Origin: a virus | Length of the DNA stretch: 32,488 bases | Virus record (IMG/VR): IMGVR_UViG_3300044641_002779 | Location: 1-32,488 of that record | Reading direction: 5' to 3' (one strand) | Shown: positions 1 through 32,488 of the stretch, piece after piece | How the letters are laid out: each line of letters starts with the position of its first letter | How positions within the stretch are numbered: position 1 is the stretch's first letter | Notes under the pieces: generated by a model | Databases searched by the model: none | What the model was told of the DNA's origin: nothing | The model's input: the letters and a program-made list of their open reading frames with translations, nothing else | Translations under genes and position numbers: made by a program

Positions 1-618
1 GGAACTCTCAAGGCTTTGGTGGTGGCGTACATCTACACCTACTCTGCAACTCTGCTTGAAAACTTTGGTGCGAATTTCTATCTGTCAAAACTCACTCAAG
101 GAATCAATACCTTGAGCAATGCCATTCTTGGAAATCAGACAAGCATTACTCTACGCAAGACCACCAATTTGAGTAAACTCGTGAACTCCAAGGGGCTGGC
201 TTTGGATTTCAAGAATCCACTGTACCATCCGCATGACGGGCACTCAAGTGTGGTGTCAACTACTGCGTTCTCTCACTACAATACAGACGGTGTGCTGATT
301 AATAATGCCACTGCCGCTGATGACGGATACGGAAACCTGAATTTGGTTACTACCGATGCAGACGGAGTGCAGACTGTGGTGTACCCCAATATGGGCTTGG
401 TAGACTACACCAACGGAACAGTGAAATTTAGCACCAAGTTCAACCCCAATCCCACAAGCACCACGGCTTCACCACTGTTCACCGTGACAGTCAAGCCGCA
501 GAACACCGATGTGTTTGTTTTTGAAAACAACATTCTTCGCGTCAGCAGAGGGTATGCTGATTCCGTTGGCGTGTCTCTGCAAACACAAATCAATCGCAAG
601 CAGAACCTGAAGGCGTAA
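1..618 (+). CDS. 6: Baseplate wedge protein gp6, C-terminal part (5' end outside window)
   Basis: The reading frame is open from base 1 to the TAA at 616-618, so this is the last 205 codons of a gene that begins upstream. The TTG at 16 is an internal codon, not a start. In T4, gp6 (660 aa) forms the inner ring of the baseplate that joins the six wedges, and its C-terminal part makes the inter-wedge dimer contacts. The end of this protein is predominantly beta-type, with a run FTVTVKPQNTDVFVFENNILRV that resembles the C-terminus of gp6 in marine T4-like phages. The assignment rests on that resemblance and on position directly before the gp7-like and gp8 genes, the T4 order 6-7-8. Only one base separates its stop from the next ATG, so the two are translated from one message. 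The N-terminal part needed for a firm call is not visible. Confidence 0.72.
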   Translation, partial: GTLKALVVAYIYTYSATLLENFGANFYLSKLTQGINTLSNAILGNQTSITLRKTTNLSKLVNSKGLALDFKNPLYHPHDGHSSVVSTTAFSHYNTDGVLINNATAADDGYGNLNLVTTDADGVQTVVYPNMGLVDYTNGTVKFSTKFNPNPTSTTASPLFTVTVKPQNTDVFVFENNILRVSRGYADSVGVSLQTQINRKQNLKA

Positions 619-619
619 T

Positions 620-3600
620 ATGGCTGCGGTAAACAACATTGTCCTTACCACCGAAGCGGAAGCACTTGAAAAGATTCTGTCGCCTTTCATACGGGAGCAG
701 TTTCCGTCTTTCATGCAGACCGACTATCGCAAATTGGTGTTGTTTATCAAGGCGTATTACGAGTGGATGGAGCAAAAAGGAAATCCTGGATATGTGTTGA
801 GCAAACTCGACACCATATGGGATTCTGATCGCAGTTTGGATGAGTTCTACTCGCACTTCAAGAACACCTATCTGGTGTCTTTTCCTGAACTGTTTGCTGT
901 GAACGCAGCCGGAAAGACACCCAACAAGAATCTGCTGCTGAAAAAGATCCGTGACTTCTACGGCAACAAAGGCACTGAAAGCGCGTACAAGTTCCTGTTC
1001 CGTCTGCTGTACGATTCGGACTTGGAGTTTTACTACCCCAAGAACGATATTCTGAAAGCGTCTGATGGTGTGTGGGTTGAGCCGCGTTCTGTCAAGACAA
1101 CCAGCAGCAACGGCAGCGATTTGTTTGGCGGCAAAAGCGGACAATTGGTGCAGTACAACGGATCAGTGCTTGTTGCGAGCGCGTTCATCGACACCGTGAT
1201 ACAGTATTCCTTTAACGGTTTGCCTGTTACGGAATTCTTCATAACAGACATCAATGGAGAGTTTCTGCCCAATTTGGAAGTGCGGATTCAGAAAGACAGC
1301 AGCGAGTGGACAGAAGTTGCGTATTCCGTGCTGGGTGACTTCTTTGTCCAACTAGCGGGAAGCGGATACCGTGTTGGTGACGCAGTAACTGTTACAGCCA
1401 GTGGAACAGGATTCGCTGCACAGGTAGAGCAGACCGGGCTTGCGGGCAGCGTTAAGCGCATCAGCATTTCAAATTCTGGATTTAACTATTCGGGTGATGT
1501 CACGGTAAACATCTTTAGTGAGACTGGTGTGCAAAGCGCGGTAGTGATTGCCAAGAAAACCGCCGTTACGAACTATCCTGGATATTTTTCAGGCAATCGT
1601 GGAAAACTGTCGTCCAACAAAAAAATACAAGACGGACACTACTACCAAGAGTTCTCGTATGAATTAAAGTCTGAAGTTTCCATAGACACATACTTTGGTG
1701 TTCTTAAAAGTATTGTCCACCCTGCTGGTATGCGGATGTTTGGATCCATACTTGTGCAGAAGTCTTTGGATAACACGCTGACTAGTTCCGATCAAGGCAC
1801 ATTCTTCGAGATTCCTCTCATTGGAAGATACACCCCGTATAGGGTTGGCACTACACTGGATCTTCGTGCCAACGGTGTCAGTACTACTGGATATTGGCTT
1901 GGAGTCACAGGCGACCTGTATCCGCTCGGCTATAATCCGTATATCGGATCTACTTCTGAAGTTGGACCAGACGGTAAGACCACTTCGGTGGGTACTGTGT
2001 TTGTGGGAACATCGTTGGGATACACCTACTGCTATGTGCCTGAAGGCGGACGCACCGCACACAATCCTATTGGTGCGCCACTGGGCAGCACTAGTGCGTG
2101 GTATCGTCAGAAAGAGAATGCGTGGACTCCGCAGGGGCTGAACGGTCTTGTGCTGTGGCTCAAGCCAGAGAATATTGGCGTGTGTGGATCGGTAGTCAAT
2201 GGCGCAAGCATGGATGTTTGGCGCGATGCTTCTCCAAGTGGAAATGATGCGATTCCGCCTACATGGGATCGGTGGAATGATGTTGCATCTTTTGCAAAAA
2301 TTTCTGCTGCTGTTACTGGTTGGAGTAATCAGGTTTATAATGCCACAGATGCCGTTACAAAACTTACTTTTACTTTTAATGGTCTTTGTGGAGGATTCAA
2401 GCCAGGTCGTCTTGTAATGCTTGGATTGAGTGAAACCCCCGCTAGCACTAGCATTACATCAAGTTATTTCTGGTACTCTTACGGTCCATATCATACTGTT
2501 TCGCATAGTAGACTAATTGCCATTCACGAACTTGGAAATACTATTTCTATAGAACAATCCGCTAATAATTCACAATTTGACAACTCTGTTTTTGAGATTG
2601 AATACGCAGAACCGTTTATGGTGTACACCAAGGACGGTGTGGTAATACGGCAAATTGATGTTGGTTCTGGAAAAACTTTTTATCTAGATTCTGCTTTTTA
2701 TGAAGACGGGCTTCCTAATCTCGGACATTCAGTCACAATCAAAGAAATGCGGTACAAGGGTAAACCGGTGTATTCGCCGTCCTTTACATCAACATCCGGA
2801 TTCCGAGTAGACACTTATAATGCAGGAGTCACGATTGACAAACTGCGTCCCACGCTTGCCATCAACGACAACGGTGTTGTGGGTGCTACTGGAATTTCGT
2901 TTGACGGCGGTGTGATATTTGGACCGCAGACCATCGTGAGAGGAAGCGGATTGGCTTTGGGATCTGCTGCCATAGGATTCACCTTTGGTCCTGGATCTTC
3001 AGGAGACAAACTGCTTGTTGGTCGCCATTTTTACTTGAAAAATGGACTCACCTTTTCTGCTGACATGGATATGTTTATTGTGTACCGTCCGACACTTGAT
3101 AGTTACGATTACGGTTATGGCTTTGTATCATCAAACAGACGGTTTACTGATTCTCATTTTAGTAACAACGATGATCTTGTTGTTTTTTCTAGATCATACA
3201 ACCTCATCGACCGCACCACAGCGTATCAGGCTGAAGGTCAGGGTTACTATAATTTTGCAAGTGGTGTAAAGCGATATCCCCCTGAAGTTGGTATTCTTGG
3301 TTTCCGTCCGTGGAAACCTTTCACCCCATCCGTTCTTACTGCTGACCGAACGCAAATAGCATATGATCCCCATGTATCAGGTCAATCTATGGGAATGGTT
3401 GTTGGTGAAGTTGCCCGAGACACCAATCGAGTGCTTTACACATATGTGAATGGAGATCGTGCAACAAACAAGTCTCCATCTACGGGTGTTTATGTTACAA
3501 ATGCAACATCGACAGGTGCAGAATCTCCTGTTCCCACTTGTGGTGTAATTATTGATATTGGTAGATTTGGTTCGTATCATCGCAATGACTTGGTTTCAAG

Positions 3601-4006
3601 TGGTACAATCGGCAGTGCTGCTTGGATAGCAACTGCAATCACCAACACACCTTATGGATTCCGTGGTGTACTGAACGAAGTCATTGTGTTCAACCGCAAA
3701 CTGCAAGAAACCGAACGCCAAGAGGTGTACGGCTATCTGGCACGCAAGTACAAAATGGACACTAAACTGCCCAACTCGTACACCCGATCACACCCAAGCG
3801 CATACGCTCTTGGACTGACTTATTGGAATATTGAGCATCATCCAAACACCAAGGGCATCACCGGCTTGAGTGCGGGCATTTCGTTTGGCGACATTGCCTT
3901 GCAGAACTTCTTTACCCTGCCGGATCGCATTTACAAGTCAAAGGGAACAATACTCGCAGACTACACTGTACAGACCACGGATACATACACTGATGTTGGT
4001 CTATAA
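620..4006 (+). CDS. 7: gp7-like baseplate wedge protein with lectin-like (LamG-type) domain
   Basis: 1128 aa, close to T4 gp7 (1032 aa). It sits between gp6 and gp8 as gene 7 does in T4. The ATG at 620 follows the gp6 stop by one base, with AAGG at 611-613 region as a ribosome site. Residues 1-140 are helical with the pattern seen in marine T4-like wedge proteins: FIREQFPSFMQTDYRKL, then YYEWMEQKGNP and RDFYGNKGTESAYKFLFR. About 140-400 is mainly beta. From about 508 (LVLWLKPENIG, then a WRDASPSGNDA turn) to about 1046 (LNEVIVFNRKLQETERQEV) it carries the typical opening and closing strands of a LamG/concanavalin-like sandwich, which suggests glycan contact at the baseplate periphery. The sandwich appears to be interrupted around residues 546-739 by a second, AT-rich lectin-like unit. 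The C-terminus returns to a wedge-like tail. The gp7 name is by position and N-terminal style; direct homology with T4 gp7 is not evident by eye. Confidence 0.72.
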   Translation: MAAVNNIVLTTEAEALEKILSPFIREQFPSFMQTDYRKLVLFIKAYYEWMEQKGNPGYVLSKLDTIWDSDRSLDEFYSHFKNTYLVSFPELFAVNAAGKTPNKNLLLKKIRDFYGNKGTESAYKFLFRLLYDSDLEFYYPKNDILKASDGVWVEPRSVKTTSSNGSDLFGGKSGQLVQYNGSVLVASAFIDTVIQYSFNGLPVTEFFITDINGEFLPNLEVRIQKDSSEWTEVAYSVLGDFFVQLAGSGYRVGDAVTVTASGTGFAAQVEQTGLAGSVKRISISNSGFNYSGDVTVNIFSETGVQSAVVIAKKTAVTNYPGYFSGNRGKLSSNKKIQDGHYYQEFSYELKSEVSIDTYFGVLKSIVHPAGMRMFGSILVQKSLDNTLTSSDQGTFFEIPLIGRYTPYRVGTTLDLRANGVSTTGYWLGVTGDLYPLGYNPYIGSTSEVGPDGKTTSVGTVFVGTSLGYTYCYVPEGGRTAHNPIGAPLGSTSAWYRQKENAWTPQGLNGLVLWLKPENIGVCGSVVNGASMDVWRDASPSGNDAIPPTWDRWNDVASFAKISAAVTGWSNQVYNATDAVTKLTFTFNGLCGGFKPGRLVMLGLSETPASTSITSSYFWYSYGPYHTVSHSRLIAIHELGNTISIEQSANNSQFDNSVFEIEYAEPFMVYTKDGVVIRQIDVGSGKTFYLDSAFYEDGLPNLGHSVTIKEMRYKGKPVYSPSFTSTSGFRVDTYNAGVTIDKLRPTLAINDNGVVGATGISFDGGVIFGPQTIVRGSGLALGSAAIGFTFGPGSSGDKLLVGRHFYLKNGLTFSADMDMFIVYRPTLDSYDYGYGFVSSNRRFTDSHFSNNDDLVVFSRSYNLIDRTTAYQAEGQGYYNFASGVKRYPPEVGILGFRPWKPFTPSVLTADRTQIAYDPHVSGQSMGMVVGEVARDTNRVLYTYVNGDRATNKSPSTGVYVTNATSTGAESPVPTCGVIIDIGRFGSYHRNDLVSSGTIGSAAWIATAITNTPYGFRGVLNEVIVFNRKLQETERQEVYGYLARKYKMDTKLPNSYTRSHPSAYALGLTYWNIEHHPNTKGITGLSAGISFGDIALQNFFTLPDRIYKSKGTILADYTVQTTDTYTDVGL
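2256..2835 (+). other. Low-GC putative nested domain inside the LamG region of the gp7-like gene
   Basis: Between the WRDASPSGNDA strand and the strand KLRPTLAINDNGVVGATGISFDG, which usually follow each other closely in LamG-like phage proteins, about 190 residues intervene. They include WYSYGPYHTVSHSRLIAI, then FMVYTKDGVVIRQ and KTFYLDSAFYEDG, which read like strands of a separate jelly-roll or lectin-like unit. Lines sampled by hand in this stretch are 30-37% GC, against about 58% in a sampled line near 1081-1140 in the same gene. The boundaries are approximate. The insertion is an inference from the order of strands and the composition shift. Confidence 0.5.
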
Positions 4007-4017
4007 GGGGAAAAACA

Positions 4018-6357
4018 ATGGCTAGTTATCTGAAGGCATCCATTCAACGCTCGTATGCTGAGAGTTTTCTGACCGAACTTGAACGGAATGAAAATCAGTA
4101 CTTCTTTTTCATTGCCAAGTCTACGGCGTGGTCTAATGACAACGCTCCACCCACATACAGCGACACTGTTAGGGCTGAATACGATGTAATGAACAACATC
4201 ATCGGATACAAGAAACTCAATCCTGAGAATGTAATCTTTGCCTTGCCCCGTTACGAGTGGACTGCGAATACCGTATACGATTCGTATGACGATAATGTGA
4301 ATTTGTTTGACGAGACTGATCCCGCTATTTTTTATGTGGTCACAGACGAAAACAACATCTACAAGTGCTTAAACAACGGCGGCAGTACAAACAAGTCTAC
4401 CATCAAGCCAACCCTGACGATCAGCACTCCGTTTGGTTCTGCTGACGGTTACACATGGCAGTATCTTGCCACCGTGAAAGAAGGCAATCTTCCGTATGAA
4501 CTCACGGGTTATGTTCCCATTGAATTTTCAACTTTAAGCAGCGATCCCGAAACACAGAATCAGTACAACGCACAGGTACAGGCTGTGCCTTCGTCTATTA
4601 CTCGCATGGTGGTGACGAATTCATCGGGTGCTGCTTTGGGCGTGTATCCGTATGCCGTTTCAACAGCAAACTACTCGGGATTTGTATTGAAGGTGGCACG
4701 AGTAGATTCGGTTCCTGGCGATTCCCGTTCCAAGGTGGTTGTGATTACTGATACTGTTTCTAAAGGTAGACTTGCAGACTCTTCGCAGTATTCCAATTAT
4801 GTGGGATACGCCATGCGGGTGGACAGCAACACCACGGTGGATCGCACACAGATTAACAACTACGGAATCATCACAGCAGTACAGACTAATGGAAACGAAG
4901 TACGGTTCACAGTAACAAGCGACACCATAGACTTTGCACTTACCGCCACTGGTACCAGTGGATTTGCTTCGGTTGAGATTTTGCCGTACATCAAGATTAC
5001 AGGAAGTGGAACCGGAGCGTATGCTTTCCCTGCGATGACTACGAGCAACTCTATTTCAGGCGTTTCGATGGGAAACGGCGGAAGAGACTACTCCAATGTA
5101 TCGGCGCAGGTTTTGAGTGCAAAGACAGTAAGCACTGACCACCCCACCATTCGTGCGATCATTTCTCCCAAGGGCGGTCACGGCAGCAATATTTTGAAAG
5201 AACTCAATATCAAGGATGTGCTGATTATTGTAGAGATTAGTGAAGACGATGCAGAAAATATTATTGGCGGTGGCTCGTATCGGCAATTCGGAATCATAAA
5301 GAATCCGCTTCTTGGGGACGGTTCTGGCATGATCGCGGGATCAAATGATTTGTATTACCGAGATGTTTCTATTATTGGTGATAGTAACATAGACACTTCA
5401 GTGTTTGATAGTGGTGTTGCCAGTTTTATCATTGGAACAGAATCGTATTCATCTGCCAAGGTTGCTGGCATCAAGTCTGAGGGTGGCAGCGTGGTTACTC
5501 TTAAAACACAAAATTCTGCTGGAAAATTTGTAACCAAGCAGGACAGGCAAAACGATTATATTGTGTCGCTGAATCCTAAATCCGCTACTAATTTTGTATC
5601 TCTCGAAAAGGTAACACAGACTGTTCCGGCGGGAACTGTATTTGGATCTGGTGTTTCGTTTGGTTACAGTTTCACTGTTACTGGCAATGTGCTTGATGTT
5701 AGTGGTTCCACGCTTACAGTGCGACTCACATCAGACGCAAATTTTGTTGCTGGTATTTCTTTGAGTGGTGCAGTTTCTGGTGCAACCGGCACGGTTTCTA
5801 TTCTTTCTTCACGAAACGGTGAGTATGTGTTGGTAAGTAAAACCACCGCTACCGAAAACGCAGTAATAGCAGACAACGGGGCGGGTGTGCAAAAACAGTA
5901 CAAGATTTACGAAGTGGGAACTCCGTATTTTGATTTGAGTGCTGCTCCGTCCTATTCTGGTCTTCATGTGCTTCAGTTGTCTACTAGTGTAAGCCCACAG
6001 ACTGGTGCAATGGATACTACCAGCGCAGCACTCACCCAAAACTCGTTCTCTAGTGGTGATACCGTGTATCAAGGCTCCACTGCATCCTACAGTCAGTACG
6101 CTAGTGGCAAAGTGTACTATTGGGATTTCGTAAACAGCGCGAGCGGAACACTGTATCTCACTGATGTGGTGGGATCGTTCAAGAGCGTTGCGGTGGACGG
6201 CATTACAGGCTCCACACTTGGTGCGTTTATTATTGCTGATGTCACGCTGCCAGAGATTGATCGTACCTCCGGAGAGGTCTTATACATAGACAATGTACGC
6301 CCCATACAGCGAAATATGGGTCAGCAAGAAGAATTCAGATTAAGACTTGGCTTCTAA
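4018..6357 (+). CDS. 8: Baseplate wedge protein gp8 (enlarged)
   Basis: 779 aa, more than twice T4 gp8 (334 aa). gp8 is the wedge component that binds gp7 and gp10 in T4. The start ATG at 4018 has AAGGGG overlapping the previous stop as ribosome site. The N-terminal 160 residues have the gp8 style: short helical leader SYAESFLTELERNENQYFFFIAK, then YDVMNNIIGYKKL, PRYEWTANTVYDSYDD, FYVVTDENNIYKCLNN and DGYTWQYLATV. The last 30 residues (SGEVLYIDNVRPIQRN, then EEFRLRLGF) match the usual ending of gp8 in marine T4-like phages. The middle, roughly residues 190-740, is Ser/Thr/Gly-rich beta sequence, including a unit near 544-625 that looks like an added Ig-like or fibre-type domain. Position after the gp7-like gene and the two ends together make the call firm; the role of the additions is unknown. 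Confidence 0.85.
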   Translation: MASYLKASIQRSYAESFLTELERNENQYFFFIAKSTAWSNDNAPPTYSDTVRAEYDVMNNIIGYKKLNPENVIFALPRYEWTANTVYDSYDDNVNLFDETDPAIFYVVTDENNIYKCLNNGGSTNKSTIKPTLTISTPFGSADGYTWQYLATVKEGNLPYELTGYVPIEFSTLSSDPETQNQYNAQVQAVPSSITRMVVTNSSGAALGVYPYAVSTANYSGFVLKVARVDSVPGDSRSKVVVITDTVSKGRLADSSQYSNYVGYAMRVDSNTTVDRTQINNYGIITAVQTNGNEVRFTVTSDTIDFALTATGTSGFASVEILPYIKITGSGTGAYAFPAMTTSNSISGVSMGNGGRDYSNVSAQVLSAKTVSTDHPTIRAIISPKGGHGSNILKELNIKDVLIIVEISEDDAENIIGGGSYRQFGIIKNPLLGDGSGMIAGSNDLYYRDVSIIGDSNIDTSVFDSGVASFIIGTESYSSAKVAGIKSEGGSVVTLKTQNSAGKFVTKQDRQNDYIVSLNPKSATNFVSLEKVTQTVPAGTVFGSGVSFGYSFTVTGNVLDVSGSTLTVRLTSDANFVAGISLSGAVSGATGTVSILSSRNGEYVLVSKTTATENAVIADNGAGVQKQYKIYEVGTPYFDLSAAPSYSGLHVLQLSTSVSPQTGAMDTTSAALTQNSFSSGDTVYQGSTASYSQYASGKVYYWDFVNSASGTLYLTDVVGSFKSVAVDGITGSTLGAFIIADVTLPEIDRTSGEVLYIDNVRPIQRNMGQQEEFRLRLGF
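4946..4961. repeat. 16-bp perfect palindrome inside gp8
   Basis: CCACTGGTACCAGTGG reads the same on both strands, with no spacer. It lies in codons for a Thr/Gly/Ser-rich loop of gp8. It may be a chance product of codon use; no function can be shown. Confidence 0.85.
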
Positions 6358-6366
6358 GAGGAACAC

Positions 6367-9300
6367 ATGGCATACGATCCAAGCATTTTCAACATCAACC
6401 CATATTACGATGATTTTTCTGCTGACAAGGGGTTTTTGCGTGTACTATTCAAGCCCGGCTATGCCGTACAGGCTCGTGAACTAACGCAGATTCAGACCAT
6501 CTTGCAGGATCAGTTGTCCACTGTAGGAAACTATCTGTTTAAAGATGGTTCTCGTATTGTTGGCGGTGGCTTGAGTGTTCGTAATTCCTCGTACATCATG
6601 GTTAATGTGGGAGAAGGAACTGCACTAAACGCCTTGACCACCGATCAGTACCCCAACTTGGTTGGTGGAATGCTGACTTTTAGTGATGCACAGTCCACCG
6701 TTGAAGCCAAAGTTGTACACTTTCTGGCTCCAGAAGAAGACGGAAATCTTATTCTCATTGTGGACTTCATATCAGGCGATTCGTTTCAGTACAATACCTG
6801 CACCTTCACAAAAGAAAATGTTGTATATACAGTCACGCTTATTGACTCGTCTAGTGCTGGATATCCAACAACAGGAAACTGCAAACTAGTCACGGTTTCT
6901 GATGGGCTGTTTTATGTTGACGGATTCTTTGTTCGTACCCCCACACAGCAGTTTGCCCCGTACCGTGTTCTCACAGCGGGTACGGCTACCAATTATCGTG
7001 ATTTGAATTTCACAGCGTTCGCGGATCTATCCAAGAAAATTGGATTTGCAGTTAACCGCGATTTCGTAATAGAGCGGCAAGACTCCACGCTGCGCGATCC
7101 TGCCATTGGTTCGTACAACTACAACGCACCTGGCGCAGACCGCTACAGTATTAGTCTTGTGCTTGCTCAGTCTGATTTAGACGAAACACTAGACGATTTC
7201 GTGGAACTGCTGCGTTTTGAGAGCGGCAAGATCACCAAGAAAATTGATCGTATCACATACGGCGAAATCCAAAAAGCACTGGCTCTGCGAACCTATGACG
7301 AATCAGGTTCATATACCGTTCGTCCGTTTGATCTTACAGTGAAGCCATACGACACCACCAATCACCTCCTATCCGTGGGTGAAGGCAAAGCGTATGTGCT
7401 TGGCTATGATGTGGAAAATCAGTATCCACGGGGGCTGACACTGCCCAAGGCACAGAGCGCAAGCGACACAGTTTCTCCTACATTCCCGTTCAGTACGGGT
7501 TTGTATATGGGTGTCTCTATGGGTGGCATTGCGTCATTCGGAACCACCTTTGCCGCAAATTTGCCAACAATCAGTTCTGGCTCTGCGTATGTGGACATCC
7601 GAAATGCCACAAACACAACCGTTGCCACTGGACTGGTTCACGGAGCATTCCCAAGCAATCTTGAGCGGTCGGGAACTTCTGGAAAAACAGGACACTACTA
7701 CCGACTGTATCTGTACGGCGTAAGCGGTTCGGTTGCAAGCGGAAGAACTGGTTACATCTATCAGCACGGAACTCCTGTGGGAGTAACACTGTGGGGCACA
7801 TTCACTCCACAATCAGCCACGGGATTCACATTGGCGGGAACCGATGACTCTTCTCTGCTGTACGAACTTAAGCCTGGATATGCGATCAAGGATATAACAA
7901 GACTTGCGCTTCGCAGTAGACTTGTTGGCGGTTATATAACTCCAACGAATCCAACAACAACTACAACCAAATACACTATCAGCAAGAGTGCTTTTTCTTC
8001 AACCATTGCAGCAGGCAGTGCTGGTGTGTTCTCGTTTGAGAATTACGGATCATCTCCAAACAATAATGCTGAAATTTCCAAGATAGCGTTTACTAATGTG
8101 GACAACATTGCGTTTGCTCCTGCCCCCTCAAATAGTGTTGTGTCAACAAATGCAAGCGGAGAAATTGAGTTGACCGTGACCGGTGCGCCAGCAGGATTCA
8201 CCGCACAGAATGTTCGTCCAATTGTGCCAATTGTGTATTATCCCACGATTTCTAGCACTTCAAACTACAGAACAAAAACATCTACCCCAACATCAGCCAC
8301 TATAAGCACTAGTGTTTATTCCACAGACGGTAACGGTCGTAAGTACTTTACACTACCCAATATTGATGTTTACTCAATCTCGGGAGTGAGTTACACAGGC
8401 ACTCCGTTTACTGATGTTACCTCTCACTTCGAACTAGATGATGGGCAGCGTGAAACGCACTACGATAACTCTCGTTTGTATGTGAAAGAAGCATTTGCAG
8501 GTGAATCTATTTACACAGGTACAAACACCGGACTAACAGTTAGGTATTCGTACTTTGCCCACGGTGGGTTGTCTGCTGCTCCATTCATCGGGCGGCATTC
8601 GTATCTGAATCTGCCGTATGAACAGATTCCCCTGTACACAAGCCCCCGAACCGGCAAGACGGTTTCACTTGCAAACTGCTTGGACTTCCGTCATAGCGGA
8701 CTGACCGCTTCCACGGAAATGATCAAGCCGTATGGTGTTTACGAAGGCTTGGCGAACACCGAGGTAACTTACAACCACTATCTGCCCCGCACAGACAAAC
8801 TGTGTGTGAAAGCCGATCCCGAAGACGGTTCAGCACTGTTCTTCCTTGTGCAAGGAACACCGGATCTTGCGCCAATGGCTCCACCTGATCCAGCAGATGC
8901 TCTTGTGCTTGCCACGCTTACTGTGCCTGCGTACACCCACAACGCCACTGATGTTGTGGTTACACCCGTGGACACCAAGCGGTTCACAATGGCAGACATC
9001 GGTAAAATTCAGAAGCGCGTGGATGAAGTTGAGGTATTTGCAAAACTGTCCCTGTCGGAATCCGAGATTGAAGCGCGTTCTCTTCGTGGAACCTGTGCAG
9101 CAGCGGAACCTCTGAAGACATCCATCTTCTCTGATGAGTTCTACGGGCACTCCATTTCTGATGTCACAGATTCTCAGAACTCTTGCTCTATTGATTACGA
9201 GCGCGGTGAACTGCGTCCGTTCTTTACCACAGCAAACATCACGCTGCCCACAGCCAGTGCAACCAATACGGTTGTGTCTACCGATGGGCTGTTGACCCTT

Positions 9301-11307
9301 GGATACACTACGGTTCCACATATTCAGAACACGCAGTACACTCCACCCACCAAGGTAAAGATCAACCCGTCTAATACCGTGAACTGGCTTGGATTTATGA
9401 AACTCTCACCATCAGTGGATCCGTATTACGATAACGGCTACCGACCAGTGGTGAAAACCAATGCGCTCATGGAAAACGATAATTGGCTGTCATGTAATGC
9501 CAACGATGATCGCGGCTTTGGAACACAGTGGAACGATTGGGAAAGTCTGTGGACAGGAATTGAACAGGTTGAAGAAGAGCAGGACGACATTCAGAAGCGC
9601 ATGGTGGAACTACCCCATGTGACTTCTGCTTCGGCTGTTCCGTCTTTTAACTCAGGCAGCGTTCGGGTTGGTGTGAACCGCAAGGTTGAGAGCATTGATC
9701 AAAAGAACAGCAACTACATTACTGCTCGTCAACTCAAGAACCGCATCAAGCACCGTATCGGTTCTCGTGTAGTGGATCGCAGCGTGGTGCCGTACATTCC
9801 GCTCAAGACCGTAACGGCAACAGTCAACGGACTCAAACCCAATACCACAGGACTGTCTGTTTACTTTGATGGAGAAGTAGTCAAGAGCGGCATCAGCACC
9901 GATGCCTACGGATCTTGCACCGTGTCTTTTGGAATTTCTGCTGGTGCATTCTTGGCAGGACAGCGCACGGTTCGTATATCCGACAGTGCGGTAACCGCCA
10001 ACTCCACCATTGCTGCTGAAGCCACTTACTACTGCACCGGTTTGATTGAGCAGCGTGTGGCTGGCTCGTATTCCACTCGTCCACCCGAACTGCGCCGACA
10101 AACTCCCGCAAGTGAGTCTGTGGCTAAAGATCCGTTCAACCGCGACATTGATTCGGTGGAAAACACCCATTGGAGCGATCCGCTTTCACAGACCTTCTTT
10201 GTGGACAAGAAAACCAATCCTGATGGAATATTTGTAAACAGCGTGAATCTGTATTTCTCAGGCAAAGATTCGGTTCTTCCTGTGACCGCGCAGATTCGTC
10301 CCACGGTTTCAGGATATCCTTCTCCGTCTGTGGTGCTGCCGTTCAGCACTGTTACCAAACTGCCTGCTGATGTAAACGCAAACGCAACGGCTCCCACAGT
10401 AACAGGCTTTACATTCAGCAGCCCTGTGTATCTTGAGCCAGGCGAGTACTCACTGTGTGTGCTTGCAAACAGCGATGACTACGAGTTGTTTGCGGCTGAT
10501 GCATCAGTGAACTCTACGCAAACCTCTGGTTCCGATGCAGGTCGTGCAGGTAACAACCAATTGGTGGGAACACTGTTCACCACTCAAGGTATTGGTCCTG
10601 CTGTTGCCAATACTGGTGTTGACCTCATGTTCGCCCTGAATCGTTGCGAATTCAGCAGTTCAACAGGAACATTGGTGTACTCCTCTGTTCCAAACTGCAC
10701 CAATTCTCAGGTAATCAAACTGTACGCACCTGAACTGTTGCCTTCGTCTTGCGCCGTGTCTCGCACTCTTGGGTCGGTAGCATTCAAGAATAACGAGTCA
10801 GTATATTTGAATACTTTGTACACCACTGCGCCAGTACTCACTTATTCGCTCACGCGAGGCGCAGACACCACGGTTTCTCCTGTGGTGGACACTGCGGCTC
10901 TGTACGGAACCAGTGTAAAGATGTTCGCTGTCCCCAACACACCCGTATCCCGCTATGTTTCGCGGGTGGTTGAACTGGCAGATTCGTCTGCGTCCAACGG
11001 ATTGGCTGTGTTCCTTGACGCAAATATCCCGTCTTCTTCAACCGTAACAGTGTGGTATCGCGCATCTCTGAACGGAGAAGGTGAAGTATTCAGCAAGGGG
11101 TGGACGCAACTCACCCGTAGCAATCCTACATTCACCAGCACATCAGAAATAGATTTCCGTGAAGCAGTGTTCCGTGGCACTCTGCCAAGTGGTCAATTCT
11201 TTAAGTCGTATCAGATCCGCGTGGACTTGACTCCACCGGCTGCAAACTCCACCTACTACGAGACTCCTGCTGTGCGTACCATTCGTACAGTGAGTTTTAT
11301 ACAGTAA
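6367..11307 (+). CDS. DUF4815-type baseplate/tail-fibre structural protein
   Basis: 1646 aa, the largest gene here, with ATG at 6367 preceded by AAGAGGA at the gp8 stop. The N-terminal third has the DUF4815 pattern of marine T4-like phages: FNINPYYDDF, FKPGYAVQARELTQIQTILQDQ, DGLFYVDGFFVRT (about residue 180), NAPGADRYSISLVLA, LALRTYDESGSYTVRPF (about 310) and GEGKAYVLGYDVE (about 338). A helical pair with RFTMADIGKIQKRVDEVEVFAKLSL near 875-905 is likely a coiled-coil linker. The C-terminal third has DPLSQTFFVDK (about 1272) and a jelly-roll-like set of strands ending in FSSPVYLEPGEYSL. In T4 the next genes after 8 are 9, 10 and 11, which attach fibres to the wedge. This protein is the obvious candidate to do that job here, but equivalence to gp9/gp10 is inference. 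Residues 380-700 are low-complexity Ser/Thr beta sequence. Confidence 0.8.
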   Translation: MAYDPSIFNINPYYDDFSADKGFLRVLFKPGYAVQARELTQIQTILQDQLSTVGNYLFKDGSRIVGGGLSVRNSSYIMVNVGEGTALNALTTDQYPNLVGGMLTFSDAQSTVEAKVVHFLAPEEDGNLILIVDFISGDSFQYNTCTFTKENVVYTVTLIDSSSAGYPTTGNCKLVTVSDGLFYVDGFFVRTPTQQFAPYRVLTAGTATNYRDLNFTAFADLSKKIGFAVNRDFVIERQDSTLRDPAIGSYNYNAPGADRYSISLVLAQSDLDETLDDFVELLRFESGKITKKIDRITYGEIQKALALRTYDESGSYTVRPFDLTVKPYDTTNHLLSVGEGKAYVLGYDVENQYPRGLTLPKAQSASDTVSPTFPFSTGLYMGVSMGGIASFGTTFAANLPTISSGSAYVDIRNATNTTVATGLVHGAFPSNLERSGTSGKTGHYYRLYLYGVSGSVASGRTGYIYQHGTPVGVTLWGTFTPQSATGFTLAGTDDSSLLYELKPGYAIKDITRLALRSRLVGGYITPTNPTTTTTKYTISKSAFSSTIAAGSAGVFSFENYGSSPNNNAEISKIAFTNVDNIAFAPAPSNSVVSTNASGEIELTVTGAPAGFTAQNVRPIVPIVYYPTISSTSNYRTKTSTPTSATISTSVYSTDGNGRKYFTLPNIDVYSISGVSYTGTPFTDVTSHFELDDGQRETHYDNSRLYVKEAFAGESIYTGTNTGLTVRYSYFAHGGLSAAPFIGRHSYLNLPYEQIPLYTSPRTGKTVSLANCLDFRHSGLTASTEMIKPYGVYEGLANTEVTYNHYLPRTDKLCVKADPEDGSALFFLVQGTPDLAPMAPPDPADALVLATLTVPAYTHNATDVVVTPVDTKRFTMADIGKIQKRVDEVEVFAKLSLSESEIEARSLRGTCAAAEPLKTSIFSDEFYGHSISDVTDSQNSCSIDYERGELRPFFTTANITLPTASATNTVVSTDGLLTLGYTTVPHIQNTQYTPPTKVKINPSNTVNWLGFMKLSPSVDPYYDNGYRPVVKTNALMENDNWLSCNANDDRGFGTQWNDWESLWTGIEQVEEEQDDIQKRMVELPHVTSASAVPSFNSGSVRVGVNRKVESIDQKNSNYITARQLKNRIKHRIGSRVVDRSVVPYIPLKTVTATVNGLKPNTTGLSVYFDGEVVKSGISTDAYGSCTVSFGISAGAFLAGQRTVRISDSAVTANSTIAAEATYYCTGLIEQRVAGSYSTRPPELRRQTPASESVAKDPFNRDIDSVENTHWSDPLSQTFFVDKKTNPDGIFVNSVNLYFSGKDSVLPVTAQIRPTVSGYPSPSVVLPFSTVTKLPADVNANATAPTVTGFTFSSPVYLEPGEYSLCVLANSDDYELFAADASVNSTQTSGSDAGRAGNNQLVGTLFTTQGIGPAVANTGVDLMFALNRCEFSSSTGTLVYSSVPNCTNSQVIKLYAPELLPSSCAVSRTLGSVAFKNNESVYLNTLYTTAPVLTYSLTRGADTTVSPVVDTAALYGTSVKMFAVPNTPVSRYVSRVVELADSSASNGLAVFLDANIPSSSTVTVWYRASLNGEGEVFSKGWTQLTRSNPTFTSTSEIDFREAVFRGTLPSGQFFKSYQIRVDLTPPAANSTYYETPAVRTIRTVSFIQ

Positions 11308-11310
11308 GCC

Positions 11311-11505
11311 ATGAGTGACAAACGGTACTTGCGGGACAGAAGAACTGGCGCGGTGGTGCTGGCTGATACGGAAGCAATTGAGGCTTTTCGTCAAAAAAAG
11401 ACCGTGACTGAAGACATTGAGTGCCTGAAAACCGAGATAAATACTTTGAAGCAGCAGGTTGCACAACTTCAAGAATCACTGAAAACCCTACAGGCGAGCG
11501 AATAA
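11311..11505 (+). CDS. Small coiled-coil protein of T4-like phages, unknown function
   Basis: 64 aa. The ATG at 11311 lies four bases after the previous TAA; no good Shine-Dalgarno is visible, so translation may be coupled. The N-terminal half DKRYLRDRRTGAVVLADTEA has a basic then TGAVV-type beta hairpin that I recognise as recurring in small T4-like phage proteins of unknown function. The C-terminal half is a clean heptad coiled coil: hydrophobic residues I36, L39, I43, L46, V50, L53, L57 and L60 alternate with spacing 3 and 4 without a break. It lies between the DUF4815 protein and the first fibre gene. A trimeric connector or a fibre-folding helper (compare T4 gp57A, also a short coiled coil) would fit, but neither is shown. 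Confidence 0.8.
   Translation: MSDKRYLRDRRTGAVVLADTEAIEAFRQKKTVTEDIECLKTEINTLKQQVAQLQESLKTLQASE
11436..11443 (+). promoter_or_regulatory. Possible late promoter box GATAAATA before the 647-aa fibre gene
   Basis: GATAAATA differs from the T4 late promoter box TATAAATA at the first base. It lies inside the small coiled-coil gene, 65 bases before the next ATG. An internal chance match is quite possible. Confidence 0.25.
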
Positions 11506-11508
11506 CAT

Positions 11509-13452
11509 ATGGCAGCAAGCACAGGACCAGCAGAAAACAATACTATTTCAATTCAACAGGTTGAATTGGGTGACACATTTAACTTGTGGAAAGATGTCAC
11601 CAACACTGCTACTTACAAGATTAATAAGTTAAAGATTTACGATGCAACCACCACATCGTCTATTGCTGCATCTGTTAGCACGGGTGGAACGCTGTCATTG
11701 AATCTTGCAGACAATGTAAACAAAGGCTTGACATTTCAACAGCCTGTGCTGTTCAGCAGTGGTGTGACATTCAACGGTAATGTCACATTCAACTCAGGAA
11801 TGGTTACGCTGAATGCAAACATTGTCACCATTGACGATTACAATATTGTGCTTGGTGACACTGCTGCCGCTAGCGATACCAACATTAATACCGCAGGCGG
11901 TGGTGGTATTCTGCTCAATCGTGGAAGTGGTGCAACAGCAGAATGGTTGTGGCAGACCACCCAAGTTCACGGTATAACGGGTGTGTGGCGTGCCAACACC
12001 CATATTGGTTTCAGCGGACCCACAAGCGGCATATATCCACATAACGGCGGATCTCTGCGTGTTCACGGTAGTGGATTGCAAATTGACGGCGGTTCTACCG
12101 GTGATCACGGAGTGCTGTTCAATCTGACTAGTACCGGTGTTGGAGGCACCACTAGTAACCGTATCATTGAATTGAGTCGTTATTCTCCTACAGGTGCAAC
12201 CGTTTTCATGGAAGTGCTGAACGGTACAACCTACGGAGCGCAGCCGTTTGTCAATATTCGCAATGGTGCAAATCGCAAGCGTGTGACACAGACGGCTCAC
12301 GGGCTGTCTTTTGGTACTCCTGTGTATATTAATGGCAGCGGAGCGTATAAACCAGCGGATTGCAACTCGGAAACTACTGCTGAAGTTGTTGGTGTGGTTT
12401 CCAATCTTGTAGACGCAAACAATTTTGAAGTCACATTTATTGGTGAAATATATGGAAACTTCAGCAATGCTCTGCTGTCGGGATCTAACCTATCAACAGG
12501 TTCGGTGTATTACCTGTCTACAAGTGCAGGAAAACTGAATCTCTCACCATCAAAGGCATCAGGAACCGTTCATAAAGCGGTGTTTGTTGCCACTGGTGTG
12601 ACTGGCGCAGTGGTGATTCCTTTCACGGGTGGATTGCTTGCAGAAGATGTGATTATCACTACAGCAAGCACAGTGGGCAGAAGTGTCGCTCAACTTAATA
12701 AATTCCGAATCGGAGATGCAGTGCGTTGGGTTGCTGGTTCTGCCGGACTTTCGTATGCGTATACTCCTGGTCCGGGATTCACATCTGCCACCTACGCTGA
12801 TGGAATCTATGTTAAGGCACAGGCTAACAGTGCAACAGAAGCCGAAGTTGTGGGTATTGTTACTGATGTAACAGAAATTCCATCAACAAAGGTCAATTTT
12901 AAATTTACTCTCACCACAGACGGATATTACACTGGTGCTGTTGGACTGTGTGCAACGAATGGAACGGTTGCGGGAAATGCTGTTGCTGGTGTTCAGTATT
13001 TCTTGAATGTGAATTGTGCAGGAAACACGCAAGCATTAGACAATAACTCTGCTCCATCATTCACGAATACTCCTCCTACAACAGTTGGACAGGTGCGAAA
13101 GCCCCTGATTTTCACCACAACCGCGCAGGGTGGGCATATTATTTCATATCGTGGTGATGTGTTTAACGCATCGCAGTCTTCGTTTGCTGGATATACGGGA
13201 TCGTTGCCGGAATTTGCTGATCTGCCCGCAGGCAGTATTGTCATGGGAACAACAGGCAGTATTCTGTCGCCAAATACAGGTGTTACTCTGTACTATCATA
13301 ACAGTGGTGGCTTGAGTGGAGAGTACGGCATTTATCTTGGTGCAAGCACTACGGGTGTCACGATTAATGGCATATGGAGAACTCGTGGACGCGCAATTGA
13401 TCGCGGAACCACAGGCGTAACCGCGTATCACCTCTGTCAGAGAATTTCTTAA
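11509..13452 (+). CDS. Tail fibre protein with two copies of a repeated module
   Basis: 647 aa, ATG at 11509, three bases after the coiled-coil stop. Residues 1-50 (ISIQQVELGDTFNLWKDVTN, then YKINKLKIYD) are the usual attachment leader of tail-fibre proteins in T4-like marine phages. 80-180 has alternating strands typical of a trimeric shaft (SSGVTFNGNVTFNSG, VTIDDYNIVLGDT, GGGGILLNRGS). Two related modules follow at about 258-375 and 395-551; a third copy begins the next gene. The end (GEYGIYLGASTTGVTINGIWRTRG, then YHLCQRIS) looks like a small C-terminal cap. The likely role is as a virion fibre or fibre segment in host binding, inferred from the repeats, the leader and the neighbours. No enzyme motif is seen. 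There is no C-terminal chaperone, in contrast to the next gene. Confidence 0.78.
   Translation: MAASTGPAENNTISIQQVELGDTFNLWKDVTNTATYKINKLKIYDATTTSSIAASVSTGGTLSLNLADNVNKGLTFQQPVLFSSGVTFNGNVTFNSGMVTLNANIVTIDDYNIVLGDTAAASDTNINTAGGGGILLNRGSGATAEWLWQTTQVHGITGVWRANTHIGFSGPTSGIYPHNGGSLRVHGSGLQIDGGSTGDHGVLFNLTSTGVGGTTSNRIIELSRYSPTGATVFMEVLNGTTYGAQPFVNIRNGANRKRVTQTAHGLSFGTPVYINGSGAYKPADCNSETTAEVVGVVSNLVDANNFEVTFIGEIYGNFSNALLSGSNLSTGSVYYLSTSAGKLNLSPSKASGTVHKAVFVATGVTGAVVIPFTGGLLAEDVIITTASTVGRSVAQLNKFRIGDAVRWVAGSAGLSYAYTPGPGFTSATYADGIYVKAQANSATEAEVVGIVTDVTEIPSTKVNFKFTLTTDGYYTGAVGLCATNGTVAGNAVAGVQYFLNVNCAGNTQALDNNSAPSFTNTPPTTVGQVRKPLIFTTTAQGGHIISYRGDVFNASQSSFAGYTGSLPEFADLPAGSIVMGTTGSILSPNTGVTLYYHNSGGLSGEYGIYLGASTTGVTINGIWRTRGRAIDRGTTGVTAYHLCQRIS
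12280..12633 (+). repeat. Fibre module copy 1
   Basis: Protein-level repeat in the 647-aa fibre. It reads TQTAHGLSFGTPVYIN, then ETTAEVVGVVSNLVDANNFEVTF, GSVYYLSTSAGKL and HKAVFVATG. The order is HGLSFG, AEVVGVVS, FEVTF, YYLST, K(A/P)V. It is about 118 residues. Copies 2 and 3 share this order. Confidence 0.7.
12691..13161 (+). repeat. Fibre module copy 2
   Basis: Protein-level repeat: LNKFRIGDAVRWV, then YVKAQANSATEAEVVGIVTDV, NFKFTLTTDGYYTG, VQYFLNVN, TPPTTVGQVRKPLIFTTTA and HIISYRGDVF. It is longer than copy 1 (about 157 residues) because of an extra loop after the first strand. KAQANSA is shared with copy 3, and AEVVG(I/V)V with copy 1. Confidence 0.75.
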
Positions 13453-13464
13453 AGGCAACACAAA

Positions 13465-15804
13465 ATGGGATCATCACTACTACTAAAGGGCGGAACCAGC
13501 AATCCAAGAAAACTCGTGGAAAGTATTTCTACGACTTCTCCACACGGTTTTTCTGTGGGTGATGTGGTGCGCTTTGAAACGGCTACTTCTCTGTGGACAA
13601 AAGCACAGGCAAACAGCGCAGAAAATTCTGAAGTTGCGGGTGTGGTGAGTGCAATAACTACTACTACCGAATTTGAGGTTACCTATTCAGGATACATCGA
13701 AATTACAAGTCTTGCAGGTGTTACTTCGCCTGTGCTGTTTTTGGATTCCACTGCTGCTGGTGGATTGACTGCTTCTCCTCCAAGTGCAATTGGAATGGTT
13801 GTGAAGCCTGTTCTCACGAAAACCACAAACGGATCTGGTTACATTGTGTCCAACTACATTGGCACACAGATCGGCGGCTCGTCCACTGTAGCCATTGACG
13901 AGATTCAGCCTGTGGGCACAATCATGCCGTTTGCGGGTTCGGTAATTCCTGATTCGTGGTTGGCTTGTGACGGCAACTCGTATGCGATCAGTTCGTATCC
14001 CAATCTGTACGCCAAACTGCAAAACAGCAGCGGCGACCGCGCTCCTGCATACGGTCATGTGGTAACTCTCACACTGACTCTGAACGGTACTTCTATTGTT
14101 GCTGGCGATTTCATAGAATATAAAACTAACACTGGTGCGTGGACCGGAACTTTATATGACTCCAATGCAGACTTGGTTGCACAGGTATTGAGTGTCAGTA
14201 CCGCAGGATCAGTTGTTACCGCTGTTGTGCAAGTGATTCCTGTGTACTCTAAGTCCACCAAGAATTTCAAGATAAACAATGTGGTGTTTAGCAGCGGTGG
14301 CTTCCTTGCTTCCGGATCCGAAACTGGTAGTGGAAATTATCGTGCGTACACTTCAGCCAAAGTATTCAAAGGCACCAATCTTACATTCTTCAGTTCCGCA
14401 ATCACTCACTTCAATACACCTGATTTGCGTGGACGATTTGCACTTGGGTTGAACACAACAGCAATTGGGGAGGTTGACGGCGACATTGCTAATGACGCAA
14501 ACTACTCTGCCATTTCTGGCATCTACTCGCTTGGTTCGGAGGGTGGACAAGAGTTTGTGGCTGCTCCTAGCGTAAAAGCCACTCCAAATCCCAGTGGTTC
14601 GGATAATGCGGCAGCAAACTTTACCGACACCAAAATAGCAAATATGCCGCCGTACACGGTGGTGCGGTATATCATTAAAGCCTCGCCGTACACACGCGCT
14701 GCAATCATTGACGGCATTGACATTCCGTACACCAGTTTGCTTGTGGGTGATCTGCGGGACGGCTCACTGCGTCCAGGCGGCAGTGGTGAAGACCTGCTGT
14801 TCAAGACCAACAACGGCACTAGTGGCACAGAGCGGATGCGGTTGACCAATGCCGGAAATTTAGGTATTGGAACAACTACTCCGGTGTATAAGTTAGTAGT
14901 ATCTAATAGTGGTGCGGAAGGATTTGAATTTATTCCCGCAAATACTTCAGGTGTTAATATTATTCAATCATACAATCGAAGTGGGGCGGTATACAATACT
15001 CTTGATTTCCGAGCATCAGATTACAAAGTTCGCGTAGGTAATACCGAACAAATCACGATTAATAGTTCTGGTCAAGTGAATATTGCTTCTGCTGCAACAT
15101 CCACATCCGTAACCACAGGCGGACTCACTCTTGGTGGCGGGCTTGGTGTTGGTGGTGCAATTTACGCCACGACAATAAACGCCACGGCTACCACGCCTTC
15201 CACAAGTGTGGGATCAGGCGCACTAGTGGTGGCGGGTGGATTGGGTGTTGCGCTTGGAATCAACACAACAGGGATAACTGCAACATCAGTGAATACAACT
15301 GGATTGAGTAAACTATCAAGAACTTCTGTGTTCAATGGATCTAGTGATCTCAACAGTAATTATGTGCTTGCTGCCAAAGCAACCGCATCAGACAATGGTG
15401 CTGTAATAGGATACGCAAATAATAATACTGTTTACGGAATATTGGGACACGCCGATGCTTACTCGTTATACGGTGCAGGAGCCATCTACACCAGTGGAGA
15501 CATTACTGCGTTCTCGGATATACGCAGCAAGGAAAACATTTCCACCATTGAAAACGCTTTGGACAAGACGCTCACGCTGAACGGTGTGCTGTACACGGAC
15601 AAAGAAACACAGCAGCGTAGAACTGGACTCATTGCACAGGATGTTTTGTCTGTTCTGCCTGAAGCCGTCCGTACAAACACAGACGGATACTATGCGCTTG
15701 CATACGGAAACTTGGTGGGTCTGCTCGTACAGTCTATCAAGGAACTTAACGCAAAGGTTGATGCGCTGTCTGAAAAAGTCAATTCCCTTGGCGGAACTGC
15801 ATGA
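13465..15804 (+). CDS. Tail fibre with split collar domain and C-terminal S74 self-cleaving chaperone
   Basis: 779 aa, ATG at 13465 with AAAGG upstream. Domains in order: module copy 3 (about 16-136); the start of a phage tail-collar domain, VGTIMPFAGSVIPDSWLACDG (150-170) and YPNLYAKL; an insert of about 115 residues (188-315); the collar continuation NTPDLRGRFALG (317-328) and NMPPYTVVRYIIK (393-405); a shaft with ERMRLTNAGNLGIGTTTP (456-473); two LxLGGGLGVGG / LVVAGGLGVA glycine repeats (554-564, 587-596); and a peptidase S74 intramolecular chaperone from 684. In the S74 family a Ser and a Lys five residues later perform self-cleavage; here they are S684 and K689 in SDIRSKENIS, followed by GLIAQDVLSVLPEAV, ALAYGNLVGLLVQSIKELN and a terminal coiled coil. 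The chaperone would fold the trimer and be released, leaving a mature fibre of about 683 residues. It is a strong candidate for the receptor-binding fibre. Confidence 0.88.
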   Translation: MGSSLLLKGGTSNPRKLVESISTTSPHGFSVGDVVRFETATSLWTKAQANSAENSEVAGVVSAITTTTEFEVTYSGYIEITSLAGVTSPVLFLDSTAAGGLTASPPSAIGMVVKPVLTKTTNGSGYIVSNYIGTQIGGSSTVAIDEIQPVGTIMPFAGSVIPDSWLACDGNSYAISSYPNLYAKLQNSSGDRAPAYGHVVTLTLTLNGTSIVAGDFIEYKTNTGAWTGTLYDSNADLVAQVLSVSTAGSVVTAVVQVIPVYSKSTKNFKINNVVFSSGGFLASGSETGSGNYRAYTSAKVFKGTNLTFFSSAITHFNTPDLRGRFALGLNTTAIGEVDGDIANDANYSAISGIYSLGSEGGQEFVAAPSVKATPNPSGSDNAAANFTDTKIANMPPYTVVRYIIKASPYTRAAIIDGIDIPYTSLLVGDLRDGSLRPGGSGEDLLFKTNNGTSGTERMRLTNAGNLGIGTTTPVYKLVVSNSGAEGFEFIPANTSGVNIIQSYNRSGAVYNTLDFRASDYKVRVGNTEQITINSSGQVNIASAATSTSVTTGGLTLGGGLGVGGAIYATTINATATTPSTSVGSGALVVAGGLGVALGINTTGITATSVNTTGLSKLSRTSVFNGSSDLNSNYVLAAKATASDNGAVIGYANNNTVYGILGHADAYSLYGAGAIYTSGDITAFSDIRSKENISTIENALDKTLTLNGVLYTDKETQQRRTGLIAQDVLSVLPEAVRTNTDGYYALAYGNLVGLLVQSIKELNAKVDALSEKVNSLGGTA
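13510..13872 (+). repeat. Fibre module copy 3
   Basis: Protein-level repeat at the N-terminus of the S74 fibre: SPHGFSVGDVVRF, then WTKAQANSAENSEVAGVVSAI, EFEVTYSGYIE, PVLFLDSTAAGGL, SPPSAIGMVVKPVLT and YIVSNYIG. It follows copy 2 across the gene boundary, the same module ending one protein's shaft and opening the next. Confidence 0.8.
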
Positions 15805-16775
15805 CTACTCCTTCCTCCACAATAAAATTCAGTGACATTCAAACCGAATTCACCGGTAGCAATCCCATTTCACTTTCGGAATACTACAAAGCAGAATTGG
15901 GAATTCCTCTTTCGGGAGGAATAAGTGCAGGTTCCCTTCGTGGAAAAACTCGTCAGGGAAACTCCGTGGAGTGTGCCGATGCTGTAAAAAGAGATGTGAG
16001 TACAGTTGGTCCGTTTCACACGCCTACCACTGTGGGTGTGCTGTGCCAGCAAAAACGGATTGCAAATGGTGGTGAAATGGGAACGCCCACCTTTTCTTTT
16101 ACGCCTTCTGCACTGCCAGATTTTAATGTTAGACAGTGTGTAAACAACACAGTGATATGGTACGGCAATGGCGATGGCTTGGGTTCCCGTGGATTGTCCA
16201 ATTTCAAAATAAACGGAGTTGCAGTTACTCCTACAATTTCCTGCAACACAAACGCAAACATTCCAACTGGCAACAACGCGCAGTCTATAATTGATGCAAA
16301 CATTTACGGATGCACATTCGGTGCAACTGCTCGTATAACAACCATTACATCTGCGTCTTGCACATTTCCCACCACAGGCGGAAACAGTCAGTGCATTGGT
16401 GGTGCTTTTTTGTTTCCCGGCACATGGGGCGCAACTGTAATATGTGGAAACGCAACTGCACTACAATCCGGCACCGTTATCGCTACTCTGCTTGCAGGCG
16501 ATGTTGTTATTATGAATTACAATATTACGGTTGACCCCAATAGCACACCCAATTCAATTGCTGGATTGAATCTGGTTAGTGGCACAACACAACTTCCAGC
16601 GCACTACAATTATATTTCTAAATGGTACGGAATATCTGGTATTGCTGTGTATACCTGCGCTGTTGCAGGCAACTATACACTACCGGCGACCACCACTACA
16701 TATGGAACAGGTGAGCCACTATACAAGCAAGCAGTGCGGCTGCGCTTTGTTCCTGAATATGTTGGGCAAGCATAA
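15801..16775 (+). CDS. Virion/tail-fibre-associated protein with FSDIQ leader, cysteine-containing
   Basis: 324 aa. The ATG at 15801 overlaps the previous TGA (ATGA), so translation is probably coupled. The leader IKFSDIQTEFTGSNPISLSEYY, then G-PLSG-ISAGSLRGKT, recurs at the start of many structural proteins of T4-like marine phages and is likely a virion docking or folding segment. The rest (about 55-324) is Thr/Gly/Asn-rich beta sequence with nine cysteines at residues 58, 82, 113, 148, 171, 187, 198, 215 and 286, more than its fibre neighbours have. No enzyme motif or membrane segment is seen. The role as a tail-tip or fibre-tip adhesin is inferred from context; the C-terminal domain is not recognised. 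Confidence 0.72.
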   Translation: MTTPSSTIKFSDIQTEFTGSNPISLSEYYKAELGIPLSGGISAGSLRGKTRQGNSVECADAVKRDVSTVGPFHTPTTVGVLCQQKRIANGGEMGTPTFSFTPSALPDFNVRQCVNNTVIWYGNGDGLGSRGLSNFKINGVAVTPTISCNTNANIPTGNNAQSIIDANIYGCTFGATARITTITSASCTFPTTGGNSQCIGGAFLFPGTWGATVICGNATALQSGTVIATLLAGDVVIMNYNITVDPNSTPNSIAGLNLVSGTTQLPAHYNYISKWYGISGIAVYTCAVAGNYTLPATTTTYGTGEPLYKQAVRLRFVPEYVGQA

Positions 16776-16789
16776 ACCACTACGGAAAC

Positions 16790-16797
16790 ACTAAATA
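16790..16797 (+). promoter_or_regulatory. Late-promoter-like box ACTAAATA
   Basis: ACTAAATA matches 6 of 8 positions of the T4 late box TATAAATA and shares CTAAATA with three other intergenic or near-intergenic sites in this window. It lies in the 53-base gap before the predicted beta-helix fibre gene, with 31 bases between box and ATG. Recognition by a gp55-type late sigma factor is inferred. Confidence 0.6.
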
Positions 16798-16828
16798 AAG
16801 TAGAACTCGCTCACACAGGAACACCCAC

Positions 16829-19800
16829 ATGACAGACTCAAGTCTTTCGTATACAAGTAATGCGTCTTTAGAGCAATTAACAATAATTGCCTCGGGCACT
16901 AGCGTTACCATTTATGTTGCTCCTAGTGGATCGGATATTAACACTGGACTGTCTTCATCGTCTCCTGTGTTTTCACTGAAGAAGGCGTGGAGCATTGCAC
17001 AACAGTATAATATTGTGGGAAACGGGCAATTGTACATCACCTTTGCAGGTGGAACCTACGGGTACTCGGATGCTGAAGTTCCTGACAATATGTACCACCC
17101 ACAGGGCGGCAATATCATTATTCAAGGCGATCCCGCAGCAGTAAAGCAGCGGTATCTGTACCGTGTGCAGAATTACTCATGGGACATTTCCCGTATTTCA
17201 TACCACGGGCACACTGGCACAGTGAATCTTACCAATCTACAGGCAGGGCATACTCACGGATACACTGCGGCTGACAATAATATGTGGGTGGCTATCAGCA
17301 ATCCGTGCTTGAGTTCGGCTGGAAACACAGACTGGACTTATTACGATCCCACTGCTGGAGTTAATTACACAGGATTGGACACAGCCACTCTGCGTACCGG
17401 AATTTACGGAGATATGTTCTTTAATCACGGGTATTCCTACGAACACGCCAACGGTATCTACGGGCTTGCACAGATTGCGGACGCATCCACATCAACCACT
17501 GATTTGCAACTCATCTTCAAGAACACGAACACAGATCCACGCATTCCTGCGTTCTCCCCGTACACCAAGGGTGCTGTCAGTAACGGAATCGGCAACACCA
17601 TTCCGTGGTATGGAGTAGCCAACAACTATCCTGAAAATCAGTACAGCAAGCCCAATGGCTTTTACGGAAAAGACAGTTGGAGCGGTACTATTGCGTATCC
17701 TCAAAAGTCTTCTTTTGCTTCGGATTCGCACATCACTGATCAGCCGCAATTGGTTACTAGTTTCCCCGTTGTCATACAAAAAACAGGTTCAAAGCCACTG
17801 TTCACTGTTGCGGGTGGAAGTGTTAAAGCCATTCGCAATTTCATGCTTGTGGCAAATGATTTTGCCGTACCCAATGCCAGTGCAAACAAAACCAAGGCAC
17901 TCAATGCACTGTATCCAACCGAAGAGCATTCACCGCAAGTAACTGCCTCTGCATGGCAAACAGCATTGCTGCGGGCTGAAAATGCCACCGTGGGCATCCG
18001 TCACTTGGGTGTGTATCACGCAGAGTTTGGTATTTGTGCAACCAATTCAAAGATTACCACATACACGGAGTCATCAGCAGAAACAGCGTTCACCACCATA
18101 ACAGGCGTGCATGATTCAGGAGCATATGCAACTAGCGCAAATTTGGGACATCCTGATAACACACCAGTATTGACTGCGGTTAATGTTTCTTACGGAATTT
18201 ACGCTCACTCATCAACCGTTCAAATTGGATACGAATCGGATAGACTGAATCCCGCAGCATCATTCTATACCACGGAGCAGGGTTGTTTTATACAATCATC
18301 ACGAACAGCAATTGTAGCAACAGATAGTTCTGATGTGGCAGTACGCAGCGCAGTGATAAACTCTACCCGTGTCTTGCCTCGTTTTCAGTTTGTGCTACGA
18401 ATTCCCGTGTTTGCTGGTGCTTCAGCCACAACGGGAAGCACTTACTCGTTCATGTATCCCACTTCATGGGGCGGAACCGAAACCACATCAAACTCCAATC
18501 AAGCATTCCAAAACGGCTACACAGCAGCCGCAGTGTTCATGCGAACAGGTGCTGCCACGGGATACACATTAGGATACATCACCAACATTGCAGGCGGTGG
18601 AACTGCGGCTTATAGTTCGGGGCAGTACACTTCCACTCACTCGGTAGCCGGAACTCCTGTTCCTGCCTACTATCAGACTCTGAATGTGTACGGATACCGC
18701 GTTGGTGACATTAACGGATTGAGTTTTGCGCTGCAAGACGATTTCAATAGTATCTCTTCTGCTACGGGATACACACTAGAGTTTGTTGCATTCAGCGACA
18801 ACGAAACCACCACCGCAGGTGGAAAGTTTGAAATTGGAAAAAACGCATTCAAAACTACTGCCGCAGGTGGACAGTCCATTATTGGACTTGCTGCAAATGC
18901 AACCACACAAACATCCACAGGACTACCGTATTCCATAGTCGGATATCGTAGTTACCGTTGGTTCTCTGGCACAGATTCTTACGACACAAGTGTGGGTGTG
19001 TATCGCAACTCCACGCTGCGCGTTCGCAAAAATCTCTTGTTTGCTGCTGCGGACAACCGTGCTGTATATGTGGCAGACGGTTCTAAACTTCTTGCTGATT
19101 TTGGACACAATGCTGCTGTTACTCGTGGCGGATCCACCACTTATCAAAACGATGAAATGGGAGCATTGCTTGTTAATGGAGCAGGCAACTATGCAGTTAC
19201 GGTTCGATCTGGTTCGTATGCTGGCTTGGGATCGGTGTTCGCAAAATGCTTTAAGTCAGTTATAGATGCCACCTATGCCCTAAACACCACAATAGGTTGT
19301 ATTGCTGCTGAAAATAATTCAGTAATTGATTTGCCTAATATCTCTCCCGCAGACAATATGGCATCTGTGGTGTGCGTGCTTCCCCCGTATGGAACTCCTG
19401 CTTGGAGCAGTATACAGGGCGCATTGGCTGTGGTTGATCCTGCCATAGTTGTTCTTAGCGCATATGGATCTGCTGTGAACTGGGGTATAGGTTGCGTAAA
19501 CCTTACTTCTGCGTTTGACGGCTTTGGTGCGCCCGAACAAAGTCGTCCAACTGGTACTAGTGTGGTTGGCGGTGTATCGCCAACATTAGCATTTTACTAT
19601 CTTGTCAGTGGATCTCGGCTTGGGCGTATTCCTGCCGGAACCACCTCCGACAACAGCATTGCAAGCACACAACTCTCCCATGTGTTTAGTGTGGGTGGAA
19701 CCCCAACCGCAAACATCATGTCTCGTGCTAGTGGATTCAAATACAATCTGCCTACGACCAGTCAGTATTACCGTTGGTGGCAGATCACAGGATCAAAGCC

Positions 19801-20059
19801 AACTGTTGGTGGTGGACGAACCGCTGGTATTTGGTCTACTACTGGAGAAGCAGTTCGCAGAGTTGGATGGATTGCTCCTGCTGCATTTGATTTCAAGAAT
19901 GGAGCAGACAATCCCATATCTTCGTGCGGTCCTCTAGGACTGACTTACGCTGGTGCCGGGATAAATAGTACAGCCGTTCCAAGTGCTAACGGAGGATCGG
20001 ATCCAAACGCATCACCATCATCCAATCCACAGAAAAAGAATTCTGTATTCTACACTTGA
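16829..20059 (+). CDS. Large fibre/tailspike-like protein, pectate-lyase-type beta-helix predicted
   Basis: 1076 aa, ATG at 16829. The N-terminus has VTIYVAPSGSDINTGLSSSSPVFSLKKA, then LYITFAGGTYGY and GGNIIIQGDP. This is the common opening of right-handed beta-helix (pectate-lyase-like) phage proteins: a V-PSGSD-NTG turn, a helix, and a first 'GTY' rung. Rung-like repetition continues at intervals, for example AIRNFMLVANDF, IRHLGVYHAEFGICATNSKI, STVQIGYESD and TAIVATDSSDVAVRSAVI, then LRVRKNLLFAAADNRAVYVADGS. Some such proteins are polysaccharide depolymerases and others are non-enzymatic adhesins; no catalytic residues can be assigned by eye. It is the second-longest protein of the cassette and has its own late-promoter-like box. 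The stop precedes the next ATG by 16 bases. Confidence 0.72.
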   Translation: MTDSSLSYTSNASLEQLTIIASGTSVTIYVAPSGSDINTGLSSSSPVFSLKKAWSIAQQYNIVGNGQLYITFAGGTYGYSDAEVPDNMYHPQGGNIIIQGDPAAVKQRYLYRVQNYSWDISRISYHGHTGTVNLTNLQAGHTHGYTAADNNMWVAISNPCLSSAGNTDWTYYDPTAGVNYTGLDTATLRTGIYGDMFFNHGYSYEHANGIYGLAQIADASTSTTDLQLIFKNTNTDPRIPAFSPYTKGAVSNGIGNTIPWYGVANNYPENQYSKPNGFYGKDSWSGTIAYPQKSSFASDSHITDQPQLVTSFPVVIQKTGSKPLFTVAGGSVKAIRNFMLVANDFAVPNASANKTKALNALYPTEEHSPQVTASAWQTALLRAENATVGIRHLGVYHAEFGICATNSKITTYTESSAETAFTTITGVHDSGAYATSANLGHPDNTPVLTAVNVSYGIYAHSSTVQIGYESDRLNPAASFYTTEQGCFIQSSRTAIVATDSSDVAVRSAVINSTRVLPRFQFVLRIPVFAGASATTGSTYSFMYPTSWGGTETTSNSNQAFQNGYTAAAVFMRTGAATGYTLGYITNIAGGGTAAYSSGQYTSTHSVAGTPVPAYYQTLNVYGYRVGDINGLSFALQDDFNSISSATGYTLEFVAFSDNETTTAGGKFEIGKNAFKTTAAGGQSIIGLAANATTQTSTGLPYSIVGYRSYRWFSGTDSYDTSVGVYRNSTLRVRKNLLFAAADNRAVYVADGSKLLADFGHNAAVTRGGSTTYQNDEMGALLVNGAGNYAVTVRSGSYAGLGSVFAKCFKSVIDATYALNTTIGCIAAENNSVIDLPNISPADNMASVVCVLPPYGTPAWSSIQGALAVVDPAIVVLSAYGSAVNWGIGCVNLTSAFDGFGAPEQSRPTGTSVVGGVSPTLAFYYLVSGSRLGRIPAGTTSDNSIASTQLSHVFSVGGTPTANIMSRASGFKYNLPTTSQYYRWWQITGSKPTVGGGRTAGIWSTTGEAVRRVGWIAPAAFDFKNGADNPISSCGPLGLTYAGAGINSTAVPSANGGSDPNASPSSNPQKKNSVFYT
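19960..19967 (+). promoter_or_regulatory. Possible late promoter box GATAAATA upstream of the LamG gene
   Basis: One mismatch to TATAAATA. It lies inside the 3' end of the beta-helix gene, 108 bases before the LamG gene ATG. Distance and coding location make it weak. Confidence 0.25.
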
Positions 20060-20075
20060 CCTTTGGAAAACTAAA

Positions 20076-21956
20076 ATGGCAAAAAATCTTATTCTGATTG
20101 ATAAAATAAGTGGTCAAGTAACCGAAACCATTTTTGGCTTCAATGACCGCACATACGAACCGTCCGTGTATTCGCGGTATGTTCCGTATGTGCTGGACTC
20201 TTCTATTCCTTTGGTTTCCGTGTTTGAAGTTTTCAAAAATTTTGGTGGCGCGGGAGACACCTATTCTGCGCCTATAACACTTCCACCCACCACAGAACAA
20301 AAACTCACGGGACCGATGTTTGGTCAGTTCGCTCGTGGTGAACTGCTGTTTCAGTCCACTCTGCACCCAACGGTGGTAAACAATCTTGTCCTGAGTGGTC
20401 TTACTGCTACGGCGTACAACCCCACGGTTGTTACCAACATAGGTGTTTCAAGCGGAACTATTGTGGGGCAGAAGTGCGCGGAGTTCAAGGGATCGTACTT
20501 GGACACCGACACACAGGCTGCGTGTCTCCGCATTCCTGATTACACCTTTCCTGGCTCTTCGATGCCGTACTTCATGGCATCGGGATTCCTGTACTTTTCG
20601 TCCACTCCGTCAGGCGCATACGATCCCATCGTGCTTGCCAAGACCACTAGCGGAACCGCAGGCACGGTAAACGACTCTTTCCAATTGGAGTACGACAACA
20701 GCGCAACACGAATGCTGCTCATGGTGTCGTCCAACTCGTATCCTTCAGCCGGATTTGAGTACACGGTGAATGCGTCCCCCGCAGGTGTCTCTTTGAATCA
20801 GTGGCACCACTTTGCGTTTGCGTACAGCAACCAAGGCAACTCCGCGTGTGTTTCCACATATTGGAATGGCACTCGTATTGCAAAGCAAACAGGACTTTCA
20901 GGCAACATCCGATTCAACTCTGCACCGTTCTCCATTGGTGGCGGTCCACACGGCAATAAGCCGCTCAAGGGGTATTTGGACGACATTATTGTGAGCGGTG
21001 GAACTTCGTCCACGGCTCTTCGTGGTATTGCACACGGAACCACCTGCACTGTTCCAACCACTAGTCAGTCATCGGGTGAGTACACGGTTTGGCACAGCAC
21101 TCTACACGGACCAGAGGGGGAGTCAATATTCCCCGTGAGCGGTCCGTCCAAAGTGATTTCTACTCATATGTACACCAATACTGATCCGGATGTTAAGACA
21201 ACCAATCTGTATGTGGGCACAATTGATACCATTCAAGATTCTGTACACGGGCTTTCGCTGTTCTCAGGAATTTCCACTGGGCATATTCCGTATGTTGCAG
21301 GCGGGTCTGCTGGATATGTGTTTGGATACGACAGCGGCGCGTGCTTGATTCCCACATCGGTGGTGCAGTTGAAGAGTCTGGCTGAAGTAAAGACTCTAAA
21401 GGCTTCTCTGGCAGACAACACCCAACTGTATCTGCTTGGTTCCGCTGCCATGCGTGGAACCACGGGTGCGTCAGGAGACTTCCCTAAACTGTACTCAACT
21501 GGAGTGTCTGGTGGATCATTCTCTAGTGGACCTTTTTCTTTCCTACCCACAAAACAGAATATTGATGATTTGAGAACGATATACGATGGAGTCGTTTTGT
21601 CGGGAGCCTCCTTATCAACATACACGATATTCTCCGCGGACGGTATTTCATACCAGTTTAGCAAATCTGCGGTGATTGCTCTGTATTCCGATGTTGCCGG
21701 TTACTACGCATATTCGTATCAAGACACAGCATCCACAAAAGCAGTGGTGAGTGGATCTAGTACCTTTGTGAGTTTGCGGCAGATTGAAGGATTGAGTCGT
21801 GATTCGTTTGTACAAAAACTGTCTGCACAAGTCACAACAAATTCTCCAGCGTTCATCATTTCTCCAGTGTCTAAAACCACTAAGGTATACACCAAGCCTG
21901 AAGCCACTATTAGCGCAGCAGAGATTGTTGATATTATAAGTTTTGGCAAGGGCTAA
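20076..21956 (+). CDS. LamG-domain tail-fibre-like structural protein
   Basis: 626 aa from the ATG at 20076. An in-frame upstream start at 19983 would overlap the beta-helix gene by 77 bases and add 31 His/Arg/Lys-rich residues unlike this protein, so it is rejected. Residues 1-60 (LILIDKISGQVTETIFGFNDR, then YVPYVLDSSIPLVSVFEVF) look like a virion attachment segment. About 150-315 is a LamG/pentraxin-like sandwich: LRIPDYTFPGS, then FQLEYDNSATRMLLMVSS, SLNQWHHFAFAYS, STYWNGTRIA, IRFNSAPFSIGGG and KPLKGYLDDIIVSGG, with the usual W-H-H-F-A centre and the closing LDDI. Such domains bind sugars in many proteins. The C-terminal 300 residues are unrecognised, mixed beta with some helix. A role in host-surface binding is inferred. 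Confidence 0.78.
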   Translation: MAKNLILIDKISGQVTETIFGFNDRTYEPSVYSRYVPYVLDSSIPLVSVFEVFKNFGGAGDTYSAPITLPPTTEQKLTGPMFGQFARGELLFQSTLHPTVVNNLVLSGLTATAYNPTVVTNIGVSSGTIVGQKCAEFKGSYLDTDTQAACLRIPDYTFPGSSMPYFMASGFLYFSSTPSGAYDPIVLAKTTSGTAGTVNDSFQLEYDNSATRMLLMVSSNSYPSAGFEYTVNASPAGVSLNQWHHFAFAYSNQGNSACVSTYWNGTRIAKQTGLSGNIRFNSAPFSIGGGPHGNKPLKGYLDDIIVSGGTSSTALRGIAHGTTCTVPTTSQSSGEYTVWHSTLHGPEGESIFPVSGPSKVISTHMYTNTDPDVKTTNLYVGTIDTIQDSVHGLSLFSGISTGHIPYVAGGSAGYVFGYDSGACLIPTSVVQLKSLAEVKTLKASLADNTQLYLLGSAAMRGTTGASGDFPKLYSTGVSGGSFSSGPFSFLPTKQNIDDLRTIYDGVVLSGASLSTYTIFSADGISYQFSKSAVIALYSDVAGYYAYSYQDTASTKAVVSGSSTFVSLRQIEGLSRDSFVQKLSAQVTTNSPAFIISPVSKTTKVYTKPEATISAAEIVDIISFGKG

Positions 21957-21972
21957 AAGGTTGGTGATTTAT

Positions 21973-22239
21973 ATGAAACTCATACACTACGGACTAGACG
22001 GAACGGTGCAGATCAACGATACCCAATATCGTTTTTCCGACTTTTTGAAATTGGAGCCTCGGTATTCGGCTCCACACGGATTTCACACGCGGGTGTACGA
22101 ACGAGGAGTTCGGCACTACATCACAGACGGGCACAATCTGCTGTATCTGCCGTCCACCGATGCGGAATGCGACCGCATCTGTAACCGTGAGGGTGAATTG
22201 ACTAGATTGTTGCAGAGGTTACATCAGGAAAACGACTAG
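21973..22239 (+). CDS. Unrecognised small protein upstream of gp13
   Basis: 88 aa, starting at the first ATG after the LamG stop. A TTG at 21943 would extend it by ten residues into the previous gene, but a purine-rich AAAAGG lies just before the ATG region, so 21973 is preferred. Composition is soluble and charged, rich in His, Arg and Tyr (TRVYERGVRHYITDGHNLLYL), with a helical end that could be a short coiled coil (REGELTRLLQRLHQEND). Its two cysteines are close together (ECDRIC). There is no signal peptide and no membrane segment. In T4 the neighbour upstream of gene 13 is wac (fibritin), but this protein is far too short and lacks fibritin features. Function unknown. Confidence 0.7.
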   Translation: MKLIHYGLDGTVQINDTQYRFSDFLKLEPRYSAPHGFHTRVYERGVRHYITDGHNLLYLPSTDAECDRICNREGELTRLLQRLHQEND

Positions 22240-22250
22240 CCGCGTAGTCT

Positions 22251-22258
22251 TCTAAATA
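22251..22258 (+). promoter_or_regulatory. Late-promoter-like box TCTAAATA before gp13
   Basis: TCTAAATA matches TATAAATA in 7 of 8 positions. It lies in the 36-base gap before gp13, 17 bases from box to ATG, the same spacing as the identical box before gp19, and is followed by AAAGGAG as ribosome site. It would start the neck-packaging transcript. Confidence 0.7.
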
Positions 22259-22275
22259 GGGGTAAAGGAGACACG

Positions 22276-23040
22276 ATGGCGAAGCCAACCACCCGACAAG
22301 AATTCAAAGACTACTGCCTCCGCGCTCTAGGTGCGCCAGTAATCGAAATCAATGTGGACGATTCCCAAGTGGAAGATCGTCTTGATCAGGCTATACAGTA
22401 TTTCAATGACTGGAACTCGTTGGGTATGCAGCGGCAGTACTGGAAGTATCAGGTAACTGCACAGGACATTGCCAATCAGTACATTAACACCGACAGTCTT
22501 GATCCCAATGGACCAAAAATTGCTAATATCACGAGAGTGTTTCAGGTTGGCTTCAACCTACAAGTGAACAATATTTTCAATATTCGGTATCAGATGGCAC
22601 TCACGGATTTCTACGGACTCCGTACTGGCAACATGAACATGAACTACTATGTGTCCACTATGCAGTACATTGAAATGTTGCAGCAACTGCTTGATCCCGA
22701 AAAGCAGATTCGCTTCAACAAGTACAACAACAAACTGAATATTGACATGAACTGGAATGATTTCGACACCAATCAATACATTTTGATTGAGGGCTACGCA
22801 ATCATTGATCCCGCTGAGTACAGCGAAGCGTGGAACGATCCCATGCTAAAGAAATACGCCACGGCTCTCATCAAACAGCAGTGGGGTGCCAACTTGTCTA
22901 AGTACGAGGGCATTCCGCTGCCAGGCAACATCACATTCAATGGTGCGCGTCTTTACGAGGAAGCCACTACAGCAATACAGGCTATTGAAGAAGAAGTACT
23001 GCTCAAGTATCAGGAACCACCTGACTTCATCACAGGATAA
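22276..23040 (+). CDS. 13: Neck protein gp13 (head completion)
   Basis: 254 aa; T4 gp13 is 309 aa. gp13 and gp14 form the neck that closes the packaged head and accepts the tail. ATG at 22276 with a strong AAAGGAG eight bases upstream. Family-style segments are: the N-terminal helix RQEFKDYCLRALGAPVIEINVDDSQVEDRLDQAIQYF, then the aromatic RQYWKYQVT, NIFNIRYQMALTDFY, and the C-terminal block YAIIDPAEYSEAWNDPMLKKYATALIKQQWGANLSKYEGI with LPGNITFNGARLYEEA. This is the same plan as connector or adaptor proteins of other tailed phages. It is first in an uninterrupted run 13-14-15-16-17, as in T4. The following gene begins two bases after its stop. Confidence 0.9.
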   Translation: MAKPTTRQEFKDYCLRALGAPVIEINVDDSQVEDRLDQAIQYFNDWNSLGMQRQYWKYQVTAQDIANQYINTDSLDPNGPKIANITRVFQVGFNLQVNNIFNIRYQMALTDFYGLRTGNMNMNYYVSTMQYIEMLQQLLDPEKQIRFNKYNNKLNIDMNWNDFDTNQYILIEGYAIIDPAEYSEAWNDPMLKKYATALIKQQWGANLSKYEGIPLPGNITFNGARLYEEATTAIQAIEEEVLLKYQEPPDFITG

Positions 23041-23042
23041 CC

Positions 23043-23933
23043 ATGACAGTCAATCCGTATTTTCGCAGGAACAAGAAGGGGGAGCAAAACCTCCTTGAAT
23101 CACTCACCACCGAGGTCATCAAGATCCACGGGCATGAGATGATATATATTCCACGCGAAAAGGTTACGGAAGACTTGATTCTTGGCGAAGAAGTTTCGGA
23201 ATTTCTTGATGCCAACCGTATTGAGATGTACATGGAAAACTCTGAAGGCTTTGAGGGCGACTCCGAAATGTCGCGCTTTGGGCTTGATGTGAAAGACTCA
23301 GCGGTGTTCATTGTGTCCCGAAAGCGGTTCATGGATGTCATGGGGCACCATCCTGATATTCAGCGTCTTGGTCGTCCACGCGAAGGCGACATTATATTCT
23401 TTGACTATCCGTACTCCATGATGGAAATCAAATTCGTGAAGCAGGACAACCCGTTCTATCCTGCGGGAGATCGGTACTCGTTTAAACTGTCGTGTGAAGC
23501 CTTCAAGTACTCCAACGAGAAGATTGACACAGGCGAAAGCGAACTGGATGCGGTGATGAATATCAAGTCTTCCTACGCTCTTGGATTCACACTCGGAGCA
23601 TGGGTTGGCGATCTGTATCCTGGCGAAGAAGTGTACACAGGCACATCAGCCGACAAACACGCCTACGGTCGCGTTGAATACCGTCCGTATCCGCGTCCCA
23701 CTGTGGGCAATTACTATATTCGTGTCAACACGCAAGAAGGCGTGTTTGAGGTGGGAGACATCATCACGGGCAACGACAGCGGATACACCTACGCCATCTC
23801 TGGTATCAACACCAGTGATGTGCGTGTGGCACACCAAGATCAGCAGGACAACGAGGAATTGGATCTGGAAGCCAAGCGTGATGACATCTTTGATTTCACC
23901 CAAGTTGATCCGTTCAGCGAGGGTAAATATTAA
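23043..23933 (+). CDS. 14: Neck protein gp14 (head completion)
   Basis: 296 aa; T4 gp14 is 256 aa. The ATG at 23043 has AGGATA just upstream, at the end of gp13. Family-style pieces are the opening VNPYFRRNKKGEQNLLESLTTEVIKIHG, then MIYIPREKV, SEFLDANRIEMYMEN, FGLDVKDSAVFIVSRKRF, RPREGDIIFFDY and EIKFVKQDNPFYPAGDRYSFKLSCEAFKYSNE. The region from about 185 to 270 (VYTGTSADKHAYG, then GVFEVGDIITGNDSGYTYAI) is a small beta addition often present in marine T4-like gp14. It partners gp13 and probably contacts gp15 on the tail. Its TAA overlaps the next start in TAATG, so gp14 and gp15 should be made in step. Confidence 0.9.
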   Translation: MTVNPYFRRNKKGEQNLLESLTTEVIKIHGHEMIYIPREKVTEDLILGEEVSEFLDANRIEMYMENSEGFEGDSEMSRFGLDVKDSAVFIVSRKRFMDVMGHHPDIQRLGRPREGDIIFFDYPYSMMEIKFVKQDNPFYPAGDRYSFKLSCEAFKYSNEKIDTGESELDAVMNIKSSYALGFTLGAWVGDLYPGEEVYTGTSADKHAYGRVEYRPYPRPTVGNYYIRVNTQEGVFEVGDIITGNDSGYTYAISGINTSDVRVAHQDQQDNEELDLEAKRDDIFDFTQVDPFSEGKY

Positions 23934-24784
23934 TGTTTACCCCATTCTATAACGGATCAATTCGTCGCATGGTGGTAGCCTTTGGTTCACTGTTCAACCA
24001 AATCTACATCGACAAACCCGAAAGCGGTGGCACAAAGACCCTTTTGGTGCCCATCTCGTATGCTCCCAAAGAGAAGTACAAGGTGCGGCTTGCGGGCGAT
24101 CCTTATTTTACAAATCCCAATCAGATCACACTGCCGCGCTTGGCGTTTGAGATTGCAGGATACAACTACGATGCCACTCGCAAACGCAACAGTGCCACTC
24201 GTAATTTTGTGCGCCCCACTACGAGCAGTCCTGTTGGGGTGAATTACACCTACGCAGAAGTGCCGTACAACATTGATTTTGCACTGTATGTGTATGTACG
24301 AAACATGGATGACGGGCTGCGTATCGTGGAGCAGATTCTGCCGTACTTTGCTCCTGAGTTTGTGATGACTGTGAACTTTGATGACATCAACAAGAAGGTG
24401 GACATTCCGCTGTACTTGAACTCGGTGTCGTCTGAAGAAGACTACGAAGGCGATTTTGAAACCCGCCGCTCCATCATCTTCACGCTGAACTTCACCATGA
24501 AAACTTACCTGTTTGGAGCCACACGCAACTACAAGGAAATCCGCTCCATCAATGCAGGGCTGTGGAATTTTGATGTGTTTGGGGACGGCTTCACCGCAGG
24601 CAGCACAACTGATCACGGTAACTACGCTGATGTGATTACTGGAATTTCTGGAGCCTGTGGTGCAAATTCCAATGCCAACAATTACACTCCGTATGCCAAG
24701 GTGTATCAGCCACAGTCAGGTGGAGGCACCACATACGCAGCAGGAATGGCATCGGGTGGTATAACTGTGGATTGGAATATTTAA
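23933..24784 (+). CDS. 15: Tail sheath stabiliser and tail completion protein gp15
   Basis: 283 aa; T4 gp15 is 272 aa. gp15 forms the hexameric ring on top of the finished tail tube and sheath and joins the tail to the neck. The ATG at 23933 overlaps the gp14 stop by one base. Recognised features are the leader FTPFYNGSIRRMVVAFGSLFNQIYI, LVPISYAPKEKYKVRLAGDP, LPRLAFEIAGYNYDATRK, a long VPYNIDFALYVYVRNMDDGLRIVEQILPYFAPEF block, and the SEEDYEGDFETRRSIIFTLNFTMKTYLFG strand set. The C-terminal 40 residues are Gly/Ser/Asn-rich and probably disordered. It lies between gp14 and gp16, its T4 position. Confidence 0.92.
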   Translation: MFTPFYNGSIRRMVVAFGSLFNQIYIDKPESGGTKTLLVPISYAPKEKYKVRLAGDPYFTNPNQITLPRLAFEIAGYNYDATRKRNSATRNFVRPTTSSPVGVNYTYAEVPYNIDFALYVYVRNMDDGLRIVEQILPYFAPEFVMTVNFDDINKKVDIPLYLNSVSSEEDYEGDFETRRSIIFTLNFTMKTYLFGATRNYKEIRSINAGLWNFDVFGDGFTAGSTTDHGNYADVITGISGACGANSNANNYTPYAKVYQPQSGGGTTYAAGMASGGITVDWNI

Positions 24785-24794
24785 GGAGTAGACC

Positions 24795-25289
24795 ATGAGT
24801 GGATTTGATGGTATTGAAAAGGCTCTGGGAACAGAGCCAGTGAAGTCTATTGTTCCGCCTCATGCAGTTCTTGCAAAGGTTGATCCTGTTCCTCTCACCG
24901 ATGAGAAACTACAAAAGGATCTCAAGACCGACTACGAAGTGGTGCGCGAGAACCTGAAGGAACTTGTCAACATGGGCAAGAACGCGCTAGACGGCGTGAT
25001 TCAGGTAGCCCAAGAAGGCGATCAGCCACGGGCATACGAAGTTGTAGCACAGATGATCAAGACACTTGCGGAAACCAACCGCGAACTCATGGATCTACAC
25101 AACCGCGTAAAGACCATCCGCAAGGTGGATCAAAGCGTTACGAACAACAGCACCACCAATCAGTCCATCTATGTGGGTTCTACGAAGGAACTACAGGACA
25201 TTATTAACTCTGCGCGTTCTTCCACCAAGGCGTTCGACAACCGCCCTGATGTGCGTGATGTGATTGAAGGCGACAAGACCAATGAGTAA
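24795..25289 (+). CDS. 16: Terminase small subunit gp16
   Basis: 164 aa, exactly the T4 gp16 length. The small terminase recognises or presents DNA and regulates the gp17 motor during headful packaging. ATG at 24795 with AAGGAG nine bases upstream. The protein is mostly helical, with a central long helical pair (KTDYEVVRENLKELVNMGKNALDGVIQVAQEGDQPRAYEVVAQMIKTLAETN) that corresponds to the oligomerisation core. It is followed by a segment (VTNNSTTNQSIYVGSTKELQDIINSAR) resembling the short gp17-interaction and ring-closing tail in this family. The last eight bases overlap the gp17 start; in T4 genes 16 and 17 also overlap. The assignment combines length, helical pattern and context. Confidence 0.9.
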   Translation: MSGFDGIEKALGTEPVKSIVPPHAVLAKVDPVPLTDEKLQKDLKTDYEVVRENLKELVNMGKNALDGVIQVAQEGDQPRAYEVVAQMIKTLAETNRELMDLHNRVKTIRKVDQSVTNNSTTNQSIYVGSTKELQDIINSARSSTKAFDNRPDVRDVIEGDKTNE

Positions 25290-26943
25290 TAAATATCTTG
25301 GAAATTCCAATCTGAAGGCAGCGGGAGTAAATGTCAATTTCTCACCGGAGCAGATTGAAGAGTATGTGAAATGCTCACAGGATCCCCTGTACTTCATCAA
25401 GAACTATGTGAAGATTGTGTCACTCGACAAGGGCTTGGTGCCTTTCGAGCCGTATGACTTTCAAGAGGAAATGATTAAAATCATTCACGAAAACCGTTTC
25501 GTGATCGGCAAACTGCCCCGTCAGACCGGCAAGTCCACCACAATCATTTCGTATCTGCTCCACTATGTGCTGTTCAATCAAAGCATGAGCGTGGCTATCT
25601 TGGCTAACAAACTAAACACCGCCCGTGAACTGCTGGGTCGCTTGAAACTAGCCTACGAGTACCTGCCCATGTGGTTGCAGCAGGGCGTGGTGGAGTGGAA
25701 CAAGGGATCCATTGTATTGGAGAACGGCTCCAAAATTCTTGCGTCAGCCACATCATCGTCTGCGGTGCGTGGTGGATCGTTCAACTACATCTTCCTTGAC
25801 GAGTTTGCGTATGTGCCGCAGAATGTGGCAGAAGAGTTTTTCTCGTCCGTGTATCCCACTATCACCAGCGGTCAAAGCACGAAAGTCACAATCATCTCTA
25901 CACCCAAGGGCTTGAATATGTTCTACCGCTTTTGGGTGAACGCTAGCAAAAAGCCTGGCGAAGAAGGAAAAAACGAGTATGTACCGATTGAGGTGCATTG
26001 GAGCGATGTGCCTGGTCGTGATGAAGCGTGGAAAAAGCAAACCATCTCCAACACATCAGCGGAGCAGTTTCGCACCGAGTTTGAGTGTGAATTTCTTGGC
26101 TCCATGCACACACTTGTGCATCCTGAAAAAATTAAATGCATGGTGTACCGCACACCCGAATATTACAATGCAGAGGGGTTGCGCGTGTATCAACGCCCGA
26201 TGCCTGACCACAAATATGTCACGGTGGTGGACACAGCACGGGGACAGGGGCTTGACTACCACGCATTCACTGTAGTGGATGTCACTGCTATTCCGTATCG
26301 GGTTGTGGCTACTTTCCGCAACAACGAGTTGCCGCCCATGTTGTACCCCAATGCCATCTATCCTATTCTGCGGCAGTACAACAATGCGTACTGTTTGGTG
26401 GAGGTAAACGACATTGGCGGTCAGGTAGCAGATATTCTGCACGATGATTTGGAGTACGACAATGTGGTGTATGTGTCCACACAGGGGCGCAAGGGGCAAG
26501 TGGTGAACGGCGGTTTCGGTGGCAGGGGCGGATCCATGAAGGGGGTAAAAACCTCTACGGCGGTGAAACGCATTGGCTGCTCCATTCTGAAGAATCTGAT
26601 TGAAGACACCAAACTTATAGTGGAAGACTTTAATATAGTGGACGAGTTTTGCTCGTTTGTAGCCAAAGGCGATTCGTTTGAAGCAGAAGACAACCACCAC
26701 GACGATCTGGTAATGACGCTCGTGCTGTTTGGTTGGCTCACCACCCAAGCCTATTTCAAGTCCATTACAGGCAGTGATATCCGTAAAGACTTGTACGAAG
26801 AGCAAATGAAAAATTTGGAAGAAGAAATGACCCCCTTTGGATTTGTGGATACAGGGGCTTCGGAAAATACTTTTACAGATGCCAGTGGCACATCTTGGAA
26901 AGTGAATGGGGGCGAAAACCTAGATATGGGGTGGACTTTCTGA
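25282..26943 (+). CDS. 17: Terminase large subunit gp17 (packaging ATPase and nuclease)
   Basis: 553 aa from the ATG at 25282 (an in-frame TTG at 25264 would add six residues inside gp16 and is not favoured); T4 gp17 is 610 aa. It pumps DNA into the prohead using ATP and cuts concatemers at headful. N-terminal ATPase: Walker A LPRQTGKST (78-86, catalytic K84), Walker B IFLDEF (170-175, D173, E174), coupling motif ISTPKG (205-210). C-terminal RNase-H-like nuclease: acidic residues D317 in VTVVDTARGQG, with D325 in LDYHA close by, E374 in CLVEVND, and D474/D475 in HHDDLVM. This matches the family triad of an Asp, a Glu and an Asp. The start is shorter than T4 gp17 by about 60 residues at the N-terminus. 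Overlap with gp16 implies coupled translation. Confidence 0.97.
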   Translation: MSNKYLGNSNLKAAGVNVNFSPEQIEEYVKCSQDPLYFIKNYVKIVSLDKGLVPFEPYDFQEEMIKIIHENRFVIGKLPRQTGKSTTIISYLLHYVLFNQSMSVAILANKLNTARELLGRLKLAYEYLPMWLQQGVVEWNKGSIVLENGSKILASATSSSAVRGGSFNYIFLDEFAYVPQNVAEEFFSSVYPTITSGQSTKVTIISTPKGLNMFYRFWVNASKKPGEEGKNEYVPIEVHWSDVPGRDEAWKKQTISNTSAEQFRTEFECEFLGSMHTLVHPEKIKCMVYRTPEYYNAEGLRVYQRPMPDHKYVTVVDTARGQGLDYHAFTVVDVTAIPYRVVATFRNNELPPMLYPNAIYPILRQYNNAYCLVEVNDIGGQVADILHDDLEYDNVVYVSTQGRKGQVVNGGFGGRGGSMKGVKTSTAVKRIGCSILKNLIEDTKLIVEDFNIVDEFCSFVAKGDSFEAEDNHHDDLVMTLVLFGWLTTQAYFKSITGSDIRKDLYEEQMKNLEEEMTPFGFVDTGASENTFTDASGTSWKVNGGENLDMGWTF

Positions 26944-26959
26944 CCCGTTTGTGAATCTT

Positions 26960-26967
26960 TCAAAATA
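26960..26967 (+). promoter_or_regulatory. Weak late-promoter-like box TCAAAATA before gp18
   Basis: The 84-base gap between gp17 and gp18 is the longest in the window. TCAAAATA differs by one base from the TCTAAATA seen before gp13 and gp19, and lies 60 bases before the gp18 ATG. No better box was found there. A strong AAGGAG ribosome site follows at about 27014-27019. Confidence 0.3.
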
Positions 26968-27027
26968 ATACATACAAACAGAAGCACAGTCGCAAAGCAT
27001 TGACTTCTTCACGAAGGAGAAACACAA

Positions 27028-29121
27028 ATGGCATTTAGAGTAAGCCCTGGCGTAAGCATTAAAGAGATTGACCTGACCACCATTGTTCCTGCGATTGCCA
27101 CCACTCCCGGCGGCTTTGCAGGTTACTTCCATTGGGGTCCCACCGATGAGATTGTCACGGTTACGGCTACAACCGAACTGGCTAACATCTTCGGCAAGCC
27201 GCAAAACGATAACTTCATCGACTTCTACACCCCTGCCAACTTCTTGTCTTACGGCAACAATATGCAGGTTGTGCGTGTGGTTGGTGCCACGGCTAACAAC
27301 GCAAGCGTGACCGCTCTTGGCGTGTGCTATGCAGCATCGGCTGGAAATTTTATTATTAAGAACGAAACCGATTTCAATTCTAGCACCACGGTTACCACTG
27401 CATCAACACAATCAGCAAACAACTCCGCTTTGTTTGCTGCCAAGTATCCCGGCGCACTTGGGTCTTCTCTCAAAGTTGTTGTCACCAATGGATCAGGAAC
27501 TACTGCCGCAATTCTTGCGGGAGCCGCTGTACAGGGTGCGACTTTCATCACTGTTTTGGTGGGAAATACTTTCGACAAGAAGTATTTTGCTGTTGGAGAT
27601 CAAGTCACATTCAGTGACGGAACTTCGGTTACTGTTTCAGGAGTGCGTAGAATCACAAACGGACTCACTGCCGCACCTGTATATTCTGATTCCATCGCTC
27701 CAGTCTTCAAAGATTTCTATGGAGTAACCAGTGGGTATAACGCCGTTGCGGCACTCGTCCCTGCTGCCTCTGGTTTGAGCGCACACCATATCTATCTGGA
27801 ACTTTCGGATCTTGTTCCAGTTACACAGAGTGTAGGAACAGCACTATCAATCAAGAGTGTGTACGCATACAAGGTTGGCTCCAATGCAGCAACCACTCCA
27901 TACGCCGCTGATGCCGGTGGTACTGGCGATTTGGTGAATGTGCTTATTCTTGACAAAGACGGTACATGGACGGGAACACAGAACACGCTGATTGAGAAGT
28001 TTGAAGGACTATCCCGCGCAACCAATGCTCTCAAAAATGACGGCAGCAGCAACTACTACAAGACTGTCATCAATGATCAGTCTAATTATGTGTGGGCTTT
28101 GTCGGCTGATCTTGGCACTACTGCTTCCAATCTCGGGGCAGGATATACATCTTGGGCGGCTCCTGGTCTAACCACTGCTGTTGGTGCGGGTGTAAACTCT
28201 TACCAACTCACGGGTGGTGTAAGTTCTCTCCCAACTGATTCCCTCCGTTGGGCTAACGGTTGGAGCAAGTTTGCTGATGCAGATTTGGTGGATGTGTCTC
28301 TACTGCCAACAGGTAATGCTTCGGCAACGCTTGAGCAGTTGATCATCCAAAATGTCTGCGAAAAGCGTCTTGACTGCATGGCATTCGTGTCGTGTGCGTC
28401 AACCGATGTGGCAAACACCCTGCCGTACCAAGCCTTGAACAACCTCAAGACTTTCCGCGACACCACACTCAACATCAATTCGTCCTACGCAGTTCTTGAC
28501 AGCGGTTGGAAGTATCAGTTGGACACTTACAACAACCTGCTTCGTCTTGTGCCGCTGAACGCGGACATTGCGGGTCTGGTTGCTCGTACCGAGTTCACCA
28601 ACGAAGCGTGGTTCTCGCCAGCAGGCTTCAACCGTGGTCAACTCAACAATGTGGTCAAGTTGGCGTACAACCCCACACAGGAAGCCCATCGTGACGAGTT
28701 GTACACCCGTCAGATTAATCCTGTGGTGTCCTTCCCAGGAGAGGGAACCATTCTGTACGGCGACAAGACCATGCAGACTCGTCCGTCCGCGTTTGACCGC
28801 ATCAATGTCCGTCGGTTGTTCATCATTCTTGAGAAGGCGATTGCCACCGCTTCGAAGTTCTTCCTGTTCGAGCAGAACGATGAGTTCACTCGCGTACAGT
28901 TCAAGAACCTCGTGGTTCCGTTCCTGAAGACCATTCAGGCACGCCGTGGTATCACCGACTTCAAGGTGGTGTGCGATGAAACCAACAACACAGGTGAAGT
29001 AATTGACCGCAACGAGTTCGTGGCTGACATCTTTGTCAAGCCAACCCGTAGCGTAAACTTCATCTCCCTGAACTTTGTTGCAACAAAGACAGGCGTAAAC
29101 TTCAGCGAAGTCGGCGGTTAA
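27028..29121 (+). CDS. 18: Contractile tail sheath protein gp18
   Basis: 697 aa; T4 gp18 is 659 aa. It polymerises around the gp19 tube and contracts to drive it through the host envelope. ATG at 27028 with AAGGAG. The N-terminus FRVSPGVSIKEIDLTTIVPAIATTPGGFAGYFHWGP is the hallmark opening of phage sheath proteins. The C-terminal core contains SSYAVLDSGWKYQLDTYN, then VPLNADIAGLVARTEFTNEAWFSPAGFNRG, FPGEGTILYGDKTMQ, INVRRLFIILEKAIATASKFFLFEQND and the closing NFISLNFVATKTGVNF strand. This is the conserved fold that links neighbouring subunits. The middle (about 110-420) is variable outer domain, rich in Ala/Ser/Thr, and is the probable exposed face. It is followed by gp19 with its own promoter-like box. 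Confidence 0.96.
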   Translation: MAFRVSPGVSIKEIDLTTIVPAIATTPGGFAGYFHWGPTDEIVTVTATTELANIFGKPQNDNFIDFYTPANFLSYGNNMQVVRVVGATANNASVTALGVCYAASAGNFIIKNETDFNSSTTVTTASTQSANNSALFAAKYPGALGSSLKVVVTNGSGTTAAILAGAAVQGATFITVLVGNTFDKKYFAVGDQVTFSDGTSVTVSGVRRITNGLTAAPVYSDSIAPVFKDFYGVTSGYNAVAALVPAASGLSAHHIYLELSDLVPVTQSVGTALSIKSVYAYKVGSNAATTPYAADAGGTGDLVNVLILDKDGTWTGTQNTLIEKFEGLSRATNALKNDGSSNYYKTVINDQSNYVWALSADLGTTASNLGAGYTSWAAPGLTTAVGAGVNSYQLTGGVSSLPTDSLRWANGWSKFADADLVDVSLLPTGNASATLEQLIIQNVCEKRLDCMAFVSCASTDVANTLPYQALNNLKTFRDTTLNINSSYAVLDSGWKYQLDTYNNLLRLVPLNADIAGLVARTEFTNEAWFSPAGFNRGQLNNVVKLAYNPTQEAHRDELYTRQINPVVSFPGEGTILYGDKTMQTRPSAFDRINVRRLFIILEKAIATASKFFLFEQNDEFTRVQFKNLVVPFLKTIQARRGITDFKVVCDETNNTGEVIDRNEFVADIFVKPTRSVNFISLNFVATKTGVNFSEVGG

Positions 29122-29123
29122 GG

Positions 29124-29131
29124 TCTAAATA
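29124..29131 (+). promoter_or_regulatory. Late-promoter-like box TCTAAATA before gp19
   Basis: Identical to the box before gp13, with the same 17-base spacing to the ATG and a strong AAGGAGTAA between. In the 27-base gap after gp18 it would give the abundant tube protein its own transcript. Confidence 0.7.
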
Positions 29132-29148
29132 AGACTAAGGAGTAATCC

Positions 29149-29760
29149 ATGCCAGTAGATCCATCAAATAACATTCAGGGTTTCGTAAACGCCTTCGCTG
29201 GCGGTGGTGTTCGCACTAATCTGTTCAAGGTCACGGGAAACATTCCCGGATATTCGAACAACCGCGCCATCTCGTTCTTGTGCAAGGCAGCACAGATTCC
29301 TGCGTCCTCGCTTGGAACCATTGAGGTTCCGTATCGTGGTCGCCGCATCAAACTGCCAGGAGATCGTACATTCCAAGACTGGACTATCACGATCATCTCT
29401 GATGCCAACATGAGCCTGCGTTCGTATTTCGAGGCTTGGAGCATGACATTCAATTCCCATGTCTCTAATGTGGCTCCGACAAACTTCATGCGTTTCATGC
29501 CTACATGGTCTGTAACGCAATTGAAGCGCGATGGCGAAGCACTCCGTACATACAACTTCATTGGGTGCTATCCAAGTGAAGTTGGTGCAATTGACCTTTC
29601 GTTTGAAAACAACGATCAGATTGCCGAATTCCCTGTCACCATTAACTTCTCATGGTGGGAAGCCGCTCCAGGTGGAGCAGTTCCTGCTACGGGTACTGGA
29701 CAGGAGAACATTCAGTCCACGGTGCAGAGAACCGGAATCAATATCGGTCCCGGTTTCTGA
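29149..29760 (+). CDS. 19: Tail tube protein gp19
   Basis: 203 aa; T4 gp19 is 163 aa. Hexameric rings of it stack to form the rigid tube inside the sheath. ATG at 29149 with AAGGAG. Features: an N-terminal IQGFVNAFAGGGVRTNLFKVTGNIPG strand-loop, FLCKAAQIPASSLGTIEVPYRGRRIKLPGDRTFQDWTITIISD (the inner beta barrel strands), YFEAWSMTFNSHVSN, and IGCYPSEVGAIDLSFENNDQIAEFPVTINFSWWE. A flexible Gly/Thr/Gln C-terminal tail follows. It is next to gp18 as in T4. The longer length than T4 comes from the C-terminal tail and one loop. Confidence 0.95.
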   Translation: MPVDPSNNIQGFVNAFAGGGVRTNLFKVTGNIPGYSNNRAISFLCKAAQIPASSLGTIEVPYRGRRIKLPGDRTFQDWTITIISDANMSLRSYFEAWSMTFNSHVSNVAPTNFMRFMPTWSVTQLKRDGEALRTYNFIGCYPSEVGAIDLSFENNDQIAEFPVTINFSWWEAAPGGAVPATGTGQENIQSTVQRTGINIGPGF

Positions 29761-29787
29761 CGCTCCTTTTGACAGGATTCTTTATTC

Positions 29788-31428
29788 ATGGCTATTAATC
29801 TATTTGGATTCACTATCTCTAAAAAAGAGACTTCTGTGGAGGAAACTCCCAAGAAGTCTCTTTCCTTTGTCGCACCCGAGCAGGATGACGGCTCAGTACC
29901 AATAGAGGTTGGTGGATACTTTGGAACAGTGGTTGACTTTGATGGCACCATCAAGTCCGACATTGAACTCATTCGCAAGTACCGCGACATGGCACTCCAC
30001 CCTGAAGTGGAATCTGCCATTGCGGATATTTGCAATGAAGCCATTGTGTACGATGAAACTTTTAAAACCGTAAAGATTGACACTGCCAATCTGAAACAGT
30101 CCAAGTCCATCAAGGACAAGGTGGAAGCAGAGTTTGATGAAATTCTTGGGCTGCTAGATTTCTCGCGCCGCAGTTACGAGATTTTCCGTAAGTGGTACAT
30201 CGACAGCCGCCTGTACTACCACATCATTATTGATGACAAGAACAAGAAGAAGGGTATTGTAGAACTGCGTCCTATTGATCCCACAAAGATCCGTAAGGTT
30301 CGCAAGATCAACAAGAAGCCTCTTGACAAGATGGCTCCTGCTAATGTCAAAGTGGTTACCTCGGTTGAAGAGTTCTATGTGTTCAACGAGCAGGAGCCAA
30401 ACTCCACTGCCCTGTCGATGGAAGGGTTGAAGATTCAGCCAGACTCCATCTGCTTTGTTCACAGTGGACTGTTTGATGCGTATCACAAAAAGATCATTGG
30501 ATATCTGCACAAGGCTATCAAGGCACTGAACCAACTCCGCATGATTGAAGACGCAGTGGTGATCTATCGCATCACCCGCGCTCCCGAGCGGCGCGTGTTC
30601 TATGTGGATGTAGGCAATCTGCCCAAGCAAAAGGCAGAAGAGTATGTGCGCGGACTCATGCAGCGGTATCGTAACAAACTCATGTACGATTCCAGCACGG
30701 GCGAAGTGCAAGACGCACGCAAGCACCTGTCCATGCTTGAGGACTTCTGGATGCCACGACGCGAAGGCGGTCGCGGCACAGAGATTCAGACGCTTGAGGG
30801 CGGGCAGAATCTTTCGGAAATGGAAGATGTCAAGTACTTCCAAAAGAAACTATTTCAGTCTCTGAATGTTCCAAGTTCGCGTCTTGAAGAAGGCACGGGC
30901 TTCAACTTGGGCAAGGCTTCCGAGATTAGCCGCGATGAAGTAAAGTTCTTCAAGTTTATTGAACGCCTACGCATGAAGTTCTCTGAACTGTTCCTTGAAC
31001 TGCTGCGTGTGCAGTTGGTTCTCAAGGGTATCATCCGTGAGGACGAGTGGGAAGAAATCGAAGATCGTATTGGATTCCAATTTGCCAAGGACTCGCACTT
31101 CTCCGAACTCAAGGAAAGTGAAATACTCAAGGATCGTCTACAGTCCGCTCGTGACGCGGAAGACTTTGTTGGCAAGTACTACTCCCGTGAATGGGTTCGT
31201 AGAAAAATATTGCGTCAAACCGAAGACGACATAGAGCAAATAGATAAACAAATCACTATGGAAGAAAAGAGTGGTGTGCTGATGATGCCTGGACAGGAAG
31301 CAGGGGCTATGCCCACGCCAGAAATGGCACCTGCCCCCGCCGCTCCTGCCCCACAAGGTGCAGGGCAACAACCACAGGTAACAATTGGTGAAATCGTTCC
31401 TGATGACGAAAAGGGATTCAATCAGTAA
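29788..31428 (+). CDS. 20: Portal vertex protein gp20
   Basis: 546 aa; T4 gp20 is 524 aa. Twelve copies make the portal that nucleates prohead assembly and is the DNA channel. ATG at 29788, with a modest AGGAT upstream and no clear own promoter. Features: the YRDMALHPEVESAIADICNEAIV opening helix, YYHIIIDDKNKKKGIVELRPIDPTKIRKVRKI, and the widely shared block RAPERRVFYVDVGNLPKQKAEEYV to LEDFWMPRREGGRGTEIQTL, then YFQKKLFQSLNVPSSRLEE. The last 55 residues are a Pro/Ala/Gln/Met-rich tail (APAPAAPAPQGAGQQP) that looks disordered and could bind core or terminase. A long stem-loop lies in codons 13-26. Its low copy per virion, next to the highly expressed gp19, makes down-regulation plausible. Confidence 0.96.
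   Translation: MAINLFGFTISKKETSVEETPKKSLSFVAPEQDDGSVPIEVGGYFGTVVDFDGTIKSDIELIRKYRDMALHPEVESAIADICNEAIVYDETFKTVKIDTANLKQSKSIKDKVEAEFDEILGLLDFSRRSYEIFRKWYIDSRLYYHIIIDDKNKKKGIVELRPIDPTKIRKVRKINKKPLDKMAPANVKVVTSVEEFYVFNEQEPNSTALSMEGLKIQPDSICFVHSGLFDAYHKKIIGYLHKAIKALNQLRMIEDAVVIYRITRAPERRVFYVDVGNLPKQKAEEYVRGLMQRYRNKLMYDSSTGEVQDARKHLSMLEDFWMPRREGGRGTEIQTLEGGQNLSEMEDVKYFQKKLFQSLNVPSSRLEEGTGFNLGKASEISRDEVKFFKFIERLRMKFSELFLELLRVQLVLKGIIREDEWEEIEDRIGFQFAKDSHFSELKESEILKDRLQSARDAEDFVGKYYSREWVRRKILRQTEDDIEQIDKQITMEEKSGVLMMPGQEAGAMPTPEMAPAPAAPAPQGAGQQPQVTIGEIVPDDEKGFNQ
29824..29863 (+). other. Long RNA stem-loop at the 5' end of the portal gene
   Basis: AAAGAGACTTCT (29824-29835) pairs perfectly with AGAAGTCTCTTT (29852-29863). 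Inside, GGAG (29838-29841) pairs with CTCC (29846-29849) around a GAAA tetraloop, with a 2x2 internal loop (GT/CA) between the stems. The whole structure lies 36-75 bases after the A of the gp20 ATG. It is followed by CCTTTG, not a clear U-run, so it is not a standard terminator. It may dampen gp20 translation or transcription, or mark an RNA cleavage site; function unproven. Confidence 0.8.
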
Positions 31429-31436
31429 GGTAAATC

Positions 31437-31601
31437 ATGCTAAATTCATTTGAAGAATTCAAGACTGCCATATATTCGTCCCTTCGTGACAAGGTATCAG
31501 AGCGCATAGATACCGAGCGAGAGTATATTTCAAACGATTTGCTGCGGGGAGAAGCCCCCGCAGACGCAGAAGAAACACAGTCAAACACAGACGAAAACTA
31601 A
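31437..31601 (+). CDS. Small acidic protein at the gp67 position (prohead core candidate)
   Basis: 54 aa from ATG at 31437 (TAAGGT upstream as ribosome site) to TAA at 31599-31601. It begins MLNSFEEFKTAIYSSLRDKVSERIDTEREY, one predicted helix, and ends in an acidic, Glu/Asp/Gln-rich tail (RGEAPADAEETQSNTDEN). In T4 the order 20-67-68-21 places the 80-aa prohead core protein gp67 immediately after the portal, and its C-terminal half is acidic. Position, size class and acidity suggest a functional counterpart. Sequence similarity to T4 gp67 is not visible by eye, so the symbol is withheld. The late-promoter-like box for the next gene overlaps this stop. Confidence 0.6.
   Translation: MLNSFEEFKTAIYSSLRDKVSERIDTEREYISNDLLRGEAPADAEETQSNTDEN
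31542..31563 (+). other. GC-rich stem-loop in the gp67-position ORF
   Basis: CTGCGGGG (31542-31549) pairs perfectly with CCCCGCAG (31556-31563) around a six-base loop, AGAAGC. There is no T-run after it, so a classic terminator is unlikely. It sits about 35 bases before the promoter-like box that precedes the gp68-like gene. Confidence 0.75.
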
Positions 31602-31604
31602 ATA
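31597..31604 (+). promoter_or_regulatory. Late-promoter-like box ACTAAATA before the gp68-like gene
   Basis: Same octamer as at 16790. It overlaps the stop of the small acidic ORF and lies 24 bases before the gp68-like ATG, with AAAGGAGA between. Confidence 0.6.
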
Positions 31605-31628
31605 ATACTGTCGCCAAAGGAGAGATGT

Positions 31629-32177
31629 ATGGACACCAATAAACTGATTGCAAAAGCACTGCTTAACAAGAGTTTTTCTGAAGCCAAGGAATTGGTCTTC
31701 AAGTCGCTCTACGCCAAGTCTTCTCTTGCATTGGACGAGGCTCGTTACGATGTGGCTAACAGCGTGTTCAACGAAGCCAAGACCTCTCCTGACACCGGCG
31801 TTCCTGCTGGTGCAAGCGAAGACAAGTTCAAGGCTGCTCGCGCTACAATCAAGAAGGCAGGCTACAAGGCTAAACTCGGCAAGGGCGTTCCCGCTGGTGC
31901 CGTGAAAGAAGAAGCCGAACTAGACGAGATGGCAATCACCGCTGCCCGTGCGCGTGAACACAATCGCGCAATAGATCGTGCTGACTATAAGGCTTGGGCA
32001 TATACGAATCCCGATAATCGTCAGGGAATGTGGAAAGACGGCAAAGCCAAGAGTCCTGCTCATATCAAGAAGGGCAAAGGACTTGAGAAGGCTTACGACA
32101 CTGCTGTGAAGAAACTAAAAAAGGAACGAGCCTCCAAGACGCTATATGGTCGTGGCGGCAAGGCGGTAAAGAAGTGA
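31629..32177 (+). CDS. Prohead core/scaffold protein, gp68-like
   Basis: 182 aa; T4 gp68 is 141 aa. It lies between the small acidic ORF and gp21, as gene 68 does. The ATG at 31629 is six bases after AAAGGAGA; an ATG four bases earlier is out of frame and soon stops. The N-terminal helix (IAKALLNKSFSEAKELVF, then YAKSSLALDEARYDVANSVFNE) follows the usual pattern for gp68-like and other scaffold proteins of T4-like phages. GVPAGA occurs twice (57-62, 86-91). VFNE|A at 47-51 resembles the gp21 cleavage pattern (hydrophobic-X-Glu before a small residue). The C-terminal 80 residues are unusually basic (KKLKKERASK, then GRGGKAVKK) and may touch DNA or the acidic core. The gene ends four bases into the gp21 start (GTGA). 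Confidence 0.7.
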   Translation: MDTNKLIAKALLNKSFSEAKELVFKSLYAKSSLALDEARYDVANSVFNEAKTSPDTGVPAGASEDKFKAARATIKKAGYKAKLGKGVPAGAVKEEAELDEMAITAARAREHNRAIDRADYKAWAYTNPDNRQGMWKDGKAKSPAHIKKGKGLEKAYDTAVKKLKKERASKTLYGRGGKAVKK

Positions 32178-32488
32178 AACTCATCACCGAAACAGTTCAG
32201 GACATCAACATTCTGACCGAAACCAAAGACGGTCAGAAGCACTACTTTATTGAAGGCGTGTTCATGCAGGCTGAAGCGAAGAATCGCAACGGTCGCGTGT
32301 ACCCAATGGCTGTCATGGAGAAGGAACTTGGTCGGTATCAGAGCGAATATGTAAAGACCAACCGCGCAATGGGCGAACTTGGACACCCCGAAGGTCCAAC
32401 CGTGAACCTAGAGCGCGTGTCTCACTTGATCAAGGATCTGCGGCTTGAAGGCAACGATGTCTACGGCAAAGCCAAAATTCTTGACACC
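32174..32488 (+). CDS. 21: Prohead protease gp21, N-terminal part (3' end outside window)
   Basis: 105 codons are visible from a GTG at 32174 to the window edge; T4 gp21 is 212 aa. It is the serine protease that processes core proteins and trims the capsid protein N-terminus before packaging. The GTG start overlaps the previous TGA (GTGA), so it depends on coupled translation; the upstream ribosome site AAGGCGG is weak. The beginning MKLITETVQDINILTE, then KHYFIEGVFMQAEAKNRNGRVYP and MGELGHPEGPTVNLERVSHLI, is the characteristic gp21 opening. H71 in ELGHPEGP is the expected catalytic-type His of the U9 protease family. The Ser lies outside the window. Confidence 0.93.
   Translation, partial: MKLITETVQDINILTETKDGQKHYFIEGVFMQAEAKNRNGRVYPMAVMEKELGRYQSEYVKTNRAMGELGHPEGPTVNLERVSHLIKDLRLEGNDVYGKAKILDT

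What the first reader, a model, noticed from the sequence alone, without database searches (positions are those of the whole stretch)
29824..29863. Strong stem-loop just inside the portal gene
Seen: 12 perfectly paired bases plus an inner GGAG/CTCC stem capped by GAAA, 36-75 bases into gp20, directly downstream of the abundantly used gp19. In a protein needed at 12 copies per particle, a hairpin here could dampen expression relative to gp19, act as an RNase site, or pause the ribosome. I know of no described regulator of this form for gene 20.
Basis: partly seen in the sequence, partly recalled or inferred. Interest (0 to 1): 0.65.

Follow-up and report, generated by a model that had tools for sequence, protein, structure and literature searches.

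The report
Conserved mRNA hairpin opening portal gene
The start of the gene for the phage's DNA-entry (portal) protein carries an RNA hairpin that evolution keeps, by matched base changes, across many T4-like phages of cyanophage type, probably to make little portal protein next to an abundant tail protein encoded just upstream.

Summary
The hairpin exists exactly as described (29824-29863, +37..+76 of gene 20: 12 bp, 2x2 internal loop, 4 bp, GAAA; -23.1 kcal/mol). It is far more stable than the same peptide needs (z -5.0; 0/3000 synonymous permutations) and is the most stable 40-mer in the window. Taken alone that is not decisive: 6 of 24 codon-permuted windows contain an equally stable 40-mer somewhere.

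Comparison makes it real. In 32 distinct relatives the stem is kept with matched changes on both sides (18 cells, 0/500 shuffles). Over 144 sequence clusters of cyanophage-type portal genes, nucleotides +36..+84 are the structural peak of the gene start (mean z -2.2 against about -0.5 further in). Different clades have unrelated stems at this place; the two further clades I counted also covary. The bias favours the sense strand, so the RNA is what matters. Straboviridae lack it in the gene but carry a hairpin in the gp19|gp20 gap.

Best reading: an expression 'step-down' hairpin at the junction of an abundant gene (gp19) and a low-copy gene (gp20). Whether it works by mRNA 3'-end protection or by slowing ribosomes is untested. 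It is not a terminator and matches no Rfam family.

The parts
29824..29863 (+). mRNA hairpin inside gene 20 (+37..+76): 12-bp stem, 2x2 internal loop, 4-bp stem, GAAA loop
   Evidence: covariation
29788..31428 (+). gene 20, portal protein; the hairpin encodes residues 13-26, a linker that varies in sequence and length, before the Pfam portal domain (residues 59-492)
29149..29760 (+). gene 19, tail tube protein, the upstream neighbour
29761..29787 (+). 27-nt gp19-gp20 gap with the weak SD-like AGGA (29774-29777); TTGACAGGATTCTTTATTC is near-invariant in the clade; no hairpin here
29125..29131 (+). CTAAATA, late-promoter-like motif upstream of gp19; no exact match between it and 31598, so gp19 and gp20 probably share a late transcript (inference)
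   Evidence: late motif NATAAATA described for S-PM2 in PMC2984593
31598..31604 (+). next CTAAATA motif, after gene 20

Best explanation
It is a cis-acting hairpin of the sense mRNA at the gp19|gp20 junction. Its probable job is to set an expression step, so that much tail tube protein (gp19) and little portal protein (gp20) come from shared late transcripts. Shown here: a conserved, covarying, sense-strand RNA hairpin in a fixed zone of gene 20. Inferred: gp19 and gp20 share a transcript, and the hairpin lowers gp20 relative to gp19. Most likely step, inferred: it stops 3'-to-5' exonucleases or marks a decay and processing boundary, so that the gp19 part of the mRNA outlives the gp20 part. 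It sits beyond about +35, where it does not block ribosome binding at the gp20 start, and in the one stretch of portal sequence free to vary. Some slowing of the first ribosomes on gp20 would act in the same direction.
For: Stem kept by matched changes in the window clade (94.5% of cells paired against 64-65% when slid by one; 18 double-change cells, 0/500 shuffles) and in two clades with unrelated stems. 144 clusters: mean z -2.22 at +36..+84, 33% below -3, against about -0.5 and 4% beyond +250. Strong stems start at a median of +38 (IQR 34-44) with the apex at +60. Sense-strand bias: z -2.20 against -1.41 (Wilcoxon 1e-9), weak in a control region; 45 G.U cells against 2 A.C cells in the clade alignment. 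The gene start itself is unstructured (z about +0.2). All eight Straboviridae/Ackermannviridae/Vibrio genomes and cyanophage ACG-2014f, which lack it in the gene, have a hairpin in the gp19-gp20 gap. Junctions with a hairpin in gap or gene: gp19|gp20 76%, gp23|gp3 69%, against 12-29% for most others.
Against: No expression, RNA-end or decay data. The trade-off with gap hairpins is significant over clusters (Fisher p 0.006) but not after grouping by protein family (p 0.07-0.72). gp3, the parallel case, shows no clean single hairpin in the gene. Other scarce late genes lack the signal. Ribosomes translating gp20 would melt the hairpin part of the time. About half of the 144 clusters have z above -2 at this place, although 20 of the 32 clusters with neither a gap hairpin nor one here have structure slightly further in.
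Confidence: 0.42

Rival explanations
1. Translational roadblock: a ribosome that has just started gp20 meets the stem at about codon 8-12, slows, and while it waits covers the start site, so fewer ribosomes start and gp20 output falls. mRNA stability of gp19 is not involved.
For: Position is tightly kept at +38. In E. coli, ORF structure correlates with low translation efficiency, rho -0.76 (PMC5318159). Stem-loops early in the coding region lower expression, more so when close to the start codon (PMC10942595 citing Paulus 2004).
Against: The stem begins beyond the footprint of an initiating ribosome, where effects on initiation are expected to be small (general knowledge). Many relatives place a hairpin upstream of the gp20 start instead, which a fixed-spacing roadblock does not explain. 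Scarce gp15, gp16 and gp17 lack it.
Confidence: 0.26
2. Binding site for a protein (portal, a chaperone of gp40 type, or a host factor) that represses gp20 translation or carries the mRNA to the membrane where prohead assembly begins.
For: Hairpin operators near start codons are classical in phages (general knowledge). T4 prohead assembly starts from membrane-bound portal with gp40 (PMC9958956). Part of the stem is invariant within the window clade.
Against: Stem and loop sequences differ completely between clades, so recognition would have to be re-evolved each time.
Confidence: 0.1
3. Helper of gp20 initiation: the hairpin holds the 30S subunit at a weak start site or keeps the start region from pairing with distant sequence.
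For: gp20 of the window clade has only a weak SD-like AGGA, unlike the AAGGAG of gp18, gp19 and gp23; the start region is kept open.
Against: Marine clades with a good SD have equally strong hairpins, and SD strength does not track the hairpin in the predicted direction (Spearman -0.18; mean z -2.07 with weak and -1.96 with strong SD).
Confidence: 0.1
4. Intrinsic terminator or attenuator inside gene 20 that ends part of the gp19 transcripts.
For: Many relatives have terminator-like hairpins in the gp19-gp20 gap; P-SSM4 and S-CAM22 have TTTTGTTC next to the core stem.
Against: The window hairpin is not a terminator match; only 3 of 49 strong clusters have at least 5 T in the 8 nt after the stem.
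Confidence: 0.06
5. By-product: chance, peptide composition, or a DNA-level palindrome (recombination, packaging) without RNA function.
For: A hairpin this stable appears somewhere in 6 of 24 permuted windows.
Against: Position, covariation, sense-strand bias and gene specificity.
Confidence: 0.06

Closest known systems
Intercistronic hairpins that set segmental mRNA stability in operons (puf of Rhodobacter, REP elements of malEFG; from general knowledge)
   Same: hairpin at a step from an abundant upstream product to a scarce downstream product; RNA structure kept rather than sequence
   Different: here it lies inside the downstream coding sequence; no decay data
Early-coding-region mRNA structure that lowers translation in bacteria (PMC5318159; Paulus 2004 as cited in PMC10942595)
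   Same: stable stem in the first 80 nt of an ORF in a probable polycistronic mRNA
   Different: those effects are strongest next to the start codon; this one is kept beyond +35 and is maintained across a phage lineage by covariation
Intergenic terminator-like or T4-type hairpins between genes 19 and 20 of Straboviridae
   Same: same junction, similar stem strength
   Different: between the genes, several with a T-rich tail; no in-gene hairpin
Phage translational operators (MS2 replicase type, T4 gp32 and gp43 sites; general knowledge)
   Same: hairpin near a phage gene start
   Different: no conserved loop or sequence between clades; lies wholly downstream of the start codon

Membership tests
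Conserved structured RNA element | compensatory changes beyond chance on the proposed pairs | tested here: met
   18 cells, 0/500; 22 cells, 0/500; 15 cells, 0/500; slid controls much lower
Conserved structured RNA element | acts as sense RNA (G.U tolerated, A.C not) | tested here: met
Known Rfam family | match above the curated cut-off | tested here: not met
   none; only a chance miRNA match, E 0.77, on the other strand
Intrinsic terminator | G+C-rich stem followed at once by a U tract | tested here: not met
Segmental-stability hairpin | located at the junction of an abundant and a scarce gene | tested here: met
   copy numbers are T4 knowledge, not measured here
Segmental-stability hairpin | upstream mRNA outlives downstream mRNA; RNA ends at the hairpin | not testable with these tools
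   no transcript data held
Translation-dampening early-ORF structure | stable structure in the early ORF beyond codon needs | tested here: met
Translation-dampening early-ORF structure | fewer ribosomes or less protein per mRNA | not testable with these tools
   needs reporters or ribosome profiling
Protein operator | shared loop or sequence motif across relatives | tested here: not met
   loops differ between clades

The most novel reading that the evidence does not exclude
T4-like phages set part of their virion stoichiometry with hairpins placed at steps from an abundant to a scarce gene (gp19|gp20, gp23|gp3). Where the gap is too short, the hairpin is written into the portal's free N-terminal linker and is rebuilt from new sequence in each lineage, so that RNA rather than protein shapes that stretch of the portal.
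Probability: 0.35. Interest if true: 0.75.

Novelty: new member of a known kind. Interest (0 to 1): 0.57.

Why it matters
Gene 20 is a standard marker gene of cyanophage ecology, yet I found no described RNA element at its start in the papers searched (a limited open library). If the reading holds, it gives a concrete, testable device by which large phages make structural proteins in unequal amounts from one mRNA, shows an RNA signal constraining the N-terminal linker of an essential assembly initiator, and can be tested in cultured phages such as P-SSM4 or S-CAM22.

Tried and rejected
Low stoichiometry as a general rule: 7 cyanophage genomes suggested it (gp15, gp16, gp17 and gp3 beside gp20), but 36 further records kept only gp20 and gp3. 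SD-compensation: no consistent link. Own late promoter against hairpin: no difference (p 0.17). Terminator: not met. Trade-off between gap and in-gene hairpins: suggestive only after correction for relatedness. Fixed spacing: the hairpin apex follows neither the LFG motif nor the DDG motif of the protein, but scatter is large. Rfam: nothing. Literature searches for a portal or gene 20 hairpin: nothing relevant. The exact stem pattern in viral contigs returned 13 matches, apparently all in portal loci of this clade. A first profile run timed out and was repeated with fewer permutations. Codon identity along the gene: hairpin codons are among the more conserved but not the most.

Full report
THE OBSERVATION. 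The window is an IMG/VR virus record of 32,488 bases. ORF 29788-31428 is a T4-like portal protein (PF07230, E 1e-180) and 29149-29760 the gp19 tail tube. The hairpin lies at 29824-29863, +37..+76 of gene 20, with exactly the pairing described. Against synonymous permutations of the gene it is -23.1 versus -6.3 kcal/mol (z -5.0, 0/3000) and it is the most stable 40-mer on the + strand. A 40-mer this stable occurs somewhere in 6 of 24 codon-permuted windows, so one sequence alone would not prove anything.

CONSERVATION IN THE CLADE. 67 portal genes from viral contigs, mostly at 80% or more amino acid identity, carry the hairpin in 32 distinct versions. The linker it encodes changes in length and in residues, yet the stem is kept: 94.5% of cells paired against 64-65% for partners slid by one column; 6 pairs and 18 cells with changes on both sides, 0/500 shuffles as high. 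Examples are GAGACUUC/GAAGUCUC to GGGACUUC/GAAGUCCC (L015) and GGCUUC/GAAGCC (L175). One-sided changes give G.U (45 cells), hardly ever A.C (2 cells), which points to the sense RNA. Relatives at about 71% identity (L054-L059) and beyond lack this stem.

BEYOND THE CLADE. I profiled 144 sequence clusters of portal genes, mostly cyanophage-type, with 48-nt windows against synonymous permutations. Windows at +36..+84 are the peak (mean z -2.22; 33% below -3); the start itself is unstructured (+0.17) and the level beyond +250 is -0.1 to -0.7. Without the window clade the peak is still -2.04. Stems in different clades are unrelated in sequence but sit in the same linker between LFGF and the DDG motif. 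Strong stems start at a median of +38 (IQR 34-44), apex +60, and occur in 21 of 59 families at 80% protein identity. A freshwater-type clade (53 sequences) and a marine clade (13 sequences) covary on their own stems. The bias is stronger on the sense strand (-2.20 against -1.41; Wilcoxon 1e-9, clusters not fully independent), with little difference at +151..+222. Cultured phages P-SSM4, S-CAM22, S-RIM12, ACG-2014e and S-PRM1 have it.

GENE SPECIFICITY. In seven Kyanoviridae genomes gp15, gp20, gp17, gp16 and gp3 had the strongest early structure and gp13, gp22 and gp23 little. In a second set of 36 records plus the window (403 genes), gp20 (-2.49, 41% below -3) and gp3 (-2.22) remained; gp15, gp16 and gp17 fell to the background. 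So 'scarce product' alone is not the rule. Looking at junctions, a hairpin in the gap or in the early gene is found at 76% of gp19|gp20 and 69% of gp23|gp3 junctions, against 12% for gp18|gp19, 22% for gp22|gp23 and 14-29% for most others. These two follow an abundant product and precede a scarce one (copy numbers from T4 knowledge).

THE JUNCTION VIEW. Straboviridae, Ackermannviridae and Vibrio relatives show no in-gene signal, but all eight have a strong hairpin in the gp19-gp20 gap; so does ACG-2014f, the one cyanophage of seven without it in the gene. Over 139 clusters, in-gene structure is rarer when the gap has a hairpin (21/61 against 46/78, Fisher p 0.006), but the trend is not significant after family grouping. 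I treat this as suggestive.

MECHANISM. The hairpin is not a terminator, not an Rfam family, and shares no loop motif across clades. CTAAATA motifs, like the late promoters described for cyanophages (PMC2984593), lie before gp19 and after gp20 with no exact match between them, so the two genes probably share a late transcript. I favour a step-down hairpin that separates a long-lived gp19 mRNA segment from gp20, placed beyond +35 to spare gp20 initiation; a ribosome roadblock is the main rival and could act together with it. In E. coli, ORF structure correlates strongly with low translation efficiency (PMC5318159), and early stem-loops lower expression more the closer they are to the start (PMC10942595). 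Nothing here measures expression.

VERDICT. Observation confirmed and extended; interpretation partly supported. I rate it a new member of a known kind (cis-acting mRNA hairpins that tune neighbouring genes), with an unusual feature: position conserved and sequence rebuilt in each lineage.

Noticed in passing
29769-29787: TTGACAGGATTCTTTATTC before the gp20 ATG is nearly invariant across the clade although non-coding, and has only a weak SD-like AGGA, while gp18, gp19 and gp23 have AAGGAG.
   Followed up: partly
16791, 22252, 29125, 31598: All four exact CTAAATA matches in the window are on the + strand, 24-38 nt before a gene start; late-promoter-like (18 of 100 shuffles reach four).
   Followed up: partly
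L306-L312 upstream of gp3: gp3 of the window clade has no SD-like sequence and follows a perfect terminator-like hairpin after gp23 (GGGGAGGGGGAAACCCCTCCCCTTTT).
   Followed up: partly
L298:4326-4820 and L299:1080-1529 (gp16): The small terminase gene of RB9 and Aeromonas phage 25 has very strong early coding structure (z -5.2 and -4.8), unlike its cyanophage homologues.
   Followed up: no
L110, L226, L229 portal genes, windows after +108: Very strong local structure deeper in the gene (z -7 to -9) in single clusters.
   Followed up: no
L102, L116, L131, L153, L184 portal genes, about +70..+117: The DPKQ..F marine clade lacks the +38 hairpin but often has one over the DDG motif (GCGGATGATGG...CCATCGCCGC).
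   Followed up: partly
31629-32177: ORF in the gp21 position with no Pfam match.
   Followed up: no
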